From Adlercreutzia faecimuris (GTDB lineage Bacteria; Actinomycetota; Coriobacteriia; Coriobacteriales; Eggerthellaceae): a stretch of DNA of 64,000 nucleotides. How positions within the stretch are numbered: the stretch's first letter is position 1; every line of letters starts with the position of its first letter. The notes beneath the pieces were generated by a model. The model was not told the origin of the DNA. It saw only the letters and a program-made list of their open reading frames with translations, and searched no databases. The DNA lies in assembly GCF_022669055.1 (NCBI RefSeq), contig NZ_JAJMLW010000002.1, forward strand, positions 434,001 to 498,000, in the 5' to 3' direction. The position numbers and the translations under genes were made by a program. Positions 1-64,000 of the stretch are shown piece by piece.

Positions 1-796
1 AGGTGATGTAGGGCGGAAGGCCCTCCATGGATCGCTTCTTGTCCTCGGCATCCCAGAACCCGAAGAGCGCCGATACCATCTGGCCCACGAGGAGGGCTAT
101 GAGCACGAAGGCGATGACTCCGCAGAGGACCCCGCCCGCTGCGGCGAGACCGCTTCCCCCGAGCGTGCCCGCGACCGCCGTGCTCCCAGACGTCGATGCG
201 GAAGCCTTGGCGGCCGTTCCCGCAGCTTGCGCTGCGGCGTGCTGCGTCGCCTGCGCCTGTGCGCCGCTCGCCCCTGACGCCCTGGCAGCCCCTGACTTCT
301 TGGCACCCAGGGCGCTTGCGCGCTTGGCGGATCCTTCGACTTTGCCAGCAGCGCTTGCAGCATCGCTCTTGCGTGCGTTTCGTGCATAGCTCGCTGCGCG
401 CTTGGTCGTCCTCCCGGCATCGTATGCGCCTTGGGCACCCTCGAACTCGTCGGTGTCGTCGAGCTCGGACACTGCTTCCCGCATTGCGATCTGGCGGGCG
501 CGCAGCGCTTTGTCCTTCGCATCGGTCGGCTCGGCGTATTCGTTGGACGATTCGAGGTCTTTGGGTTCAGCGCCCGAACTCGATGCAGACACAGCCTGCT
601 TTGCGCGCGCTGTCCTGTTGGCTTTGTCGCGCTTTCTCGACGCGCGCACGCCGAGCGCGTCTTCCCGCTTTGTGAGCACGGAGAGCTTCTGGGACTCGTC
701 GTCCTTGACGATCCCTGCGCTCACGGCATCGACCTTGCGTGCGGTGACGATGTCCGAGATGGCGCTGCTATCCTGTACGAGCTCCTTTGCATCCAT
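1..796 (-). CDS. CD1108-like conjugative element protein (putative cell-wall hydrolase), C-terminus off window
   Basis: The reading frame is open from an ATG at 796 to the left edge, so only about 265 N-terminal residues are seen. The first ~215 residues are charged, Ala/Lys/Arg-rich and probably disordered. One strong membrane helix follows (about residues 220-245, core LCGVIAFVLIALLVGQMV), then a segment ending GLPPYIT at the window edge. A cytoplasmic tail, one helix and a GLPPYIT-type start of an external domain fit the CD1108 family of Gram-positive conjugative elements, which carries a lysozyme or NlpC/P60-type domain that opens the wall for the mating channel. That catalytic domain is outside the window. 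The gene directly follows virB4, as in other CTn elements. AGGAAGGG lies 11 bases before the ATG. The family is inferred from position and layout. Confidence 0.55.
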   Translation of the reverse strand, partial: MDAKELVQDSSAISDIVTARKVDAVSAGIVKDDESQKLSVLTKREDALGVRASRKRDKANRTARAKQAVSASSSGAEPKDLESSNEYAEPTDAKDKALRARQIAMREAVSELDDTDEFEGAQGAYDAGRTTKRAASYARNARKSDAASAAGKVEGSAKRASALGAKKSGAARASGASGAQAQATQHAAAQAAGTAAKASASTSGSTAVAGTLGGSGLAAAGGVLCGVIAFVLIALLVGQMVSALFGFWDAEDKKRSMEGLPPYIT

Positions 797-800
797 ACGA

Positions 801-3356
801 TCAAGCGCCCTTCCTGGCGTTGTCGTTGAAGGCCTTGGCGCGCTTTAGCTGCGCGATCTCCTCCGGCTTGGTGTTGAAGAGGTCGTAGAGCAGGCCCTTG
901 GGGAAGTCGTCCCGGATGGGCACGCGCGCTCCTCCCGCCACGAGAAGGCCTTCTCCTGCCTTGATCGACTCGTCGATGTACTCCTTCTCGGCAGCGGAGA
1001 GCGAGAGCATCTCCGCCCACGACGCGAGGTCCTGGGCCGCCTGCTTGTGCAGCAGGCAGAAGTCCGAGTTGAGAACCATCGTCCGCGCGCGCTCATGGGT
1101 GAGCATGTGGGAGGTGTTCTGGGAGATGCCCGTGCAGATGAGGTTGAACTTGCGCCCCTCCGCCCAGAACTTCGCGAAGTAGTCGATGATGGTGGGATGG
1201 CCGAAGAGCGATTGCACCTCGTCGATGTAGAGCCAGGTGGTGACCCCTCGCTCGAAGTTCGCGTACATGCGGTTCCTCACGGTCTCTAGAGCTGTGAGCA
1301 TTCCGAAGACGCGCATGTTGGTGGAGAGGTCGTGCAGGTCTATGTTGGTGATGCGGTTCGCGAATCCGATGTTGGACTGCCGGTTGAAGAAGGAGAGCGC
1401 GCCCGTGACGTAGCGCTCGTATCTGAGCGCGATGTCGCGCGCCTCGCCTTCGGGCTGCTGCAGCAGTATCCCGTGGAAGTCGGTGAGCGTCGGTGTCGCG
1501 CCGTCCTCGGCATGCCTTGCGTACGCCGCCTCGACGCAGCGCGTGATGATGGACTTGTCCGCCTCGGGCAGGCCCTCGGACGACTCCGCCATCATGGCTG
1601 AGGACAAGGCCAAGAAGGCATCGATTTTGAACGCGAGCTGCGCGGCGTCGGCGCGGCCCTCGACGTCGGTGAGGTCGAAGGGGTTCAAGGCAGTGTCGGC
1701 ATCGGGCGCTAGCCGCACGTTCACGCCTCCCAGGGCCTCGATGAGGTTCCCGTACTCTCCGGCCGGGTCGAAGATGATGATCTCGTCGTCGGGGTATGCG
1801 AGCACTGTGTTGGTGATCTCGCGTTTCACTGAGAACGACTTGCCGGAGCCCGGCTTGCCGCAGACGAATCCCATGGGGCTCGCAAGCTTCTTGCGGTTGC
1901 AGATGACGAGGTTGCCGGACTGCTTGGACTGCCCGTAGTAGCCGCCTCCCTCCTGGTTGAGCTCTAACGAGGCGAAGGGCATCTGCATGGCGATCTGGCC
2001 CGTGGTGAGGTAGCGGGTGACGTCTATGTGGTTCAGCCCCAAGGGCAGCACCGAGTTCAGCGCCTGGCGCTGTCGGTAGTAGAGGGGCTCGATGCCGAGG
2101 GAGTTGCCCTGCCCGACCGAGATGATCTGCTCGACCTGGCGCTCAAGCTCCTCCACCGTGTCGGCGTAGGCGTAGACGAGTCCTGTGTATACGAAGAGGC
2201 GCTCGTTCTTGTTGCGCAGGAAGTCCAGGAGCTCTTCCGCCTCCTCCTTGGAGTACCGAAGCTCGGGCGGTAGGATCGTGTAGTCGTAGCCCTTCTTCAT
2301 CGCGCTCATCTGCTCGTCGATGATCTCCTTGTCCATCCAGTCCAGCTGGCGCTTGACGAGCGCGAGCGCGTCTGATTGAGCGATGGGCTGGATATGGAGG
2401 TTCACTGAGAGCGGCATCGGCAGGTCGATGATGTTGGCAAGGTAGTGGTCCTCAAGCATCGAGCCGAACGTGCGGATCGAGAGCACGCAGCCGTACGTCT
2501 TGTCGACCTTGAAGATGTCTGATCGACCGTCCGGCTTGAAGTCTATGAGCGCCGGTGCGATGAGGTCCTTGGTGCGCACGTTCGATCTCGGGCTGATCTT
2601 GTCCCATGAAAAGGTGAAGGGCGATCGTGGGCGCAGCTGCGACTGGATCGCGCGCAGCCGCTCGGCGCCGTCGAGCGCGTGCGCCTCGCAGCGGATGCGG
2701 GAGAGCGTGTCGGTGACGTCTCCCTTGATCCGGGCGAGCTTCGGCACGGCCTCGTCTACGTCGGCAGCTCCCACCATGTAGGTGAGGTAGCGGTGGCGAG
2801 TGAGGTTCGAGACGCCCTCGCGCATCTTGTCGTTCAAGATCTGGTTGTACTCCCGGGCGTATCTCGCCGTGTCCTGGTCGGACTCCGGAAAGAAGCGCTT
2901 GTTGCCGATCTCCTCGTCGGGGATCGGGACGTTCGCTATGGTGAGCTGCACGGAGGAATCCGCGCCGAAGTAGTTGTAGAGCGAGGAGAGCACGGTGAAG
3001 ATGTTCTGCTGGCTCTCCTTGCGCGCCGATTGGTAGGAGATGTCGGCGAACTCGACGGTTTGGGAGAAGAGCCCCTCCTCGACCTGGGCGATGCCGTCGC
3101 GATAGATGGCGTCGTAGCCGATGAAGGAGGATATGTCCCGCGCGGCGGCGCGCGCCCTCTTCTGGCCCGCGACCTTCTCCTCGTGCGCCTTCCTGCTGCG
3201 GTCGGCGTTCGATGAGCCACCCATCATCTGGCGCAGCATCCCAGCGCCAGCATGCGACCTCGCCTTGCTCCGGGCCGCCTTCCGCTTGCCCTTGAGCGCC
3301 TTCTTCTCTTCCTTTCGCTTCCTTGGATCAGATGTCTTCTTATCGGGATGGCTCAT
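801..3356 (-). CDS. virB4: VirB4/TraE-family conjugation ATPase
   Basis: A cytoplasmic AAA+ ATPase that powers assembly of the type IV secretion channel and substrate transfer. At 851 residues it has the usual length for the family. The N-terminus (about 1-75) is very basic. The Walker A motif GKPGSGKSFSVKRE lies near residue 500 and Walker B is in TTWLYIDEVQSLF near residue 720. A late ISQNTSHMLTHERARTMVLNSD segment also matches the conjugation-ATPase C-terminus (split here as ISQNTS and the following MLTHERARTMVLNSD). The start overlaps the end of the prgI-like gene by 17 bases and the stop sits five bases before the next start, so the genes are translationally coupled in one minus-strand operon. 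It corresponds to the CD1110-type VirB4 of Firmicute/Coriobacteria CTn elements. Confidence 0.93.
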   Translation of the reverse strand: MSHPDKKTSDPRKRKEEKKALKGKRKAARSKARSHAGAGMLRQMMGGSSNADRSRKAHEEKVAGQKRARAAARDISSFIGYDAIYRDGIAQVEEGLFSQTVEFADISYQSARKESQQNIFTVLSSLYNYFGADSSVQLTIANVPIPDEEIGNKRFFPESDQDTARYAREYNQILNDKMREGVSNLTRHRYLTYMVGAADVDEAVPKLARIKGDVTDTLSRIRCEAHALDGAERLRAIQSQLRPRSPFTFSWDKISPRSNVRTKDLIAPALIDFKPDGRSDIFKVDKTYGCVLSIRTFGSMLEDHYLANIIDLPMPLSVNLHIQPIAQSDALALVKRQLDWMDKEIIDEQMSAMKKGYDYTILPPELRYSKEEAEELLDFLRNKNERLFVYTGLVYAYADTVEELERQVEQIISVGQGNSLGIEPLYYRQRQALNSVLPLGLNHIDVTRYLTTGQIAMQMPFASLELNQEGGGYYGQSKQSGNLVICNRKKLASPMGFVCGKPGSGKSFSVKREITNTVLAYPDDEIIIFDPAGEYGNLIEALGGVNVRLAPDADTALNPFDLTDVEGRADAAQLAFKIDAFLALSSAMMAESSEGLPEADKSIITRCVEAAYARHAEDGATPTLTDFHGILLQQPEGEARDIALRYERYVTGALSFFNRQSNIGFANRITNIDLHDLSTNMRVFGMLTALETVRNRMYANFERGVTTWLYIDEVQSLFGHPTIIDYFAKFWAEGRKFNLICTGISQNTSHMLTHERARTMVLNSDFCLLHKQAAQDLASWAEMLSLSAAEKEYIDESIKAGEGLLVAGGARVPIRDDFPKGLLYDLFNTKPEEIAQLKRAKAFNDNARKGA

Positions 3357-3744
3357 TGCCTTCAGCTCCTTTGCGTCGGGCTGCCCGTCTCGCGCGCCTT
3401 GTGGGCCTGCCCGCCTCGGCCTTCTGGAGGTCGGGGGCGGCGGGGCACGAGTAGAGCAGCTTCTGGTCTTTCAGGTGGTGGTTAGCGAGCAGCGGCGCGA
3501 ACTTCTCCGCGCGCATGCCGAAGGGCCGCCAGAAACCGGCGAGCCAGAACGGGATGGATGCGCACATGACGGGAAGTGCTGCGTCCGCGACCTCGATGCC
3601 TATCCAGAAGTGGCATAGGGCTGCAACGAGGATCGCCGAGCCGAAGCCTCCTGCCACGCACACGAGCGTGCGGAAGGAGAGCTTGCCGACGATCTTCTCC
3701 TCGTATTCGCCGATGTCCTTCTGTATGGGGATCTGCAGTGACAT
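3340..3744 (-). CDS. PrgI-like conjugative element membrane protein
   Basis: Small membrane protein of the conjugation channel, the VirB3-like partner of VirB4 in Gram-positive elements. After the N-terminal SLQIPIQKDIGEYEEKIVGK block, which is typical of PrgI, there are two membrane helices (about residues 25-45 and 50-70) and a basic tail rich in Arg. The start chosen is the ATG at 3744 giving MSLQIPIQK; a GTG at 3753 in frame is the alternative, and neither has a strong ribosome site. The tail overlaps the virB4 start. Gene order Maff2-PrgI-VirB4-CD1108 is that of known CTn elements and supports the call. Confidence 0.8.
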   Translation of the reverse strand: MSLQIPIQKDIGEYEEKIVGKLSFRTLVCVAGGFGSAILVAALCHFWIGIEVADAALPVMCASIPFWLAGFWRPFGMRAEKFAPLLANHHLKDQKLLYSCPAAPDLQKAEAGRPTRRARRAARRKGAEGNEPSR

Positions 3745-3757
3745 GGCGACCACGCCC

Positions 3758-3973
3758 CTACGATGGGAGCCAGGATGTGTCTAGCATCCCGAAGTAGACC
3801 GCTGCGGCGATGATAATCGCGCCGCCCGCGATGGTGGAAATTGCGGAGGCGATCTGGCTGCCTCCCTGCTGTTCACGGATCGCCAGTCCCAGGCTTACCG
3901 CGCCCCATACGACGAGGAAACCGCCGAGGAAGGTCACGCAGCCGGAGACCAGGCTGATGATGTTTGCGAGCAT
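3758..3973 (-). CDS. Maff2/VirB2-like small membrane subunit
   Basis: A 71-residue protein with two hydrophobic helices joined by a short polar loop (REQQGGSQIAS), ending in SWLPS. Size, topology and position between the coupling protein and PrgI match the Maff2 family, proposed to be the pilin-like or channel subunit of Gram-positive conjugation systems. The start is placed at the ATG at 3973 because AAAGGAC stands 9-10 bases upstream. A longer in-frame start at 4006 would place the ribosome site inside the gene. Family membership rests on topology and context, not on a diagnostic motif. Confidence 0.65.
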   Translation of the reverse strand: MLANIISLVSGCVTFLGGFLVVWGAVSLGLAIREQQGGSQIASAISTIAGGAIIIAAAVYFGMLDTSWLPS

Positions 3974-4160
3974 GTTCTTTGTCCTTTGCGTCTTGATTGC
4001 CCGCATGCGCCCCTGAAGTGGAATGGGGCCCTTGCGGGCGAGGGTATAATTGGTAGTTGCGAAGGGCGCGATGCGCTCCTTTGCGTCTTGATTGGCTGCG
4101 GCGACCGGTGGTGCGTGGAATCATTGCCGGTACTTGGAGGCTTAGCCTGCCGCAGCTTAC
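3974..4160 (-). other. Intergenic spacer with duplicated Shine-Dalgarno block
   Basis: About 190 bases between the coupling-protein stop and the Maff2 start. The block TCCTTTGCGTCTTGATTG occurs twice, near 3982 and near 4078. On the coding (minus) strand it reads CAATCAAGACGCAAAGGA, so it contains a ribosome-binding core. The upstream copy serves no recognisable ORF, so a small gene may have been lost here or the leader was duplicated. Confidence 0.4.
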
Positions 4161-5987
4161 TCACTCGCCCATGAGCATCCCCTCCCTCCGCGCGCGATAC
4201 CGCTTGAAGTCGAATGCGCCGCGCTTGCTCGCGGCCTCAAGCGACTCTCGCCTCGGGTGCGCATCCAGCGGGTATTTCTTGTCCAGGTAGGCCTGCGCGC
4301 CGTTGATGAGGACGAGCGCCTGGTCGCGGGGCATGCGGGACACCTCGCTCGCTTGCATGAGGTCGCGCTCGATGAGCCCGTAGTTGTGCGTGTAGGTGGG
4401 GTTCGCGCCGCGCGAGTCGTTCACGGAGACGTTGGCCACTGTCTGCTTGCCGATCATGTCCGCAATCTTCTGGTTTGTGTCCGCCGACTTGCCCCCGAGG
4501 TAGAGCAGCGTGTCGCATGCGTTCATGATGGTCGCCGCGTTGTTCTCCCCGTAGTTCTCGTCGAGCTGGGAGAGCGACTGGCAGATCATGGACACCGCGA
4601 TGTTGCGGCTTCGAGTCACCGTGATCATCCGCTCGAAGTCTGGGATGGTGCCTATGTTTGCGAACTCGTCGAACACGAAGTGCACGCATCTGGGGAGAGC
4701 GCCCGAAAAGCGTGAGAGCGCCGCCTCGCAGAGGGTGTCGAGCGCCTGCTGCATGAGCAGCGCGAAGACGAAGTCGAAGGTGGAGTCCGTGTCCGACATC
4801 GAGCAGAAGACCGCCACCTTGGCGCGCGCGTCCCCCAGGTGGTCGAGCGCCATCTCGTCGTAGGCGAGCAGCTCCTTCATCTCGGCGATGTCGAAGGGCT
4901 TCATGCGCACGTTGCACGAGACCATGATCGACTTCAGGGTCTTCCCGGCGGCCACCTTGAACTGCTTGTAGCTCGCGAGCGCGAAGTCGTCCTCCGGACG
5001 GACGGGCTTCGCGACCTTCACCCAGGCATAGCCGCTCGATGCCGGCTGGAACTCTCGCGATGAGATGTCGTAGCCGCTCGACTCTGCCACCCTCATGAGC
5101 CTCTCGCCGGTCTCAATCTCGTGGAAGAGCATGTCGAGCGGGCTCATGTAGTCTTCGTCGTCCTCGCGCGCGTCGGCGAGCGCCAAGAGCGAGAGCAGCC
5201 CTGGGACGCTATGGTCCTCCTCGGGGCAGTGGAGCAGAAGGTACGAGATGAGCGCGGTGTAGAGGAGCTTCTCGGCGTTCTCCCAGAAGGGGTCGCCTGA
5301 GTGCTGGTCGTCTCCTGTGGTGTTGCGGATGAGGCATTCCACGAAACGGAGCGTGTCAGCCTCGCCCTTGATGTACTCGATGGGGTTGAAGTGGAGGGAG
5401 CGGGTGAAGTCGATGGTGTCGAAGGTGCGGATCTCGTATCCGGCGTCTTCGAGCACCCACCCCATGTCGTGGATGAGCGTGCCCTTGGGATCGGTGATGA
5501 AGTAGTTGGCGTTGAGCTGCATGAGGTTGGGCTTCACGAAGTAGCGCGTCTTGCCGGTGCCGGGGCCGCCTATGACGAGAACGTTGTTGTTCGTCTCGGT
5601 CCTCTGGTCGTGGGTCTTGTCGATGAGGCGTATTCTGGCGTGCTCGGTGAGCAGGATGTTGTTGTCGGCGTCCTTCCTGTCCGAGAACGCCTCCATTTCC
5701 TTTTGCGTCGCCCAGCGCGCCGACCCGTGCTCCTCGCCCTTGCGGTAGCGGCCGCGACGCTCCCACCAGCGCACCCATACGAGCCAGACCGCGCAGGCGC
5801 ATGCCGCGCCGATGGCGAGTGGCAGGGGCTCTAGGGACAGCAGGGTGCCGCTTTGCGCCATGGACAGGGCGGCGCTTGCGACGTCGCCCTCCGAGTTGCC
5901 CATGGCGCAGAGGACGGCCGCGGCGGCGTCTCCTGCGAGGAACGCGATGGCGGAGAGCGCTGCGATGAGCGAGAGCTCCGCCCTCAT
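4161..5987 (-). CDS. virD4: VirD4/TraG-family type IV coupling protein
   Basis: Membrane-anchored hexameric ATPase that brings the relaxase-DNA complex to the conjugation channel. Two N-terminal hydrophobic segments (about residues 5-25 and 50-70) are followed by the cytoplasmic motor. Walker A is in IGGPGTGKTRYFVKPN near residue 140, followed by YFITDPKG, and Walker B is in HFVFDEFANIG near residue 430. TRSRNIAVSMICQSLSQLD is the conserved motif of TraG/VirD4 proteins. At 608 residues it has full family length. It starts four bases inside the upstream gene (ATGA overlap). The nicking relaxase itself is not in this window. Confidence 0.93.
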   Translation of the reverse strand: MRAELSLIAALSAIAFLAGDAAAAVLCAMGNSEGDVASAALSMAQSGTLLSLEPLPLAIGAACACAVWLVWVRWWERRGRYRKGEEHGSARWATQKEMEAFSDRKDADNNILLTEHARIRLIDKTHDQRTETNNNVLVIGGPGTGKTRYFVKPNLMQLNANYFITDPKGTLIHDMGWVLEDAGYEIRTFDTIDFTRSLHFNPIEYIKGEADTLRFVECLIRNTTGDDQHSGDPFWENAEKLLYTALISYLLLHCPEEDHSVPGLLSLLALADAREDDEDYMSPLDMLFHEIETGERLMRVAESSGYDISSREFQPASSGYAWVKVAKPVRPEDDFALASYKQFKVAAGKTLKSIMVSCNVRMKPFDIAEMKELLAYDEMALDHLGDARAKVAVFCSMSDTDSTFDFVFALLMQQALDTLCEAALSRFSGALPRCVHFVFDEFANIGTIPDFERMITVTRSRNIAVSMICQSLSQLDENYGENNAATIMNACDTLLYLGGKSADTNQKIADMIGKQTVANVSVNDSRGANPTYTHNYGLIERDLMQASEVSRMPRDQALVLINGAQAYLDKKYPLDAHPRRESLEAASKRGAFDFKRYRARREGMLMGE

Positions 5988-6529
5988 CGGCTCTTCACCT
6001 CGACCCGCTCGACCTCGCGCGCGGCGTCCTTCGCCTCATGGGCGGCCTTTGATGCCTCGCGGGCTGCCTTGGCCTTGTCCTCAAGGGGCTCTTGGTCGCG
6101 GGCCTCCGTGAGCTCGATCTCGCGCGCCTCGCAGGCGCGCTCAAGCTCTGCATCCACATCTTGCTCAAGCCCGGCGAACACCTCGTCGACCTCCGGCGCG
6201 TCCGCGATGCGGAACACCAGGTGGTCGTGGCCGTCGACCTTCGCGAAGTCGTGCTCAATGGCCGCATCGTCGAGCCTCTCGCCAATGATCGCTTTTAGGC
6301 TCTCGTAGTCGGGGAGCTCCTCGAACTCGGACATGTCGAGGCGCGCGAACTCGCGCACCTTCTCGTCTTGCTGCGGGGCGGCGTCTTCCAAGTTCCCGCG
6401 AAGGTTCTGGATCGCGCCTTTGAGCCTCTCGGCCGAGGCGCGGAGCGCCTCCTCGCTCATGTCCTGGCCCATCCTGAGGAACCAGTCGAAGAGCTTCTCT
6501 CCCGACTCGTCTCCGAAATCGCTTGCCAT
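5984..6529 (-). CDS. PcfB/DUF3801-like conjugation accessory protein
   Basis: A 181-residue acidic soluble protein without signal or membrane segment, overlapping the coupling-protein gene by four bases. In related elements the gene just before the TraG-type coupling protein encodes PcfB/DUF3801, which helps bring the relaxase to the coupling protein. The middle part (SLKAIIGERLDDAAIEHDF, then HLVFRIADAPEVDEVF) resembles the C-terminal alpha/beta unit of that family. The last 50 residues form a charged helix probably able to coil. The start is the ATG at 6529, with GGAGG seven bases upstream; the longer in-frame start at 6568 has no ribosome site. The family is inferred from context and weak similarity. 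Confidence 0.5.
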   Translation of the reverse strand: MASDFGDESGEKLFDWFLRMGQDMSEEALRASAERLKGAIQNLRGNLEDAAPQQDEKVREFARLDMSEFEELPDYESLKAIIGERLDDAAIEHDFAKVDGHDHLVFRIADAPEVDEVFAGLEQDVDAELERACEAREIELTEARDQEPLEDKAKAAREASKAAHEAKDAAREVERVEVKSR

Positions 6530-6545
6530 TTCCTGCCTCCTTCGT

Positions 6546-7289
6546 CTATCTCTCGTTCGATCGCGCATCGCTTGCGCGTTCGGCTTTGCCTTGGTGCTCT
6601 GCGGCGAGCCTTGCTTCCTGGCTGCGCTGCTCCAGGGTCGGGATCGCGGGCTCTTTTGTTTGCGCCTCGTACGCCTTGAGCTGGGCGTTGATGGCCTGCA
6701 GGAGCGTCATGCCCTCTTGCTCCTCCTCAGGGATGTCGATCAGGTCTATGCCCTTGAAGGTGAGCATCTTGCCCAGGTAGTTGCCCTCCACCGACATGAG
6801 GAAGTTCTCGCCCCTGGCTATGACTGAGCCGTCGTCGAGGTAGGGAAAGGCGTTTCCGCCCCAGGTAAGCCCTGCGTTTATCGGCAGGTAGTCGAGGTGC
6901 TTGCACTCGTCGACGGTGGCGATCCGCATCCCGGCGACATAGCGCACGAGCTCCGAGTGCTCCTTGGCTATCGCCTGAAGGCTGAGCGACTCGAAGGGCA
7001 CCCAATCGGGGCCGTCTTGCTTGAGCGTCCACCACTCGTCGCCGCCGTCGACCTGTTGTATGAAGGCGAGGTCGCCGTAGATGACGCCTTGTCGGATCGC
7101 CCAGTTGCCTGCCTTGAGGAAGTCCGAGAGGTCGTCCATCGAGAAGCACCTGTCGAACTCGTAGGGGTACTCCTCAAGGTATGGGTCGTCCTGCCAAGCG
7201 AAGCCGCCTCGTTTGAGCCAGCCGTTCTTCTGGCATGCCTCCTCAAGGCTCTTCTGCTCTTCCGGGGTTGCCGGTGCCATGTTGTACAT
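6546..7289 (-). CDS. Hypothetical conjugative element protein
   Basis: A 247-residue soluble acidic protein that I do not recognise. It is rich in aromatic residues in the first 120 positions (GDEWWTLKQDGPDW, FDRCFSMDDLSDFL). The last 45 residues are a charged helical tail ending in SNER. No catalytic motif, signal or membrane segment is visible. The ATG at 7289 is preceded by AGAGGATGAGG. It lies 16 bases before the DUF3801-like gene and belongs to the transfer operon. Aromatic-rich small proteins in this position are often antirestriction or regulatory proteins, but nothing here proves that. Confidence 0.7.
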   Translation of the reverse strand: MYNMAPATPEEQKSLEEACQKNGWLKRGGFAWQDDPYLEEYPYEFDRCFSMDDLSDFLKAGNWAIRQGVIYGDLAFIQQVDGGDEWWTLKQDGPDWVPFESLSLQAIAKEHSELVRYVAGMRIATVDECKHLDYLPINAGLTWGGNAFPYLDDGSVIARGENFLMSVEGNYLGKMLTFKGIDLIDIPEEEQEGMTLLQAINAQLKAYEAQTKEPAIPTLEQRSQEARLAAEHQGKAERASDARSNER

Positions 7290-7468
7290 TTCCTCATCCT
7301 CTGCTTCTGTGTTTCCAGCCGTTCGATCTAAAGGGCGCGGCGGGGTCGCGTGGTTGTCTCGGCCCGTTTCCCTTATTCGTTGCGCTTCGGCTGGCGTCTG
7401 CTGCCCCGCCGCTTGGGTGCTTTATAGCCGACGCGCTCGTCGCGTGCGCTCCGCGCTGTGCCGCCTTG

Positions 7469-7495
7469 CGTCCCTAAGCGTCCCTAAGCACGTCC
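7469..7495. repeat. 27-bp direct repeat, left copy
   Basis: The 27 bases are identical to 9412-9438. Each copy is itself a tandem of GCGTCCCTAA. This copy encodes the last codons (DVLRDA, stop) of the helicase-loader gene and the bases just after it. The pair brackets the four-gene replication/HTH module at 7.47-9.3 kb. Confidence 0.85.
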
Positions 7496-8289
7496 TCCAT
7501 CAGATTCACATTCGTGCGCCTCGGCAGTCGCACGAGCCGGCATGTCTCCTTGAGCCTCTCCGTGATCGCGATGGCGCTCTCCTTCTCGCCGTTGCGGGAC
7601 ATCCGCCGCATGAGCTCGTCGGGCAGGTACTGCGATGTGACTATCGTCGGCCGCATCGCCTCGTAGCGCTCGTTGACGATCTGGAAGAGCGTCGTCATCA
7701 CCCAGGAGTTGGCGTTCTCCTTGCCGATGTCGTCGATTATGAGGACGTCGCACGACGCGAACCTGGCTATGCCGTGCTTGGCGTCGCCGTCGAAGCTGGC
7801 CTTCACGGCGTCGAGCATCGACAGGGACGTGGTCATGATCGTCCTGTACCCGGACGCGCAGAAAGCCATCGCTATCGCCGATGCCGCGTAGGTCTTGCCG
7901 GCCCTTGAGGGGCCGCAGATGTAGAGGCCAACCCCCGGGCTGTCCGAGAAGCCGTCGAGGTAGGCCGACAGGCCGGCGTGGCAGACCGTCGCGTCGAGGA
8001 ACCTCCTCTTCACGCCGCATCGGACGAATGCCTCGCGCAGCCTGGACTTCTCCTCCAGCTCCTCGCGCCGCCTCTGCTCCTCGCGCTCCCTGGCGGCGCC
8101 CTCGCAGCCGCACGGCTCGGCCCCTATCCAGTGGAACGCGCCCCGGAACCCCGTCATGCCGATCGGCTCCAGGGGGCTTCCGCACCACTCGCAGCTGACG
8201 GGATCGGGCTCCGGCACGTCCATCTTCCGCGCCTTCGCCTCGCTGTAAGTCAGCAGCTCCGAGCCCCTCCGCTTGATCTCGTCGCCCAT
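7474..8289 (-). CDS. DnaC/IstB-like helicase loader ATPase
   Basis: An AAA+ ATPase likely to load the replicative helicase onto element DNA during its own replication. The N-terminal third has a probable zinc-binding set (CEWCGSPL near residue 34 and EPCGCEG near residue 60). Then come Walker A GPSRAGKTYAASAIA near residue 130, Walker B VLIIDDIGKENANSW near residue 185 and a sensor-1-like TIVTSQY. The 271 residues match DnaC-type loaders. It is the last gene of the replication module, 16 bases after the HTH protein. It is more likely a loader than an IstB transposition helper, because no IstA transposase is nearby. Confidence 0.85.
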   Translation of the reverse strand: MGDEIKRRGSELLTYSEAKARKMDVPEPDPVSCEWCGSPLEPIGMTGFRGAFHWIGAEPCGCEGAAREREEQRRREELEEKSRLREAFVRCGVKRRFLDATVCHAGLSAYLDGFSDSPGVGLYICGPSRAGKTYAASAIAMAFCASGYRTIMTTSLSMLDAVKASFDGDAKHGIARFASCDVLIIDDIGKENANSWVMTTLFQIVNERYEAMRPTIVTSQYLPDELMRRMSRNGEKESAIAITERLKETCRLVRLPRRTNVNLMEDVLRDA

Positions 8290-8305
8290 CTTCGTCGCCT
8301 TTCTT

Positions 8306-8743
8306 TTAGAATCCTTTGTTTTCTTCTTTACTTATCAGGTGCCAGGTCTTCACCCCCGCAGGTGCCGGGGTGTCACCTCCCGGCCCTGGGTCGGCGCCCT
8401 TGATGTCAGGGGGTGACGTTTTGTCGCCCGTATGGCGCAGTGCGGCGCCGCCGAGCCGGTAGCAGCGGGTGGAGCAGCCGTCCGGCGCCCATGCCGGGCC
8501 CTCCTCGACGATCAGGCCGCCGTCCGCGAGCTCGCCCACGGCGCGTATGACGGAGCGCTCGGAGATGCCGAGGTACGCTGCGGTGCTCCTACGGCTCTCG
8601 TAGAAGCTGCCGCCGCCTGCGCAGAAGCCGTAGACGCGGGCGAAGACGAGCAGCTGCACGCCCTTGAGCCCGAGCTCCCTCCACATGAACGGCCGGACGA
8701 TGAGGAACGCGTCGCCGTCGTCCCTCTCGCCGCTGCCGCTCAC
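8306..8743 (-). CDS. Winged-helix replication protein (DnaD/RepA-N-like)
   Basis: A 145-residue protein whose first ~95 residues form a winged-helix DNA-binding domain: LKGVQLLVFARVYGFC, SRRSTAAYLGISERSVIRAV as the recognition helix region, and a GGLIVEEG wing. The tail is Pro/Gly-rich and probably disordered. Such domains occur in replication initiators and DnaD-like primosome proteins of mobile elements. Its place directly before a DnaC-like loader suggests it recruits the loader to the element origin. It starts at GTG 8743, overlapping the previous stop (GTGA). The length is short for a full initiator, so it may act as an adaptor only. Confidence 0.65.
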   Translation of the reverse strand: MSGSGERDDGDAFLIVRPFMWRELGLKGVQLLVFARVYGFCAGGGSFYESRRSTAAYLGISERSVIRAVGELADGGLIVEEGPAWAPDGCSTRCYRLGGAALRHTGDKTSPPDIKGADPGPGGDTPAPAGVKTWHLISKEENKGF

Positions 8744-8988
8744 TTCCTGCGCCTCTCCGAGACGAGGCCGAAGTTGCGCCGCGTCCAGTCGAGCATCTCG
8801 TCGCGGAAGACGATCGACCCCCTCTTCATCCCGGCGAGCCTGCGCAGCGGGAAGGGGTCGTCTCCGCCCCTCGCGAGCTCCCAGATCCTGTTCACCTTCA
8901 TCCCGAGCAGCGCGGCCGCCTCGTGGGGCGAGTAGATGTCCTGGATCGGCACCTGATGCTTCGTCTCTGTCTCTCTGGTCTCTGTCAT
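8740..8988 (-). CDS. Small excisionase/AlpA-like HTH protein
   Basis: An 82-residue protein with a MerR/excisionase-type helix-turn-helix (IYSPHEAAALLGMKVNRIWEL) followed by a wing-like strand (PFPLRRLAGMKRGSIVFRDE) and a helix that ends in basic residues. It probably binds element DNA as a recombination directionality factor or regulator. It starts at ATG 8988 with no strong ribosome site, and overlaps the next gene by four bases. Confidence 0.65.
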   Translation of the reverse strand: MTETRETETKHQVPIQDIYSPHEAAALLGMKVNRIWELARGGDDPFPLRRLAGMKRGSIVFRDEMLDWTRRNFGLVSERRRK

Positions 8989-9037
8989 ATCTTCGAAAGT
9001 CCTGTCTGCTTGCGAGCAGGCCCGGCCGGATGGCGCC

Positions 9038-9298
9038 CTAGAGCCCCTTCCTCGATCGCTTCTCTATGAGCTGCTTGTATCCCTTCGGGGTGATGCGCAC
9101 GAGGCGGTTGAGGTGCACTGCCTCGATCTTGCCCTCGCGGACCATCTTGTAGACCGTGGCGGTGCACACCTTCAGCTTCGAGGCGACGTACTTGACATCG
9201 AGCAGCTCCTCGATGCCCTCCTCCGGCACGTCGCCGTCCGGGCGCTTCGCTTCCATGTCCGGGAACGCCGCGTGACCGCGCTGGCTTCCGTTGTCCAT
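9038..9298 (-). CDS. Excisionase-family HTH DNA-binding protein
   Basis: An 86-residue protein with an HTH_17/excisionase domain: LLDVKYVASKLKVCTATVYK, then MVREGKIEAVHLNRLVRI, the usual second half. The first 30 residues are acidic and variable. It is the first gene of the minus-strand operon of the element, with a good ribosome site (GGAGGAAG) before ATG 9298. An inverted operator-like repeat lies 40 bases upstream. The likely role is regulator of the module or excision factor; no integrase is present in the window to pair it with. Confidence 0.75.
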   Translation of the reverse strand: MDNGSQRGHAAFPDMEAKRPDGDVPEEGIEELLDVKYVASKLKVCTATVYKMVREGKIEAVHLNRLVRITPKGYKQLIEKRSRKGL

Positions 9299-9336
9299 TT
9301 CGCTTCCTCCTGCTCGATTCCTCTTGATTTCGGTTG

Positions 9337-9352
9337 AGCGCTTGTGAGCGCT
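9337..9352. promoter_or_regulatory. Operator-like repeat upstream of element operon
   Basis: AGCGCTTGTGAGCGCT is two palindromic AGCGCT boxes four bases apart, giving a dyad. It lies about 40 bases upstream of the first gene of the minus-strand operon, so it is a candidate binding site for one of the two small HTH proteins. Confidence 0.4.
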
Positions 9353-9411
9353 GTTGGTTCGCAGATGGTTGCAGGGTCTTCCGGCGTCGGCAAATGGGAA
9401 GTCGCGGTTAG

Positions 9412-9438
9412 GCGTCCCTAAGCGTCCCTAAGCACGTC
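9412..9438. repeat. 27-bp direct repeat, right copy
   Basis: Identical to 7469-7495. On the minus strand it can be read as the last codons of the helicase loader (EDVLRDA, stop), but no loader coding sequence precedes it. It could be a relic of a second loader gene or the footprint of a recombination event that brought in the replication module. Confidence 0.8.
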
Positions 9439-9498
9439 TTCCGCAAAATGCGCACAATCGGGGCTTGCGCCGTCGCTTGCGACCCTGCTCTGGTGAAT

Positions 9499-9526
9499 AA
9501 AAAAGCCCCGACGTATAGTCGAGGCT
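9499..9526 (-). terminator. Rho-independent terminator on minus strand
   Basis: On the minus strand AGCCTCGAC-TATAC-GTCGGGGCT forms a nine-pair stem with one mismatch, followed by six T. It would end a transcript coming from the right, but no convincing minus-strand gene lies between here and 10 kb. An RNA gene or a lost gene such as the integrase is possible. Confidence 0.6.
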
Positions 9527-9930
9527 ATTTGCAGGCTTTGCGGAATCGCGTCAAGGCTTCGTCATCACCGTTCGCGGTTCCTTCGACCGAGTGCTCGCGA
9601 GGAGGTGGTGAGAGGGCAGTTCGATCTCCATCGTCACGCCCTCCTTCCTGCGCATCTACTCGTGGTCGGTCATCCTGCCCGCTGCACTCTCGATCGAATG
9701 CAGCGATGCGTACATCCTACGCCTGGAGCAAGGATAAAGATGTGCATCCATGGGACACCCCTCTTGAATGTGAAGGACTAGTATGCGATGTTGGCGATCT
9801 GTTACCGATTCCGCCCGGATATGACGGGTCGGGCGTGCACGGCTCCCAGGCGGCCGCCCGGGGCGCATCCCCCAGGGATGGCGGGAAGTGGGCGCCGTCG
9901 CGCTTTTCGGAAAAAACGCCAGGTCGGAGC
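9527..9930. other. Intergenic region without a convincing gene
   Basis: About 400 bases in which the available ORFs on both strands have compositions unlike the neighbouring proteins. A short plus-strand frame (about 9630-9737) reads like a membrane segment but has no good start. Nothing firm can be called. Confidence 0.4.
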
Positions 9931-9953
9931 TGCGGGGCCAATTTGACCCCGCA
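9931..9953. repeat. GGGG(C/T)CAATTTGACCCC hairpin, left of SOS module
   Basis: A 23-base inverted repeat with one mismatch (TGCGGGGCCAATTTGACCCC followed by GCA). A perfect relative stands at 13415-13435. The two copies bracket the polymerase-to-SRAP gene group. Neither has a U-tract in the transcription direction of that group. Confidence 0.7.
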
Positions 9954-10030
9954 GCCGGGCCCCGGCCCCGCACCGGGAAAACACAATTTGTTCGATTGAC
10001 TAGGTCGTCGGGAAAGCGCATCATAGGTAA

Positions 10031-10059
10031 TTCAAATAACGAACATATGTTCCTATACA
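10031..10059 (+). promoter_or_regulatory. Sigma-A-like promoter of the polymerase gene
   Basis: TTCAAA (10031-10036) and TATACA (10054-10059) are separated by 17 bases. The LexA box fills the spacer, so repressor binding would block this promoter directly. Confidence 0.6.
10040..10052. promoter_or_regulatory. LexA (SOS) box, Gram-positive type
   Basis: CGAACATATGTTC contains the perfect 12-base palindrome GAACATATGTTC and matches the Bacillus/actinobacterial LexA consensus CGAACRNRYGTTYC. It lies between the -35 and -10 elements of the Y-family polymerase gene, the classical position for SOS repression. Confidence 0.85.
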
Positions 10060-10074
10060 ATGAGGAGGTGCTCC

Positions 10075-11349
10075 GTGCGCGAGCGCGTGATCATGCATAT
10101 CGACATGAACGCTTTCTACGCATCCGTCGCGCAGCACCTCGACCCGCGCCTTCGCGGCAGGGCGGTGGCCGTCGCCGGCGACCCGGAGCGCCGGAACGGG
10201 ATCATCCTCGCCAAGTCGCGAGAGGCCAAGGCTTGCGGCGTGAAGACGGCGGAGGCGATATGGCAGGCCAGGCAGAAGTGCCCGGGGCTCGTCGTCGTGC
10301 CGCCGGACTACGCCGCCTACAAGCGCTACTCGCGCCTCGCCCGCATGATCTACTACGAGTACACCGACCTCGTGGAGCCTTTCGGGCTCGACGAGTCCTG
10401 GATCGACCTGACGGGCTCCCTGCAGCTCTTCGGGGGCGACGCGATGCTCGTGGCGAATGAGATATCTGGTCGCGTGAAGGACGAGCTCGGGCTCACGGTC
10501 TCCGTCGGCGTGTCGTGGAACAAGGTGTTCGCCAAGCTCGGAAGCGACACCGACCCGGGTGACGGGATCGTCTCGATCACGCGCGAGAACTACCGCGATG
10601 TCGCCTGGCCCATGGCGGCATCCGAGATGATCTACGTCGGCCCCGCCACCGCCCGCAAGCTCCGCGCGGCGGGCTACGAGACCATAGGGGACCTGGCGCA
10701 TGCGGGCGACTACTTCCTCGGCAGGCGCTTCGGCAAGATCGGATTCATGCTGCGCGACTTCGCCAACGGCATCGACGGGAGCCCGGTTCGGCAGATGGAT
10801 CCCGCGAAGGCCGACGTCGACTATGTGGTGAAGGGCATCGGCAACGGGCTCACCGCCCCGCGCGACCTCGTGTGCGAGTCGGACGTGAAGGCGCTCGTGT
10901 GGCTTCTCTCCGAATCGGTCTCCCAGAGGATGCGCGAGTCGCGCCTCAGGTGCCGCACGGTATCCGTGGGCGTGAGGCGCGCGGGGGATCTGTCCGGGTA
11001 CTCCAGGCAGACGACGCTGCGGATCCCGACGTGCCTGACCTCGGACGTCGCGAAGCTCGCGATGGGGCTCATCGAGGCGAACCAGCCGCTCGACGAGGAG
11101 CACGCCATCCGCGCCATCCACGTTCGCGCAACCAACCTCTCCTCGATGGACGACCCGCTGCAGTGCGACATCTTCGGCGACGCCGAGGAGGCGCTCAGGG
11201 CCGAGAGGCTCGACCTGGCCATCGACGAGCTCAGGTCCCGCTTCGGCAACCGCTGCGTGCACCGCGCGGTGGAGCTCACCGACGAGGTGATGGGAGGCCT
11301 CGACATCAAGCGGGACAACACCGTGCATCCGATCGGGTTTCTGAGGTAG
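10075..11349 (+). CDS. Y-family (DinB/UmuC-type) translesion DNA polymerase
   Basis: Error-prone polymerase that copies damaged DNA. The catalytic palm begins with MHIDMNAFYASVAQ (first metal-binding Asp), followed by GVKTAEAIWQA and the second acidic motif in FGLDESWIDLTGS. GVSWNKVFAKLGSD and YVGPATARKLRAAGY (helix-hairpin-helix thumb) come next, then the little-finger domain. At 424 residues it is close to DinB2/UmuC-type enzymes of Firmicutes. The start is GTG 10075, five bases after GGAGGTG; the ATG at 10060 overlaps the -10 element and has no ribosome site. A LexA box covers the promoter. It is followed 16 bases later by a DUF6504-like gene, as with other Y-polymerases. Confidence 0.93.
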   Translation: MRERVIMHIDMNAFYASVAQHLDPRLRGRAVAVAGDPERRNGIILAKSREAKACGVKTAEAIWQARQKCPGLVVVPPDYAAYKRYSRLARMIYYEYTDLVEPFGLDESWIDLTGSLQLFGGDAMLVANEISGRVKDELGLTVSVGVSWNKVFAKLGSDTDPGDGIVSITRENYRDVAWPMAASEMIYVGPATARKLRAAGYETIGDLAHAGDYFLGRRFGKIGFMLRDFANGIDGSPVRQMDPAKADVDYVVKGIGNGLTAPRDLVCESDVKALVWLLSESVSQRMRESRLRCRTVSVGVRRAGDLSGYSRQTTLRIPTCLTSDVAKLAMGLIEANQPLDEEHAIRAIHVRATNLSSMDDPLQCDIFGDAEEALRAERLDLAIDELRSRFGNRCVHRAVELTDEVMGGLDIKRDNTVHPIGFLR

Positions 11350-11365
11350 GAAGGAGGTGACGGGC

Positions 11366-11638
11366 ATGAAGGGAGCCGACGGCTGGCGCAAGCGCTACGT
11401 GTCCGTCACCGCCCGCATGGACGAGGACGGTCGCGTTCGGCCGCTCTCTATCCAGTGGTACGACGGCAAGACCTACGCCATCGACGACGTGCGCAGCGTC
11501 CGCCGGTCCTCGTCGCGCAAGGTCGGGGGCGACGGCATCTGCTACACGATACGCATCGGCGAGCGCATCACCCAGCTCTACTACGAGGACCCGCGCTGGT
11601 TCGTGGAGGAGATCGTGCCGGACGAGCTCGTCTCCTAG
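11366..11638 (+). CDS. DUF6504-like small protein of the mutagenesis module
   Basis: A 90-residue basic protein, probably one SH3-like or beta-rich domain: RYVSVTARMDEDGRVRPL, then IQWYDGKTYAIDDVRSVRR, and WFVEEIVPDEL at the end. Proteins with this pattern (input strand, Trp-rich core, C-terminal strand) are often encoded beside ImuB/DinB polymerases and annotated DUF6504. AAGGAGGTG stands six bases before ATG 11366. It is co-transcribed with the polymerase (16-base gap). Its biochemical role is unknown; the family assignment is by pattern only. Confidence 0.6.
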   Translation: MKGADGWRKRYVSVTARMDEDGRVRPLSIQWYDGKTYAIDDVRSVRRSSSRKVGGDGICYTIRIGERITQLYYEDPRWFVEEIVPDELVS

Positions 11639-11980
11639 CGGCTCATATCGACGCGGCGCGGGGCCCCGCCCATCCATTTCTAATATGCGGCTCCAATCCG
11701 CTTGCCGGTGCAGCCCGCTTCCAAGCGCCTCCTTGCTTGGCGGCATGGCCCCTCGCACGCCTCTATCCAGATAACGCTCGCACTGAACCCGCGTCACGCC
11801 TCAAGGCGCTCATCTCCTCGCGAAACCCGTACAAGCGACGATGCGCCCATCCATGACGTGGTGCAGGTTTCGCGAAGACATGCGCTCTGATCCTTGCGGC
11901 GCGCGCAGAACCAGCGCAGGCCATCTGGTCACGAGGCGGTGAGCGAGGGGCTCGCCGCATTAGACCAAGGAGGCAAGACC
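11639..11980. other. Intergenic region with GC palindrome
   Basis: About 340 bases without a supported gene. It contains the 12-base palindrome GCGGGGCCCCGC at about 11654-11667, which may end the polymerase transcript, although no T-run follows directly. The rest has ordinary composition and no visible repeat. Confidence 0.4.
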
Positions 11981-12640
11981 ATGGGAAACAGGGCGGTCAT
12001 CACGACACCGGACAAGGAGCTGGCGCTATACCTTCATTGGAACGGCGGGCGCGACACGGTAGAGCCGCTGCTTCGGTACTGCGAGCTGCAGGGGTACCGT
12101 CCCCCGAGCTCCGACAACTACGGCTGGGCGCGGATCGCGCAGGTGATGTGCAACTTCTTCGGCGGCTCGACGAGCGTGGGCATCGACCGCTTCAAGAACC
12201 TCGGCGACCAGGGAGACAACGGCGTCTACATCATCGACGGCTGGAAGATCGTCGGCCGCAGGGAGGTCTCCTACGACGAGGGCTGGAACGTGAACGGATG
12301 GCACGACATCCCGGAGTCCCGCGAGCAGCGCGAATACGACTTCGACGAGATGCTGCGAAGCTTCGACGAGGCCATGCCCGAGGCCCTGCGCCTGGGCGAT
12401 CTCCTCGATGCCGTCGAGGTTCCCACATCCGAAGTCGAGATCGGCGACGTCGTCTTCATGCGCGAATACGAGTCCGGCTGGAAGACGTACCCTGTCGTCG
12501 GCATCGGCGAGGGCAATCGCAACAGGCCGGAGCTTGCAGGCGTGCCCTACGTCGAGCGTTACGACCACGACGGCGACTACTCTTGGAACGCGAACAACTA
12601 CATCCGCGAGGACACGGCCTTCGTCGTCGCCCGAGAGTAG
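11981..12640 (+). CDS. Conserved hypothetical protein of mobile elements
   Basis: A 219-residue acidic soluble protein. The N-terminus MGNRAVITTPDKELALYLHW followed by NGGRDTVEPLLRYC and DNYGWARIAQVMCNFFGG is, as I recall it, a block of a widely distributed uncharacterised protein of Gram-positive plasmids, phages and conjugative elements. The C-terminal third (EVEIGDVVFMREYESGW, NNYIREDTAFVV) looks like a small beta-barrel. No catalytic residues are recognisable. The start is ATG 11981 because AAGGAGG lies six bases upstream. It sits between the translesion polymerase and the SRAP gene, so a role in DNA metabolism is possible but only inferred from position. Confidence 0.75.
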   Translation: MGNRAVITTPDKELALYLHWNGGRDTVEPLLRYCELQGYRPPSSDNYGWARIAQVMCNFFGGSTSVGIDRFKNLGDQGDNGVYIIDGWKIVGRREVSYDEGWNVNGWHDIPESREQREYDFDEMLRSFDEAMPEALRLGDLLDAVEVPTSEVEIGDVVFMREYESGWKTYPVVGIGEGNRNRPELAGVPYVERYDHDGDYSWNANNYIREDTAFVVARE

Positions 12641-12749
12641 GCCGTCGGGGATCGGCGCCGCCGGGCCATGCTGGGGCGGCGGCGCGCATCCCGGTTGCGA
12701 TTCGGCTACCGTTCCCGCAGGCACGCGGGCTGGCTGCTACGATGTTGCA

Positions 12750-13373
12750 ATGTGCGGAAGATGCGTCATATTCACATTCGACGAGGTTCTCGAAATCGTG
12801 CGGCAGATCGAGGTCGGCGTGCCGCTCAACTTGGAGCCAGACTGGCCTGCGCGAAAGCCGCAGGCGTACCCGAAGTCGCTCGCGCCCCTCATCGTGCCAT
12901 CGTTCGACACGGCGCAGCCCGCCCCGAACCTGGGCCCGGGGAGCCTTGCCGCCCGCGATCTGTCCTGGGGCTTCGAGGAGTCGTGGAGGCCCGGGGTAGT
13001 CTTCAACACGCGCATCGAAAGCGCCATGAAGCCCACCTGGCGCGACTCAATGGAGCACCGTCGCTGCGTCATACCGGTGCCCGCGTTCTTCGAATCCAGC
13101 CAGAGCGAGACATTCCCTTCGCCCAAGACCGGCAAGCCAATCAAGCGCCAGTACGAGTTCCGCGTGCCCGGGCAGGTCATCATCCTCATCGGCTGCACGT
13201 GGAGGGGCGATGCCTTTTCAATGGTCACCACCGAGGCGAACGCCGACATGGCACCCATCCACCACCGCATGCCTCTCATCGTGAGGCAGGAGGAGCTGCC
13301 GCTCTGGCTCGGCCCGGACTACATGGAGCTGGCGGACCGATCGTCGATCCGCCTCGAAGCCCGGCCGACGTAG
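12750..13373 (+). CDS. SRAP/YedK-HMCES abasic-site DNA-protein crosslink protein
   Basis: Binds abasic sites in single-stranded DNA by forming a thiazolidine crosslink through Cys2, shielding them until repair. All key residues are visible: MCGR at the N-terminus (Cys2 after Met removal), the Asn in FNTRIESAMKPTW, the Glu in RCVIPVPAFFESS and the His in HHRMPLI. The 207 residues fit the family. ATG 12750 has no ribosome site, but a -10-like TACGAT ends only six bases upstream, so the mRNA may be leaderless. Placement after the LexA-controlled polymerase agrees with the family's known association with SOS genes. Confidence 0.9.
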   Translation: MCGRCVIFTFDEVLEIVRQIEVGVPLNLEPDWPARKPQAYPKSLAPLIVPSFDTAQPAPNLGPGSLAARDLSWGFEESWRPGVVFNTRIESAMKPTWRDSMEHRRCVIPVPAFFESSQSETFPSPKTGKPIKRQYEFRVPGQVIILIGCTWRGDAFSMVTTEANADMAPIHHRMPLIVRQEELPLWLGPDYMELADRSSIRLEARPT

Positions 13374-13414
13374 CTCATCGGGGAGTTTCCAGAGAGAAAC
13401 ACCTGTTCAGGCGC

Positions 13415-13435
13415 ACGGGGTCAATTTGACCCCGT
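13415..13435. repeat. Perfect GGGGTCAATTTGACCCC palindrome, right of SOS module
   Basis: A perfect 21-base inverted repeat with ACGGGG/CCCCGT ends around TCAATTTGA. It is the partner of the hairpin at 9931-9953. It could act as a bidirectional terminator or as a REP-like element. Confidence 0.75.
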
Positions 13436-13511
13436 TAATCTGGGAGCCCGAAAGAGCGCATGCTTCGGCGGTCCTTGCGCTTGCCGGAAGCGTCCTCGCA
13501 GGCTTTAGATC

Positions 13512-13973
13512 ATGTGGGAGAATATAAGGGATGCAAGAGGAGATTCCGTCTCGATATCCGGTCGGGACCGTTTAGGAGCGCAGTTGCCCGACATCAGATG
13601 CAGAGAGTTCTCTGACTTCCTTTCGACCAAGAGGGACCACTACCCGTATTCCGATAGGTATATTGCCGAAGTCCACGATTCGCCGGATAAGACGGGCCGG
13701 ACAGAGCGCGAGCACATGGTCGTGTGGTTCCGCGCGAACGAGACCAAAGGCTCGGGATCCTATTCAAGGGAGACCCCCAACAGGAGCGCCCGCCGTTGCT
13801 ACAACAGCCTCATGAACGCGGCATCGCTGCTCTGGATCGCCGAGGCGGTTGGGGTCGACGAGCTGACCGTTCGTAGAGCCTTCGAGGCGGCTGTCGCCGC
13901 CGGCGATTATCGGCGCGCATGCGGGGCTATCCGCAAGATAATCACCTGGGACATGATTTATGCCCTTACGTAG
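13512..13973 (+). CDS. Hypothetical protein
   Basis: A 153-residue soluble protein of unknown family. It has a basic, polar first half (SDFLSTKRDHYPYSDRYIAE, EREHMVVWFRANETKGSGS) and an alpha-helical second half (NRSARRCYNSLMNAASLLWI, VDELTVRRAFEAAVAAGDYR). No motif is recognised. The codon use is less GC-biased at third positions than in the neighbours, which suggests recent acquisition. No ribosome site precedes ATG 13512; TTTAGATC just upstream could be a -10 element. Confidence 0.55.
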   Translation: MWENIRDARGDSVSISGRDRLGAQLPDIRCREFSDFLSTKRDHYPYSDRYIAEVHDSPDKTGRTEREHMVVWFRANETKGSGSYSRETPNRSARRCYNSLMNAASLLWIAEAVGVDELTVRRAFEAAVAAGDYRRACGAIRKIITWDMIYALT

Positions 13974-14036
13974 CGGGAGTAGATGTCGCCCCGAACGCCG
14001 CAATATGCTTCGTCGCATTGCCGAAGGAGGAACACT

Positions 14037-14243
14037 GTGGGAGTAGTTTCTTTCGATCTCAGCGCGCCACTAGACAAGGCGGGTATGAGCATTGAGGAAT
14101 TGGCGGACAAGATAGACCTGGGCGATGACAAGCTTGAGCGCGTCAGAAACCAAAAGCTCTCGGCAGTCAGGTTGTCCACATTGGCTGCCATCTGCGACGC
14201 TCTCTCTTGCGAGCCAGGAGACGTGCTGAAATACTCGAAATAG
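14037..14243 (+). CDS. Small XRE-family HTH regulator
   Basis: A 68-residue Cro/CI-type repressor consisting almost only of the HTH domain: GMSIEELADKIDLGDDKLER, then LSAVRLSTLAAICDALSCEP and GDVLKYSK, the usual ending of the YozG-like subfamily. The start is GTG 14037, because AAGGAGGA lies six bases before it; the longer in-frame start at 13983 would bury that site. The target is unknown. The hairpin-rich non-coding stretch downstream could hold operators. Confidence 0.75.
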   Translation: MGVVSFDLSAPLDKAGMSIEELADKIDLGDDKLERVRNQKLSAVRLSTLAAICDALSCEPGDVLKYSK

Positions 14244-14728
14244 CCGCGCGTGGAAGCAAGGAGCTTGTCTCTCTAAGGCAGAGCGTTCCTCGCTCATGGC
14301 ACGTAATCACTTTTGTGAAGATTGTAATCAGCTTATCTTGTTTCCGCAGTTAGATGGCATTTTCCAGACTGCGATATTTACTCCTTTTCATATTCCCGGG
14401 GAGTAAATTTCCTCCATTTTGCCGGTATACAGGGGTGCCTGTAATCAGGCGCTAGCATTCGCGCGGCATCGCCGCACGTCAGCTGCCATTTCCTGGCAAG
14501 CCGTCATTTATTCCCCGCGCGCAAAGAATAAATATCCGAAAAGGCAAACCGAGTTCTGGTAACAGAACATCTCGGACAGTCTTGGTCTCCTTGGAATCCA
14601 TGTCGCCAGGTAGCACGCATAGGACGCGCTATTGGCTTTGTCCCCATGGAGTGGGAGTAGGTCAGCGCCATTAATTGAGCTCCGATAGCTTTCATAATAT
14701 AAAGCTATCGGAGGCTTTTGCTTCTACC
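14244..14728. other. AT-rich non-coding stretch with many inverted repeats
   Basis: About 480 bases with no supported ORF and lower GC than the surroundings. It holds a series of stem-forming pairs: TTTACTCC/GGAGTAAA near 14367-14405, GTGCCTG-TAAT-CAGGCGC near 14434-14451, ATTTATTC/GAATAAAT near 14507-14533, CCGAG.TTCTG/CAGAA.CTCGG near 14550-14574 and the long stem at 14680-14713. Such density suggests a structured RNA, an origin, or protein-binding sites of a mobile element. No known RNA family was recognised. Confidence 0.5.
14680..14713. repeat. 13-bp perfect inverted repeat
   Basis: CTCCGATAGCTTT and AAAGCTATCGGAG are separated by eight A/T-rich bases. The weak T-run after the right arm (GCTTTTG) makes it a possible terminator. 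It stands 15 bases upstream of a second, stronger hairpin. Confidence 0.7.
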
Positions 14729-14766
14729 AAGTGGCCGGGGGTGTTCCCCGGCCACTTTTATTTTTG
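14729..14766 (+). terminator. Strong Rho-independent terminator
   Basis: AAGTGGCCGGGG-GTGTT-CCCCGGCCACTT is a perfect 12-bp stem with a five-base loop, followed by TTATTTTT. It would end a plus-strand transcript from the hairpin-rich region, supporting the idea that an RNA is made there. Confidence 0.85.
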
Positions 14767-14818
14767 AGTTACAACCCAAAAGCGGCCAGCCGCTAGTGAG
14801 ACCTCTCAAACCTAATAG

Positions 14819-15233
14819 CTGCGAAAAAGATCCATCAAAACCTCGGTAGGCCTGTTTCTTCCTAGATGGGCGGATGCCGTCGTCGCGCAGATGCTGCCCG
14901 ACGGGGCCGTCAAAGGCGGCAGCGCCCTGAAGCTCAGATTCGGCGATGCGGGCACCCGTTTCAGCGAGGACCTCGATACCGCACGAGCCTCTGACATCGG
15001 CGAGTACATAGGTGCGCTGAACACCGCGCTTGAGGAAGGGTGGCAAGGCTTTATCGGAACCGCCGTCAGAAGAGAGCCAGCCACGCCAACCGGAATGGCC
15101 TCCTCGCATCGTCGCTTACCCCGATTGGGAGATAGGCTATGCAGCCGCCGCAGAGGGGTTGGACGTGCTTGATTTAGAGCAGGCTGTCGTCTGGGAAAAT
15201 GACTTGATTGATAGCATAAATGGAATTGGATGA
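14819..15233 (+). pseudogene. AbiEii/AbiGii-type nucleotidyltransferase toxin, degenerate
   Basis: Two overlapping frames together give the skeleton of an AbiEii toxin, the nucleotidyltransferase half of type IV abortive-infection systems. The first frame (14819 to about 15070) has WADAVVAQMLPDGAVKGGSA and LKLRFGDAGTRFSEDLDTA, the conserved GGS...FSxDLD catalytic motif. The second frame (ending 15233) has PPRIVAYPDWEIGYAAAAEG and LDVLDLEQAVVWENDLI, the family's C-terminal block. Only about 110 residues remain of the ~300 expected, so the middle is deleted, the frame shifts near 15070-15090 and no proper start is left. The antitoxin AbiEi is absent. Confidence 0.75.
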
Positions 15234-15245
15234 ACAGGAGGCTTC

Positions 15246-15593
15246 GTGTCATTCTCAGAGGTATGCATCTATCAGGTGAAGCCTGATAAGGTCGAGGAAT
15301 TCGAAACCATCATGAACGAGGCGAAGCCGTTCTTGGAAGAGAGGACAGGGCTCTTGCAGCTGCGTCTTATGAGGCGCGGCTACAAGATCGACATGGAGCA
15401 AATCCGGGAAGGCCTGCCTCCAGTTGAGCTTACTCGCATCGTGAAATGCGTGAAGTACGTCCTCTTCTGGGAGTTCGCGTCCAAGGAAGACTACGGAAAG
15501 GCCCAGAAAGACCTCTACGAGACCTTCTGGAAGCCCATCGACAAATGCCTCATCCAACCACATGATAAATACCTGGGCGAAGCAATCTTCTAG
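15246..15593 (+). CDS. Dimeric alpha/beta-barrel (ABM-like) protein
   Basis: A 115-residue soluble protein starting MSFSEVCIYQVKPDKVEEFE with a later VLFWEFASKEDYGKAQKD and ending YLGEAIF. The pattern of one long strand, a helix, and a second strand-helix unit is that of the ferredoxin-like dimeric barrel seen in antibiotic-biosynthesis monooxygenase and EthD-type proteins. The substrate is unknown. The start is GTG 15246 with CAGGAGG six bases before it. Base composition is lower in GC than the flanks, as in the whole 13.5-15.7 kb region. Confidence 0.6.
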   Translation: MSFSEVCIYQVKPDKVEEFETIMNEAKPFLEERTGLLQLRLMRRGYKIDMEQIREGLPPVELTRIVKCVKYVLFWEFASKEDYGKAQKDLYETFWKPIDKCLIQPHDKYLGEAIF

Positions 15594-15708
15594 TCGGCCT
15601 GTTATTGCCAGTGGCTTGCACGTGATGACGCTTCTTGATCTCTGTGTAGTTCAAGCAACTTAAGTCCGCTGATGCAATTTGTCCCAATGAACCGAGGAGG
15701 GCAAGACT

Positions 15709-16162
15709 ATGGATGCAGCGAATTGCAGGCAAACAAGCTTGCTCGCTTTTTGCGCGCTATGTCTTGCCTTCTGCGTTTACGGAGTCATCTCCTCGTCATT
15801 CATGCCAAGCCATATCGAAGGCATTATCTTGCCGCTCGATTCTATGGTTGGCATACCTCAGCCGGCGCATCGCCGAGCGCACCGAGGCCACGGCCGCGCT
15901 CGAGGAGCCTCCTGCGGTCGTCCCCGACGACGGGATCGACCAGTTCTCCCGCGCCTACAAGCTGTCGGAGAACGAGACCCGGGTGCTCCGACTCACGGTG
16001 AGGGGCAGAACGCGCCAGCGCATCGCCGAGACGCTCTACGTGTCAGCGGGCACCGTGAACACCTACCTCCACCGCATCTACCAGAAGGCCGGCGTCCACT
16101 CGCGTCAAGAGCTCCTCGACAAGATCGAGGAGTTCCCCGGCATGGGCACCGAGGAACGCTAG
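15709..16162 (+). pseudogene. LuxR-family membrane regulator, internal deletion
   Basis: The first ~45 codons (frame from ATG 15709, GAGGAGG upstream) read MDAANCRQTSLLAFCALCLA and one further hydrophobic stretch, the start of the multi-helix sensor domain of Eggerthella-type LuxR regulators. From about 15850 a different frame gives LSRRIAERTEATAALEEPPA, then an intact LuxR HTH (YKLSENETRVLRLTVRGRTR, IAETLYVSAGTVNTYLHRIY). About 350 residues of membrane domain and the linking frame are lost. The HTH part could only be expressed as an isolated DNA-binding domain. Confidence 0.75.
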
Positions 16163-16180
16163 GCGAAGGGACCCTGGCCG

Positions 16181-16483
16181 ATGGTGATTCTCATAACGGG
16201 CGCGAGCCACACGGGCAAGACGCTGCTGGCGCAGCGGCTGATGGAGCGCTACCGCTACCCGGTGCTCTCCCTCGACCTGCTGAAGATGGGGCTCATCCGC
16301 AGCGGGCAGACCGAGCTGACCCCCGAGGATGACGAGCTGCTCGTCCCCTACCTGTGGGGAATCGCCCGGGAGATGGTGAAGACGGCCATCGAGAACGGCC
16401 AGAACCTCATCGTCGAGGGCCGCTACATCCCCTTCGACTGGCAGGAGAACTTCGAGCCCGCATACCTGGACGAGAGTCGGTGA
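16181..16483 (+). pseudogene. P-loop kinase-like ATPase, 3' truncated
   Basis: The N-terminal 95 residues of a small P-loop phosphotransferase-like protein: MVILITGASHTGKTLLAQRL contains Walker A GASHTGKT, followed by LSLDLLKMGLIRSG and LIVEGRYIPFDWQENFEPAYL. Intact members should be roughly 200 residues; here the frame runs into DESR-stop where the sequence switches to the inverted tail of the flavoprotein gene (about 16478-16484). It lies 18 bases after the LuxR relic. The catalytic C-terminus is lost, so function is unlikely. Confidence 0.7.
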
Positions 16484-17768
16484 TGGTCTGCTGCAGCTTG
16501 CCGGCGGGGATGCCCAGGGCGGTCTCCAGCTCGGCGATGCTGCCCGCGCTCACCACCTGGTCCTCGAAGCCCGCGGGGATGCCGTGGTGCTCCTCGGTGA
16601 TGGCCTTGTTCTGGGCCGCGTCCCACACCATGTAGGTGTTGCGCGGGCGCTTGGGGCTGATCCAGCCGCCGTTGCTGGGCACGTGGCCGTGGCGGTTGTA
16701 GACGTCCTCGCGCAGGTAGCGCTCGCCGCCGTTGCCCACAACGATGACGCTGCCGGAGAGGTTGCGCAGGTCGTTGAAGGTTTTGGCGTGCTGGCCCAGC
16801 TCAACCACGAAGGAGATGCCGCCCGGGGCGAAGCAGTTGCCCTCGAAGGCCTCCATGTGCCACAGGTCGGCGCCCACGCCCATGGCCATCTTGATGCCGT
16901 CGCCCGTGTTGAACGTGGTGCCGGCGGGCGCGCTCTTGGTGAGGCCGAGGAAGTCCTCGACCATCTGCGGGTTGTTCTCGAAGCCGCCGCAGGTCAGCAC
17001 CACGCCGTTCAGGGCGCGCACGTTGACCGGCTTGCCCTCGCGCTCGATGGTGGCGCCGATGACGGTCTTGCTGACCGGGTCCTGATGCAGGCTCAGGGCC
17101 GGCGAACCGTACCACACGTCGATGTTGTCGGACATGCTGAGCACCTTGTCGCGGTACACCTTCCACAGGGCGGAGTTGCACACGTTGTCGCTGACGGTCA
17201 GCACGTGCAGCTCGTCGCCGCCCTCCAGCTCGGGGTACTCGGGAGCGAACATGCCGATGAGGGGCTGCTTGGAGGAGTCGTACTTCCAGTCGAGGAAGTT
17301 CTCCTCCGACACGCCGAAGAAGTCGCGCAGCAAGTCGCGCGTCTGCGTGAGGCCCTCGGCGTAGACGTCGTAGAGCTCCTCGTCCACGTCGAAGTCGGCG
17401 GCCATGGCCTTGTTGCAGGCCAGCATGGCGTCCTTGTTCTCCGATCACAGGATGATCTGGCCGCAGAAGCGGGTGTTGCCGCCCTCCATGCCGTTGGGGG
17501 CCTTGTCGACCAGCAGCACCTTCGCGCCGGCGTCGGCCGCGTAGCAGGCAGCCACGGCACCCGCGGCGCCGAAGCCGATGACGATGACGTCGTACTCGCC
17601 GTCCCAGGCGATGGTGTCGGCGAACGTGTAGGCGCCATCCTTGGCACCCGTGCCCGCCAGCGCGGCGCCCCTCTGCTTCGGAGCGCACCCAGCCAGGGCG
17701 CCCATGCCGGCCAGAGCCGCCACGCCCGCGGTTCCCGTCAGAAATTGACGGCGTGAGACAGTGCCCAT
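16484..17768 (-). pseudogene. Tat-exported flavocytochrome-c-like FAD reductase, stop codon and truncation
   Basis: It starts MGTVSRRQFLTGTAGVAALA at ATG 17768 (AAGGAGG upstream): a Tat lipoprotein-type signal (SRRQFL, then AGCAP). The FAD-binding motif VIVIGFGAAGAVAACYAADA follows, with an NTRFCGQIIL block. At 17445-17447 an in-frame TGA interrupts IL-stop-SENKDAML; homologues would be expected to have Trp (TGG). The second half continues to LQQTITD and is cut at about 16484, where the P-loop gene begins in opposite orientation. Such enzymes reduce fumarate-like or other organic acceptors using electrons from a membrane cytochrome. This copy lacks its C-terminal FAD/substrate part and is not functional. 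Confidence 0.85.
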
Positions 17769-17897
17769 GTTTCCTCCTTGCTTTCGTGTGATAGAAGATA
17801 TAAGCGGCCGGCCTCGTCTGGGGCCGTGCCATCGCGTCAGAGCTTCCCCCTCCGACGCCACGCATCCTACCAAGCGCGAGGGCGTCAGCGTGAGAGG

Positions 17898-17967
17898 TAA
17901 CCGGGGGTTAATGGGGTGAAGAATTCGCTAACCCAGGTGTTGCACTGTCACTAACCCAGGGGGGTTA
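17898..17967. promoter_or_regulatory. LuxR operator candidates between divergent genes
   Basis: Three related sites lie in the divergent promoter region: palindrome TAACCGGGGGTTA (17898-17910), half-site TAACCCAGG (17929-17937) and palindrome TAACCCAGGGGGGTTA (17952-17967). TTGCAC and TATAAA nearby could be a plus-strand promoter with a long spacer. The repeated TAACCC motif is a good candidate for the binding site of the adjacent LuxR regulator. Confidence 0.55.
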
Positions 17968-18035
17968 TAAAGTTGTTCCTGTCCACCCACTGCGTTCTGT
18001 GGTTCTATGAGCGCACACGAAGGAGGTGAATGAAC

Positions 18036-19484
18036 ATGGGTCGCTCGAATTCCGCCGCGCAGGCGCTGGAGACGAGGTTCGTCCAGCAGTTTGCCGCAGA
18101 GGGGTCCGTGAGCCTTTTCGTCGGGCTCGCCTGCAACCTCGCCTTCGCCGGCCAGGTATTCTTCTGACCTGCCATGTGGCATACCTCCGTGTTCACCATC
18201 TCCTACACCGATGCCAGCTACGTCGGCCAGCTCATCGGCGCCCTGGCGCTGATCGTCTACTTCAGGCAGACCGGCCGCACCGCGCCGGATCGCGCGACCC
18301 TGTGGGCCAGCGCCCTGACGGTGCAGCTCACGCTCGTCGCGTACTTCATCTTCTTCCAGTACAGAGTGGACGTGCCCGACCTCGTCCACTGGCTCTTCGG
18401 CGCGCTGTTCGGTGCCTACCTGCCCATCACGCTCGTCGCGTGGATCGGGCTCTTCATCGGGGCCAAGCCCTCGCACGTCATGTGGGACATCATGCTCTCG
18501 GCCATGTTCGCCGCGTTCGTCATCTGGCTCTTCTCCGGACTCGACGAGCTGAAGATCTGCGTCTGCATGGGCATCCTCATCGTGGCCGCCACGGCCATCC
18601 TCACCCAAAAGCTCCACGCGTAGCAGGCCCCGGCCCTCGACGCCGGGCAGGCGGAGACGCGGTGGGAGTACTCCTACTCGGCGCCCGCGACGTTCCTCTT
18701 CAGCGTGGCGTTCGTCATAGCGGTCTCGTTCGCCGGCGTCGACGGCGAGCGCGCCGCGTTCTCGACGGGGGCCTTCTTCGCGCCGATGCTCGTCGTGTGC
18801 GTGCTCCTGCTGTTCGTCAACCAGGTGGGCTTTCCCCTCTCGAGCGTGGCTGTGCCGGCAATCGTCACAGCCACCATCGCGGCATCGTCGATGCACTTCG
18901 ACCCGGCACTCTCGTTCGACATCGCGGCCTTGGGCATGTTCCTGTTCCTCGCCTTCGCCGTGGTGCTGCTCTGCTCGAGCGACTTCGGCGAGAGGCAGCG
19001 GCAGATACGCGAGTTCCTCTTCCTGATGGTCGCCTTCGCGAGCGGCTGCCTCGTCGGGCGCGTCATCGTCGCGGCCTGCGTCGCCTGGGCCGGCGGCTTC
19101 GCCTCTGAGGCGCTCGTCCTCGTCTCGATCGTCGCGGCGTTCACCGCCATGATCATCCTCATCCGCAAGGGCGTCACCCAGCAGAAGGCCCAGCAGCTTT
19201 TCAAAGCCGAGGAGGCCGAGACGGCGGCCCACGACAAGGAGGCCTCCTATCAGGTCAAGATAGACGACGTCGTCGAGCGCCACGGCATCGGCAACCGCGA
19301 GAGAGAAGTGCTCGAGCTTCTCCTGGAAGGCAATTCGGCGAGCGAGGTAGCGCGAAGGCTTGTGATAGTGAACGGCACGGCGAAGTCCCATATCCGCCAT
19401 GTCTACAAGAAGCTCGGCATCCACAACCGAGACGAGCTCTTCGCGATCTTCTCCCTCGACGATCCCCTACGACACCGAGACTAA
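18036..19484 (+). pseudogene. LuxR-family regulator with multi-helix membrane domain, two in-frame stops
   Basis: One reading frame runs from ATG 18036 (AAGGAGGTGA upstream) to 19484. It encodes about 12 membrane helices and a C-terminal LuxR HTH (IGNREREVLELLLEGNSASE, GTAKSHIRHVYKKLGIHNRD). Two stops interrupt it: TGA at 18165-18167 (VFF-stop-PAMWHTS, probably an ancestral TGG) and TAG at 18621-18623 (LHA-stop-QAPAL, one C-to-T change from CAG). No frameshift is present, so decay is recent. These regulators normally control the neighbouring flavoprotein; here both partners carry stops. Whether the fragment from 18705 is translated is unknown. Confidence 0.85.
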
Positions 19485-19658
19485 CCCCGAGGACAGGGCT
19501 GGGCGTCCGACGCGTGCTTCCCCCACGCGAAGGCGTCATGCGGCCCGAGACCTCGATTCCAAAGAAAGGGGGCGCCCCTACGCCCCCGCCACCGAGCGCC
19601 GCCGCAGGCGATGCCTGCCCGACGGCGCCCCGAGAAAAGAAACCAAGGAGGTACAGGA

Positions 19659-20390
19659 ATGAACGAGGAAACCAAGGTGAAGGCCACCGAGGAGGCGGCG
19701 GCTGGCGCCGACGCCAAGGCCGCTGGCGCCGCCCCGAAGAGGAAGGGGAAGCGCTGGCCGGTCGTGGTCGGCGTGGTCGCGGTCATCCTGGTGGCGGCCG
19801 GCTCCGGCTTCTGGGTGTGGCATGAGCAGCCGAGCTTCTGCAACGCCATCTGCCATACGTCGATGGATCCCTATAACGAGACCTACGACCAGGCCGACGG
19901 CGTGACCGGCGTCGACAAGTGGGGCAACGAGGTGTCCAACACCCACGCCATGCTCGCCGTCTCGCACAAGACCGCCGTCGCCGACGGCGGCGCGGACGCC
20001 ACCTGCATGTCCTGCCACGTCCCGCAGCTGAGCGAGCAGGTGTCCGAGGGCATCGCCTGGCTCACCGGCGACTACTACGCCGAGCTCGACGAGCGCTCGC
20101 TCGACGACCTGACGGAGGCCCGCGCCATCCCCAACGATGAGTTCTGCATGAACGAGGCCTGCCACGTCAACGAGGACGGCACGGTCATGACCCGCGACGA
20201 CCTGATCGCCCTGACCGCCGACTACGAGCGCAACCCGCACGTGGCCGAGCATCAGGAGTACGACTGCGGCACCTGCCACAAGGCGCACCGCGCCTCCGTG
20301 GTCGAGTGCTCGCGCTGCCACACCGACACCGAGATCCCCGAGGGCTGGCTGTCGGTCGACCAGGCCAAGAAGCTGGACATGCCCGCGTAA
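19659..20390 (+). CDS. Membrane-anchored multihaem cytochrome c (cytochrome c3/NapC-like)
   Basis: Transfers electrons from the membrane menaquinone pool to extracytoplasmic reductases. A ~30-residue cytoplasmic Ala/Lys-rich N-terminus is followed by one membrane anchor (VVVGVVAVILVAAGSGFWVW) and an exported domain. Five possible haem sites are seen: CNAICH (CX3CH), CMSCH, CMNEACH (CX4CH), CGTCH and CSRCH. Three are classical CXXCH and two have wider spacing. The total is 243 residues. The start is ATG 19659 after AAGGAGG. The layout resembles Cgr1-type cytochromes that serve flavoproteins in Eggerthella. Its probable partner, the flavoprotein at 17.7 kb, is broken, so it may serve enzymes encoded elsewhere. 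Confidence 0.85.
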   Translation: MNEETKVKATEEAAAGADAKAAGAAPKRKGKRWPVVVGVVAVILVAAGSGFWVWHEQPSFCNAICHTSMDPYNETYDQADGVTGVDKWGNEVSNTHAMLAVSHKTAVADGGADATCMSCHVPQLSEQVSEGIAWLTGDYYAELDERSLDDLTEARAIPNDEFCMNEACHVNEDGTVMTRDDLIALTADYERNPHVAEHQEYDCGTCHKAHRASVVECSRCHTDTEIPEGWLSVDQAKKLDMPA

Positions 20391-20409
20391 GCATACGCTG
20401 ACGAGAGCA

Positions 20410-20443
20410 AGCGGGGCCCCGCGCCAAAGCGCGGGGCCCCGCT
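20410..20443 (+). terminator. GC-rich hairpin after cytochrome gene
   Basis: AGCGGGGCCCCGCGC-CAAA-GCGCGGGGCCCCGCT is a perfect 15-bp stem 20 bases after the stop codon. There is no T-run, so termination would rely on the very stable stem. Confidence 0.65.
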
Positions 20444-20481
20444 GCGTGTTGGGGGGAGTGACGAGCGGGCTTGTTGGGTGC

Positions 20482-20688
20482 CGCGCAGAACTCGTTCCCA
20501 AATTGGCCAAAATCGTCGGTTTGACGACGAGGCGCCAGGAGCGCGTGAGCGAGGGCGCGGCAAAAGCCCAGGTCGCAGAGGACGATTGGGCGGATGAGGG
20601 GCGAAAAGGGAGCGAGCGAGAGCTCCCTAGGCGGGGAATCCGTCGTCAAACCGGCTTTTTTGGCCAATTTAGCCGCGGATCTCGCACG
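20482..20688. repeat. ~200-bp inverted-repeat element, copy 1
   Basis: The ends are an imperfect ~57-base inverted repeat. The inner 30 bases of the arms (20500-20529 and 20641-20670; ending TTGACGACG and starting CGTCGTCAA) differ at three positions. Between them is the motif GGCAAAAGCCCAGGTCGC, shared with the other copies. No ORF is supported. It is related to 31212-31407 and 40633-40839. Confidence 0.85.
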
Positions 20689-20857
20689 GCGCCGTACCGC
20701 AGGCCGGCGCTGTCACCCGGGGGCCGCGTTATCACGAGGATCGTCACGGCCGCGCGGGCGCAGCGGGGCTCGGCCGGTTGCGCAGCGCTCGGCGTCTCAG
20801 GCGCTGACGCGGGCGTGGTATCCTTGGGGCCGAGCAAGCACAACCCAAGGAGGGCCC

Positions 20858-21355
20858 GTGACCGCCGCTACCACCACCATCTTCTCCCTCGTCGAGCACC
20901 CCGAGGCCACCGAGCGGGCGGCGGCGTGGTTCTCGGATAAGTGGGGCCTGCCCGCCGAGGCCTACCGCGAGAGCATCGAGGCGTCGCGCGCGGACGCGCC
21001 CGTGCCCCAGTGGTACCTCGTCTGCGAGGGCGACGACCCGGCCGGGGCGCCCATCGCCGGGTGCGGCATCATCGACAACGACTTCCACGACCGCCCCGAC
21101 CTGGCGCCGAACCTCTGCGCCCTCTACGTGGAGGAATCGCACCGCGGTCGCGGCTTGGCCCGCGCGCTGCTCGACCACGCCCGCGCCGAGGCATCACGCC
21201 ATGGCCTGGACCGCCTCTACCTGGTGACCGACCACGACCGCTTCTACGAGCGCTGCGGCTGGGAGTACCTGGGCGACGCCCACGAGGATGACGGCACGCC
21301 CATCCGCCTCTACGGCGCCGACACGCTGCCGCCCTCAGCCCCGACCGAGCGGTAG
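20858..21355 (+). CDS. GNAT-family N-acetyltransferase
   Basis: Acetyl-CoA-dependent acyltransferase with unknown substrate. The core motif LCALYVEESHRGRGLARALL holds the RGRGLA pyrophosphate-binding loop, and DRLYLVTDHDRFYERCGWEY is the usual last strand-helix. Pro/Ser-rich tail. The start is GTG 20858, with CAAGGAGGG upstream, giving 165 residues. The last 46 bases overlap the end of the convergent sensor gene on the other strand. Confidence 0.85.
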   Translation: MTAATTTIFSLVEHPEATERAAAWFSDKWGLPAEAYRESIEASRADAPVPQWYLVCEGDDPAGAPIAGCGIIDNDFHDRPDLAPNLCALYVEESHRGRGLARALLDHARAEASRHGLDRLYLVTDHDRFYERCGWEYLGDAHEDDGTPIRLYGADTLPPSAPTER

Positions 21356-22128
21356 GCGCCGTTGCGCTCCACGGCCAGCTGGGCCTGGGCCAGCACGAAG
21401 GACACGAGCGCCAGGTCGGCCTGGTCGAGGTCGGCCTGAGAGCAGTCGACGGCCACCACGCCCAGGGTGCGACCGCGCATGCCGAAGGGCAGGAACTTCT
21501 CGGCCCCGTCGCGGTAGCCCAGCTCACCGCGACCCGTGGGACAGTGTTGCTGGTAGCACTCCAGGGCGGCCTCGCCGCGCTCGGGCCCGGGCTCGCCGAG
21601 GACGATCTCCACCGGCCGCCCCAGGGACGCCGCGAGGAACTCCTGGGCCGCCTGGCACGCCCCCTCGGCGGTGTCGCTGTCCACCAGCTCGGCCCCCAGG
21701 CGGTTGACCCGGCGCAGGGCAGCGGCCGTCCGCTCGGCCGCGGACACCTGGCGGCGCATGCGGTGGGTGACCACGCCCATGATGAGCGCCACCACCAGGA
21801 AGATGACCAGGGCCACCACGTCGGTGTAGCTCAGCACCTTCAGCTGGTAGAGCGGCTCGGTGAACAGGTAGTCGTAGGACACCAGGTAGCCCAGCCCCAG
21901 CACCGCGCCCCACAGGCCGGAGTCCGACTCCAGGCTGGCGATGAGGATGCCCAGGACGAACAAGGGGAACACCACAAGGGGGCTGACGGCCATGAGGGAG
22001 AACCCCCACACCGCCGCCATGCCCGCGCCGTAGAGCAACGCGACGATGGCGATGTTGCGGACCAGAAGCCGTCCCCGGCACCGCCAGGCCGCCGACCGCA
22101 CGGCCCTCGCCTGCGCGCTATCGCCCAT
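21310..22128 (-). CDS. KdpD-like sensor protein without kinase domain (DUF4118-GAF)
   Basis: The N-terminal half has four membrane helices (about residues 20-40, 45-65, 75-95, 105-125) in the arrangement of the DUF4118 domain of KdpD, including LESDSGLWGAVLGLGYLVSYDYLFTEP (present as LESDSGLWGAVLG and YLVSYDYLFTEP). A short coiled linker and a GAF domain follow, ending FVLAQAQLAVERN. KdpD would continue with a histidine kinase; here the protein stops at 272 residues, shortly after the GAF. It overlaps trkH by 11 bases and is the last gene of the potassium-uptake operon. It may sense turgor, K+ or a nucleotide and act on TrkH/TrkA directly. The start is ATG 22128 after AGGAGGTG. Confidence 0.75.
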   Translation of the reverse strand: MGDSAQARAVRSAAWRCRGRLLVRNIAIVALLYGAGMAAVWGFSLMAVSPLVVFPLFVLGILIASLESDSGLWGAVLGLGYLVSYDYLFTEPLYQLKVLSYTDVVALVIFLVVALIMGVVTHRMRRQVSAAERTAAALRRVNRLGAELVDSDTAEGACQAAQEFLAASLGRPVEIVLGEPGPERGEAALECYQQHCPTGRGELGYRDGAEKFLPFGMRGRTLGVVAVDCSQADLDQADLALVSFVLAQAQLAVERNGAYRSVGAEGGSVSAP

Positions 22129-23662
22129 GGCGAACACCTCCTAGGAGAAACGACAGCAGGGCACCGGCCCCCATGAACAGGGGAATGATCTCCAGACGCC
22201 CCAGCAGCATGCCCACCGACCCGATGATAAGCGCCGCAGCCCCCGAATCCGGGCCGAGGAACCCCGTCCCCACCCCCGTGTTGCCCAGGCAGGACGCGAA
22301 GTCGAACGCCGCCTCCTGCAGGGTGGCACCGCAGAGGATGAACAGGAACGTCCCCACCGCGAACACGAGAAAGTAGAGGGCCACGAAGGCCCGGGCCTCG
22401 GCCACGTCGTCGGCAGTGAGCACCGTGCGCTTGCCGAACCGGTTGATCTTGACGCTGGTGATGTGGCGCTTGCTCCCGTAGCGGCTGCGGAGCGTCTGGG
22501 CCAGCCCCAAGGAGGCCACGGCGACGCGGTAGATCTTGATGCCGCCCGAGGTGGAGCGCGCCTCGGCCCCGCTGAACATCAGGAGCATGAACAGGAACAG
22601 CAGCGCGGGCCCCATGGCGGCGAAGGAGGGCACGGTCTGGAACCCCGTGGAGGTGAGCACCGACACCACCTGGAACAGCCCGTCGCGCAGGGCGTCGCCG
22701 GCCCCGTCGCTGATGCCCCGGGCCCAGAACAGCCCGCCCACCACCAGGGTGCCCACGGCGATGATGCCGAAGTACAGCGGCGTCTCGATGTGGGTGGCGA
22801 ACGCCTTGAACTTGCCCCTCATCAGCAAGAACAGCAGGAGGAAGTTCATGCCGCCGGCTATCATGAGGACGACGGTGACAAGCTCGATGGCCGGACTCTG
22901 CCAGAAGGCGAGGCTCTCGGGATGGGTGGCGAACCCGGCCGTGGACACCGCGCACATGGAGATGTTGACGGCATCGAAGGGCGTCATGCCCGCGATGACG
23001 TAGGCCACGGCCCCGACGGCGATGATGCCGGTGTAGATGAGGAGGATGAGCCGGGCGGTCTTCGCCGAGCTGGGCAGGAGCCGGTCGGTGTGCCCCTCGG
23101 CGTTGTAGACCCCCAGGCCGCCCGTCCCCGTGACCACGCAGGTGAGGATGAGCACGAGCCCGACGCCGCCGAGGTAGCAGGTGAGGCTGCGGTGGAACAG
23201 GAAGACGGCCGGGCACGTCGCCACGTCCACCACGCTCAGGCCGGTGGTGGTGAGCCCGCTCGTGGCCTCGAACACGGCCTGAACGGGGGTGAGCAGGCCG
23301 GCAACCACGAAGGGCGCGGCGTAGACGACCACCGCGATCACCCAGATCAGCAGCGTGCAGACGGCCGCCTGGCGCCGGGAGAGCGGCACGGCGCGGGCCG
23401 GCCAGGCGCTAGCGAAGCGCAGGAGGTAGCCCAGGGCCATGGCGGCCAGGCTCGGGAAGATGAAGCAGGGAGCCAGGGGCACCTCGTCAGGATGGAGCCA
23501 CAGCACGGCCAGGGGCGCGAAGCCGGCCAGGCCGATGAACAGCGAGGCGGTGCCGACGTAGCGGGCCACCGGCGAGAGCGCGCGCGACCCGCCGCCCCCG
23601 GGAAGCCCGAGGGGCAGGGACGCAGGCAGGTCAGAGGGGCCGCGGGACACCATGGGCGTCAT
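22118..23662 (-). CDS. trkH: TrkH/KtrB-type potassium uptake channel subunit
   Basis: Ion-conducting membrane subunit for K+ uptake, gated by the RCK proteins encoded just upstream. It has 514 residues with about 10 helices and four pore-like repeats; filter segments include ATSGLTTTGLSV, CAVSTAGFATH, VLTSTGFQTVP and CLGNTGVGTGF, each with a central Gly. The start is ATG 23662 with GGAAGGA upstream; the longer frame to 23884 overlaps the previous gene and is not used. It overlaps the upstream RCK gene by four bases (ATGA), so production is coupled. Confidence 0.92.
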   Translation of the reverse strand: MTPMVSRGPSDLPASLPLGLPGGGGSRALSPVARYVGTASLFIGLAGFAPLAVLWLHPDEVPLAPCFIFPSLAAMALGYLLRFASAWPARAVPLSRRQAAVCTLLIWVIAVVVYAAPFVVAGLLTPVQAVFEATSGLTTTGLSVVDVATCPAVFLFHRSLTCYLGGVGLVLILTCVVTGTGGLGVYNAEGHTDRLLPSSAKTARLILLIYTGIIAVGAVAYVIAGMTPFDAVNISMCAVSTAGFATHPESLAFWQSPAIELVTVVLMIAGGMNFLLLFLLMRGKFKAFATHIETPLYFGIIAVGTLVVGGLFWARGISDGAGDALRDGLFQVVSVLTSTGFQTVPSFAAMGPALLFLFMLLMFSGAEARSTSGGIKIYRVAVASLGLAQTLRSRYGSKRHITSVKINRFGKRTVLTADDVAEARAFVALYFLVFAVGTFLFILCGATLQEAAFDFASCLGNTGVGTGFLGPDSGAAALIIGSVGMLLGRLEIIPLFMGAGALLSFLLGGVRHGR

Positions 23663-24171
23663 CCCCGATCCTTCCCGAGGAGGTGCCATGAGCCGAGCAG
23701 CGGCCTCGCCTCGCCAAGCCCGTCGCGGGCCGCGCCGTCGCCGGCGGGGCCGGGGGCGCCGTTGGCGGGCACCTCGGCCAGGGCGTCGCGGATGCCCTGG
23801 GCCAGGGCGGCGGTGCCGCTGATGGCGGCCGTCACGCCCAGCTGGCGGAACACACGCACGTTCTCGGGGTTCGCCACGATGCACAGCTGGCGGCGGATGC
23901 CCAGGAACTGCCTGGTCACCTGGCAGATGGCCAGGTTGTCGGCATCGCAGCCGGTGAGGGCCACCACCACGTCGAAGCCCTCCACGCCGGCGTCCTCCAG
24001 GACGGAGCGGCTGGTGCCGTCACCCCAGATCACCTCGTTGTCGTGACGGCTGGAGAGGTACTCGCAGAAGCCGCGGTCGCTGTTGATGGCCACTATCTCG
24101 TCGGCCACGTCGGCCAGGGCGCCCATGAGGTAGTCGGCGCGGGAGCGCCCGCCGACGATGACCGCCCTCAT
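23659..24171 (-). CDS. TrkA/KtrA-type RCK potassium channel regulator (second)
   Basis: A 170-residue cytoplasmic protein with a Rossmann-type RCK-N domain: MRAVIVGGRSRADYLMGALA, NSDRGFCEYLSS, VIWGDGTSRSVLEDAG and DVVVALTGCDADNLAI. The glycine loop is atypical (GGRSRAD rather than GxGxxG). The C-terminus is Gly/Ala-rich with no TrkA-C domain. It overlaps both neighbours by four bases. It probably forms a hetero-ring with the first RCK protein to gate TrkH through nucleotide binding. Confidence 0.85.
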   Translation of the reverse strand: MRAVIVGGRSRADYLMGALADVADEIVAINSDRGFCEYLSSRHDNEVIWGDGTSRSVLEDAGVEGFDVVVALTGCDADNLAICQVTRQFLGIRRQLCIVANPENVRVFRQLGVTAAISGTAALAQGIRDALAEVPANGAPGPAGDGAARDGLGEARPLLGSWHLLGKDRG

Positions 24172-24599
24172 CGCTCCCCCTCCGCCCGCGGCAGGCCCGT
24201 GATCTGGAAGAACTCCTCCTCGCAGATGCGGTGGGGACAGATGGGGTCGATGCCCCGCTGCTCCAGGATCTCCACCAGGGAGTCGTCGTCGACGACGGGC
24301 AGCACCTGGCGCACGCCAAGCACCTCGCTGGCCAACTCGGCCACCAGGAGGTTGACGGTGTCGCGGCCCGTCGCCACCACCAGGTGGGTGGCGCGCTCGG
24401 CGCCGCACTCCCGCAGGACCGACGCGCTGCTTCCGTCGCCGGTGACCGTCTCGCCGTCGAAGTCGTCGCCCAGGCGGTCGAAGGCGTCCTCGCGCATGTC
24501 CACGACGATGACGTCGCTGCCGCTGGCGGACAGCGACCGGGCCACCGCCGCCCCGAAGGCGCTGCAGCCCACCACTATGACTCGTGCTCTCCTTGCCAT
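24168..24599 (-). CDS. TrkA/KtrA-type RCK potassium channel regulator (first)
   Basis: A 143-residue RCK-N protein, first gene of the K+ uptake operon. VIVVGCSAFGAAVARSLSAS is the nucleotide-binding loop, VIVVDMREDAFDRLG contains the acidic end of the second strand, and VTGDGSSASVLRECGAE matches the NAD/ATP-binding family pattern. There is no TrkA-C domain. Having two different single-domain RCK proteins with one TrkH resembles the split CeuT/KtrA arrangements of Actinobacteria. Fifteen to twenty bases before ATG 24599 lies a purine-rich ribosome site (GGAGACGCAGG). Confidence 0.88.
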   Translation of the reverse strand: MARRARVIVVGCSAFGAAVARSLSASGSDVIVVDMREDAFDRLGDDFDGETVTGDGSSASVLRECGAERATHLVVATGRDTVNLLVAELASEVLGVRQVLPVVDDDSLVEILEQRGIDPICPHRICEEEFFQITGLPRAEGER

Positions 24600-24685
24600 G
24601 ACCTGCGTCTCCTTCAGCGCAATCTCACTGAGAACAGACTAGCGGCTCAAAGGCCCCGCCACGGCAAAGGATACGCGACTGTTTC

Positions 24686-25648
24686 CTAGGCGCCCGCCCG
24701 GCGCAGGGCAGGCTCGGCGAACACGGCGGCCCCGCGCTCGCGGGCCACCACCTGGCGGGCGGCCTGCAGGTGCAGCTGCACGGCGGCCTCGTCGCTGTGG
24801 CAGGTCTCCAGGAGCGCGTCGTAGACGAGGGGCGCCAGCCCCTCCACCAGCTCGCGGCCCTCGGCCGTGAGGGCCAGGGCCTTGGTGCGGCGGTTGTCGG
24901 CGTTGCGCTGCTTCAAGACGAGGCCCCGCTCCTCGAGCGCCTTGAGGGGCGCGGTCACGTCGCTGCTCCTCAGGAACAGGTAGGACGCCACCTGGGACGC
25001 GGTAGCCCCGGGCCCCAGGATGCGCAGGGCGGCCAGCACGCGGAACTGCGGCGTCTTCAGGCCGTAGCCGGCGAGCTTCGCGGCGGTGAGGGTGCGTGAG
25101 ATCATCACCGCGTCGAAGAAGGCGGTGTCCAGCCGGTGGCTCCCGTTCTCGATGCGCGAGGCGTGGTGGAGCGCCGCGGCGTTCGCGGAGCTGTCGAGGG
25201 CCACCCTCAACTGCTCGGGGGTGAGGTTGCGCCAGTAGCTGCGCAGGAACGCGCCCACATGGCGGTCGGCCCGGCCTATCTCCTCCACGCCGGCCGGGGT
25301 GAGCGCCAACGACACGACGCGCATGTCGTCGGGATCCTCGACGCGCGCCACCAGGCGGCCCTCCACCAGCCGGGGCATGGCGGCCGACACGGTGCTCGCG
25401 CAGACGCGCAGGTTGTCGGCCAGGTCGGTCGTGCGCAGCGTGCCGCCCTCCGCGCCCAGAAGGCGCAGCAGCATGCGGTACTGGAGCGTCGTGAGCGCGC
25501 AGTGCTCGGCGAGCACCTGGCTGATGGAGCGGAACAGCAGGTTCATCACGGTCAGGTAGTCCGACTCCCCCTCGAACGCGTCGAGGTGCCCCGGGTCCGA
25601 TCGGTCCTCCAGCCGGCGGCGGTGCGGGTCATGGCCCATAGCGCCCAT
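24686..25648 (-). CDS. Tandem double-MarR transcription regulator
   Basis: A single 320-residue protein that contains two MarR winged-helix domains. The first (about residues 35-160) has LTTLQYRMLLRLLGAEGGTL, LRVCASTVSAAMPRLVEGRL and DPDDMRVVSLALTPAG. The second (about 180-300) has LKTPQFRVLAALRILGPGAT, LRSSDVTAPLKALEERGLVL and NADNRRTKALALTAEG. MarR proteins usually dimerise, so this fusion may be a pseudo-dimer with two different recognition helices. It is divergent to the molybdoenzyme operon at 25.8 kb, its likely target. GGGGAGGAG precedes ATG 25648. Confidence 0.85.
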   Translation of the reverse strand: MGAMGHDPHRRRLEDRSDPGHLDAFEGESDYLTVMNLLFRSISQVLAEHCALTTLQYRMLLRLLGAEGGTLRTTDLADNLRVCASTVSAAMPRLVEGRLVARVEDPDDMRVVSLALTPAGVEEIGRADRHVGAFLRSYWRNLTPEQLRVALDSSANAAALHHASRIENGSHRLDTAFFDAVMISRTLTAAKLAGYGLKTPQFRVLAALRILGPGATASQVASYLFLRSSDVTAPLKALEERGLVLKQRNADNRRTKALALTAEGRELVEGLAPLVYDALLETCHSDEAAVQLHLQAARQVVARERGAAVFAEPALRRAGA

Positions 25649-25824
25649 CGCTCCTCCCCTCGCGGTCAGACGGCACAGTTAGTTCAATCACAATATTATC
25701 AATTAGACACATTGTCAACGAAGGATGCTTTACGGCCCCCAAGTCGCGGCTATGCTGGGGAATGACGGTCCTCGGCGTCTGACGAGCCCGGGGAGCGCGG
25801 CAAGCCTACGGAGAGGAGTTGCAC
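25649..25824. promoter_or_regulatory. Divergent promoter region, MarR gene / molybdoenzyme operon
   Basis: An AT-rich core (about 25677-25722), unusual for this genome, holds CAAT and ATTG half-sites around CAATATTATCAATTAGACAC and ends TTGTCAACG. It is the likely binding site of the double-MarR regulator and contains the start regions of both genes. A -10-like TATGCT lies near 25751. Confidence 0.5.
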
Positions 25825-28248
25825 ATGTCAGAGGAGTCGTTCGTCTACACGGCCTGCCCCGGATGGGGCGACCACGACTACTGCGCGCTCAAGACCATCG
25901 TGAAGGACGGGAAGATCGAGCGCATGGAACGCATCGTCTACTCGGCCCCCGAGGAACCCGACGGCCACATCTGCCAGAAGGGGTGCCTGGCCGGGCGCCA
26001 GCCCTACGACCCCAAGCGCCTGAAGGCTCCGCTCAAGCGCGTGGGCGAGCGCGGCAGCGGCATCTTCGAGGAGATCAGCTGGGACCAGGCCCTCGACGAG
26101 ATCGGCGAGAAGCTCTGCAAGATCCGCGACGAGCACGGGCCGTCCTCGGTGGTGCTATGGAACCTGGGCGCCGGCGTCCCCGCGCAGTACAGCTTCGAGA
26201 ACCTCATGCCGTTCCGCTTCGCCAACACCTTCGGCGTCACCGTGCCGCTAGGATCCATCGGCCTCGACAACGGCCCCTTCTACGCCGAGTTCTACAACGC
26301 CGGCAGCGAGTTCCCCCGCACCGTCATCGACCCGCGCATCATGGTGGGCACCGACCTCATCTACGTGTGGGGCTGCAATCCCATCGAGAACCAGATGCGC
26401 TGCGCCCAGAACCTCGTGCGCGCCCGCGAGGCCGGCGCCCGCATCGTCGACCTGGGCCTCATCTTCGACGGCACGGCCGGCTTCGCCGACGAGTTCGTGG
26501 CCATGAAGCCTGCCTCCGACGGCTACCTGGCCATGGCCATGGTGAACTACATCCTCGAGAACGACCTGCAGGACGACGCCTACCTGCTGGCCCGCACCAT
26601 CGCCGCCTACCTGGTCGACGACGAGACCGGCCAGCTGATCCGCGGTGAGGACGGCGGATCGTTCTACGTGTGGGACGCCGCCGCGGGCGCCCCGGCCCCG
26701 GTGGCGGCCAAGCGCGGGGCCTACCCCGAGGGCGCCGACATCCCGCTGCTGGGCACCTACGAGGTCGGCGGGCGGCGCTGCTCCACCGCGCTCCAGAAGC
26801 TCAAGGACGGCGCGGCGGAATACACCTTCGAGCTGGCCGCCGAGAAGTGCGGCATCAGCGCCGAGGACGCCGAGCGCCTGGCCCGCGACTGGGTAGAGGC
26901 CGAGAACGCCTTCATCCTCTCCGGCTACGGCCTGCGCTACCGTAACTCCAACGAGACCTACCGTCAGTTCCTGCTGCTGGGCGCCCTCACCGGTCGCCTC
27001 GGCAAGCCGGGCTCCGGCGTGTTCGAGGCGCTCCAGCTCCAGAGCTGGCCGCTCGTGTTCAACGACCTGCCCATCAGCTGCCCTGACGGCGTGGCCAGCG
27101 TGAAGTCGGTGCCCGTGCGCATGGCCGAGTGGTTCGCCCGGGCGGAGGCCGACGACAGCCCCTACAAGGCGCTCATCGTCTGCTCCGGCAACCCGGTGCA
27201 CCAGCAGCCCGACCGCCAGCGCTGGCTCGACGTGGTCCGCGACATGGAGCTGGTGGTGGACTACGACGTGTGGCTCACCGACACCGGCGAGATCGCCGAC
27301 TACGTGCTGCCCGACCTCATGTCCTTCGAGCGCGAGGACCTCATCACCGGCGCCTGCTACAACCACATCATCCTCCAGGAGCCGGCCATCGAGCCGCAGG
27401 TGGACGGCCATGAGCCGGTGTGGGTGTTCAGCGAGCTGGCCAAGCGGGTGGGCCTGGGCGACTACTTCACCCTGGGCATCCCCGAGTACATCGACATCCG
27501 CCTGCAAACCCAGTACCCGCTTGTGGCGGGCATCCAGCCTCCCGTGACCTATGAGCGCCTGAAGCAGGAGAAGATGATCCGCGCCGCCGCGCCGCCCGAG
27601 CCCAAGTACACCCCCTACCTCAACCCCGAGGAGGTCATGGACAACGAGACCGGCCGCATGGAGGTCATCTACGCCGAGAAGCTGGCTGACCTGGGCATGG
27701 CGGTGACCCGGGTGCTCGAGCCCAACAAGATCGGCAAGTCGGCCACCTACCCCTACCAGCTGTTCACGGGCCGTCAGCGCTTCTTCATGCAGTCCAGCTT
27801 CACCGACGACCCCATCACGGTGAAGCTCTCCGGCGGCACGCCCGCCACCCGCCTGAACCCGGCCCAGGCCGCGCGTCTGGGACTCGCCGACGGCGACACC
27901 GTGGAGGTGTTCAACGACCGCGGCCACGTCATCACGCGCCTGGTGCTCGACGAGAGCGTTCCCGACGGCACCGTGCACGTGTGGTTCGGCTGGCGCCGCC
28001 GCCAGTTCGAGGAGGGCACCTACGCCGAGATCACCCACCAGTGCGCCGGCCAGGACTCCCAGGGCCCGCTCGAGGACAAGTGGTTCGCCGACTGGCTGGC
28101 CGCCGGCCACCATCCCAACCCCTACGTGGAGTCGATGAGCTCGCTCACGGGCTCGACCGACTGCTACTGGGACTCGTGGTGCGACATCCGCAAGTTCGAG
28201 GGCGAGCTCACCCCCAACCCGCAACAGACCATCGTGAAGGAGGCTTAA
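25825..28248 (+). CDS. Molybdopterin (bis-MGD) oxidoreductase, acetylene-hydratase/dehydroxylase-like
   Basis: An 807-residue member of the DMSO-reductase superfamily. The N-terminal Fe-S region is unusual: CPGWGDHDYC (residues 11-20) and ICQKGCLAGR replace the standard CxxCxxxC...C pattern. Molybdopterin segments include VVLWNLGAGVPAQYSFENL, LIYVWGCNPIENQ, ARIVDLG and, at the C-terminus, TGRQRFFMQSSF and LADGDTVEVFNDRGHV. No Tat signal is present, so the enzyme appears cytoplasmic. It forms an operon with a 4Fe-4S partner four bases downstream. Similar pairs in Eggerthellaceae include catechol dehydroxylases, but the substrate cannot be told from sequence. The start is ATG 25825 after GAGAGGAG. 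A MarR regulator is divergent. Confidence 0.85.
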   Translation: MSEESFVYTACPGWGDHDYCALKTIVKDGKIERMERIVYSAPEEPDGHICQKGCLAGRQPYDPKRLKAPLKRVGERGSGIFEEISWDQALDEIGEKLCKIRDEHGPSSVVLWNLGAGVPAQYSFENLMPFRFANTFGVTVPLGSIGLDNGPFYAEFYNAGSEFPRTVIDPRIMVGTDLIYVWGCNPIENQMRCAQNLVRAREAGARIVDLGLIFDGTAGFADEFVAMKPASDGYLAMAMVNYILENDLQDDAYLLARTIAAYLVDDETGQLIRGEDGGSFYVWDAAAGAPAPVAAKRGAYPEGADIPLLGTYEVGGRRCSTALQKLKDGAAEYTFELAAEKCGISAEDAERLARDWVEAENAFILSGYGLRYRNSNETYRQFLLLGALTGRLGKPGSGVFEALQLQSWPLVFNDLPISCPDGVASVKSVPVRMAEWFARAEADDSPYKALIVCSGNPVHQQPDRQRWLDVVRDMELVVDYDVWLTDTGEIADYVLPDLMSFEREDLITGACYNHIILQEPAIEPQVDGHEPVWVFSELAKRVGLGDYFTLGIPEYIDIRLQTQYPLVAGIQPPVTYERLKQEKMIRAAAPPEPKYTPYLNPEEVMDNETGRMEVIYAEKLADLGMAVTRVLEPNKIGKSATYPYQLFTGRQRFFMQSSFTDDPITVKLSGGTPATRLNPAQAARLGLADGDTVEVFNDRGHVITRLVLDESVPDGTVHVWFGWRRRQFEEGTYAEITHQCAGQDSQGPLEDKWFADWLAAGHHPNPYVESMSSLTGSTDCYWDSWCDIRKFEGELTPNPQQTIVKEA

Positions 28249-28251
28249 GCC

Positions 28252-28668
28252 ATGGCGTACAAGATGCTGGTCGACATCGACCGCTGCGTGGGATGCTGGA
28301 CCTGCGCGATGGGCTGCAAGGTGGGCAACCACCTGGACGACGACGTGTACCGCGTGGAGGTGGAGACCCACGGCTCGGGCCAGGGCATCGACCGCCCCGC
28401 CGGCGTGTACCCCGACCTGCACATGTGGTGGCAGCCGGTCTACCTGCCCAGCTGCACCTTCTGCGCGCCGCGCGTGGCCGAGGGCCTGCCCCCGTTCTGC
28501 GCCATGGACTGCCCCACCCAGGCGCTCGCCTTCGGCGACGCCGATGACGGGCAGTCCGCCTACGCCCAGGCCCGGGCGCGCGTGGAGGCGCGGGGCGCCC
28601 GCATCTGGGAGCTCGACTCCGCCGGCGCCGAGACCCGCGCCAGCGTGGAGTACGCGACGGCCCGCTAG
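28252..28668 (+). CDS. 4Fe-4S dicluster electron-transfer subunit
   Basis: A 138-residue ferredoxin-like partner for the preceding molybdoenzyme. The first cluster motif is CVGCWTCAMGC (residues 12-22); further Cys are in PSCTFCAPR and PFCAMDCPTQA. That makes eight Cys in the first 95 residues, enough for two cubane clusters. The C-terminal 40 residues are helical and Cys-free. No signal peptide is present, matching the cytoplasmic prediction for its partner. It starts four bases after the molybdoenzyme stop, preceded by GAAGGAGG within the end of that gene, so the two are co-translated. Confidence 0.9.
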   Translation: MAYKMLVDIDRCVGCWTCAMGCKVGNHLDDDVYRVEVETHGSGQGIDRPAGVYPDLHMWWQPVYLPSCTFCAPRVAEGLPPFCAMDCPTQALAFGDADDGQSAYAQARARVEARGARIWELDSAGAETRASVEYATAR

Positions 28669-28694
28669 GCCACGCGGCGCCCATCACCTGATCG

Positions 28695-28740
28695 GGGGAG
28701 CGGCCGGGGCATCTCGCCTCCGGCCGCTCCCCTTCTTCTT
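28695..28740 (+). terminator. Rho-independent terminator after molybdoenzyme operon
   Basis: GGGGAGCGGCCGG and CCGGCCGCTCCCC form a perfect 13-bp stem with a 12-base loop, followed by TTCTTCTTT. Confidence 0.85.
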
Positions 28741-28923
28741 TCCCGGCGCTAACCGGCAGGCCCAGGCGGCCCTACGCCTTGGCAACAGGAGCGAGCCGGG
28801 AATCAGCCGGGGCGCGGGGCGGGGCCATGCTGGGACGTAGCTGCAACCCCGCCGCCTCGCGCGCCCACTCCCGCCCTCGTTCGGGCCCGGGCCGAGAGGG
28901 GCCTGACCGAGAGAGGGGCCACC

Positions 28924-29883
28924 ATGTGCACCGGCATCCGCTTCACCGACCCTGAGGGCAACCTGTACTTCGGACGCAACCTCGACTGGACCGTCGGCTA
29001 CGGCCAGGAGGTGCTCGTCACCCAGCGCGGCTTCACCCACCCCGACTTCATGGAGGGCAAGGTGCCCACCCGCTACGCCGTCATCGGCATGGCCATCGCC
29101 CCCGAGGGCTGCCCGCTGTACCTGGACGTCATGAACGAGGAGGGCCTGGCCGTGGCCGGCCTCAACTTCCCCGGCTACGCCCAGTACGCCGACGCGCCGG
29201 AGGACGGCAAGGTCAACATGCCCGCCTATGCGTTCCCCTTCTACCTGGCCAGCCAGTGCAAGACCGTGGACGAGGCCGAGGAGGCGCTCAAGGACATCGT
29301 CATCCTCAACCAGGCCCCGAGCGACCAGTACGAGGTGGCCCTGCTCCACTGGTTCATCGCCGACAAGAACCGCTCCATCGTAGTTGAGTACCAGGCCGAC
29401 GGGATGCATGTCTACCACGACGAGCTGGACGTGCTGGCCAACCAGCCCACCTTCGCCTACCACCGCGAGAACGTCCGCAGCTACCTGGCCTGCACGCCGG
29501 ACTTCCCCGCCGACGCCCACTGGCGCGAGGCGACGCTTTCCCCCTACGGGTCCGGCGCCGGCATGCGCGGCATCCCCGGCGACTACTACTCGCCGTCCCG
29601 CTTCGTCCGCGCGGCCTACCTCAACGCCAACTACCCGGCCCAGGAGGGCGAGGAGGCCAACGTCAGCCGCCTGTTCCACACCCTCGGCGGCGTGGCCATG
29701 GCCCTCGGCGCGGCCAAGGTGTCCGACGGCGACTACGAGTACACCCTCTACACCAGCTGCTACTCCGGCCGCACCCGCACCTACTACTACAACACCTACG
29801 AGAACCCGGCCATCCGCGCCTACCCCCTCGACTCCGTCCCGCTGGACGGCGGCGTGGTGGTGAAGGTGCCTGCTACCCTGTAG
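28924..29883 (+). CDS. bsh: Choloylglycine/bile salt hydrolase (Ntn hydrolase)
   Basis: Cleaves the amide bond of conjugated bile salts or related N-acyl amides. After removal of Met1, Cys2 is the N-terminal nucleophile (MCTGIRF). Other family residues are present: the Arg and Asp of YFGRNLDW, the Asn of VLANQPTF and the Arg of YYSPSRFVRAAY. At 319 residues it has the usual BSH length, with no signal peptide (cytoplasmic). A single-gene unit with a terminator-like hairpin at its end. Penicillin acylase or acyl-homoserine-lactone acylase activity is a possible alternative in this family. A 72-base relic of a second copy occurs at 34663-34734. Confidence 0.9.
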   Translation: MCTGIRFTDPEGNLYFGRNLDWTVGYGQEVLVTQRGFTHPDFMEGKVPTRYAVIGMAIAPEGCPLYLDVMNEEGLAVAGLNFPGYAQYADAPEDGKVNMPAYAFPFYLASQCKTVDEAEEALKDIVILNQAPSDQYEVALLHWFIADKNRSIVVEYQADGMHVYHDELDVLANQPTFAYHRENVRSYLACTPDFPADAHWREATLSPYGSGAGMRGIPGDYYSPSRFVRAAYLNANYPAQEGEEANVSRLFHTLGGVAMALGAAKVSDGDYEYTLYTSCYSGRTRTYYYNTYENPAIRAYPLDSVPLDGGVVVKVPATL

Positions 29884-29890
29884 CGCCCCC

Positions 29891-29913
29891 CCCCGCGTCC
29901 CAACGACGCGGGG
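29891..29913. terminator. Bidirectional hairpin between convergent genes
   Basis: CCCCGCGTC-CCAAC-GACGCGGGG has a nine-pair perfect stem and lies between bsh and the convergent hypothetical gene. Confidence 0.6.
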
Positions 29914-29932
29914 CCCTCGTGCTGCGCTATGG

Positions 29933-30298
29933 CTACAACTCGACGCGACCGAACCTGGCGAGGATCTCGGTGGCGGCGGTGCAGGCGTCGCAGTCGCACC
30001 ACTTGGCGCCCTCGGCCTTGCGCTGCTGCTGCGTCGCGAGCATCTGGGCGGCCGCCTCCTCACCGAACAGCTCCTTCGCGAGGCCCTCGGCGAAGGCGAT
30101 GACGCCGTCGATGGTGGTGGGACGCCCCTCCAGGATGTCGAGGAGCCGCTCGGTGGCCGCGTCGGCGGCGGCCTCTCCCCCGGCCTCGACGGCATCCCTC
30201 CACGCCAGCGCGGCGTCCTTGGTCACCTGCGTGCTCGCGCCCGACGTCGAGAGAACCTCGACACGCTCGGCGATGTAGTCGATCAGTTCCTTATCCAT
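29933..30298 (-). CDS. Conserved hypothetical protein with C-terminal Cys cluster
   Basis: A 121-residue acidic, mostly helical protein. The middle has TIDGVIAFAEGLAKELFGEE and the end AKWCDCDACTAATEILARF. The CDCDAC motif is a possible zinc or other metal site. Related Coriobacteriia proteins are sometimes labelled Hsp90, which I believe is a transferred misannotation, since no GHKL ATPase motif is present. The ribosome site GAGGCATG is just before ATG 30298. Single gene, convergent with bsh. Confidence 0.75.
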   Translation of the reverse strand: MDKELIDYIAERVEVLSTSGASTQVTKDAALAWRDAVEAGGEAAADAATERLLDILEGRPTTIDGVIAFAEGLAKELFGEEAAAQMLATQQQRKAEGAKWCDCDACTAATEILARFGRVEL

Positions 30299-30391
30299 GG
30301 CATGCCTCCTCGAACGAACTCATGGGGTACGATGAGATCATAGGGCAACGTCGCGCCGCCCGCAATTCCGCGCAGCAGGCGAGCGCCAGCC

Positions 30392-30455
30392 CGCGCCCGG
30401 GCGCCCGACGACCGCGGCAGGCAAACCGGCAGCCCACGCGCCCGGGCGCCCGACG
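30392..30455. repeat. Two 19-bp GC-rich direct repeats, 45-bp period
   Basis: CGCGCCCGGGCGCCCGACG occurs at 30392-30410 and 30437-30455; similarity continues a few bases (ACCGCGG / GCCACGG). They lie in the otherwise unassigned 260-base region upstream of the rhodanese gene. GTGCCAAGTTGATGGCAC (about 30474-30491) forms a short dyad next to it. Confidence 0.7.
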
Positions 30456-30560
30456 GCCACGGTTTTCCGGACGGTGCCAAGTTGATGGCACTTGGGCGAA
30501 CAGGCTCGCGGGACTGGTAGCATGGCGCCGTCGCGCAGCCCCGGTGAAGGGAGTCCCCCT

Positions 30561-30911
30561 ATGTCCTACGAGATCGTCGACGCCGCATATGTCCTCGACA
30601 ACCTGGGCGTCCTGCCCATCGTCGATGTCCGTCCCGGCTTCATGTACGCCGAGAGCCGCATCCCCGGCGCGCAGTCCATCGAGCTGATGGCAGCCAAGGA
30701 GGCGCCTGGCGACACGGCGGAATGCTTCGTCGGCAGGTTCGCCGAGGCGGGGCTCGGCCCCGACGACGAGTTCGTCGTCTACTGCCACAACGGCGGCCTG
30801 GCCCGCGAGGCATGCGACCTGCTCGAATCACGTGGCTACACGAGGCAGAAGTGCTATGAGGGAAGCTGGGTCGACTGGATAGCGGACGGCACGCGCCCGA
30901 TCGAGTCCTAG
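30561..30911 (+). CDS. Single-domain rhodanese-like sulfurtransferase
   Basis: A 116-residue cytoplasmic protein with one rhodanese domain. VLPIVDVRPGFMYAESRIPG is the N-terminal CH2A-type motif, and VVYCHNGGLAREACDLLESR holds the active-site Cys at the start of the catalytic loop. Such proteins carry persulfide sulfur for cofactor or tRNA thiolation, or detoxification. The start is ATG 30561 with GAAGGGAG upstream; the longer frame from 30492 has no ribosome site. Confidence 0.88.
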   Translation: MSYEIVDAAYVLDNLGVLPIVDVRPGFMYAESRIPGAQSIELMAAKEAPGDTAECFVGRFAEAGLGPDDEFVVYCHNGGLAREACDLLESRGYTRQKCYEGSWVDWIADGTRPIES

Positions 30912-31211
30912 GCAGCCGACGCGGGCGCGCCTACCGCATGCGAGCGCGACGCATGGCACGCCCTGCGTGCGGGCGTCCCAGCCTTGCGCCTGCACGCCCG
31001 CACGCGTTTCGTCGCGTCGCGCAGACCCAGCTCTACGCGACGCGCCTGCGTGACGCGCCTGCGCCGTGAACCCCAACCCACGCACGTCGCGCCCAGCGCC
31101 ACATGCCTGCATGCCCGCACGACGCGCCCGCACGCGCTCGCACTCCCACCCGCACGCCACCCCGCCCTGCGCGACCCACCAGGCAGCTTCCTGGCCCCGA
31201 AAGTCGATGCT
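30912..31211. other. Low-complexity GC-rich intergenic stretch
   Basis: Degenerate GCACGC/ACGCGCC-type short repeats, including two nearby CGACGCGCCTGCGTGACGCG-like blocks at about 31038-31062. No supported gene. Open frames here are long only because of GC bias. Confidence 0.5.
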
Positions 31212-31407
31212 CGCGCAGAAACGACGGCCAAAATGGCCAGAACGGACGGCTTGACGACGCAAAAGGAGCGTTTCGCGTGTATTTGCGCGGCCTTGCCGTG
31301 GGTTGGATTCTCGCGACCTGGGGTTTTGCTGCGCGGGACTTGCGGGGACGGTGGTGCGGCGTCGTCAAGCCGTCCGTTCTGGCCATTTTGGCCGCGGATT
31401 TTGCGCG
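31212..31407. repeat. ~200-bp inverted-repeat element, copy 2
   Basis: The arms 31225-31260 and 31359-31394 are a perfect 36-base inverted repeat (starting CGGCCAAAATGGCCAGAACG). Weaker pairing extends outward to CGCGCA/TGCGCG. Relative to the other copies several bases differ, and the same changes are present in both arms. The internal motif appears as GCGACCTGGGGTTTTGC, the reverse complement of that in copies 1 and 3, so this copy is inverted. Confidence 0.85.
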
Positions 31408-31545
31408 GCGGCCATCGCGGGGCCGGCATGACGTCCAATGCGGCGCCCGGCACGTCACACCGGCCCGCTCTCGCAAGGCGGCCGCGCGCCTCGGGCGCCG
31501 GCGTGGGTGCGGCGCCCCCGTGGCCGCGAGAATCAAGCCGAGGAG

Positions 31546-31625
31546 GATCCGCAGGTGGAGTACTCCCTCACCGAGATAGGCGAGAGCCTGCGCCCGGCGA
31601 TGGACGCCCTGCGGGCCCGGGCGCG

Positions 31626-31629
<4 letters not shown>
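31546..31629 (+). pseudogene. HxlR-family regulator, 3' remnant
   Basis: The last 28 codons read DPQVEYSLTEIGESLRPAMD followed by ALRARAR-stop. VEYSLTExGESLxPxxDAL is the conserved C-terminal wing/helix of HxlR-type regulators. The rest of the gene is absent; upstream lies the inverted-repeat element. It overlaps the end of the convergent ABC ATPase gene by four bases. Confidence 0.6.
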
Positions 31630-32471
<842 letters not shown>

Positions 32472-32591
32472 GAGCCGCCCCCTCGTGCCTCGAAATCCCG
32501 CTGCGGCGCCCACGCGCCCGGCCGCATCCGCGTCCGCATGCCCGCGTCGGGCCGCGCGCCTGCGCGCCCCGACGCGACGCCGTTGCCCGCC

Positions 32592-32877
32592 CTACTCATA
32601 CAAGCCGCCCCCCTCGCGCACGCCGAAGCGCTTGAGCATCACCTCGAACAGCAGAAACACCGCGAACGTGACCGCCAGGAACACGAGGCTGTACGCGCAG
32701 GCGATGGTGCGGTCGCCGCCCGTGAGGTACGGGAACAGCGTGAGCACGAAGGTCTGCACCTTTCCGCCGCCCACGAGCAGCGTGAGGAAGTACTGCGAGA
32801 ACGACATGATGTAGCACATGGACAGCGACGACATGATGCCGGGCATGAGCTGGGGAATTGGAGTGGGTAAGATAATC
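32592..32877 (-). pseudogene. ABC transporter permease, 5' truncated by IS
   Basis: The remaining ~95 C-terminal residues begin IILPTPIPQLMPGIMSSLSM and have one complete and one partial membrane region (FLTLLVGGG, then CAYSLVFLAVTFAVFLLFEV). This is the end of a binding-protein-dependent transport permease. Coding sequence continues without a start up to 32877, where the IS3-type end TGGACACC begins. The substrate-binding and N-terminal permease parts are lost from this location. Confidence 0.8.
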
Positions 32878-32910
32878 TGGACACCAAGTTAAGGGCGGAA
32901 GGTGTTCGAT

Positions 32911-33210
32911 ATGACCCAAAGAAGGAAGCGATACGACAGGCAGCTCAAGATCTCGGCAGCGAAGGTGGTTCTTTCGGGCGAGATGACAGTGAGGGGCCTC
33001 TCGGAAGAGCTCGGCATAAAGGACTCGACGCTCAGACGGCGGGCTTGCGAGTACGATGGGATGGGCGAGGCGGCATTCCCCGGAAATGGGTCTCCGAAGA
33101 TCAGCAAGGACTACGAGATCGTCAAGCTCGGGAAGAAGATCGAAGAGCCCGAGCGCGAGAACGAGATGCTAAAAAATTTCCGGGCCTTCTTGAGCCAAGA
33201 CCATGCGTGA
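32911..33210 (+). CDS. IS3-family transposase OrfA
   Basis: A 99-residue HTH protein. RQLKISAAKVVLSGEMTVRG and LSEELGIKDSTLRRRACEYD are the DNA-binding helix-turn-helix, and EIVKLGKKIEEPERENEMLK is the leucine-zipper region before the frameshift. OrfB starts in another frame at the end of this gene; a run AAAAAA (about 33172-33177) is a plausible slip site for the OrfAB fusion. As the element lacks its right end it is probably immobile. Confidence 0.9.
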   Translation: MTQRRKRYDRQLKISAAKVVLSGEMTVRGLSEELGIKDSTLRRRACEYDGMGEAAFPGNGSPKISKDYEIVKLGKKIEEPERENEMLKNFRAFLSQDHA

Positions 33211-33753
33211 GGTTCGAGTTCCCCAAGGCGCATAGGGGCGAGCTCGGCCCCATCAGGAAGGCGTGCGAGCTGATGAGGGTCTCTAAATCCGGCTATTGCG
33301 AATACGTCCACAGACGTAAGTCCAACGCGCAAATCGAGCGCGAGGCGCTAGAGGGGTTCGTGGAGGATGTCTTCGAGCGCCATCGTGCAAGATACGGCTA
33401 CCGGCGCATCAACCGAGAGCTTCGCAGAGCCGGCGTCTTCGTGAGCGAGAAGCGCGTGCTGCGCATCATGCGGAGGTTGGGACTTGTCGCCAAGGGCGCG
33501 GCCAGAAAGCGCAGTATCCAGAAGAGGGTCGAGCCGGGAGATCCCCGCCTGAACCTAGTCGAGCGCGTCTTCGCCGTCAATGAGCGCAACAGGCTCTGGG
33601 TAGGCGACATCACCTACGCACCGACAAGTGAGGGATGGCTCTACCTCGCGGCCGTCATCGACGCCTTCTCTCGCAAGGTCGTGGGCTGGTCGATGTCGGA
33701 TCGGATCACCGAGAAGGCGGCGATCGATGCGATAGGGCAGGCAGTCGGCAGAG
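33175..33753 (+). pseudogene. IS3-family transposase OrfB, 3' truncated
   Basis: The integrase-type DDE transposase, from the frameshift region on: GPIRKACELMRVSKSGYCEY, ARYGYRRINRELRRAGVFVS, then RLWVGDITYAPTSEGWLYLA with the first Asp and VIDAFSRKVVGWSMSDRITE. The second catalytic Asp and the Glu lie in the missing third; the frame leaves the family at GQAVGRE. It cannot catalyse transposition. Confidence 0.85.
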
Positions 33754-33837
33754 AGCGTCCAGGCGCTGGCAGACATGACGCTGGCGGACGTCATAGCGGA
33801 CATGAGGAAGAGGGCGCAGGAAGACGGCGTCCTCTGA
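33754..33837 (+). pseudogene. 3' remnant of an unidentified gene
   Basis: A 27-codon tail SVQALADMTLADVIADMRKR followed by AQEDGVL-stop in a frame different from the transposase. It ends 21 bases before the EFR1 gene and may be the end of the gene that once preceded it. I do not recognise the family. Confidence 0.5.
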
Positions 33838-33858
33838 GGCGCTGGGGAAGGAGAACAC

Positions 33859-34626
33859 ATGGATGTGACGCTCATCGAATTCAGCCCCACCGGAGGTACC
33901 GGGAAGGCAGCCCGGGCCCTGGCCGAGGGCCTGGGGCCCGTGACCGCTCGCATAGACCTGGCCGACCGCTCGACGGACTTCGCCTCCGCCGCCGTCGATC
34001 CCGGCACCGTCGCGGTGGTGGCCGTGCCGTCTTTCGGCGGCCGCGTGCCGGCGCTGGCAGCCGAGCGGCTCGCCGCCATCGATGGCGCCGGCGCGGCGGG
34101 CATCGCGGTGGCGGTTTACGGGGATCGGGCCTACGAGGACACGCTTGTGGAGCTTGTCGACCTCTGCCAAGCCGCCGGCCTGCGACCCGTCGCCACGCTG
34201 GCGGCGCTGGCCCAACACTCCATCCTGCCCCAGTACGCCGCCGGGCGCCCCGACGCCGACGACCTCGCATGCCTGGCCGACGCAGCGCGCGCCATCGCCG
34301 CCAAACTGGCCGACGGCGACGACGCGGTGCCCTCCGTGCCGGGTAGCCGCCCCTACAAGAAGGCGGGCGCTGCGTCCCTCGTTCCCAAGGCGGGGAGCGC
34401 CTGCGACGGATGCGGGCTCTGCGCCGCGCGCTGCCCAGCGGGCGCCATCGACGCGAAGAGCTGCCGCACCGCCGACAAGGCCCTCTGCATCGGCTGCATG
34501 CGCTGCGTGCGCGACTGCCCCTGCCAGGCCCGCTCGGTGAGCGGTCTCATGACACGCCTGGCCGCCCTGGCCATCAAGGGCGAGTGCGCCAAGCCCAAGG
34601 CCGTCGAGCTGTTCCTTGAGCCCTAG
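33859..34626 (+). CDS. EFR1-family flavodoxin-ferredoxin fusion
   Basis: A 255-residue electron carrier. The N-terminal flavodoxin-like domain (about 1-165) has the FMN phosphate loop FSPTGGTGKAA at residues 8-18. The C-terminal ferredoxin domain carries CDGCGLCAARCPAGAID and CIGCMRCVRDCPCQARS, two 4Fe-4S clusters. It probably passes electrons between flavin- and Fe-S-dependent enzymes in the cytoplasm. GAAGGAGA stands six bases before ATG 33859. It is alone after the IS3 relic. Confidence 0.88.
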   Translation: MDVTLIEFSPTGGTGKAARALAEGLGPVTARIDLADRSTDFASAAVDPGTVAVVAVPSFGGRVPALAAERLAAIDGAGAAGIAVAVYGDRAYEDTLVELVDLCQAAGLRPVATLAALAQHSILPQYAAGRPDADDLACLADAARAIAAKLADGDDAVPSVPGSRPYKKAGAASLVPKAGSACDGCGLCAARCPAGAIDAKSCRTADKALCIGCMRCVRDCPCQARSVSGLMTRLAALAIKGECAKPKAVELFLEP

Positions 34627-34662
34627 GGGCGGCCGTCGGAAGACTGATTGAGACCCCGCAAC

Positions 34663-34734
34663 CATCCGCGCCTACCCCCTCGACTCCATCCCGCTGGACG
34701 GCGGGGCGGTGGTGAAGGTGCCCGCCACCCTGTA
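34663..34734 (+). pseudogene. 3' fragment of a second bile salt hydrolase gene
   Basis: The 72 bases encode IRAYPLDSIPLDGGAVVKVP and ATL-stop, nearly identical to the end of the intact bsh gene at 29812-29883 (IRAYPLDSVPLDGGVVVKVP). No other BSH sequence precedes it; the EFR1 gene ends just upstream. It is a relic of a duplicated gene or of recombination at bsh ends. Confidence 0.85.
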
Positions 34735-34887
34735 GCACTCGCACGGAGCCCATGGAGCAGGGGCAGGGCGAGGTTCCTCCCCCTGCGGCAACTGCCCCGC
34801 AGACCCTGTGCGCATTCGCCGAAGAGACTGCTAGAATTCGCATGGAGGAGGGTGTTTCCGACGCACGGCGGCAGCAAGGGGGCCAAC

Positions 34888-35505
34888 ATGGGATCGTTGG
34901 AGAACAAGATCGCCATCATCAGGGCCATGGATGAGCTCATGGCGGAGCACTCGCTCGAGGAGATACGCACCGTCGACATCTGCGCCCACGCCGGCGTGTC
35001 CCGCCAGACCTTCTACCGCAACTTCAGCGATAAGTACCAAGCTGCCATCTGGTTCATGGAGGAGGGCGCCTGGCACTCGGTGCGCCAGATAGGCGTGACC
35101 TGCGGATGGAAGACAGGCCATCGCCGCCTGTTCTCCTTCGTGGCGGGCAACCGCCGCTTCATCAAGCGCTTCTTCCAGATGAACGGATCGAGCGCCCTCG
35201 GCAAGACCCTCATGGAGAAGACCATCGAGCAGAACTTCGTGGAGCACTATTGCGAGCAGTACGCCGCAGCCACCGGCCGCGAGCCTGACGGACGCGTGGA
35301 GTTTCAGATCAAGGCCTTCGCCAAGATGAGCATCGAGTGCATAAAGGAATGGCAGTCCGATCCGCACCCCGACCAGTCGGAGGAGTACATCGACGCCTTC
35401 CTCTCCGCCGTGCCGAGAGACCTCTTCGAGGCCCTCGACATCGAAGACAAGCCCTCGGACGCCTCCATCGCCTTCCCCCTCTCCACCCTCGTCGCGGGCT
35501 ACTAG
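34888..35505 (+). CDS. TetR-family regulator
   Basis: A 205-residue repressor with the N-terminal HTH AEHSLEEIRTVDICAHAGVS / RQTFYRNFSDKYQA and a helical ligand domain of the TetR_C type often found with DhaS/AcrR-like proteins. The start is ATG 34888 with AAGGGGG upstream. It lies 185 bases ahead of, and in the same direction as, the second molybdoenzyme operon and ends in a strong terminator, so it is a separate unit that may control that operon. Confidence 0.88.
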   Translation: MGSLENKIAIIRAMDELMAEHSLEEIRTVDICAHAGVSRQTFYRNFSDKYQAAIWFMEEGAWHSVRQIGVTCGWKTGHRRLFSFVAGNRRFIKRFFQMNGSSALGKTLMEKTIEQNFVEHYCEQYAAATGREPDGRVEFQIKAFAKMSIECIKEWQSDPHPDQSEEYIDAFLSAVPRDLFEALDIEDKPSDASIAFPLSTLVAGY

Positions 35506-35521
35506 TCCTGCCCCCATGGAA

Positions 35522-35567
35522 CAGAACCCGCGCTCTGCTCCAAACATGGAGCAGAGCGCGGGTTCTG
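35522..35567 (+). terminator. Long hairpin terminator after TetR gene
   Basis: CAGAACCCGCGCTCTGCTCC pairs perfectly (20 bp) with the right arm at 35548-35567 around a six-base loop. CAGTCTTTCTG follows. It can work on both strands. Confidence 0.75.
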
Positions 35568-35690
35568 CAGTCTTTCTGTCCCCCCACCTGCCCTGAATAA
35601 TGGGTTCCAAGAGATCCGCCGGGTTCGCCCCAGCGTACGCCGGGCCCTGCGGATCGGCAGGAGAGGCATCATCTGAGACAGGAGGAGACC

Positions 35691-38096
35691 ATGGAATTCA
35701 ATGATGCTGCCGTGGAGATGCGCGACGACGTGGGAAAGCCCTGGCGCTACGAGGAGGACGGCTGCACGGTGACCCGCACCTGCGTATGGTCGGCCCCGGG
35801 CTGCCACCCGGTGGGCTGCGGCCTGAAGGTCTACGTCAAGGACGGCGAGGTCGTCAAGGTGGAGGGCGATGAGAACCACCCGGTGACCAAGGGCCGCCTG
35901 TGCGTGCGCTGCCTGGCCATGAAGGACTTCCTGTACCATCCTGACCGCATTATCTATCCCATGAAGCGCGACCGCGCCGACCGCGGCAAGGACAAGTGGG
36001 AGCGCTGCAGCTGGGATGAGGCCATCGCCATCATTAAGAAGAACTACGACGAGGTGAAGGAGAACTACGGCGTCGAGTCCATGGTCGCCTTCATGGGCAC
36101 GGGCCGCCAGGGCAACATCGGCGCGACGGGAGCCCACCGCGTGCTCGGCTCGCCCAACGGCTGCTATCCGCTGAGCGGCTTCTCGTGCTACGGCCCGCGC
36201 GTCTCCATCACCATGGACGTCGTGGGCTCCTCCTACCCCGAGATCGACTACGCAGGCGGCCTGCCGGGCGGCTATGACGATCCGGCCTACCAGATCCCCG
36301 AGATCATCATCCAGTGGGGCAAGGAGCCCATCTACTCCAGCCCCGACGGCCTCTTCGGCCACTCCATCATCGACCTGATGAAGCGCGGGGCCAAGCTCAT
36401 CAACATCAACCCCCGCATCACCTGGACCGGCTCGCGCGCCATTCTGAACGTGCAGCTGCGCCCCGGCACCGACGCGGCGCTGGCCATGGCCATGCTCAAC
36501 GTCATCATCAGCGAGAACCTCTACGACCAGGACTTCGTGGAGCGCTGGTGCTACGGGTTCGAGCAGCTGGCCGAGCGCGTGGCCGAGATGCCGCCCGAGA
36601 AGGCGGCTGAGATCTGCTGCGTGCCGGCCGAGCAGATCTACCGCGCGGCCCGGCTCTACGCCAACGCCAAGCCGGCCTCCATCGCCTGGGGCGTCTCCAT
36701 CGACCAGAGCCCCAACGGGGCCCAGGCGGGCCAGGCCATCCTTGCGCTCATGTCCATCACCGGCAACATGGACGTGCCGGGCGGCCAGGTGCTCGTCGAC
36801 ATGACCGCCGGCGACGGCGGCATGCAGGAGGACATCGACTCGGTCGGCTGGCCCGAGATGAAGCAGGAGCTCAAGGACGCCATCATCGGCCGCGAGGAGT
36901 TCCCCTTCTACACCGGCGGCCTCAAGATGTCGCAGGCCGACCGCCAGCTCGACGCGCTCGAGACGGGCAAGCCCTACGCCATCCACTTCTGCTGGCTGGG
37001 CGAGACCAACCTCATCGCCCCCACCTGCTCGGCCCAGCCCAAGCGTTGGTACGACGCCCTGCGCAAGGTCGACTTCAACTTCGCCACCGACACGTGGATG
37101 ACCCCCACCATCCAGGGCTGCTGCGACGTGGTGCTGCCGCTTGCCTCCTCCCTTGAGATGGAGACCATCGTCCCCACCCACTACGGCGGCTCGCCCAACT
37201 ACGTGGGCGCGCTCAACAAGTGCGTGAAGTGCGGCGAGGCCGTGCCTGAGTGGGAGCTCTACCGCATCCTCGGCCTGGCCCTCAACCCCGAGGCCTGGGA
37301 GAACCGCGAGAAGGACTTCAAGGAGTTCTACGACATCGCCATGATGCGCGCCTACGACTTCGACTACGACGAGGTCCAGAAGAAGGTGGTCATCCAGCGC
37401 GACGTCTCCTATCGCAAGTACGAGACCGGCAAGCTGCGGCCGGACGGTGCCAAGGGATTCAACACCTCCACGGGCCGCATCCAGCTCTACAGCCCCATGT
37501 TCGAGGCGGTCGGCGAGGATCCCCTGCCCTACTACTTCGAGGCTCCCACCACGCCCGTCTCCACTCCCGACCTGGCGAAGGACTATCCGCTGACCATGAT
37601 GACCGGCGCACGCGAGATAGGCTACTTCCACTCCGAGGGCCGTCAGATCGAGAAGCTGCGCGACCTGTGCCCCGACCCGCTCGTGGAGCTGAACCCCGTC
37701 GACGCCGACGAGCACGGCATCAAGGAAGGCGACTGGGTGCGCATCGAGAATCCCTGGGGCGTGTGCTTCCTCAGGGCGAAGATCACCCCCATCATCAAGG
37801 AGGGCTACATCCAGGCCCAGCACGGCTGGTGGTTCCCCGAGGAAGACGCGGAGGCCCCGCACCTCTACGGCGTGTGGAAGTCCAACATCAACACGCTGAT
37901 CCCCCACTCCCGCATGGGCAAGCTGGGATTCGGCGCGCCGTTCAGAACCACCCTCGTCAAGATCTCCAAGGCGAGCGAGGAAGACCTCGTCGAGGCCGAC
38001 CGCTATGGCCTGGAGGGCGCCGACGGCAAGCCCCTCGACCACACCGACAACTTCTTCCGCATCGACGACCCGTCGCTCGATCCGGCGGCCTGCTAG
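35691..38096 (+). CDS. Molybdopterin (bis-MGD) oxidoreductase, transhydroxylase/catechol-dehydroxylase-like
   Basis: An 801-residue DMSO-reductase superfamily enzyme. The N-terminal Fe-S site is of the CVWSAPGCHPVGC type (residues 29-41) with GRLCVRCLA closing it; this CxxxxxxCHxxxC pattern is characteristic of the acetylene hydratase, pyrogallol transhydroxylase and catechol dehydroxylase branch. Cofactor-binding segments include VAFMGTGRQGNIGATGAHRV, IIQWGKEPIYS, KLININPR and, near the end, PLTMMTGAREIGYFHSEGRQ. No Tat signal is present, so it is cytoplasmic. An Fe-S subunit, a zinc-ribbon protein and a four-helix membrane protein follow in the same operon. The substrate (an aromatic polyol is plausible) is inferred from the family only. 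CAGGAGGAG precedes ATG 35691. Confidence 0.88.
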   Translation: MEFNDAAVEMRDDVGKPWRYEEDGCTVTRTCVWSAPGCHPVGCGLKVYVKDGEVVKVEGDENHPVTKGRLCVRCLAMKDFLYHPDRIIYPMKRDRADRGKDKWERCSWDEAIAIIKKNYDEVKENYGVESMVAFMGTGRQGNIGATGAHRVLGSPNGCYPLSGFSCYGPRVSITMDVVGSSYPEIDYAGGLPGGYDDPAYQIPEIIIQWGKEPIYSSPDGLFGHSIIDLMKRGAKLININPRITWTGSRAILNVQLRPGTDAALAMAMLNVIISENLYDQDFVERWCYGFEQLAERVAEMPPEKAAEICCVPAEQIYRAARLYANAKPASIAWGVSIDQSPNGAQAGQAILALMSITGNMDVPGGQVLVDMTAGDGGMQEDIDSVGWPEMKQELKDAIIGREEFPFYTGGLKMSQADRQLDALETGKPYAIHFCWLGETNLIAPTCSAQPKRWYDALRKVDFNFATDTWMTPTIQGCCDVVLPLASSLEMETIVPTHYGGSPNYVGALNKCVKCGEAVPEWELYRILGLALNPEAWENREKDFKEFYDIAMMRAYDFDYDEVQKKVVIQRDVSYRKYETGKLRPDGAKGFNTSTGRIQLYSPMFEAVGEDPLPYYFEAPTTPVSTPDLAKDYPLTMMTGAREIGYFHSEGRQIEKLRDLCPDPLVELNPVDADEHGIKEGDWVRIENPWGVCFLRAKITPIIKEGYIQAQHGWWFPEEDAEAPHLYGVWKSNINTLIPHSRMGKLGFGAPFRTTLVKISKASEEDLVEADRYGLEGADGKPLDHTDNFFRIDDPSLDPAAC

Positions 38097-38110
38097 AAAG
38101 GATGGGAACC

Positions 38111-38446
38111 ATGAGCCAGTACGGACTCCTCATCGACTACGAGTACTGCACCAACTGCCATTCCTGCGAGGTGGCCTGCGAGGAAGCCCACGACTTCCCG
38201 CCCAAGGCGCGCGGCATCCGGGTCTTCGAGGACGGCCCGTTCGAGTACGGCGACAGCCAGTGGAACTGGAACTACATCCCCACGCCCTCTAACCGCTGCG
38301 ACCTGTGCGCCCAGCGGGTCACCAACCACCAGCAGCCGGCCTGCGTGCACCATTGCCTGGCACAGGTCATGAAGTTCGGCCGCATCGACGATCTGGTGGA
38401 GGACTTCAAGGCCAAGCCGCGCCAGGTCCTCTGGATGCCCAACTAG
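38111..38446 (+). CDS. 4Fe-4S dicluster subunit of second molybdoenzyme
   Basis: A 111-residue electron-transfer partner. Cys motifs: CTNCHSCEVAC near residue 13, CDLCAQR near residue 64 and CVHHCLAQ near residue 80. That gives two [4Fe-4S] clusters. The family is the short cytoplasmic Fe-S protein found with dehydroxylase-type molybdoenzymes. It starts 15 bases after the catalytic gene (AAAGGATGG upstream). Confidence 0.9.
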   Translation: MSQYGLLIDYEYCTNCHSCEVACEEAHDFPPKARGIRVFEDGPFEYGDSQWNWNYIPTPSNRCDLCAQRVTNHQQPACVHHCLAQVMKFGRIDDLVEDFKAKPRQVLWMPN

Positions 38447-38468
38447 CAGACGGGAAAGGGAGGCGAGA

Positions 38469-38747
38469 ATGTGCGGCTATGCCTGCATAGGATGCGGGAG
38501 GTGCGGCAAGAAGCCCGACCGAATTCTGCCTCCCTTCCGCTGCCCAGCCTGCGGCGGCCCGGTCGAGGCCGGCGCCAACGCCTGCCCGGCCTGCGGCCTC
38601 TCCCTCGTGCCCGGCGAACCGCTGGGAGTCAGGCGAGGGACGCTCAGGGACGGGCAAACCGAGGCGGGGGACGACGCGGTTGCCTCGTCCCCCGCGCGAC
38701 AAAGGAGGGAACCATGTTCAAAGGACCCCAAGGGTTCGGAAGGATGA
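38469..38747 (+). CDS. Small zinc-ribbon protein
   Basis: A 92-residue Cys-rich protein. The N-terminus MCGYACIGCGRCGKKP has four Cys that could bind a metal or Fe-S cluster, and RCPACGGPVEAG / NACPACGLSLVPGE is a classical zinc ribbon. The C-terminal third is low-complexity. It overlaps the next gene start by 34 bases. It may be an assembly or electron-transfer helper of the molybdoenzyme complex, inferred from position only. Confidence 0.7.
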   Translation: MCGYACIGCGRCGKKPDRILPPFRCPACGGPVEAGANACPACGLSLVPGEPLGVRRGTLRDGQTEAGDDAVASSPARQRREPCSKDPKGSEG

Positions 38748-39211
38748 TGAACATCCTGATGTGCGCGATCATGTGCGCCGTGCTCAGCATCGCCATCCCC
38801 CTCATCATCGAGGGAGCCACCGGCGCCCAGGGGCTGCTCAACCCCATAGGCTTCGTCCAGAGCTTCGTGCTGAGCTTCTGCATAGCCTATCCCTTCGGCG
38901 ATCTCGTGCCCGCCGTCGCCTGGGGCGGCACCCTGGCGGCGCGGATGGGCGCGAGCGGCCCGGTCGCCTACCTTATCCAGTGCGTCGTGACGGCCGTGCT
39001 GCTCATTACCTGCATCGCCTTCACGGTGTCGTTCGTCAACAACATCGCAACGCCCGGCGGCATGGGTGCCGTCACGGGATTCTTCGCCATGATCTGGCCC
39101 GGCGCGCTCGGCTTCGGCTTCCTGGCCATCTTGCTCACGCTCGGCCCCTGCATGAAGGTCGCCGCCAAGGCAACGGGCTTCGACCCCGCCGCTGCGGCCG
39201 CGGCCGCCTAG
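38714..39211 (+). CDS. Four-helix integral membrane protein of molybdoenzyme operon
   Basis: A 165-residue protein with four membrane helices: MNILMCAIMCAVLSIAIPLI, FVLSFCIAYPFGDLVPAVAW, LIQCVVTAVLLITCIAFTVS and AMIWPGALGFGFLAILLTLG. It ends in a poly-Ala tail. No haem-ligand His or transporter signature is seen. It may anchor the oxidoreductase or transport its substrate. It starts at ATG 38714 with AAAGGAGG upstream, inside the end of the zinc-ribbon gene. Confidence 0.75.
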   Translation: MFKGPQGFGRMMNILMCAIMCAVLSIAIPLIIEGATGAQGLLNPIGFVQSFVLSFCIAYPFGDLVPAVAWGGTLAARMGASGPVAYLIQCVVTAVLLITCIAFTVSFVNNIATPGGMGAVTGFFAMIWPGALGFGFLAILLTLGPCMKVAAKATGFDPAAAAAAA

Positions 39212-39280
39212 GGATAGACGCGCGGCCCGGCCCAAGGAGGGCGATCCGGCCGCGAAGATCCGAGAGAAGGGATGCACCCC

Positions 39281-39496
39281 ATGTGCTTCAGACCTGCCGC
39301 CGTATCGGCGGATCGACCCTGCCCGTCCTGCGGCGCCACCTGCGCGCCAGGGCTTTCCGCCTGCCCGTCCTGCGGCGCCGAGCTGCCGGCTGGCGCCGCG
39401 CCGGGGATGCCCGCGGCGCCCGGCGCGCCCGGAGTATCCGCGGCGCCGGGCGTTCCAAGCGCGCCCGCGGCCCCAAAGGCCCCCGGCGAGCGCTAA
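39281..39496 (+). CDS. Small zinc-ribbon protein with Pro/Ala tail
   Basis: A 71-residue protein with MCFRPAA at its start, CPSCGATC and CPSCGAELP motifs (two CxxC pairs, one zinc ribbon) and a Gly/Ala/Pro repeat tail (APGxPxAPGAPG). AGAAGGGA precedes it; an in-frame ATG at 39272 is the other possible start. It resembles the zinc-ribbon protein encoded three genes earlier, so the operon carries two such proteins around the membrane protein. Confidence 0.6.
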   Translation: MCFRPAAVSADRPCPSCGATCAPGLSACPSCGAELPAGAAPGMPAAPGAPGVSAAPGVPSAPAAPKAPGER

Positions 39497-39505
39497 GACC
39501 GCAGC

Positions 39506-39557
39506 CTACGCGACGACGCCCTCCCCGCCGATCGGCGGGGAGGGCGTCGTCGCGTAG
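39506..39557. repeat. Perfect 52-bp palindrome
   Basis: A perfect palindrome without loop centred on CCGATCGG; each half starts CTACGCGACGACGCCCTCCC. It follows the last gene of the operon by nine bases. It may form a very strong terminator (no T-run) or a cruciform. Confidence 0.85.
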
Positions 39558-39590
39558 GGGAGGGCACCGAATAAGCATCGACGCTCTCTT

Positions 39591-39626
39591 CTCCGGTTTA
39601 TTGCCGGTAGCGGCAATAAACCGGAG
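39591..39626. repeat. 16-bp inverted repeat with GTAG loop
   Basis: CTCCGGTTTATTGCCG-GTAG-CGGCAATAAACCGGAG is a perfect stem-loop. It lies between the 52-bp palindrome and a small HTH relic and could be an operator of the latter. Confidence 0.8.
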
Positions 39627-39658
39627 GTCTCCTACGCCGTTCCCGTAGTTTCTTGCCG

Positions 39659-39799
39659 ATGGGGCGCCTTTCCGTTTCCGAGATTGTCGAAGCCTGGGGC
39701 CTGTCCGAGCAGAGCGTTCGGAGCTACCCCGCCAGGTGCCGTCAGGCGGGCGACGGGGCTAGTCGTCGAGCTCGTCTTCGAGGCGGCGGCGGTTCTTGA
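39659..39799 (+). pseudogene. Small HTH (excisionase-like) protein remnant
   Basis: The first 32 codons read MGRLSVSEIVEAWGLSEQSV and RSYPARCRQAGD, the HTH domain of a small excisionase-like protein found in Coriobacteriia toxin or regulatory loci. After that the frame runs into the convergent gene and loses similarity. The normal wing/second half is missing. Confidence 0.5.
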
Positions 39800-40322
39800 T
39801 GGCGTCGCGGAACAGGGAGGCCGAGAACGCCATGGCCAGCACGAAGGCCAGCCCGAAGTAGACGATGCCGATGGCGACGTCGCCTCCCCAGGCCACGGAG
39901 GCCACGCCGACGATCTGCACCTCGGCCAGCACGCGCATCACCACGCTGAGCACGGCCACCGCAGCCCCGCACGCCAGGGACGTGAGCAGCACCAGGTCCC
40001 ACGGGACGCTGTCCACCTGGGCGAAGCGGGCGCGATCGCTCACGATGCCGCGGCGCGCCTGGAGCGCGAGCGGGATGAAGCAGGCCACCAGCAGTGCCCC
40101 CATCAGCAGGACGTTGGGGGAAACCACCCCCGCGCCGGCCACCGTGAGCAGCGGCACGTCCGCCACGCAGGCCACCTGCTCGAGCATCACCCCGTAGTAG
40201 ACGCACAGGACCACGCCCGCCAGCAGCAGGTAGTAGCCGATCCTCAGATAGCGGGCCGACTCGGCCTCCAGGCGCTCGTCCTTGGGGCCCAGGTACTCGT
40301 TCCAGCGCTTCATCAGGCTCAT
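39759..40322 (-). CDS. DUF6773-like integral membrane protein
   Basis: A 187-residue protein with four membrane helices (about residues 28-45, 60-85, 105-130, 148-170), a short basic N-terminus (MKRWNEYLGPKDERLEAES) and a charged tail ending RRRLEDELDD. This pattern, with an XRE regulator gene directly before it, matches the DUF6773-type membrane proteins of Firmicutes and Actinobacteria. The function is unknown. It starts at ATG 40322 or 40313, with GGGAGGATCTG upstream. Confidence 0.65.
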   Translation of the reverse strand: MSLMKRWNEYLGPKDERLEAESARYLRIGYYLLLAGVVLCVYYGVMLEQVACVADVPLLTVAGAGVVSPNVLLMGALLVACFIPLALQARRGIVSDRARFAQVDSVPWDLVLLTSLACGAAVAVLSVVMRVLAEVQIVGVASVAWGGDVAIGIVYFGLAFVLAMAFSASLFRDAIKNRRRLEDELDD

Positions 40323-40334
40323 CTCAGATCCTCC

Positions 40335-40535
40335 CTAATCCCAGAACAGGTCGTCGAGCGTGACGCCGAGGGCGCGGCAGATGGCGCGGCACAGCTTGAG
40401 GCTGGGGTTGTAGCGCCCCGCCTCGATGAGCCCGATGGTCTGGCGCGTGGCCCCCACCTGCTCGGCGAGCTCGGCCTGGGACAGCCCGCGCTCCATCCGC
40501 GCCGTCTTCATCCGCATGTTCTTCCCATCCGCCAA
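40335..40535 (-). CDS. XRE-family HTH regulator
   Basis: A 66-residue Cro/CI-like regulator: MRMKTARMERGLSQAELAEQ, VGATRQTIGLIEAGRYNPSL and CRAICRALGVTLDDLFWD. Twelve bases separate it from the membrane-protein gene, so they form one unit. The annotated start is TTG 40535; ATG 40517 (MRMKTAR, preceded by GGATGGGAAG) is equally possible. The promoter region has an AT-rich dyad of ATATAT boxes (40556-40586), a likely autoregulatory operator. Confidence 0.85.
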   Translation of the reverse strand: MADGKNMRMKTARMERGLSQAELAEQVGATRQTIGLIEAGRYNPSLKLCRAICRALGVTLDDLFWD

Positions 40536-40555
40536 GCCGAATTCCCTTCATGTAA

Positions 40556-40586
40556 TATATATCTGACAATTGCAAAGTATATATTG
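40556..40586. promoter_or_regulatory. AT-rich dyad upstream of XRE gene
   Basis: ATATATATCTGACAATTGCA followed by AAGTATATATT has TATATAT boxes on both sides of a CAATTG centre. AT-rich sequence is rare here. Probable operator/promoter of the minus-strand XRE-DUF6773 unit. Confidence 0.5.
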
Positions 40587-40632
40587 CATTGCGACGCTGT
40601 CAAGAGGAGGGAAAGGGGACGTTGGCGCGATG

Positions 40633-40839
40633 GGCGTGGTTCTCGGAGGCAAATTGGCCAAAATCGTCGGTTTGACGACGAGGCGGAGGCGCGCCCGCTC
40701 GCCACTCTCGGCAAAACCCCAGGTCGCGTTCCACGCTCCCGCGCCAGAGGGCGCCCAGGGTCGCCGAAACCGGGGCAAAACCGGCTCCGATCGTCGTCAA
40801 ACCGTGGATTTTGGCCAATTTAGACGCGGAAACTGCGCG
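40633..40839. repeat. ~200-bp inverted-repeat element, copy 3
   Basis: The inner arms are 40651-40680 and about 40796-40822; the left ends TTGACGACG and the right starts CGTCGTCAA. Thirty bases of arm match with two differences. The internal motif GGCAAAACCCCAGGTCGC is shared with copies 1 and 2. It is in the same orientation as copy 1, with about 75% of the arm region identical by eye. Confidence 0.85.
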
Positions 40840-41137
40840 GCAGCGCCGTGGACGAGCAGGCCGCGGCGACGCGGGCCAAGGCTCGCCGGGCAAGCTGGCG
40901 CCGCGAGCAATGCGGCAGGCACCCGGGTCGCAGGCGGGCGGGCAGACGGCCGCGCCGGCCGACCGGGCGGGCGTCAGGCGGAATCGGCCGTCGTCCGGCG
41001 CCCCTCGCGGGTCGCCGCGCGGCGCAACTGTGGGATTTGGGCGAGGGATCCGGGGCGAGCAACACGGAGTGGTAGAATTTTCGCGATTATGGTGCGCGGG
41101 GCGCGAGGACGCCGCGCGACAAGCTCGAGAGGAGCCC
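40840..41137. other. Intergenic region upstream of xpaC-telA
   Basis: About 300 GC-rich bases with no supported gene. A -10-like TAGAAT near 41085 and GAGAGGAG before ATG 41138 suggest that the promoter of the xpaC-telA unit is at its end. Confidence 0.4.
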
Positions 41138-42658
41138 ATGGGTTCGCAGAATCCCCACAGCAACGGGCGACCGCACGAGGCGGCCCGCCCGCAGACGCCC
41201 TACGACGCCTGCTACGGCACGCCCGGCGCGCGACCGCAGACGCCCGGGGCCGACCGGCGCGCCGCCGCGCGCCCGCAGCAGCCCGGCCCCGCCGCCGGCC
41301 CGAGCGCCCCGGGGCCCTCCTCCACACCGCCCGGCATGTCGGAGGAGGACTTCGAGCAGCTCTGCCGCCAGATCAGCGAGACCGTCGACCAGGTGTCGCA
41401 GGCCGTGGGGCGCGGCCTGGGCCAGGCGGGCAGCGCCCTCGGCGGCGTCATCAGCCGCGCAGCGGAGCGTCAGCGCCAGGCCGCCGCCGCGCGCGAGGCC
41501 GCCGCTCCCCCGCCGGGCGCGCAGGGTGCCGCCCGCGCGTCCGTCCCCGGTGCCGCCCCCGCGCAGGGCAGCCCCGCCGCCTCCGCTTCCGCCCCCTGGG
41601 CCGCCGCCTCCACGGCGCTCAGCGCCCGGGCGGCCGAACGTCAGCAGCTCGCGCAGCTCAAGGCGCGCTTCAAGTCCCCCGTCGGCCTCACGGCCGCGGG
41701 CGCGGCGCTCACGTTCCTCGGTGCCTATGGCGTCGTCAGCCTCGGCTTGGGAGACGTCTTCTTCACGCTCGGGTCGATCGCCGCCGGCGAAACCGGCTGG
41801 CTTCCCGCCTCGCTCGCCATGGGCGCGGGGGCGGCGCTGTGCGTCTGGCCGCTCGCGGCCGGCATCCGGCGCCTCGGCACGGCGCGGCTCGCCCAGGCGT
41901 TCCGCCGGGCCTTCAGCCAGCGCGAGGTGTGCACCTTCAAGGAGCTGGCCGTCCAAGCCCAGGTCAGCGAGAAGCGCGCCCTCGCCGCGAGCCGCCGGAT
42001 GCTGCGCCGGGGGCTGCTGCCCCAGGGCCACATCGACGACGAGGGCACCTGCCTCATGGTCACCGACGACGTCTACCGCCAGTACCGCGCCGCCCAGGCC
42101 GCCTACCAGGAGCGCTGCCTCGCCCAGAGCGCTGCCGAGGACGAGGCGCGCCGGCAACGGGCCCAGCGCGAGGCCGACGACGCGCTGCCCGCCGACGCGC
42201 GGGCGGTCATCGACGAGGGCACCCGCTCCCTCACGCGCATCGCCGAGCTCAACGACGCCATCGCCGACGCCGCCGTGAGCGCCAAGATCGCCGCCATCGA
42301 GGACGTGGTGGCGCGCATCCTCGACCGCGTGCGCGACGAGCCGGAGTGCGCGAGCGCGCTCGACCGGCTGGCCGGCTACTACCTGCCCACCACCATCCGG
42401 CTGCTCGAGGCCTACGACGACCTGGAGGAGCAGCCGGTCCAAGGCGAGCACATCTCCCGGTCGCGCCATCAGATCGAGCGTACCCTCGACACGCTGCGCG
42501 GCGCCTACGAGAAGCTCCTCGACGAGACGTTCCGCTCCGTGGCCATGGACGTGTCCGCCGACATATCCGTCCTCCACGCGGTGCTCGCGCAGGAGGGCCT
42601 GACCGAGAGCCCCTTCGACCAGACACCCGGCGCCCCGCGCCCCGCCCAGGACGCCTAG
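41138..42658 (+). CDS. XpaC-like (5-bromo-4-chloroindolyl phosphate hydrolysis) membrane protein
   Basis: A 506-residue protein. The first ~165 residues are Pro/Ala/Gln-rich and disordered. Two membrane helices follow (PVGLTAAGAALTFLGAYGVV and SLAMGAGAALCVWPLAAGIR), then a winged-helix-like block (FKELAVQAQVSEKRALAASR) and a long helical C-terminus with conserved YYLPTTIRLLEAYDDLEEQP. This is the XpaC family, nearly always encoded with TelA and linked to tellurite/toxic-anion and envelope stress. The long disordered head is an extension of the usual family length. Confidence 0.85.
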   Translation: MGSQNPHSNGRPHEAARPQTPYDACYGTPGARPQTPGADRRAAARPQQPGPAAGPSAPGPSSTPPGMSEEDFEQLCRQISETVDQVSQAVGRGLGQAGSALGGVISRAAERQRQAAAAREAAAPPPGAQGAARASVPGAAPAQGSPAASASAPWAAASTALSARAAERQQLAQLKARFKSPVGLTAAGAALTFLGAYGVVSLGLGDVFFTLGSIAAGETGWLPASLAMGAGAALCVWPLAAGIRRLGTARLAQAFRRAFSQREVCTFKELAVQAQVSEKRALAASRRMLRRGLLPQGHIDDEGTCLMVTDDVYRQYRAAQAAYQERCLAQSAAEDEARRQRAQREADDALPADARAVIDEGTRSLTRIAELNDAIADAAVSAKIAAIEDVVARILDRVRDEPECASALDRLAGYYLPTTIRLLEAYDDLEEQPVQGEHISRSRHQIERTLDTLRGAYEKLLDETFRSVAMDVSADISVLHAVLAQEGLTESPFDQTPGAPRPAQDA

Positions 42659-42679
42659 GCGCCCGAGAAAGGAACCGCC

Positions 42680-43837
42680 ATGACCGACGAGATGGCCAAG
42701 ATCAGCTCGCTGCCCGTCCCCGAGCTCACCCTCGACCCCCTGGCCGCCGAGGCCCCGGCCGCCCCCATCCTCCAGGCCGAGCCCGCCCAGTCCCCGGCCG
42801 CGGCCCCCTCCCTCGAGGACATGCTGAGCGAGGAGGAGCGCGCCCAGGTGGACGCCTTCGCGGGCCAGATCGACCTGGCCGACTCCCAGCTGGTGCTCAC
42901 CTACGGCGCCGGCGCCCAGAAGAAGATGGCCGACTTCTCCGAGACGGCCCTCGACCGCGTGCGCACCCAGGACCTCGGCGAGGCCGGCGACCTCATCGCC
43001 AGCGTGGTGACGGAGCTCAAGAGCTTCGACGCCGACGAGGAGAAGGGCCTCTTCGGGTTCTTCAAGCGCCAGGCCGACAAGGTGACCGCCCTCAAGGCGC
43101 GCTACGACAAGGCCCAGGCCAACGTCGACAAGATCGTGCGGGCGCTCGAGGGCCACCAGGTGACCCTCATGAAGGACGCCGCCATGCTCGACCAGCTCTA
43201 CGAGCTCAACCTGGCCTACTTCAAGGAGCTCACCATGTACCTCCTGGCCGGACGCAAGCGCCTGGCCCAGGTGCGCGAGGGCGAGCTGCGCGAGCTGGCC
43301 GAGCAGGCCCGCGCCACCGGCCGCACCGAGGACGCCGAGGCCGCCCAGCGCCTGGAGGCCGCCTGCAACCGCTTCGAGAAGAAGCTCTCCGACCTCGACC
43401 TCACCCGCACCATCGCCCTGCAGATGGCCCCGCAGATCCGCCTCGTGCAGAACAACGAGGCCCTCATGATAGAGAAGATCCAGACCACGCTCGTCAACAC
43501 CATCCCCCTGTGGAAGAGCCAGATGGTGCTCGCCCTGGGCCTGGCCAACAACGAGGCGGCCCTGCGTGCCCAGACGGCGGTCACCGACATGACCAACGAG
43601 CTTCTGCGCAAGAACGCCGAGAAGCTGCGCCAGTCCACCGTCGAGGTGGCCCGCGAGAGCGAGCGCGGCATCGTGGAGGTGGAGACCCTGCGCGCCGCCA
43701 ATGACAACCTCATCCAGACCTTCGACGAGGTCATGCGCATCCAGGAGGAGGGCCGCGCCAAGCGGGCCGAGGCCGAGGCGGAGATGCGCAAGATGGAGGC
43801 CGAGCTCAAGGAGAAGCTGCTCTCCTTCCGCGGCTAG
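42680..43837 (+). CDS. telA: TelA-family toxic anion resistance protein
   Basis: A 385-residue soluble coiled-coil protein. Family blocks: LTYGAGAQKKMADFSETALD, LGEAGDLIASVVTELKSFD, FFKRQADKVTALKARYDKAQ, and later IALQMAPQIRLVQNNEALMI and IPLWKSQMVLALGLANNEAA. The 22-base gap after the xpaC-like gene shows one transcription unit. TelA is linked to tellurite, bacteriocin and envelope-stress tolerance; its molecular action is not settled. Confidence 0.92.
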   Translation: MTDEMAKISSLPVPELTLDPLAAEAPAAPILQAEPAQSPAAAPSLEDMLSEEERAQVDAFAGQIDLADSQLVLTYGAGAQKKMADFSETALDRVRTQDLGEAGDLIASVVTELKSFDADEEKGLFGFFKRQADKVTALKARYDKAQANVDKIVRALEGHQVTLMKDAAMLDQLYELNLAYFKELTMYLLAGRKRLAQVREGELRELAEQARATGRTEDAEAAQRLEAACNRFEKKLSDLDLTRTIALQMAPQIRLVQNNEALMIEKIQTTLVNTIPLWKSQMVLALGLANNEAALRAQTAVTDMTNELLRKNAEKLRQSTVEVARESERGIVEVETLRAANDNLIQTFDEVMRIQEEGRAKRAEAEAEMRKMEAELKEKLLSFRG

Positions 43838-43937
43838 CCCTGCCGCGCCCGCCGAGACGCTCTCCGCTCCTGCTCGGATTCGGCGAGGACGGGAGAAGAA
43901 CGCTCGCCTAGAATGGAAGCCGTAAGGAGACGTTGGC

Positions 43938-44798
43938 ATGAACCTGCTGGAGAACCTCAACGCGGCGATAGCCTACCTCGAGGAGCACCTGGGCGATCCC
44001 CTGGACTGGGAGGCCCTCGCCCGCAAGGCGGGCTGCTCGTCGTTCCAGCTGCAGCGGATGTTCCCCTACCTTACGGGGATGACGCTGCCCGAGTACGTGC
44101 GCCGGAGGCGCATGACCCGGGCAGCGGCCGACCTGCTGGCGGGCGACGCGCGCGTCGCGGAGGTGGCCCTGCGCTACGGCTACGAGTCGCCCACCGCGTT
44201 CAACCGGGCGTTCAAGGCCGTGCACGGGGTGGCCCCCAGCGCGGCGCGCCACGGGGGAGCCCAGCTGGCGACTTACCCGCGCCTCACGTTCACCTTGTCC
44301 GTGAAGGGGGCAGAACCTATGGATTACCGCATCATCGAGCAGCCGGCGTTCCGCGTCGTGGGCGTGCCGTCCGGCAATGGCGATTGGAACGTCGAGGACG
44401 CCGGGGAGAAGGCCACCGCCTACTGGGCCGAGCTGGGGCCGCGCATCCACGAGATCCTCGCGCTCATGGACGGCAGCGAGCCGGCGGGGCTGCTGGGCGT
44501 GCAGCTCTGCCGCGACGGTGCCTTCGACTGCTACATGGCCTGCGTGGCCACGGACGCGCCCTGCCCGCCGGCCATGGCCGAGCGCGTGGTGCCGGCGGCC
44601 ACCTACGCCGTCTTCGAGTGCGTCGGCCCCATGCCCCAAGCCATGAACGAGCTGTGGCACCGCATCCTCACGGAGTGGCTGCCCGCGTCGGGCTTCGAGT
44701 GGGCCACCGGCTCCGACGTCGAGCGCTACCTCACGCCGGGCATGACCGCCCCCGACAGCCGCAGCGAGGTCTGGCTGCCCGTGCGACCGGCCCGCTAG
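43938..44798 (+). CDS. AraC-family regulator with GyrI-like effector domain
   Basis: A 286-residue activator. The N-terminal AraC HTH pair spans residues 1-100 (LDWEALARKAGCSSFQLQRM; VAEVALRYGYESPTAFNRAF). The C-terminal GyrI-like ligand domain starts at DYRIIEQPAFRVVGVPSGNG and ends in the usual EVWLPV strand. It senses small amphipathic or cationic drugs (Rob/SoxS-like family). It is 37 bases upstream of another GyrI-like protein, which may sequester the same ligand. Confidence 0.88.
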   Translation: MNLLENLNAAIAYLEEHLGDPLDWEALARKAGCSSFQLQRMFPYLTGMTLPEYVRRRRMTRAAADLLAGDARVAEVALRYGYESPTAFNRAFKAVHGVAPSAARHGGAQLATYPRLTFTLSVKGAEPMDYRIIEQPAFRVVGVPSGNGDWNVEDAGEKATAYWAELGPRIHEILALMDGSEPAGLLGVQLCRDGAFDCYMACVATDAPCPPAMAERVVPAATYAVFECVGPMPQAMNELWHRILTEWLPASGFEWATGSDVERYLTPGMTAPDSRSEVWLPVRPAR

Positions 44799-44835
44799 CC
44801 CCGCCGCGCCCGCCGAGAAGCCAAGGAGAAGCCCC

Positions 44836-45468
44836 ATGCCCTACGACTACAAGCGCGAGCTCAAGGAGCTCTACCAGCCGCCGCGCACGCCCGGCGTCGT
44901 CACCGTGCCGCCGGCGACCTACGTCGCCGTGGACGGCCGGGGTGATCCGAACGAGCCGGACGGCGCCTACCAGCGCGCCCTCGGCCTGCTCTACGGCCTC
45001 TCGTTCACCCTCAAGATGGCCCCGAAGGCCGGCGTGGACCTGCCCGGGTACTTCGCCTACGTCGTGCCGCCGCTGGAGGGCCTCTGGACGCTCGACGGCG
45101 CCGGCGCGTTCGACCCGGCCCGCAAGGACGACTTCGCGTGGACGAGCTGCATCCGGCTCCCGGGCTTCGTGACGCCCGAGATCTTCGAGTGGGCCCGAGG
45201 TGAGGCCGAGCGCAAGAAGGGCGGCGACTTCTCCGCCGTGCGGATGATGACCCTGGACGAGGGGCTGTGCGTGCAGCGCCTCCACGTCGGCCCCTACGAC
45301 GACGAGCCGCCCGCCATCGATGAGCTTCACCGGTTCGCAGAGGAGGAGGGGCTCACCATCGACCTGACGCCGCAGCGGCGCCACCACGAGATCTACCTCT
45401 CCGACCCGCGGCGCACCGCCCCCGAGAAGCTCAAGACCGTCATCCGCCTGCCCGCACGCCCGGCCTAG
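44836..45468 (+). CDS. GyrI-like small-molecule-binding protein
   Basis: A 210-residue soluble protein: DYKRELKELYQPPRTPGVVT, VPPATYVAVDGRGDPNEPDG, and a C-terminal HHEIYLSDPRRTAPEKLKTV IRL end (here HHEIYLSDPRRTAPEKLKTV then IRLPARPA). This is the standalone GyrI-like family with two SHS2 modules; some members hydrolyse or bind cyclopropane-type and other hydrophobic compounds. AAGGAGAAG lies before ATG 44836. It is in one unit with the AraC regulator. Confidence 0.88.
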   Translation: MPYDYKRELKELYQPPRTPGVVTVPPATYVAVDGRGDPNEPDGAYQRALGLLYGLSFTLKMAPKAGVDLPGYFAYVVPPLEGLWTLDGAGAFDPARKDDFAWTSCIRLPGFVTPEIFEWARGEAERKKGGDFSAVRMMTLDEGLCVQRLHVGPYDDEPPAIDELHRFAEEEGLTIDLTPQRRHHEIYLSDPRRTAPEKLKTVIRLPARPA

Positions 45469-45540
45469 GGGTTGCGGCGCGTTCACCTTCTTTCTTGCTG
45501 CGATTATTTAAGAACACTTGTTTGTAAATAGGTTTGCTGA

Positions 45541-45561
45541 TATAATCGTAAACACGTTTAC
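45541..45561 (+). promoter_or_regulatory. Promoter and palindromic operator of the toxin-antitoxin unit
   Basis: -10 TATAAT (45541-45546) has TTGTTT 17 bases upstream (45518-45523). Immediately after it is the perfect palindrome GTAAACACGTTTAC (45548-45561), with a further TTTGTAAAT half-site in the spacer. The palindrome would cover the transcription start, as expected for antitoxin autorepression. Confidence 0.7.
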
Positions 45562-45575
45562 AGGAGGTGCTGGCA

Positions 45576-45866
45576 ATGGCAACGCGAACGTTCTCGAGCC
45601 GGGCTGACGAAGAACAGCTCGCCTTCGCCGATGCCCTCTCGCGCCGCGAGTACGGGATGTCCTACGGGCAGTACTGCGGAACCGTGCTCCTCGGCTCGAT
45701 CAAGGCAACCGGATCGCTCCCGCGCCCCGCCCAAGCGGAGGAGGACGCAAGAAAGAAGGCGGCAGCGTCCCTCATAAGGGGGTTCTCCGCCCACGTGCGC
45801 AACCCCGAGGTGGCATGCCTTTCCGACGAGGGCATACGCGAGCTCATAGCGAGCCGCTATGACTAG
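45576..45866 (+). CDS. Antitoxin of PIN-domain toxin pair
   Basis: A 96-residue protein: MATRTFSSRADEEQLAFADA, REYGMSYGQYCGTVLLGSIK and a helical C-terminus (ACLSDEGIRELIASRYD). The N-terminus looks like a ribbon-helix-helix (RelB/DinJ-like) DNA-binding domain, the rest a toxin-binding segment. GGAGGTG precedes ATG 45576. It overlaps the toxin gene by eight bases. Confidence 0.8.
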   Translation: MATRTFSSRADEEQLAFADALSRREYGMSYGQYCGTVLLGSIKATGSLPRPAQAEEDARKKAAASLIRGFSAHVRNPEVACLSDEGIRELIASRYD

Positions 45867-46302
45867 GCGCCTGCTCATCGACACCAACATCCTCCTCGAC
45901 GCGGCGATGGGAGAGCGCCCTGGGTGGACGGCGGCAACGCTCCTCGTCGACGAGCTAGTCTACGAGGACGTCATCGGCTACGTCTCGGCGCTCTCGCTCA
46001 AGGACGTCTACTACGTCCTCTCAAAATACGCCGACGAGCGCGCAGCGCGATCCTTCGTCCTCGCCACCATGAACCTGCTCACCGTCGCGGACGTGGATGG
46101 CGCGCTCTGCCGGCTCGCCGCGCTTTCAGACGAGCCGGACTTCGAAGACGGCATCATCAGGGCTTGCGCTGAGGATCTGTCCGTCGACTTCATCATATCG
46201 AGGGATGAGAAGACGTTCGCGCGCTCCCCCATCAGACGGCTCTCCGCCCAGGAGTACATCGACCTGTTCTGTACGACGGAGGAGATCGACTTACCCGACT
46301 GA
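45859..46302 (+). CDS. PIN-domain ribonuclease toxin (VapC-like)
   Basis: A 147-residue toxin with the acidic PIN active site: LLIDTNILLDAAMGERPG (first Asp), SLKDVYYVLSKYADERAARS, DEPDFEDGIIRACAEDLSVD (second and third acidic residues) and FIISRDEKTFARSPI (fourth). It cleaves RNA when freed from its antitoxin, translated from the overlapping upstream gene. The AT-rich promoter and the cut at the HsmA gene downstream suggest that the pair was inserted here. Confidence 0.85.
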   Translation: MTRRLLIDTNILLDAAMGERPGWTAATLLVDELVYEDVIGYVSALSLKDVYYVLSKYADERAARSFVLATMNLLTVADVDGALCRLAALSDEPDFEDGIIRACAEDLSVDFIISRDEKTFARSPIRRLSAQEYIDLFCTTEEIDLPD

Positions 46303-46338
46303 CATGGCAGAAGACAGCCTGCCCCGGCGCCCCGGGCG

Positions 46339-46803
46339 ATGGGCAGCCGTTGCACAGTCTTCTTCTACACCTGGGGCGTCTTCGGCGAGCGCCGCCACGG
46401 CTCGCTCTCGCTGCGCTACGTGCTGCTCTTCTGGGCCGGCCTGGCCTGCGACACCACCGGCACCCTCACCATGAGCGCCATCGCTGGGCAATCGGCGGCC
46501 ACCGGCTTCGGCATCCACGCCCTCACGGGCATGGCCGCCATCATCCTCATGCTCGTGCACGCCCTGTGGGCCACCATCACCTACCGCCGCGGCAGCCTGC
46601 AGGCCCAGCGCCGCTTCCACACCTTCAGCACCATCGTGTGGCTGGCGTGGCTCGTGCCCTACATCATCGGGATGCTGGTGGGCATCCCTGCCATCCACCT
46701 GCAGTCGGTCTGCGCCATCGGGACGAGCCTCGTGGTGGCGGGCCTGCTGACCGCCGTCATCTTCGGGTTCGACCGTAGGAAGGCCGTCCACGCCCATCGC
46801 TAG
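46339..46803 (+). CDS. HsmA-like membrane protein, N-terminus cut
   Basis: A four-helix membrane protein of the HsmA (TIGR03987) type: FFYTWGVFGERRHGSLSLRY, LLFWAGLACDTTGTLTMSAI, GFGIHALTGMAAIILMLVHA and WLAWLVPYIIGMLVGIPAI. The family normally has about a dozen more residues before FYTxGV completing the first helix; here the frame begins MGSRCTV and sequence similarity starts right at FFYT. The toxin gene ends only 36 bases upstream, so the 5' end appears to have been replaced. It may be non-functional. No good ribosome site is seen. Confidence 0.65.
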   Translation: MGSRCTVFFYTWGVFGERRHGSLSLRYVLLFWAGLACDTTGTLTMSAIAGQSAATGFGIHALTGMAAIILMLVHALWATITYRRGSLQAQRRFHTFSTIVWLAWLVPYIIGMLVGIPAIHLQSVCAIGTSLVVAGLLTAVIFGFDRRKAVHAHR

Positions 46804-47002
46804 GCAGCGCCTCGCGGGCCAAGCGCCAGATGCAACGCGTGGGGCCGCGTCCCCGGCATGTCCTCATGCCGCGGGGTGCGACCCTTCGTCACGTTTTGGC
46901 GCACGGGCGCGGGCAGGCCGGCAACAGCCGGCGGACGCAAGGGGCGTCCCTGCCGCGGCTCGCTAGAGTAGGGCCATGTGGTACGCGCGGAAGGGAGGCA
47001 TC

Positions 47003-47419
47003 GTGGCGAAGGCGGGCGCAGCGGCGGGCGCGACGGGCATGGCAAGCACGGCGGCAACGGGCTCGGCAGCCCCGACAGCAGCCCCGACGGCCTCGGCGCG
47101 AGACGCCGCCGACAAGGTGACGTTCGACAAGCGGGGCTGCCAGGCGCTGCTGCGCAAGCACCCGGCGCTCGAGGGGCGCGTGGCCGCTACGGTCGAGTCC
47201 CAGCTGGCCCACGGGCTGTTCAAGTCGAAGTTCGCCACCGCCGAGCGCTGGGAGGGCCAGCCCGTCTGGGAGTGCCGCGTCAACGAGGCCTCCGCAGGCT
47301 CGGTGCGCGCCGCCTTCAGCGTCCGCGACGGAGAGGCCACGGTCATCTACCTCTCCCCCACCCTCCAGAAGCGCGCCTTCACCGCCGAGCTCGACCGGTT
47401 CCTGAGGAGGCGCCCATGA
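47003..47419 (+). CDS. Hypothetical protein with RelE-like C-terminal part
   Basis: A ~138-residue protein. The first 40 residues are Ala/Gly/Thr-rich. The second part (residues 45-138) reads CQALLRKHPALEGRVAATVE, VWECRVNEASAGSVRAAFSV and RDGEATVIYLSPTLQKRAFT. The strand pattern, with an R before the second strand and a final helix, resembles ParE/RelE-fold proteins, but catalytic residues are not evident. The start is GTG 47003 after AAGGGAGG; ATG 46976, six bases after a -10-like TAGAGT, is an alternative leaderless start. It overlaps the next gene by four bases, so the pair may work together. Confidence 0.55.
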   Translation: MAKAGAAAGATGMASTAATGSAAPTAAPTASARDAADKVTFDKRGCQALLRKHPALEGRVAATVESQLAHGLFKSKFATAERWEGQPVWECRVNEASAGSVRAAFSVRDGEATVIYLSPTLQKRAFTAELDRFLRRRP

Positions 47420-47688
47420 GGCTCATGCCCGCAAAGCAGGCCCAGGCGCGGCTCATGAGCGCGCCCGGCGACGCCGGCCTGCGCACCCTGACCCTGCTCA
47501 CGTTCAAGAAGGACCGCTCCGTCGCCCTGGAGCGCGACGCCGAGGGCGCCTGGGAGCTCTTCGAGGACGGCTTCGAGCGCGCCCGCACGCCGCTGCCCGC
47601 CGGTGGCGCGGGAAAGCGCCTGGTCAAGGACGCCTTCAAGCGCGAGTTCCCCCGGAGCAACAAGCTCTACGTCGACGAGCGCCGCTAG
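47416..47688 (+). CDS. Hypothetical protein coupled to preceding gene
   Basis: A 90-residue basic protein, MRLMPAKQAQARLMSAPGDA at its start and KRLVKDAFKREFPRSNKLYV near its end. The middle strands (LTLLTFKKDRSVALERD; WELFEDGFER) suggest a small beta-rich fold. No family recognised. ATGA overlap with the upstream RelE-like gene. Confidence 0.55.
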   Translation: MRLMPAKQAQARLMSAPGDAGLRTLTLLTFKKDRSVALERDAEGAWELFEDGFERARTPLPAGGAGKRLVKDAFKREFPRSNKLYVDERR

Positions 47689-47817
47689 AGGCGCGCCCGC
47701 GAGCCCCCCGACCGGAGGTCATCCGCCACGCCCCCCCACGCGAAAAGGGACGCGCCCGACACCGGACGCGCCCCTCGCCAGTCCTGCCGGCAGCGCCGGC
47801 ATGCGGGCGTCAAGCCG

Positions 47818-48780
47818 CTACTTGTTCTCCTCCAGCACGCGCTCGTAGGGCCGCGTCCCCGCGTAGATCTCATCCTTGAGCGGGTTGAGGCGCAGCTTGC
47901 GGACGCGGACGAGCTGGTAGACCGCCAGCGCCACGTTGGCCGCGAGCGCCACCAGGCTCACCACGAAGAACGCCGTGGGGTTGTGAGTGGTGGGGATGGG
48001 TGCCAGCACGTCGGCGAACTGGGGCACCGTCATCACGAACATGATCCACAGCGCGAGCGTCTGCGCCCGGTGCTGCAGCCATGCTCCCCGCTTGATGAGG
48101 AACGTGGGGATGGTGCAGGCCAGGAGCAGCGCCAGCCCGCAGTAGGCGGAGTGATCCGAGATGCAGTTGTAGGTGTAGGCGAAGTTCCACAGGTCGTAGG
48201 CGATGACCCACGCCCAGATCATGTCGGGCCAGATCATGTCGCGCGCCGGATCCTTGGAGATGATGATGCCGAACCAGCCGCAGATGGTGAGGATGTTGAG
48301 GATGCCGGCGATGCCGTTCATGATGTTCCACGGGCCCGAGATGGTCCACAGGTTCTCGACCACGCCGCCCTCCCACAGCGCGAAGCTGAACACCTGGAAG
48401 TCGCGCGCCACGGCCTCGGCGATGTTGATGGCCAGGATCAGCGGCGGGAAGCACAGCGCCCACTTCTTCTCGTAGAGGTGATGGACCTTGCCGTCCGCGC
48501 CCGTCCACTTGACGAAGCGCAGCGCGATGAACCCGAGGCACCCGGCCAGGGCCGAGTAGGTCTTGACCCAGTTGAACCACGTGCCCGTGCCGTACTCGTT
48601 GCCCGGCGCGGCGGTGGTGGGCCACACGAACACGGTGAGCGCGAGCGGCACCGCCGCGAACAGGACGATTCCGCACCAGAGCTTCACGCGCCCGAGCTCG
48701 TTGAACGCCATGAGCGCGAACAGGACGAACAGCCAGATGGCCCAGTAGATGGGATCGGCTGCCTCGTAGAGGATTCCCAT
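47818..48780 (-). CDS. DUF5692-family integral membrane protein
   Basis: A 320-residue protein with about nine membrane helices, starting MGILYEAADPIYWAIWLFVL. Characteristic parts are PGNEYGTGTWFNWVKTYSAL, WEGGVVENLWTISGPWNIMN and FAYTYNCISDHSAYCGLALL. It matches the DUF5692 family, abundant in Eggerthellaceae and of unknown function. GAAGGAGG precedes ATG 48780. A TetR gene is divergent and probably controls it through the dyad at 48848-48874. Confidence 0.8.
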   Translation of the reverse strand: MGILYEAADPIYWAIWLFVLFALMAFNELGRVKLWCGIVLFAAVPLALTVFVWPTTAAPGNEYGTGTWFNWVKTYSALAGCLGFIALRFVKWTGADGKVHHLYEKKWALCFPPLILAINIAEAVARDFQVFSFALWEGGVVENLWTISGPWNIMNGIAGILNILTICGWFGIIISKDPARDMIWPDMIWAWVIAYDLWNFAYTYNCISDHSAYCGLALLLACTIPTFLIKRGAWLQHRAQTLALWIMFVMTVPQFADVLAPIPTTHNPTAFFVVSLVALAANVALAVYQLVRVRKLRLNPLKDEIYAGTRPYERVLEENK

Positions 48781-48847
48781 GATCTGCCTCCTTCGATTAC
48801 CCCAACCTTTCGATGGCCATAGCCTAAAATGGGCAGACGGGCATTTC

Positions 48848-48874
48848 TTTCACATATCCCGTTGACTTGTGAAA
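48848..48874. promoter_or_regulatory. TTTCACA-TGTGAAA dyad between divergent genes
   Basis: Seven-base perfect half-sites separated by 13 bases, in the 140-base spacer between the DUF5692 and TetR genes. TTGACT overlaps the dyad as a possible -35. Candidate TetR operator. Confidence 0.55.
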
Positions 48875-48921
48875 TCCTGAGGCCGGGCAGCCGCGACGCG
48901 GCCCGAACGGAAGGAGGTCCG

Positions 48922-49650
48922 GTGAGGCCCCTGTCCCACTATCCCCAGCGCACGCCGCGCGAGGCGGCGGCCGCCGAGCGCCCCGCCCGCCGCACGCTGG
49001 CCGAGAGCCGGCGGCTCACCGGCACGCCCGGCGTCATCCTGGCCGCCGCGCGCAAGCTCTTCGAGCGCGACGGCGTGCGCGCCACCACGGTGGGCGCCGT
49101 CGCCCGCGAGGCGAACGTCACCCGCGAGCTGGTGTACTACCACTTCGGCAGCAAGGACGGCCTGGTCGAGGCCCTCATCGACGACTACGTCGAGGACCTG
49201 GTGGAGAGCGTGATCGTCTGGAACGAGTCGCGTGTCTTCGGCGACACGGCCGGGTCGCTGCGCGCCTGCGTGCGCACGTTCCGCTACGCGCTCTACGACG
49301 CGGAGGGACAGCCGCGGCCCATGATCGGCGTGCTCGAGGAGCTGGGCATCCGCGACGCCTTCGACGTGCGCGCCACCAAGGAGACGGCAGCCTGCCTGAA
49401 CGACCATATCGCCAAGGAGTACGCGGCCTGGCACGACCTGGAGATAGAGCTCGTCTACGAGATGTTCTGCCTGGTGGTGTTCGGGCTGGTGGGACTCGTG
49501 AAGGTCAACCCCCGCATCAGCGACGACGACCTGATGAAGGTGGTCGAGCAGACCCTGCGCCTCGACATGGCGCCGCTCAGCCCGCGCCCGCCCGACGACG
49601 GGGGCGGGGATCGGGCCCGAGAGCCCCGCGGCAGCGCGCGCCCGCGCTAG
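48922..49650 (+). CDS. TetR-family regulator
   Basis: A 242-residue repressor with an unusual ~35-residue basic N-terminal extension (RRTLAESRRLTGTPG), then the TetR HTH: ILAAARKLFERDGVRATTVG, VAREANVTRELVYYHFGSKD. The C-terminal domain has IELVYEMFCLVVFGLVGLVK. The tail is Arg/Pro-rich. It starts at GTG 48922 after AAGGAGG. It is divergent from the DUF5692 gene. The last four bases overlap the convergent fbp gene. Confidence 0.88.
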   Translation: MRPLSHYPQRTPREAAAAERPARRTLAESRRLTGTPGVILAAARKLFERDGVRATTVGAVAREANVTRELVYYHFGSKDGLVEALIDDYVEDLVESVIVWNESRVFGDTAGSLRACVRTFRYALYDAEGQPRPMIGVLEELGIRDAFDVRATKETAACLNDHIAKEYAAWHDLEIELVYEMFCLVVFGLVGLVKVNPRISDDDLMKVVEQTLRLDMAPLSPRPPDDGGGDRAREPRGSARPR

Positions 49651-51605
49651 CCGCGCTCGGAGATGAGGCCCTGGCGGTAGGCCGCGAGCAGGCGCTCGAG
49701 GTCGGCCACGCGCTGCTTGAGCTCGGCGCCGGTATCGGTGTCGGCCACGAGCGTGCGCCGCTCCACCCGCTCCACCACGCGCCGCGACGAGTGGATGTCG
49801 AGCCCGCGCTCCACCGCCGCCTCCGCCGACTCGAGCGGCTCGTGGGCCGCCAGCACGAAGCCGTAGGAGTTGGAGATGAGCGTGTAGCCGGCGATGCCCG
49901 TGGTGGGCTGGTAGGCGCGCGAGAACCCGCCGTCGATGGTGAGCACGCGCCCGCCGCACTTCACCGGGTCCTCGCCGTCCTTCGCCTTCACCGGCACGTG
50001 CCCGCAGATGATGCGCGACGCATCCGGGTCCATCCCGAAGTCCTCGAAGACGACGGCCATCGCCGCAGGGTCGTCGAGCAGCGAGTAGAACGGGTTCTTG
50101 ACCTCCTTGCGCGCCTCCTTCTCGGCGATGAGGTAGAGCTCGAAGGTGGCCATCTTGCTCTTGGCGAACAGCGGCGAGCAGGGGCTCAGCCACAGCCACC
50201 ACAGAAGGTCGCGGCAGCGGCGGCGCTCCTCGGCGTCGGGGCTGAAGAACGCCGCGCGCACGGAGCGCTCGAGCACGTCGTAGAGCTCGCGGCCCTTGTA
50301 GCGCCGGCCGAAGACGCTCGCCTCCTTGAGCGAGCCGTCCTCGTTGAGCGGCACGCAGGCGTGGAAGAGCAGGTTGGAGTTGCACACCTTGTAGAGGCTG
50401 CCGGCCTCCAGGAACAGACGCATGTGGCGCTGGAGCTTCTCGCTGCCGACGAAGGCCTGCTCGAGCCGCTGCATGACCGCCTCCTCCTCGGGCGTGAGGC
50501 GGTAGGGGTCGGCCGGGTCAACCGTGGGGAACACCCGGTCGGTGAGCTCGTAGGTCACGCCGTCGACGACGACGGTGCCCCTCTCGTGGTCGATGAGGTG
50601 CAGGAGCTTGCGGTCATCCAGGCCGAAGTCGGGGTTGTCGTCGATGAGGGCCGCCTCCACCTTGAACTGGATGATGGCCATGGCCTTCTGGATCTTCACG
50701 TTCAGCTCGCGCTGGGACTCGGTGAGCCCGGGGTCGCCCTTCAGCCCGAAGGCGACGCAGGGGTCGTCGCGGTAGGCGTCCATGGCGAAGCTGGCGAGCG
50801 GCAGGATGTTGATGCCGTAGGCGTCCTCCAGGATGGACAGGTTGCCGTAGCGGGCGCAGTTGCGCACGACGTGCGCGATGCAGCCCCACTGCCCGAGCGA
50901 CGCGCCCATCCACACGATGTCGTGGTTGCCCCACTGGATGTCGAGGCAGTGGTAGCCGGCCAGCGTGTCCATGATGGCGTCGGGCGCCGGGCCGCGGTCG
51001 TAGACGTCGCCGACGATGTGGAGGTGGTCGACCGACAGGCGCTGCACCAGGTGGCAGAGGGCCTCGACGAAGGCGGGGCCGCGGCCGGTGCGGATGACCG
51101 CGCCGATGATGGCGCGGTGGTAGGCCTCGCGGTCGACGGCGTGGTTGTTCTCGGTCATGAGCTCCTCGAGCGCGTAGGCGAACTCGGGCGGCAGCGCCTT
51201 GCGCACCTTGGACCGGGTGTACTTGCCCGACGCCTGCTTGCACAGCGCCACCAGCCGCTCGGCCGCCGTGGTGACCCAGGCGTCGGCGGCGGCGCGGTCG
51301 AGCCCGTCGAGCGCGAGCGCCGTCTTCTCGCGCGGGTAGTAGACGAGCGTGGCCAGGTCGCGCTTCTCGTCGGCGGTGAGGATGTCGCCGAAGGCGTCGT
51401 CGATCTTGAGGCGCACCGACCCCGAGCCGTTGCGCAGCAGGTGCGAGAACGCCTCGTGCTCGCCGTGGATGTCCGACGCGAAGATCTCGGTGCCTTTCGG
51501 CAGGCTGAGCACGGCGCTCAGGTTGATGACCTCGGCCGCCGCGTCGGCGACGGTCGGGAACGACTGGGAGAGCAGTCTCAAGTAGCGGAGCTCGCGTTCG
51601 TCCAT
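49647..51605 (-). CDS. fbp: Fructose-1,6-bisphosphatase, class 3
   Basis: Gluconeogenic enzyme that hydrolyses fructose 1,6-bisphosphate to fructose 6-phosphate. At 652 residues it has the length of Firmicute class 3 Fbp. Calcineurin-like metal motifs are present: IFASDIHGEHEAFSHLL (D.H), LHIVGDVYDRGPAPDAI (GDxxDRG) and DIQWGNHDIVWMGAS (GNHD). A late ICGHVPVKAKDGEDP holds the final metal His. Conserved NCARYGNLSILEDAYGINIL follows the GNHD region. Purine-rich GAGGAGG lies six to eight bases before ATG 51605. Confidence 0.95.
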   Translation of the reverse strand: MDERELRYLRLLSQSFPTVADAAAEVINLSAVLSLPKGTEIFASDIHGEHEAFSHLLRNGSGSVRLKIDDAFGDILTADEKRDLATLVYYPREKTALALDGLDRAAADAWVTTAAERLVALCKQASGKYTRSKVRKALPPEFAYALEELMTENNHAVDREAYHRAIIGAVIRTGRGPAFVEALCHLVQRLSVDHLHIVGDVYDRGPAPDAIMDTLAGYHCLDIQWGNHDIVWMGASLGQWGCIAHVVRNCARYGNLSILEDAYGINILPLASFAMDAYRDDPCVAFGLKGDPGLTESQRELNVKIQKAMAIIQFKVEAALIDDNPDFGLDDRKLLHLIDHERGTVVVDGVTYELTDRVFPTVDPADPYRLTPEEEAVMQRLEQAFVGSEKLQRHMRLFLEAGSLYKVCNSNLLFHACVPLNEDGSLKEASVFGRRYKGRELYDVLERSVRAAFFSPDAEERRRCRDLLWWLWLSPCSPLFAKSKMATFELYLIAEKEARKEVKNPFYSLLDDPAAMAVVFEDFGMDPDASRIICGHVPVKAKDGEDPVKCGGRVLTIDGGFSRAYQPTTGIAGYTLISNSYGFVLAAHEPLESAEAAVERGLDIHSSRRVVERVERRTLVADTDTGAELKQRVADLERLLAAYRQGLISERG

Positions 51606-51799
51606 GGGGGCCTCCTCGGGGCGTAGTCGGCGGATGGCCCCATTGTAGCGCCGCGGCGCGCCGCGCCCCGCCCGCCCCCGGCGAGCCGCCCCGCCCCCTC
51701 GGGAGGTGGGCGCGCGGGCGAAGACGCCCGCGTCGGGACCGACCGACCGCGAAGTGCTATAGAATGGGGCATCATAGCCGCCGCTTGAGAGGAGTCCCC

Positions 51800-52174
51800 A
51801 TGGCCGCCACGTTCCTGCACCGCTGCACCCACGTGCTCGACAAGGAGAAGACCGTCGCGTTCTACGAGCAGGCGCTCGGCTTCCGCGTCGTACGGGAGAT
51901 GGGGCCCGACGACGGGTCGTGGACGAACACGTTCATGGAGGCGCCCGGCTGCCCCTTCCAGCTGGAGCTGACGTGGAACCGCGGCCGCGTGGAGCCCTAC
52001 GACAACGGCGGGCCCGACCAGCACATCGCCTTCGCCGTCGACGACTTCGACGCCGCGCACGCGCTCCACGAGGAGATGGGCTGCATCATCCGCGAGAACC
52101 CCGCCATGGGGCTCTACTTCATCGCCGACCCCGAGGGGCAGTGGATCGAGATCCTCCCGCGGGAGGGCCGCTAG
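51800..52174 (+). CDS. VOC-family protein (glyoxalase I-like)
   Basis: A 124-residue single-domain metalloenzyme of the vicinal-oxygen-chelate family. FLHRCTHVLDKEKTVAFYEQ gives the first metal His and start of the fold, ELTWNRGRVEPYDNGGPDQH IAF holds a Glu and His, and GQWIEILPREG a final Glu. This matches lactoylglutathione lyase-type spacing, though thiol cofactors other than glutathione are likely here. GAGAGGAG precedes ATG 51800; a TATAGAAT -10 element lies about 35 bases upstream. Confidence 0.85.
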   Translation: MAATFLHRCTHVLDKEKTVAFYEQALGFRVVREMGPDDGSWTNTFMEAPGCPFQLELTWNRGRVEPYDNGGPDQHIAFAVDDFDAAHALHEEMGCIIRENPAMGLYFIADPEGQWIEILPREGR

Positions 52175-52198
52175 GGCCGCGGGGAGGGAGCGGGGAAG

Positions 52199-52489
52199 AT
52201 GGGCAGCAGGAAGGGATCGGCCAAGGCGCGGCAGCGGGCGGCCTTCGAGGCCGGGGCGGGTGACTTGGGCGACGCGTTCGCCCGCGAGGAGCGCCGCCGC
52301 GACGAGGCCGACGCCGAGCGCGAGGCCGCGACGCGCCGCCGCGCCTGCGAGTCGAAGAACCGCTACGCCACCCGCGCCGACGCCGAGGAGGCCATCGCCT
52401 CCTGCGCCGCCCACGGCACCCGCGGCCTCAGCGCCTACCGCTGCCCCCACTGCCGCGGCTGGCACCTCACCTCCCACCCCTGGGACTAG
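52199..52489 (+). CDS. Small Cys/His zinc-binding hypothetical protein
   Basis: A 96-residue basic protein. The N-terminal half is charged helix (AREERRRDEADAEREAATRR). The C-terminal half has a putative zinc site: CESKNRYATRADAEEAIASC, then YRCPHCRGWHLTSH. The CxxCxxxHxxxH end recurs in small actinobacterial proteins of unknown role. It starts 24 bases after the VOC gene, with GGGAGCGGGG upstream. Confidence 0.65.
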   Translation: MGSRKGSAKARQRAAFEAGAGDLGDAFAREERRRDEADAEREAATRRRACESKNRYATRADAEEAIASCAAHGTRGLSAYRCPHCRGWHLTSHPWD

Positions 52490-52557
52490 GCGGGGCGCCT
52501 TCCGCGCTTCCGCATCATGACGAAGGAGCGCGTCGACGCTCGCCCCCGCAGGGGCGC

Positions 52558-53196
52558 TCAGAAGAGCCAGAGCTGGAGGTAGGAGACGGCGCAGCAGGCG
52601 GCGAAGCCGATGACAAGGATCGCGAACAGGCCGTTGGCCACCGGCGGGCGCAGGCGCGCGAAGCCCTCGCAGGCAAGCGGGAAGATCACCCAGACGTAGA
52701 CGACGGCCACGAGCCCGATGAGCACGTCGTTGACGAGCCACGCCTGGCCGAGCACGTTGAGCGGCAGGTCCGAGTTGTCCCAGTAGGGGTACTCGCCGGC
52801 GACGTCGGGCTGGTTCACCAGCAGGCCGATCACCAGCTCGAGCAGCATGCTGAGCACGACGGTGACGGCGAAGGACTCGAGCACCGCGCCGGCCAGGGTG
52901 CGCCGGCGCATGATCAGACGCTCCTTCAGCGGCTCGATCACGAGCGTCATCACCACGGCCCCCACGCCGTAGACCCAGTAGGGGTGGTACCACGGGTCGG
53001 TCCAGACGGGGTAGCCCTCCGACACGATGCCGAAGCAGCGGTCCATGAGCAGGCAGTAGGGGATCTCGAGCCAGTGGCCGGCCAGGGCTCCCAGGCAGAA
53101 GCAGACGATGAGGGCGCGCCAGAACGGCCAGGTGCGGGGCGCGAAGTAGCCGATCTCGTCATGCTCGGTGATCCTATGCAAACCCAGCTTGGCCAT
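52558..53196 (-). CDS. Six-helix membrane protein (ABC permease type IV-like)
   Basis: A 212-residue integral membrane protein with about six helices: ALIVCFCLGALAGHWLEIPY, WVYGVGAVVMTLVIEPLKER, LESFAVTVVLSMLLELVIGL, and three more after the conserved YPYWDNSDLPLNVLG loop. The WLEIPYCLL and GVGAVV...EPLKERL elements resemble PF06541-like putative ABC-transporter permeases common in Firmicutes. Transport function is not shown. It starts at ATG 53196 with AAGGGCC upstream. Confidence 0.65.
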   Translation of the reverse strand: MAKLGLHRITEHDEIGYFAPRTWPFWRALIVCFCLGALAGHWLEIPYCLLMDRCFGIVSEGYPVWTDPWYHPYWVYGVGAVVMTLVIEPLKERLIMRRRTLAGAVLESFAVTVVLSMLLELVIGLLVNQPDVAGEYPYWDNSDLPLNVLGQAWLVNDVLIGLVAVVYVWVIFPLACEGFARLRPPVANGLFAILVIGFAACCAVSYLQLWLF

Positions 53197-53433
53197 GGCG
53201 GCCCTTCCCCTCGCGGCTCCCGCGCGGGCCCGCGCCCGAGGGGCGCCTGCCGGCGGTAGCCCCACTCTAGGCCCCGCAGGCGGGAGGCCGGGCCCGCGCG
53301 CGTCCTCCTTTGCCGCGACGCTGCCACATCGTTACCGCGCCGAGCGTCTGCCGCGGGCTGGAGGGCGCGCACGTCGCATCTCCACGCGCCCGCAGGCCGC
53401 TCGCGCGAACGCGCTCGCCGGACGCATCCGGCC

Positions 53434-53536
53434 AGACCAGCGGCCGATTCTTGCACCCTGGGTACAATCGAGTCACCGATGCCGCGCCTGCCGGTCCCCT
53501 GGTTGCCCCTCAGGTGCGGGAATCGGCCGCTGGTCT
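53434..53536. repeat. 23-bp inverted repeat flanking a promoter-like spacer
   Basis: The left arm AGACCAGCGGCCGATTCTTG... (53434-53456) and right arm (53514-53536) match in 21 of 23 positions as inverted repeats. The 57-base spacer holds GGTACAATCG, a -10-like sequence. It lies just upstream of the MFS gene and may form a leader hairpin controlling it. Confidence 0.7.
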
Positions 53537-53587
53537 CGGATGAAGACGCCCGCCGGACGCCTCAGGGCCGAGGGAAGGGAGTCGCCC

Positions 53588-54799
53588 ATGGAAGACGATC
53601 GCGGCCGCGACGGCTGGCTGGCCGCGCCCCAGCCGCGCCTCGGGGCGCCCGGGCTCGCCGGGCTGCTCATCCTGGCCAACGCTCTCATCCCCTTCTCGCT
53701 CGACATCTACACCCCCTCGGTGCCCATGATGCCCGCCTACTTCGGCACCACCGAGGCCCTCGTCAATCTGACCATCCTCGGCTTCTTCCTCTTCTTCGCC
53801 GTGGGGCTGCTCGTCTTCGGGCCGGTGAGCGACCGCGTGGGGCGCAAGCCGGTGCTCGTCGGCGGCATCCTCGCCTACATCGCCGGGAGCGCGCTGTGCG
53901 CCGTCGCCCCCACCATCTACGTGCTCATCGGCGCCCGCGTGGTCCAGGCCCTCGGGGCCGGCGCGGTGAACGCCGTGTCCATGGCCCTCGTGAAGGACTG
54001 CTTCGCGCCGGCGCGCCGCGGCACGATGCTCGCCCTCATCCAGGTGCTCACCGTCGTGGGGCCCGTGCTCGCGCCGCTCCTGGGCGGCGTCATCATCCAG
54101 CTCGCATCGTGGCGCGCCATCTTCTGGGCGCTCGCGGCGCTCGGCGGCCTCTGCCTGGCCGCGGCCCTGCTCTTCCGCGAGAGCCTGCCTGCCGACGAGC
54201 GCACCAACGACGGCGTCCTGCGCTCGCTGCGCGGCCTCGGGCGCGTCGCGCGGCAGCGGAAGTTCATGCTGATCCTGGCGGCCGCGTCGCTGTTCAACCT
54301 ACCGTTCATGGCCTACATCGCCGTCGGGTCCTACGTCTACGTCGACCTCTTCGGCGAGACCCAACAGGTCTACACCTACTTCTTCGCCGCCACCGCCGGC
54401 TTCTCCACCCTGGGGCCGGTGCTGCACCTGCGCTTCGGACGCGGCGCGTCGCCCTGGCGCCTCACCTACCTCCTGCTGGCCGCGTGCGCGGCGCTGGGGG
54501 CGGCGATGCTCGCGGTGGGCGGCCGGTCGGTCTGGGCGTTCGCGGCGCTGATGATGCTCTTCGCCGCGGCGAGCGCCACGGTGCGCCCCTACACCACCAA
54601 CCTGCTGCTGGGGCTGTGCCGCGGCGACACCGGCGCCGCCAGCTCGATGATCAACTTCCTGAACACGGCCGCCGGCGTGGTGGGCATGGCCCTCATCATG
54701 CTGCCCTTCCCCGACTACGTGACGGGCATCGGCGCCATCCTGCTGGTCTCGATGCTCGCGGGCCTGCCCCTCTGGGCCATCGCCTGCCGCGCCCGCTGA
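53588..54799 (+). CDS. MFS drug efflux transporter (Bcr/CflA-like)
   Basis: A 403-residue proton-driven exporter with 12 predicted helices. Family signs: FSLDIYTPSVPMMPAYFGTT at the end of helix 1, FGPVSDRVGRKPVLVGGILA (loop 2-3 motif A), and ALGAGAVNAVSMALVKDCFA followed by LAPLLGGVIIQLASWRAIFW (motif C region). It matches the Bcr/CflA subfamily of drug resistance transporters. The start is ATG 53588, with AAGGGAG upstream. The leader holds a large inverted repeat. Confidence 0.9.
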   Translation: MEDDRGRDGWLAAPQPRLGAPGLAGLLILANALIPFSLDIYTPSVPMMPAYFGTTEALVNLTILGFFLFFAVGLLVFGPVSDRVGRKPVLVGGILAYIAGSALCAVAPTIYVLIGARVVQALGAGAVNAVSMALVKDCFAPARRGTMLALIQVLTVVGPVLAPLLGGVIIQLASWRAIFWALAALGGLCLAAALLFRESLPADERTNDGVLRSLRGLGRVARQRKFMLILAAASLFNLPFMAYIAVGSYVYVDLFGETQQVYTYFFAATAGFSTLGPVLHLRFGRGASPWRLTYLLLAACAALGAAMLAVGGRSVWAFAALMMLFAAASATVRPYTTNLLLGLCRGDTGAASSMINFLNTAAGVVGMALIMLPFPDYVTGIGAILLVSMLAGLPLWAIACRAR

Positions 54800-54834
54800 G
54801 GCACGCGGGCGCACGCCGGCGCCCCGTCCGAATT

Positions 54835-54850
54835 TGTTTCACGTGAAACG
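54835..54850. promoter_or_regulatory. parS (ParB binding) site 1
   Basis: TGTTTCACGTGAAACG differs from the parS consensus TGTTTCACGTGAAACA at the last base only. Intergenic. Confidence 0.85.
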
Positions 54851-54939
54851 CCTTGAGGCGGACTTGGCGCGCTATCCTATGCCGGAGAGGATGACGGGCA
54901 CCCCGATGCCTGCGACGCCCGGCGGGCGGAGACGTCGGA

Positions 54940-54955
54940 TGCTTCACGTGAAACG
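54940..54955. promoter_or_regulatory. parS (ParB binding) site 2
   Basis: TGCTTCACGTGAAACG has two differences from the consensus, both in the outer positions. It lies 105 bases from site 1, in the same intergenic region. Confidence 0.75.
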
Positions 54956-55045
54956 CCCCGCGTCCGATTCCCCGCGGAGAGGGCCGCTGGGGAGAAGAAC
55001 AACCGGGAAAAGCGGCAGAGGCTGCGGGAAGGGAGAGGGAGGGCC

Positions 55046-56068
55046 ATGGAGATCACGGCGGTTGCGGAGCGCGAAGACGCGCTCGTGGGCGAGCTGCTCG
55101 CGCTGTGGCGCGCCTCGGTGGAGGCCACCCACGACTTCCTGACGCCCGTCGAGGTCGACCGCATCGCCGGCTACGTGCCCGACGCCCTGCGCGGCGTCGA
55201 GGCCCTCGCCGTGGCCCGCGACGATCAGGGCGGGGCCCTCGGGTTCGCCGGCGTGGACGGCGACGGGCTCGAGATGCTCTTCGTCGCCCCCGCCGCGCGC
55301 GGCACCGGCGTCGGCACGGCGCTCCTGCGCCATGCGGTGGGGACGCTGGGCGCGCGGCGCCTCGACGTGAACGAGCAGAACCCGGCCGCCCGCGGCTTCT
55401 ACGAGCACCGCGGCTTCCGCATCGCGGGCCGCTCCCCCGTCGACGGCCAGGGCGACCCCTACCCCCTGCTCCACCTCGAGCTGGCCGATCCCGCCGCCCT
55501 GGGCCTGCCGACCACGATCGAGACCGAGCGGCTCGTGCTGCGCCCCTGGCGCGAGGGCGACGCGGACGACCTCTTCGCGCTGGCCCGCGACCCGCGCGTG
55601 GGGCCTCCCGCCGGCTGGCCTCCCCACGGCAGCGTCGAGGAGAGCCGCGAGGTCATCCGCACCGTCTTCTCCGCCCCCGAGACCTATGCGATCACCCTGC
55701 GCGGCGACGGCCGCCCCGTCGGCTGCGTCGGCCTGCTCACGGGCGACGCCGGCACCGAGCCGCTGGCGCCCGGCGAGGCCGAGGTCGGCTACTGGGTCGG
55801 CGTGCCGTGGCAGGACCACGGGATCGCCACCGAGGCCGCCCGCGCCCTCATGCGCCGTGCCTTCGACGATTTGGGCCTCTCCGCGCTCTGGTGCAGCTAC
55901 CGTGCGGACAACGGGCCCTCGGCCCGCGTGGCCGCCAAGTGCGGCTTCGCCCCGCACCACGTGACGCGCGGCCTGCCCCGCCCGCTCATGGACGATGCGT
56001 GCGACGCCTGCTTCACGCGCCTCGACCGCACGGCATGGCAGGCTGCCCGAGATGGCGCCTCCCGCTAG
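55046..56068 (+). CDS. Double-domain GNAT acetyltransferase
   Basis: A 340-residue fusion of two acetyltransferases. The first (about 1-148) resembles YjaB-type GNATs: EMLFVAPAARGTGVGTALLR holds the acetyl-CoA loop, then NEQNPAARGFYEHRGFRIAG. The second (about 155-335) is RimJ/RimL-like: IETERLVLRPWREGDADDLF, YWVGVPWQDHGIATEAARAL and RADNGPSARVAAKCGFAPHH. Substrates are unknown. GGGAGAGGGAGG lies before ATG 55046. Confidence 0.88.
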   Translation: MEITAVAEREDALVGELLALWRASVEATHDFLTPVEVDRIAGYVPDALRGVEALAVARDDQGGALGFAGVDGDGLEMLFVAPAARGTGVGTALLRHAVGTLGARRLDVNEQNPAARGFYEHRGFRIAGRSPVDGQGDPYPLLHLELADPAALGLPTTIETERLVLRPWREGDADDLFALARDPRVGPPAGWPPHGSVEESREVIRTVFSAPETYAITLRGDGRPVGCVGLLTGDAGTEPLAPGEAEVGYWVGVPWQDHGIATEAARALMRRAFDDLGLSALWCSYRADNGPSARVAAKCGFAPHHVTRGLPRPLMDDACDACFTRLDRTAWQAARDGASR

Positions 56069-56094
56069 CCGGGGAGCCCGCCGGCGGGGCGCCG

Positions 56095-56240
56095 CCCCGC
56101 GCGCCAGACGCCGCTTGGTACGCAAGGCAGTGCCCGGGTGTCAGACGGCGCCCGCGCGCAAAGGCGGAGCCCCGGGCGCAAGCACTGCGCCCCTGGTGCA
56201 AGGCGTCGCCCCATGCGCCAGGCGGCGCCCCGCGCGCGGG
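56095..56240. repeat. Degenerate ~20-bp tandem repeats
   Basis: Seven imperfect units of 16-24 bases, approximately CGCAAGGCGGCGCCCCGGG, for example CGCAAAGGCGGAGCCCCGGG, CGCAAGCACTGCGCCCCTGG and TGCAAGGCGTCGCCCCATG. They lie between the GNAT gene and parS site 3. Not coding as far as can be seen. Confidence 0.65.
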
Positions 56241-56263
56241 GCGCCGCCCGAACACGCACGCGG

Positions 56264-56279
56264 CGTTTCACGTGAAACA
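56264..56279. promoter_or_regulatory. parS (ParB binding) site 3
   Basis: CGTTTCACGTGAAACA has one outer difference from the consensus. It lies 40 bases upstream of thpR. Confidence 0.85.
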
Positions 56280-56318
56280 CCGCGCGACCGAAACAGCACG
56301 CGGAAGGGAGAGCCGACC

Positions 56319-56846
56319 ATGAGGACGTTCATCGCGCTGGAGCCGCCCGCTGCCTTCGCCGACGAGGCGGCGGGCGTCGCGCGGACGCTCTCGCGCGCCG
56401 TCGAGGGCCGCTTCCTGCCGCGGGAGTCCTACCACCTGACGCTCGCGTTCCTCGGCGAGGTCGACGACGCCGGCGCAGCCCGCGCCATGGACGCCCTCGA
56501 CGAGGCCTGCGCCGGCCGCGGCCCCGTGCCGCTGCGACCCGAGGGCCTGGGGAAGTTCGGTCGCGCGTCCGACGCCACGCTCTGGCTCGGCATCGCGGAC
56601 GACCCGGCGCTCACGGGCCTCGCCGCCGCCGTGCGCGACGCGCTCGCCGCCCGCGGCCTCCCCTTCGACGAGCACCCCTTCCGCCCGCACCTCACCCTCG
56701 CCCGCCGCGCCCGCATCCCCCGCGCGGCCCTCCCGCCGCTTGCCTTCCCCGCCCCGGCCGTCGCGACCCGCGTCGCCCTCCTCAAGAGCACCCTCTCCCG
56801 CGAGGGCGCCGAGTACAAGCCGCTCTCTGTAGTTAGCTTAAGGTAA
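56319..56846 (+). CDS. thpR: RNA 2',3'-cyclic phosphodiesterase ThpR (LigT-like)
   Basis: A 175-residue 2H phosphoesterase that opens 2',3'-cyclic phosphates in RNA. The two HxTx motifs are YHLTLAFLGEV near residue 44 and RPHLTLARRARIP near residue 127. MRTFIALEPP is the conserved start. The length is typical. GGAAGGGAGAG precedes ATG 56319. The upstream region contains a parS site. Confidence 0.92.
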   Translation: MRTFIALEPPAAFADEAAGVARTLSRAVEGRFLPRESYHLTLAFLGEVDDAGAARAMDALDEACAGRGPVPLRPEGLGKFGRASDATLWLGIADDPALTGLAAAVRDALAARGLPFDEHPFRPHLTLARRARIPRAALPPLAFPAPAVATRVALLKSTLSREGAEYKPLSVVSLR

Positions 56847-56910
56847 CTAATTATCGCGACGCGCTCGGATCGCCTTCGTCTCGCATTCCCGCCCCTCTAC
56901 CATGCGAGAA

Positions 56911-56926
56911 TGTTTCACGTGAAACA
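56911..56926. promoter_or_regulatory. parS (ParB binding) site 4
   Basis: TGTTTCACGTGAAACA is identical to the consensus. Its flanks (GCGAGAA before, T-CTGT after) are nearly the same as those of site 5, 158 bases away. Confidence 0.93.
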
Positions 56927-57068
56927 TCTGTATGCGCTTTCGGGAAGCGAGGTGGACGCGTCGCCTGGGTGTCTGCATGGCCTCAGGAAGACGAGGCGGA
57001 CGGCGGGGCCGCGGACGGGGCGGACTTCCACAAGAGGGAGGGAATCGCCCTCACTCGCCTGGCGAGAA

Positions 57069-57084
57069 TGTTTCACGTGAAACA
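57069..57084. promoter_or_regulatory. parS (ParB binding) site 5
   Basis: Identical to the consensus TGTTTCACGTGAAACA. It shares an extended flank with site 4, suggesting local duplication. Confidence 0.93.
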
Positions 57085-57122
57085 TTTGTGCGCTAATGAG
57101 AGGCGGAAGGAAGGCGGAGGCC

Positions 57123-57530
57123 CTAGTCATCGAGAAGCGGGTTGTGGGTCATGCGCAGGCCGCGATCGAGGCCGGCGAGGATGCCGAGCACGGTGAGCGC
57201 GCCGTCCGCCCAGGTCGGCAGGCCGAGGGTCGGCAGACGGAAGACGAGGAGCGCCGACAGCTCGCCCAGCGCGTCGGCTGCGTCGGCGAGGACGCCGGCG
57301 TCGAGCAGCCCGAGCGCGCCGGATGCCCCGCCGGCCGCGCCAGCGGAGGCGGCGAGCGACCCGGCCGCGTCCGCGAGCGTGCCGGCCGCGCCCCCAGCCA
57401 GCGCGAGCAGCTGATTCACCGCGTTGGGTGCCTGCGTGACCAGCGCGAACGCCAGCACAACCCATGCGCCGGCGGCGAGCGCCGCACCACCGCCATCCGC
57501 GCGCGGAAATGTTTCACGTGAAACACTCGT
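57123..57530 (-). CDS. Possible small Ala-rich membrane protein
   Basis: The frame is open from 57908 to 57123, but only the C-terminal ~125 residues look like protein: AALAAGAWVVLAFALVTQAP, NAVNQLLALAGGAAGTLADA, and LSALLVFRLPTLGLPTWADG followed by LDRGLRMTHNPLLDD. Two or three hydrophobic segments are separated by Ala/Gly-rich stretches. The start is unclear; upstream residues come from a low-complexity tract and parS site 6. It may be a real gene with an unidentified start or a product of composition bias. Confidence 0.35.
   Translation of the reverse strand, partial: TSVSRETFPRADGGGAALAAGAWVVLAFALVTQAPNAVNQLLALAGGAAGTLADAAGSLAASAGAAGGASGALGLLDAGVLADAADALGELSALLVFRLPTLGLPTWADGALTVLGILAGLDRGLRMTHNPLLDD
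57510..57525. promoter_or_regulatory. parS (ParB binding) site 6
   Basis: Identical to the consensus TGTTTCACGTGAAACA. Confidence 0.93.
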
Positions 57531-57895
57531 TCGCCCTTCTCGCGCCCGCGCGCGAGTGCCCGCATCTCCCACGTGCGCCGTGCCTTCTACGCCTCTCTCG
57601 CCGCCTGCGCCTCCCACGCTCCGCACGATTCCCGTGCGCACCGCGCTTCCTGCCCCGCTCTCACTTCCCCCGTCTCCCACGCTTCTTGCGATTCCCGCAC
57701 CCCCCACGCTTCCCCCAAGAGCCGCGCGAGCCACGCCTCCCGCGCATCCCTCGCATCCCGCGCCGGTCACGCCTCCCGCACGCGCCGCGTCCCTCGCGCC
57801 TCCCGCGCTCCCCGCACCGCCCGTCAACGCCTGGCACGCTGCCGCACCGGCGCCCCGCGCGCACCCGTCCCTCCCCGCGGCTGCAGGCCACCCCA
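57530..57895. repeat. Pyrimidine-rich degenerate repeat tract
   Basis: About 365 bases in which the plus strand is strongly C/T-biased, with imperfect units such as CGCCTCCCGCGC, CACGCTTCCCCC and CGCGCCTCCCGC. The region resembles a decayed minisatellite. No supported gene. It sits between parS site 6 and the TetR operator. Confidence 0.6.
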
Positions 57896-57921
57896 TCATC
57901 CCTTCCATCCTTCTCTCCTTT

Positions 57922-57956
57922 TATAATACGTTTGTATTTTATACACGTGTATTATA
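57922..57956. promoter_or_regulatory. AT-rich TetR operator/promoter
   Basis: TATAATAC and GTATTATA enclose two dyads, ATACGTTTGTAT and the perfect palindrome ATACACGTGTAT (57941-57952). It lies 60 bases upstream of the TetR gene, in otherwise GC-rich DNA. Likely promoter with autoregulatory operator. Confidence 0.65.
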
Positions 57957-58015
57957 ATAGCAAGAGAGAGGAACGCAAGAAGCGAGAAGCCGGGACGCGC
58001 GAGAAGGGGGCCACG

Positions 58016-58636
58016 ATGCCCAAGGTCATCGACGAGCGGAGGCGGCGCGAGCGCATCGCCGAGGCGGTATGGGCGATCGTGGCGCGCGACGGCCTCGAGG
58101 GCGCCACGGTGCGCGCCGTCGCGGCGGAGTGCGGGCTGTCGGCCGGGGCCGTGCAGCACTCGTTCCGCAGCCAGGCCGAGCTGCAGCGCTTCGCCATGGA
58201 GCTGGTCGTCGAGCGCGCCGCGGCCCGCATCGACGCCACCGGCCGCCGCGCAGCGCCCGACGCCGCCACGGGGTCGGGGGCGTCGGCGCTCAAGGCGGTC
58301 GAGGCCGTGCTGTCGGAGCTGCTCCCCCTCGACGCCGAGCGCCTGGCAGAGGCGCGCGTGTGGGCCGCCTTCTCGGCGGCAGCGCTCGCCGACCCCGCGC
58401 TCGCGCCCCTCAGCCGCCGGATGATCGCCGTCGTCGAGGGGCTCTGCGCGCGCTGCCTCGCCCAGCTGCGCGCCGACGGGGCGCTCGGGCCCGCTGCCGG
58501 CGATGCGCTCGCGGCGCCCGCCCTGCGCGCGCTCGTCGACGGCCTGACCGTCGGGCTGCTGGCCGACCCCTCCCCCGCCGCGCGCCGCCAGGCCCGCGCC
58601 GTCCTCCACGCCCACCTCGAGTCCCTGCGCCCCTAG
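58016..58636 (+). CDS. TetR-family regulator
   Basis: A 206-residue repressor: RRRERIAEAVWAIVARDGLE, GATVRAVAAECGLSAGAVQH SFRSQAEL is the HTH, and VDGLTVGLLADPSPAARRQA is in the C-terminal ligand domain (TetR_C_6/BetI-like). The start is ATG 58016 (GAAGGGGG upstream). It is convergent with the DHA2 MFS exporter gene, its possible target. Confidence 0.88.
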   Translation: MPKVIDERRRRERIAEAVWAIVARDGLEGATVRAVAAECGLSAGAVQHSFRSQAELQRFAMELVVERAAARIDATGRRAAPDAATGSGASALKAVEAVLSELLPLDAERLAEARVWAAFSAAALADPALAPLSRRMIAVVEGLCARCLAQLRADGALGPAAGDALAAPALRALVDGLTVGLLADPSPAARRQARAVLHAHLESLRP

Positions 58637-58688
58637 CGCGAGACGTGCCCGGCGTCACGCGGCCCGCCCAGCGTGCGCCCGGCCGCGC

Positions 58689-60455
58689 CTACTCCCCCTG
58701 GCCGCCGTGGTCGATCGTCTTGGCCAGCGGGTGCTCGCGCAGAAGCAGCATCAGCCCGAAGGCGGCCACCATGAGCGGCACGAACCACAAAAACAGCGGC
58801 ACGAGCGCCTCGGAGTAGCCCTGGGCGATGGCCGCCTGGGCCGCGGCCGGCAGCCCGTCGACGGCGCTCGGCGTGAGCGTGGCCAGCGACAGGTTGTCCA
58901 CGTGCGGCATCTTCCCCGCCAGGTCCGCCGTCAGCCGCGCCGTGAACAGCGCGCCCACCAGCGACGTGCCCACCGACGAGCCGATCTGCCGGAAGAAGTT
59001 CTCCGACGCGGTGGCCGTGCCCACCAGCGTGTGCGGGAACTCGTTCTGCACCACCAGCACGAGGATCTGCAGCCCCAGCCCGATGCCGAGCCCCAGCACG
59101 AGCAGGTCGGCCACGGGCACCCAGATAGGATCGCCCACCTGGAGCCGCGAGAGCAGCCAAAACCCCACGGCGCACACGGCGCCCATGGCCACCGGCATCC
59201 ACTTGTAGCGCCCCGTGCGCGAGGCCAGCCAGCCGGTGCCCGTGGTGGTGACGAGGATGCCCGCGCTCATCGCCGTGCACACCAAGCCCGCCATCTCGGG
59301 CGACAGCTTGTCGACGATCTGGAAGTACGTCGGCAGGTAGTTGACCGACCCGATGAAGCCGATGTTGAGCAGAAGCCCCGTCAGGCAGCACAGCACGAAG
59401 TTGCGGTTGGAGAACAGGGGCAGCGGGATGATCGGCTCGCGGGCGCGCCGCTCGGCCAGCACGAAGGCGATGGCCGCGGCGATGGCCAGCGCGAGCAGCC
59501 CGCAGATCTGCCAGCTGGCCCAGGCGAACCGCACGCCGCCCCAGGCGAGTCCCAGCACGAGCGAGGTGACGGCCACGGTCAGCGCCGCCGACCCGGCCCA
59601 GTCGATGGCCGGGCGCCCCGCCCGCCGCGGCGACGTCGGCAGGCACAGCCCCAGCACCACGATGGCGAGCACGGCCATGGGGACGGTGAACCAGAAGATC
59701 CAGCGCCAGCCCGTCACCTGAACGAACCAGCCGCCCAAAAGCGGCCCGAGCACGTTGGACACGGCGAAGACCGACCCCATCACGCCCATGTAGGTGCCCA
59801 GCTTGCGCGGCGGCACCACGTCGGCGATGGCCGCCTGCGACAGGATGATGAGGCCGCCCCCGCCCAGGCCCGACACGCACCGCCCGGCGATGAGCATCCC
59901 CATGCCCGTCGCCAGCCCGCATATCACCTTGCCGGCCGCGTAGACGCCGAGCGCCCCCATGAGCAGCCCCTTGCGCCCGATGAGGTCGCCGAGCCGCCCG
60001 TAGAGGGGCATCGTGATGGTGGAGGTGAGGATGTAGGCGGTCGAGACCCACTGCATCATCTCGACGCCGCCCAGATCGCCCACGATGGTGGGCAGCGCCG
60101 TGGCCGCGATGGTCTCGGACAGCGAGCTGATGAACATGGCCAGCATGAGCCCGAGGAAGACCAGCGCCAGCTGCCGCCCATGCACCCCGCCGGAGGGGGA
60201 AGGCGCGTCCGATGCGGAAGCAGGGGGAGAGGACGGGGAAGCCGCGCCGGGCGCGAAAGAGACGGCGGACGCGGGCGCGGATGCGGCCGGCGCGGGCGCG
60301 GATGCGGCCGGCGCGGGCGCCGGGGCGCCGGATGCGGCCGTTCCGGGCGCGTCCCCCGCGGGCGGGTTCGTCGCCGCCGTGCCGGGGGACGCCGCCCCCG
60401 CCTTCGCCTCGCTCGTCATCTTCCCCGCCTTCCGCCGCGTCCGCCAGGTCTTCAT
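58689..60455 (-). CDS. DHA2-family MFS multidrug transporter (14 helices)
   Basis: A 588-residue drug/proton antiporter of the EmrB/QacA type. The first ~75 residues are an Ala/Pro/Ser-rich disordered tail with APAPAASAPAPAASAP repeats. Fourteen helices follow from LALVFLGLMLAMFISSLSET. Motifs: ISSLSETIAATALPTIVGDL (helix 1), LYGRLGDLIGRKGLLMGALG (loop 2-3) and ISGxGGG-like CVSGLGGGGLIILSQAAIAD. The start is ATG 60455: TAGAAT ends only seven bases upstream with GAGGGG between, so the mRNA leader is minimal. ATG 60419 is an alternative. Confidence 0.9.
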   Translation of the reverse strand: MKTWRTRRKAGKMTSEAKAGAASPGTAATNPPAGDAPGTAASGAPAPAPAASAPAPAASAPASAVSFAPGAASPSSPPASASDAPSPSGGVHGRQLALVFLGLMLAMFISSLSETIAATALPTIVGDLGGVEMMQWVSTAYILTSTITMPLYGRLGDLIGRKGLLMGALGVYAAGKVICGLATGMGMLIAGRCVSGLGGGGLIILSQAAIADVVPPRKLGTYMGVMGSVFAVSNVLGPLLGGWFVQVTGWRWIFWFTVPMAVLAIVVLGLCLPTSPRRAGRPAIDWAGSAALTVAVTSLVLGLAWGGVRFAWASWQICGLLALAIAAAIAFVLAERRAREPIIPLPLFSNRNFVLCCLTGLLLNIGFIGSVNYLPTYFQIVDKLSPEMAGLVCTAMSAGILVTTTGTGWLASRTGRYKWMPVAMGAVCAVGFWLLSRLQVGDPIWVPVADLLVLGLGIGLGLQILVLVVQNEFPHTLVGTATASENFFRQIGSSVGTSLVGALFTARLTADLAGKMPHVDNLSLATLTPSAVDGLPAAAQAAIAQGYSEALVPLFLWFVPLMVAAFGLMLLLREHPLAKTIDHGGQGE

Positions 60456-60530
60456 CCCCTCGATTCTAGCGACCGCCTCCCGGCGCCCCGGACGCCGCAC
60501 GCCACCGGGCGCCGTCCCGTTGCGCGGCCG

Positions 60531-61451
60531 TCACCGGGCGGAGGGCGGCGCGACGCTCACGAGGACGATCATGGCCACCATGAGGACGAGCCCGCCGGCG
60601 TCGGCGGGGCTGACGGCGGTCCCGAGCCACAGGGCGGCCAAAAGCGTCGCGCTCGCGGGCTCGACGGCGCCGAGCAGCCCGCCCGTCACCGGCCCCACGG
60701 CGGCCACGCCGACGAGGTAGAGCCCGAAGGCGGCGAAGGTGCCGAGCGCGCCGACGCCCACCGCCAGCACGGCGATGCCGGCGGCGTCGAGGGGGACCAG
60801 CGCGGGAGGGGCGCCCCACAGCCCGCCGGCCAGCCACAGCGCGACGGCCACGGCGGCGCTCGCGACCATGCTGCAGCCCACGACGGGCAGGCTCCCGAAG
60901 CGGGCGTAGAGGCGCTTGGGGTACATGATGTAGAACGCCACCGCCACGGCGTTGGCGAGCCCCCACGCCAGGCCGTCCGCCGGCAGCCGCAGGGCGCCCG
61001 GGTCGCCCTGGGTGGCGATGAGCCAGGTGGCGGCCAGGGCGCAGGCGAGCCCTGCGGCCTCCCGCGGGCGCGGCAGCGCGCGGGCCCGCAGACACGAGAC
61101 GACCATGATGATGACGATGCCCAGGCTCTGGAGCACCGTGGCCGTGCCGGCGTTGGTGGCCCCCACCGAGGCGGCGAAGGTGATCTGGCTGAGGAAGAGG
61201 GCGACGCCGAAGAGGCAGACGGCGCGCACGGCCGCGCCGTCGCCCAGGATGGCGGCCACGGCCCGGCGGTGGCGCGCGGCCAGCAGCACGGCGAAGAGCG
61301 CCGCGGCGATGAGGGCGCGGGCGGCCGTGACGAGGGAGGGCGTCACGCCGTAGCCGTCCAGCAGGAACTGCGCGCACGCGCCTGACACGCCCCAGAGCGA
61401 CGCCCCGGCCAGCGCGCAGGCGAGCCCGCGGCCGTATCCCAAGCGTGTCAC
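60531..61451 (-). CDS. EamA/DMT-family exporter
   Basis: A 306-residue, ten-helix metabolite exporter (RhtA/YdcZ-like) with two EamA repeats. The first repeat starts GLACALAGASLWGVSGACAQ and ends with ATWLIATQGDPGALRL; the second has GLYLVGVAAVGPVTGGLLGA and VEPASATLLAALWLGTAVSP, the family's conserved late block. The start is GTG 61451 after GGAAGGAGGAGG; the longer frame runs into the mfd gene region and is not used. Thirty-one bases separate it from mfd, so the two may be co-transcribed. Confidence 0.9.
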   Translation of the reverse strand: MTRLGYGRGLACALAGASLWGVSGACAQFLLDGYGVTPSLVTAARALIAAALFAVLLAARHRRAVAAILGDGAAVRAVCLFGVALFLSQITFAASVGATNAGTATVLQSLGIVIIMVVSCLRARALPRPREAAGLACALAATWLIATQGDPGALRLPADGLAWGLANAVAVAFYIMYPKRLYARFGSLPVVGCSMVASAAVAVALWLAGGLWGAPPALVPLDAAGIAVLAVGVGALGTFAAFGLYLVGVAAVGPVTGGLLGAVEPASATLLAALWLGTAVSPADAGGLVLMVAMIVLVSVAPPSAR

Positions 61452-61482
61452 GCCTCCTCCTTCCCGCCGCCTGCGCGGCCCG

Positions 61483-64000
61483 CTACTCGGCGCCCTCGCC
61501 CTCGCCCTCACCTGCGTCCTCACCGCGGCGCCGGGCGCGGGCGGCGCGACGGGCGGCCAGGCGCTCGCGGGCGGCCTCGCCCCGCGCCTCGGTGACGGCT
61601 CGCCGCCCCGCGCGGCCCCCGGCCACCGCCGACGCATCGCGGCCGGGCGCCTCCCGCGCCGCGTCCGCCTCCGCCGCGCCACGTGAGCCGCCGCCGGCGC
61701 GCCCGACGCCCGCGCTCCCCAGCCCGTCGCGCGGGATGGACGACGCGCCGCCCGCGCGGGAGGTGCGCACCACGCTGCTCGTCCCCGAGGTGCGACCGCG
61801 CGCGTAGCTCGCCCGCGGCCGCCCCCGGCCCTCCTCGGGCGCATCCGCGCCACGCCGCCCGGCCGCGGCGCCCGCGCCCGCTCCACGCCCCTCGGGCGCG
61901 CCAGCCGCACAGCGCGCGCCACCCGCGCCACCCGCGCCCGCGCCGCCCGCGCCGCGCCCCTGGGGCGAGCCCGCGCCCGCTGATGTTTCACGTGAAACAC
62001 TTGTTCCCTTATCACACGACATTGCGACAAGCGCGCCATCACCCGCGCCGCCGCCATCGCCCGCCGCACCCGACGCGCCATCGCCCGCGCCCGCCGCGCC
62101 CTCCCCCGCGAGCTCGGCCAGGTAGGCGGCCACCGGGGCCAGCAGGTTGTCACGCTCTTCCAGCTTGAAGTGGCGCACGGGCAGCGTCAGCTTGCGGCGA
62201 TCGGCCACGTAGCGGCCGCCGGCGCGGTGCAGCTCCTTGAGCGCATCGCGCGGGACGGCCACCGGCTCCACCACCAGCTTGCCGCCGGTCACCGACACCG
62301 TGCGGATGCCGTGCTCGGCCGCGAAGGCCCGGATGCGCGCCTTCGCCATGAGGTTGCGCGCCGCGGCGGGCATGTCGGGCCGCGCAGCGGCCAGATCCCC
62401 CTCGAGCGCGTCCACCGCGTCCACGGTGGCCGCCGAGGCGATCCGCCGGTACCACAGCACCCGCTCGTCGGCGTCCGGGATGTACTCCTCGGGCAGGTAG
62501 GTGTGCCCCGGCACGTTCACCGTGATGTCCGACAGCGCCGGGGGCAGCCCGTCGACCGCCCCGTCGCCCTCGCGGGTGGCGGCCACGGCCTGAGCGAGCA
62601 TCTGGGCGAACAGGTCGAAGCCCACGGCCGACATGTTGCCGGACTGCTCGGCGCCCAGAAGGCTCCCCGCCCCGCGGATCTCCAGGTCGCGCATGGCGAT
62701 GCGCATGCCGCTGCCGAGGTCCTGGTGCTCGTCGATGGCGGTGAGCCGCGCGGTGGCCTCCTCGGTCAAGGGCACGTTCTCGGGGAACATGAAGTAGGCG
62801 TAGGCCTGGGCGGACGAGCGGCCCACGCGGCCCTTGAGCTGGTACATCTGCGCCAGCCCCAGGCGCTGGGAGTCCTCGATGATGAGCGTGTTGGTGTGCG
62901 GGTTGTCGATGCCGCTCTCGATGATGGTGGTGGCCACCAGCACGTCGAGCTCGCCGGCGGCGAAGTCCTCCATCACGCGCTCGAGCTCCTCCTTCGACAT
63001 CTGGCCGTGGGCCACCCCCACCCGCGCCTCGCCGGCGGCGGCGTGCACGCGCGCCACGGCGTCCTCGATGGACCGCACCCGGTTGGACACGTAGTACACC
63101 TGCCCGCCGCGGCCCAGCTCGTAGCGGATGGCGGCGCTCACCACGTCGGGGTCCCACTCCCCCACGTGCACCTTCACCGGCCGCCGCTCGTCGGGCGGCG
63201 TCAGGATGAGCGACATGTCGCGCACGCCCGACAGCGACATCTGCATGGTGCGCGGGATGGGCGTAGCCGACAGCGTCAGCACGTCGATGGACTCGCGCAG
63301 GTTCTTCAGCTGCTCCTTGTGGCCCACGCCGAAGCGCTGCTCCTCGTCGATGACGACGAGCCCCAGGTCATGCGGGTTCACGTCGCGCGAGAGCAGCCGG
63401 TGGGTGCCCACGAGCACCCCCACGCTGCCGTCGGCGAAGCCCTTGAGGGCGGCGGCCTGCTGCTCGGGGGTGCGGAAGCGCGAGAGCACCTCCACGTCCA
63501 CGCCGAAGGGCTCGAAGCGCTCGCGGAAGTTGACGTAGTGCTGCTGCGCGAGGATGGTGGTCGGGCACAGCACCATCACCTGCTTGCCGTCCTGGGTGGC
63601 CTTGAAGGCGGCGCGCAGGGCCACCTCGGTCTTGCCGAAGCCCACGTCCCCGCAGATGAGGCGGTCCATCGGCTTGGCCGACTGCATGTCGGCCTTCACG
63701 TCCGCGATGGCCGCCAGCTGGTCGGGCGTCTCCGCGTAGGGGAACGCGTCCTCCATCTCGCGCTGGGCGGCGGTGTCGGGGCCGAAGCGGTGGCCCTGGG
63801 TGGCGGCACGGCGCGCGTAGACGTCCACCAGGTCGAAGGCGAGCTTGCGCGTCGCCTTGCGCGCCTTGGCCATCGCCCGCGACCAGTCCGACGTGTTGAG
63901 CCGCGTGAGCCGCGGGCTTCCCCCCTCGGGCCCCACGTAGCGCGTCACGCGGTCGAGCTGCTCCACCGGCACGAACAGCTTGTCGCCCTCGGCGTACTCC
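61483..64000 (-). CDS. mfd: Transcription-repair coupling factor Mfd, N-terminus off window
   Basis: SF2 translocase that removes stalled RNA polymerase and recruits UvrA. The 5' part is beyond the right edge; the visible 839 residues begin at the RNA-polymerase-interacting/helicase region (KLFVPVEQLDRVTRYVGPEG). RecG-like motifs: CGDVGFGKTEVALRAAFKA (Walker A), LVVIDEEQRFGVGHKEQLKN (DEEQ box), LTLSATPIPRTMQMSL and QLKGRVGRSSAQAYAYF. The C-terminal TRCF domain ends near RRKLTLPVRHFKLEERDNL. After LAPVAAYLAELAGEG comes an unusual ~195-residue Gly/Ala/Arg-rich disordered tail, in which a parS site is embedded (encoding VSRET). Confidence 0.95.
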   Translation of the reverse strand, partial: EYAEGDKLFVPVEQLDRVTRYVGPEGGSPRLTRLNTSDWSRAMAKARKATRKLAFDLVDVYARRAATQGHRFGPDTAAQREMEDAFPYAETPDQLAAIADVKADMQSAKPMDRLICGDVGFGKTEVALRAAFKATQDGKQVMVLCPTTILAQQHYVNFRERFEPFGVDVEVLSRFRTPEQQAAALKGFADGSVGVLVGTHRLLSRDVNPHDLGLVVIDEEQRFGVGHKEQLKNLRESIDVLTLSATPIPRTMQMSLSGVRDMSLILTPPDERRPVKVHVGEWDPDVVSAAIRYELGRGGQVYYVSNRVRSIEDAVARVHAAAGEARVGVAHGQMSKEELERVMEDFAAGELDVLVATTIIESGIDNPHTNTLIIEDSQRLGLAQMYQLKGRVGRSSAQAYAYFMFPENVPLTEEATARLTAIDEHQDLGSGMRIAMRDLEIRGAGSLLGAEQSGNMSAVGFDLFAQMLAQAVAATREGDGAVDGLPPALSDITVNVPGHTYLPEEYIPDADERVLWYRRIASAATVDAVDALEGDLAAARPDMPAAARNLMAKARIRAFAAEHGIRTVSVTGGKLVVEPVAVPRDALKELHRAGGRYVADRRKLTLPVRHFKLEERDNLLAPVAAYLAELAGEGAAGAGDGASGAAGDGGGAGDGALVAMSCDKGTSVSRETSAGAGSPQGRGAGGAGAGGAGGARCAAGAPEGRGAGAGAAAGRRGADAPEEGRGRPRASYARGRTSGTSSVVRTSRAGGASSIPRDGLGSAGVGRAGGGSRGAAEADAAREAPGRDASAVAGGRAGRRAVTEARGEAARERLAARRAARARRRGEDAGEGEGEGAE
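61984..61999. promoter_or_regulatory. parS (ParB binding) site 7, inside mfd
   Basis: Identical to the consensus TGTTTCACGTGAAACA. It lies in the coding sequence of the low-complexity tail of Mfd, about 4.5 kb from site 6. Confidence 0.92.

Follow-up and report, generated by a model that had tools for sequence, protein, structure and literature searches.

A KdpD-like sensor without its kinase half in the Trk operon of Adlercreutzia and related Eggerthellaceae

The window, the whole 64,000-nucleotide stretch of Adlercreutzia faecimuris DNA analysed here, contains a potassium uptake operon of four overlapping genes in the order RCK1-RCK2-TrkH-sensor (minus strand, 24599-21310). Comparison with related operons indicates that the ancestral operon had its own two-component system, RCK1-RCK2-TrkH-[DUF4118-GAF-HisKA-HATPase]-OmpR-type regulator. 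From it the kinase half of the sensor and the gene for the regulator were lost, with the membrane-GAF half kept in place. We infer, at about an even chance, that the retained membrane-GAF module acts post-translationally on the channel of its own operon.

RCK1 (24168..24599, 143 aa), RCK2 (23659..24171, 170 aa), the K+ channel subunit TrkH (22118..23662, 514 aa) and the kinase-less KdpD-like sensor (21310..22128, 272 aa) are all encoded on the minus strand. The RCK1/RCK2 and RCK2/TrkH junctions overlap by 4 nt each and the TrkH/sensor junction by 11 nt, and Pfam recognises the channel subunit as TrkH while both RCK proteins contain TrkA_N and no TrkA_C, in agreement with a preliminary description of this DNA as a coupled four-gene operon with single-domain RCK proteins. 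The likely start of the sensor is the ATG at 22128, preceded by AGGAGG inside trkH; the list of open reading frames places it 9 nt further upstream, at a GTG (22137). A convergent GNAT acetyltransferase gene (20858-21355, plus strand) adjoins the sensor and overlaps its end by 46 nt. The upstream neighbour on the same strand as the operon (24686-25648) encodes a protein of 320 aa in which a single chain contains two MarR-type stretches, and the flanks within 16407-30195 contain, by eye, oxidoreductase-type frames (flavoprotein-like, multihaem cytochrome-like, and molybdopterin-type with a ferredoxin-like partner). No known RNA family reaches its gathering score in the window. The genome that bears the operon is 2.79 Mb, and its nearest relative in the sample is G001. 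On another contig, the same genome has a second kinase-less four-gene operon (L034, G000:C3:459963-462246), the sensor of which is 60% identical to that of the window; the trees place it on the A. hattorii/A. caecimuris side, apart from the window copy. It may be either an old duplicate or a copy acquired by transfer.

The first half of the sensor is a DUF4118 membrane domain (residues 30-133; 21730..22041, minus strand), which matches PF13493 at E 3.9e-14 (52.8 bits, cut-off 28.4) and is helical in the predicted model. The second half is recognised by no Pfam profile, GAF included, and its assignment rests on the predicted fold, modelled from a 23-sequence alignment with a mean pLDDT of 79.7 and a pTM of 0.55. 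Across residues 141-250 the ten-residue pLDDT means are at least 88. The top two PDB matches of the fold, 4y2f and 4qpr (E about 3e-5), are both structures of the GAF domain of KdpD from E. coli, and judged by the model the second half is a KdpD-type GAF domain (about residues 154-256; 21361..21669, minus strand), conserved up to an ERN motif. Pfam finds neither HisKA nor HATPase_c in the sensor, and neither an N-terminal KdpD domain nor a Usp domain at E<=1. The description of a sensor with DUF4118 and GAF domains that ends before any kinase thus holds. The NCBIfam KdpD model, NF007793, matches residues 25-179 with 33.1 bits, its cut-off being 1123.

Like E. coli KdpD of the KdpDE-KdpFABC system, the closest structural match of its GAF domain, the sensor has a DUF4118 membrane domain followed by GAF. 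Unlike E. coli KdpD, it lacks the N-terminal KdpD (serine kinase), Usp, HisKA and HATPase domains as well as a KdpE partner, and its gene sits in a Trk operon. TM/GAF/DHpCA histidine kinases are on record as separate chains (PMC11018627); this architecture is that of the kinase-plus relatives described below, whereas the window form is without DHpCA. The shortened KdpD versions given in section 8 of the same source keep the N-terminal KdpD domain, which the sensor does not, and the text of that section does not name a TM-GAF-only form. Among literature titles and abstracts we found no DUF4118-GAF protein without a kinase in a Trk operon, and nothing that combines Coriobacteri* with TrkH.

We searched 149 related genomes with the sensor, obtained matches in 40 and fetched their neighbours; public genomes were scanned with a pair of peptide patterns taken from the kinase-less clade, a scan that is biased towards that clade. 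The four-gene operon recurs in kinase-less form in 11 operons from 10 Eggerthellaceae genomes. These are the window, the second A. faecimuris copy, Enterorhabdus sp. P55, a MAG, an Adlercreutzia MAG and an Enterorhabdus MAG, together with Adlercreutzia hattorii, an Eggerthellaceae MAG, A. caecimuris, A. muris and strain D16-34. Another 13 related operons are kinase-plus, one of them, in G065, with a TGA-interrupted frame. The possibility raised in the preliminary description that all homologues have the kinase is therefore not borne out. HisKA and HATPase_c are present in the two kinase-plus relatives scanned with Pfam. A gene for an OmpR-type regulator comes next in 12 of the 13 kinase-plus operons, and tblastn finds none in G020 (L050). 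Contigs L041, L046 and L049 end within or near the start of the operon. In G065 (L040:7915-9384) the in-frame TGA follows 440 codons and lies in the ATPase part; the regulator is retained and the genome has KdpA. Perhaps this is a second independent kinase loss under way, or an assembly error.

A count independent of the sensor was obtained by searching 138 family genomes for TrkH (E<=1e-60). It returned 22 TrkH genes in 21 genomes, and a DUF4118 frame lies directly downstream of every one of the 22, short in 11 and with a kinase half in 11. The sensing half is never absent behind these TrkH genes, and the kinase half often is. Short DUF4118 proteins elsewhere were sought in 396 Actinomycetota genomes, at least 166 of which have DUF4118 matches, and 11 short-frame regions were chosen and fetched. 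A kinase stretch lies downstream in six, including L077, a frameshifted kinase gene, and five have no joined kinase (none in the fetched stretch of L074, L076, L079 and L082; kinases near and unjoined in L078). TrkH is beside the short frame in none of the 11 chosen regions. The L078 protein (L078:4140-4973, G296), from a distant actinobacterium, is a 277 aa DUF4118-GAF_3 protein without a kinase; it follows a kinase of KdpD type and a regulator, with a TrkA_N-TrkA_C protein nearby. It may be an independent kinase-less form.

A frameshifted kinase behind the sensor, which the preliminary description had put forward as an alternative, is ruled out: reading of all frames and tblastn turned up no kinase past the sensor stop. 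The tblastn match runs on beyond this stop in two species, A. caecimuris and A. muris (query 29-287), and no kinase motif was seen in the added sequence. A cognate regulator gene was not found in the window operon. Searches across the 10 kinase-less genomes led us to reject relocation of the kinase or regulator to another site. In six of them the kinase half of the sister form is matched best by a KdpD at 43-46% identity, with none at E<=1e-28 in the other four, and the best regulator match is at 43-46% in six and 38% in two, with none at E<=1e-40 in two. The same searches in the kinase-plus genomes G180 and G065 gave 59-60% for the kinase and 56-61% for the regulator. Every kinase-less homologue is conserved through the ERN at the GAF end and stops after an unconserved stretch.

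Trees were built from the common sensor part and from TrkH, each with 24 rows, with the root set on G020 and three long branches flagged. In both, the 11 kinase-less rows form one clade (support 100/99 for the sensor and 100/100 for TrkH), with G196 and G065 nearest to it. Kinase-plus operons occur in three families (f1, f2 and f9), and kinase-less operons in f1 only. On the simple reading of the single clade and this family distribution, the kinase was lost once, in a lineage of these gut bacteria that includes Adlercreutzia and Enterorhabdus.

The channel subunit itself carries a change specific to this clade. A TrkH profile of 21 homologues matches Vibrio parahaemolyticus TrkH (VpTrkH, 3pjz) at E 3.9e-70, and the two share the TrkH fold, the intramembrane gating loop and the conserved arginine of GRLEI, which is kept in the window TrkH (V. 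parahaemolyticus TrkH-TrkA, PMC6987127). Only one of the 87 TrkH columns that are invariant in 12 kinase-plus rows differs fixedly in the nine aligned kinase-less rows, a Gly to Arg change at window residue 369 (codon 22556..22558, minus strand) in the gating-loop motif GAEARSTSGGIK; nine more of these columns vary among the kinase-less rows. In a motif search, the loop position is Arg in all 11 kinase-less operons and Gly in all 13 kinase-plus operons. At 30 further TrkH/KtrB loci, namely the third TrkH of the same genome together with loci returned by a search of 60 Actinomycetota genomes, the position holds Gly in 20, Ser in two and Cys in three, and five are without the motif, so that Arg occurs in 0 of 25. 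By alignment, R369 corresponds to VpTrkH G350 (a manual count of positions), which lies beneath the filter in the intramembrane loop; there the kinase-less clade has Arg in place of the V. parahaemolyticus glycine. S237C, V246T and Y254W are further, near-fixed differences in TrkH. TrkH without the intramembrane loop is reported to be constitutively open (PMC6987127), and the gate of KtrB consists of the intramembrane loop and a conserved arginine (PMC5449183). Loop arginine and kinase loss map to one and the same branch. A single fixed gate change may nevertheless be due to chance or serve another purpose; a few of the 87 columns fall in the loop.

The RCK proteins exhibit no comparable change. 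RCK1 (profile of 18 homologues) has its best PDB match in 3l4b_A (E 2.4e-36) and RCK2 in 3l4b_C (E 8.1e-34), which makes RCK1 a relative of Thermotoga maritima TM1088A and RCK2 a relative of the N-terminal half of TM1088B. The two-subunit Trk system of T. maritima, TM1088A/TM1088B-TM1089, likewise has a TrkA split over two overlapping genes, together with TrkH (PMC4380455). Unlike TM1088B, RCK2 has no TrkA_C and instead has a variable linker and a short basic tail, and where PMC4380455 describes the T. maritima system it names no sensor gene with it. By length and alignment, RCK2 relatives with and without the kinase also lack TrkA_C, and in many of them a variable linker leads to a short basic tail; the shortening of RCK2 thus seems to predate the kinase loss. 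In neither RCK1 nor RCK2 is any kinase-plus-invariant column fixed to another residue in the kinase-less rows, which suggests that the partner of the sensor, if there is one, is TrkH rather than the RCK ring.

Could the short sensor simply be what is left of a dead kinase gene, a first half that is kept by its coupling to trkH or has not yet been lost? The kinase and regulator are gone and the C-terminal tails are unconserved, as such a remnant would have it. However, the frame is intact in all 11 kinase-less operons, and each copy ends behind GAF and none inside it. Pairwise dN/dS for six kinase-less pairs (Nei-Gojobori, own script; the values are rough because of strong G+C bias) is 0.12-0.36 for the membrane domain, 0.16-0.57 for GAF and 0.20-0.31 for TrkH, well below 1 in both sensor domains in six of six pairs. 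The 0.57 comes from one pair, the second A. faecimuris copy and A. hattorii, and indicates weaker constraint there. By these values the retained membrane-GAF module is under purifying selection, as TrkH is, and we regard a remnant as very improbable. The module might instead have a structural or assembly role, with the four-helix domain stabilising or inserting the TrkH-RCK complex and sensing gone. The membrane domain is conserved, and in every one of the 11 kinase-less operons trkH end and sensor start share 11 or 14 nt, both of which favour such a subunit. A mere anchor, however, would not need GAF, and the whole GAF fold is under similar constraint, which makes a purely structural role unlikely in our estimation.

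The short sensor might also work as partner or decoy of a different histidine kinase, such as full-length KdpD, in mixed dimers, in which case its output would still be transcription. KdpA is present in six of the 10 kinase-less genomes and in none of 12 kinase-plus genomes, and also in G065 with its interrupted kinase, so that presence of Kdp and lack of a Trk-linked kinase seem to coincide. The Trk-linked kinase may have become dispensable where a Kdp system brought its own KdpDE, but few independent events bear on this. Four kinase-less genomes are without KdpA, two of them 56 and 79% complete and two, G001 and G195, 97 and 99% complete. The latter two keep the kinase-less sensor with neither KdpA nor any other DUF4118 protein, and the short sensor must therefore work there without KdpD. 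In addition, the sensor and the KdpD of its own genome are about 25% identical over the matched part. We therefore consider a role as kinase partner or decoy to be quite unlikely.

Direct control of the channel, as the preliminary description proposed, is partly supported by these results. The kinase and regulator are gone, the module is selected and coupled to TrkH, the gate loop has changed, and near-complete genomes have no other DUF4118 protein; the step of contact with the channel we infer. That description had overlooked both the ancestral two-component system and the change in the TrkH gate. The transmembrane and GAF domains of KdpD are stated to sense K+ or membrane state, and a KdpD-family protein acting on a transporter has a precedent, in that KdpD phosphorylates KdpB directly (PMC11018627). 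By the same token, the kinase-less sensor would sense K+ or membrane state and pass the signal by contact to TrkH or the RCK ring, and would perhaps serve as a threshold-setting subunit for a gate altered by the added arginine. Against direct control, the tail after ERN is unconserved and so offers no obvious output peptide. Tentatively, and at somewhat less than an even chance, we propose that a two-component sensor, having cleanly lost kinase and regulator, was converted into a subunit dedicated to gating the K+ channel encoded beside it, that the gate arginine is the counterpart of this change, and that control thereby passed from transcription to the channel itself.

Sister lineages of one family that share the operon, some with the kinase and some without it, constitute a natural experiment. 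If the module does control the channel, a sensor kinase has been rewired to regulate its own transporter without phosphotransfer. The operon would then offer a compact system for K+ sensing by the KdpD membrane-GAF module, apart from kinase output.
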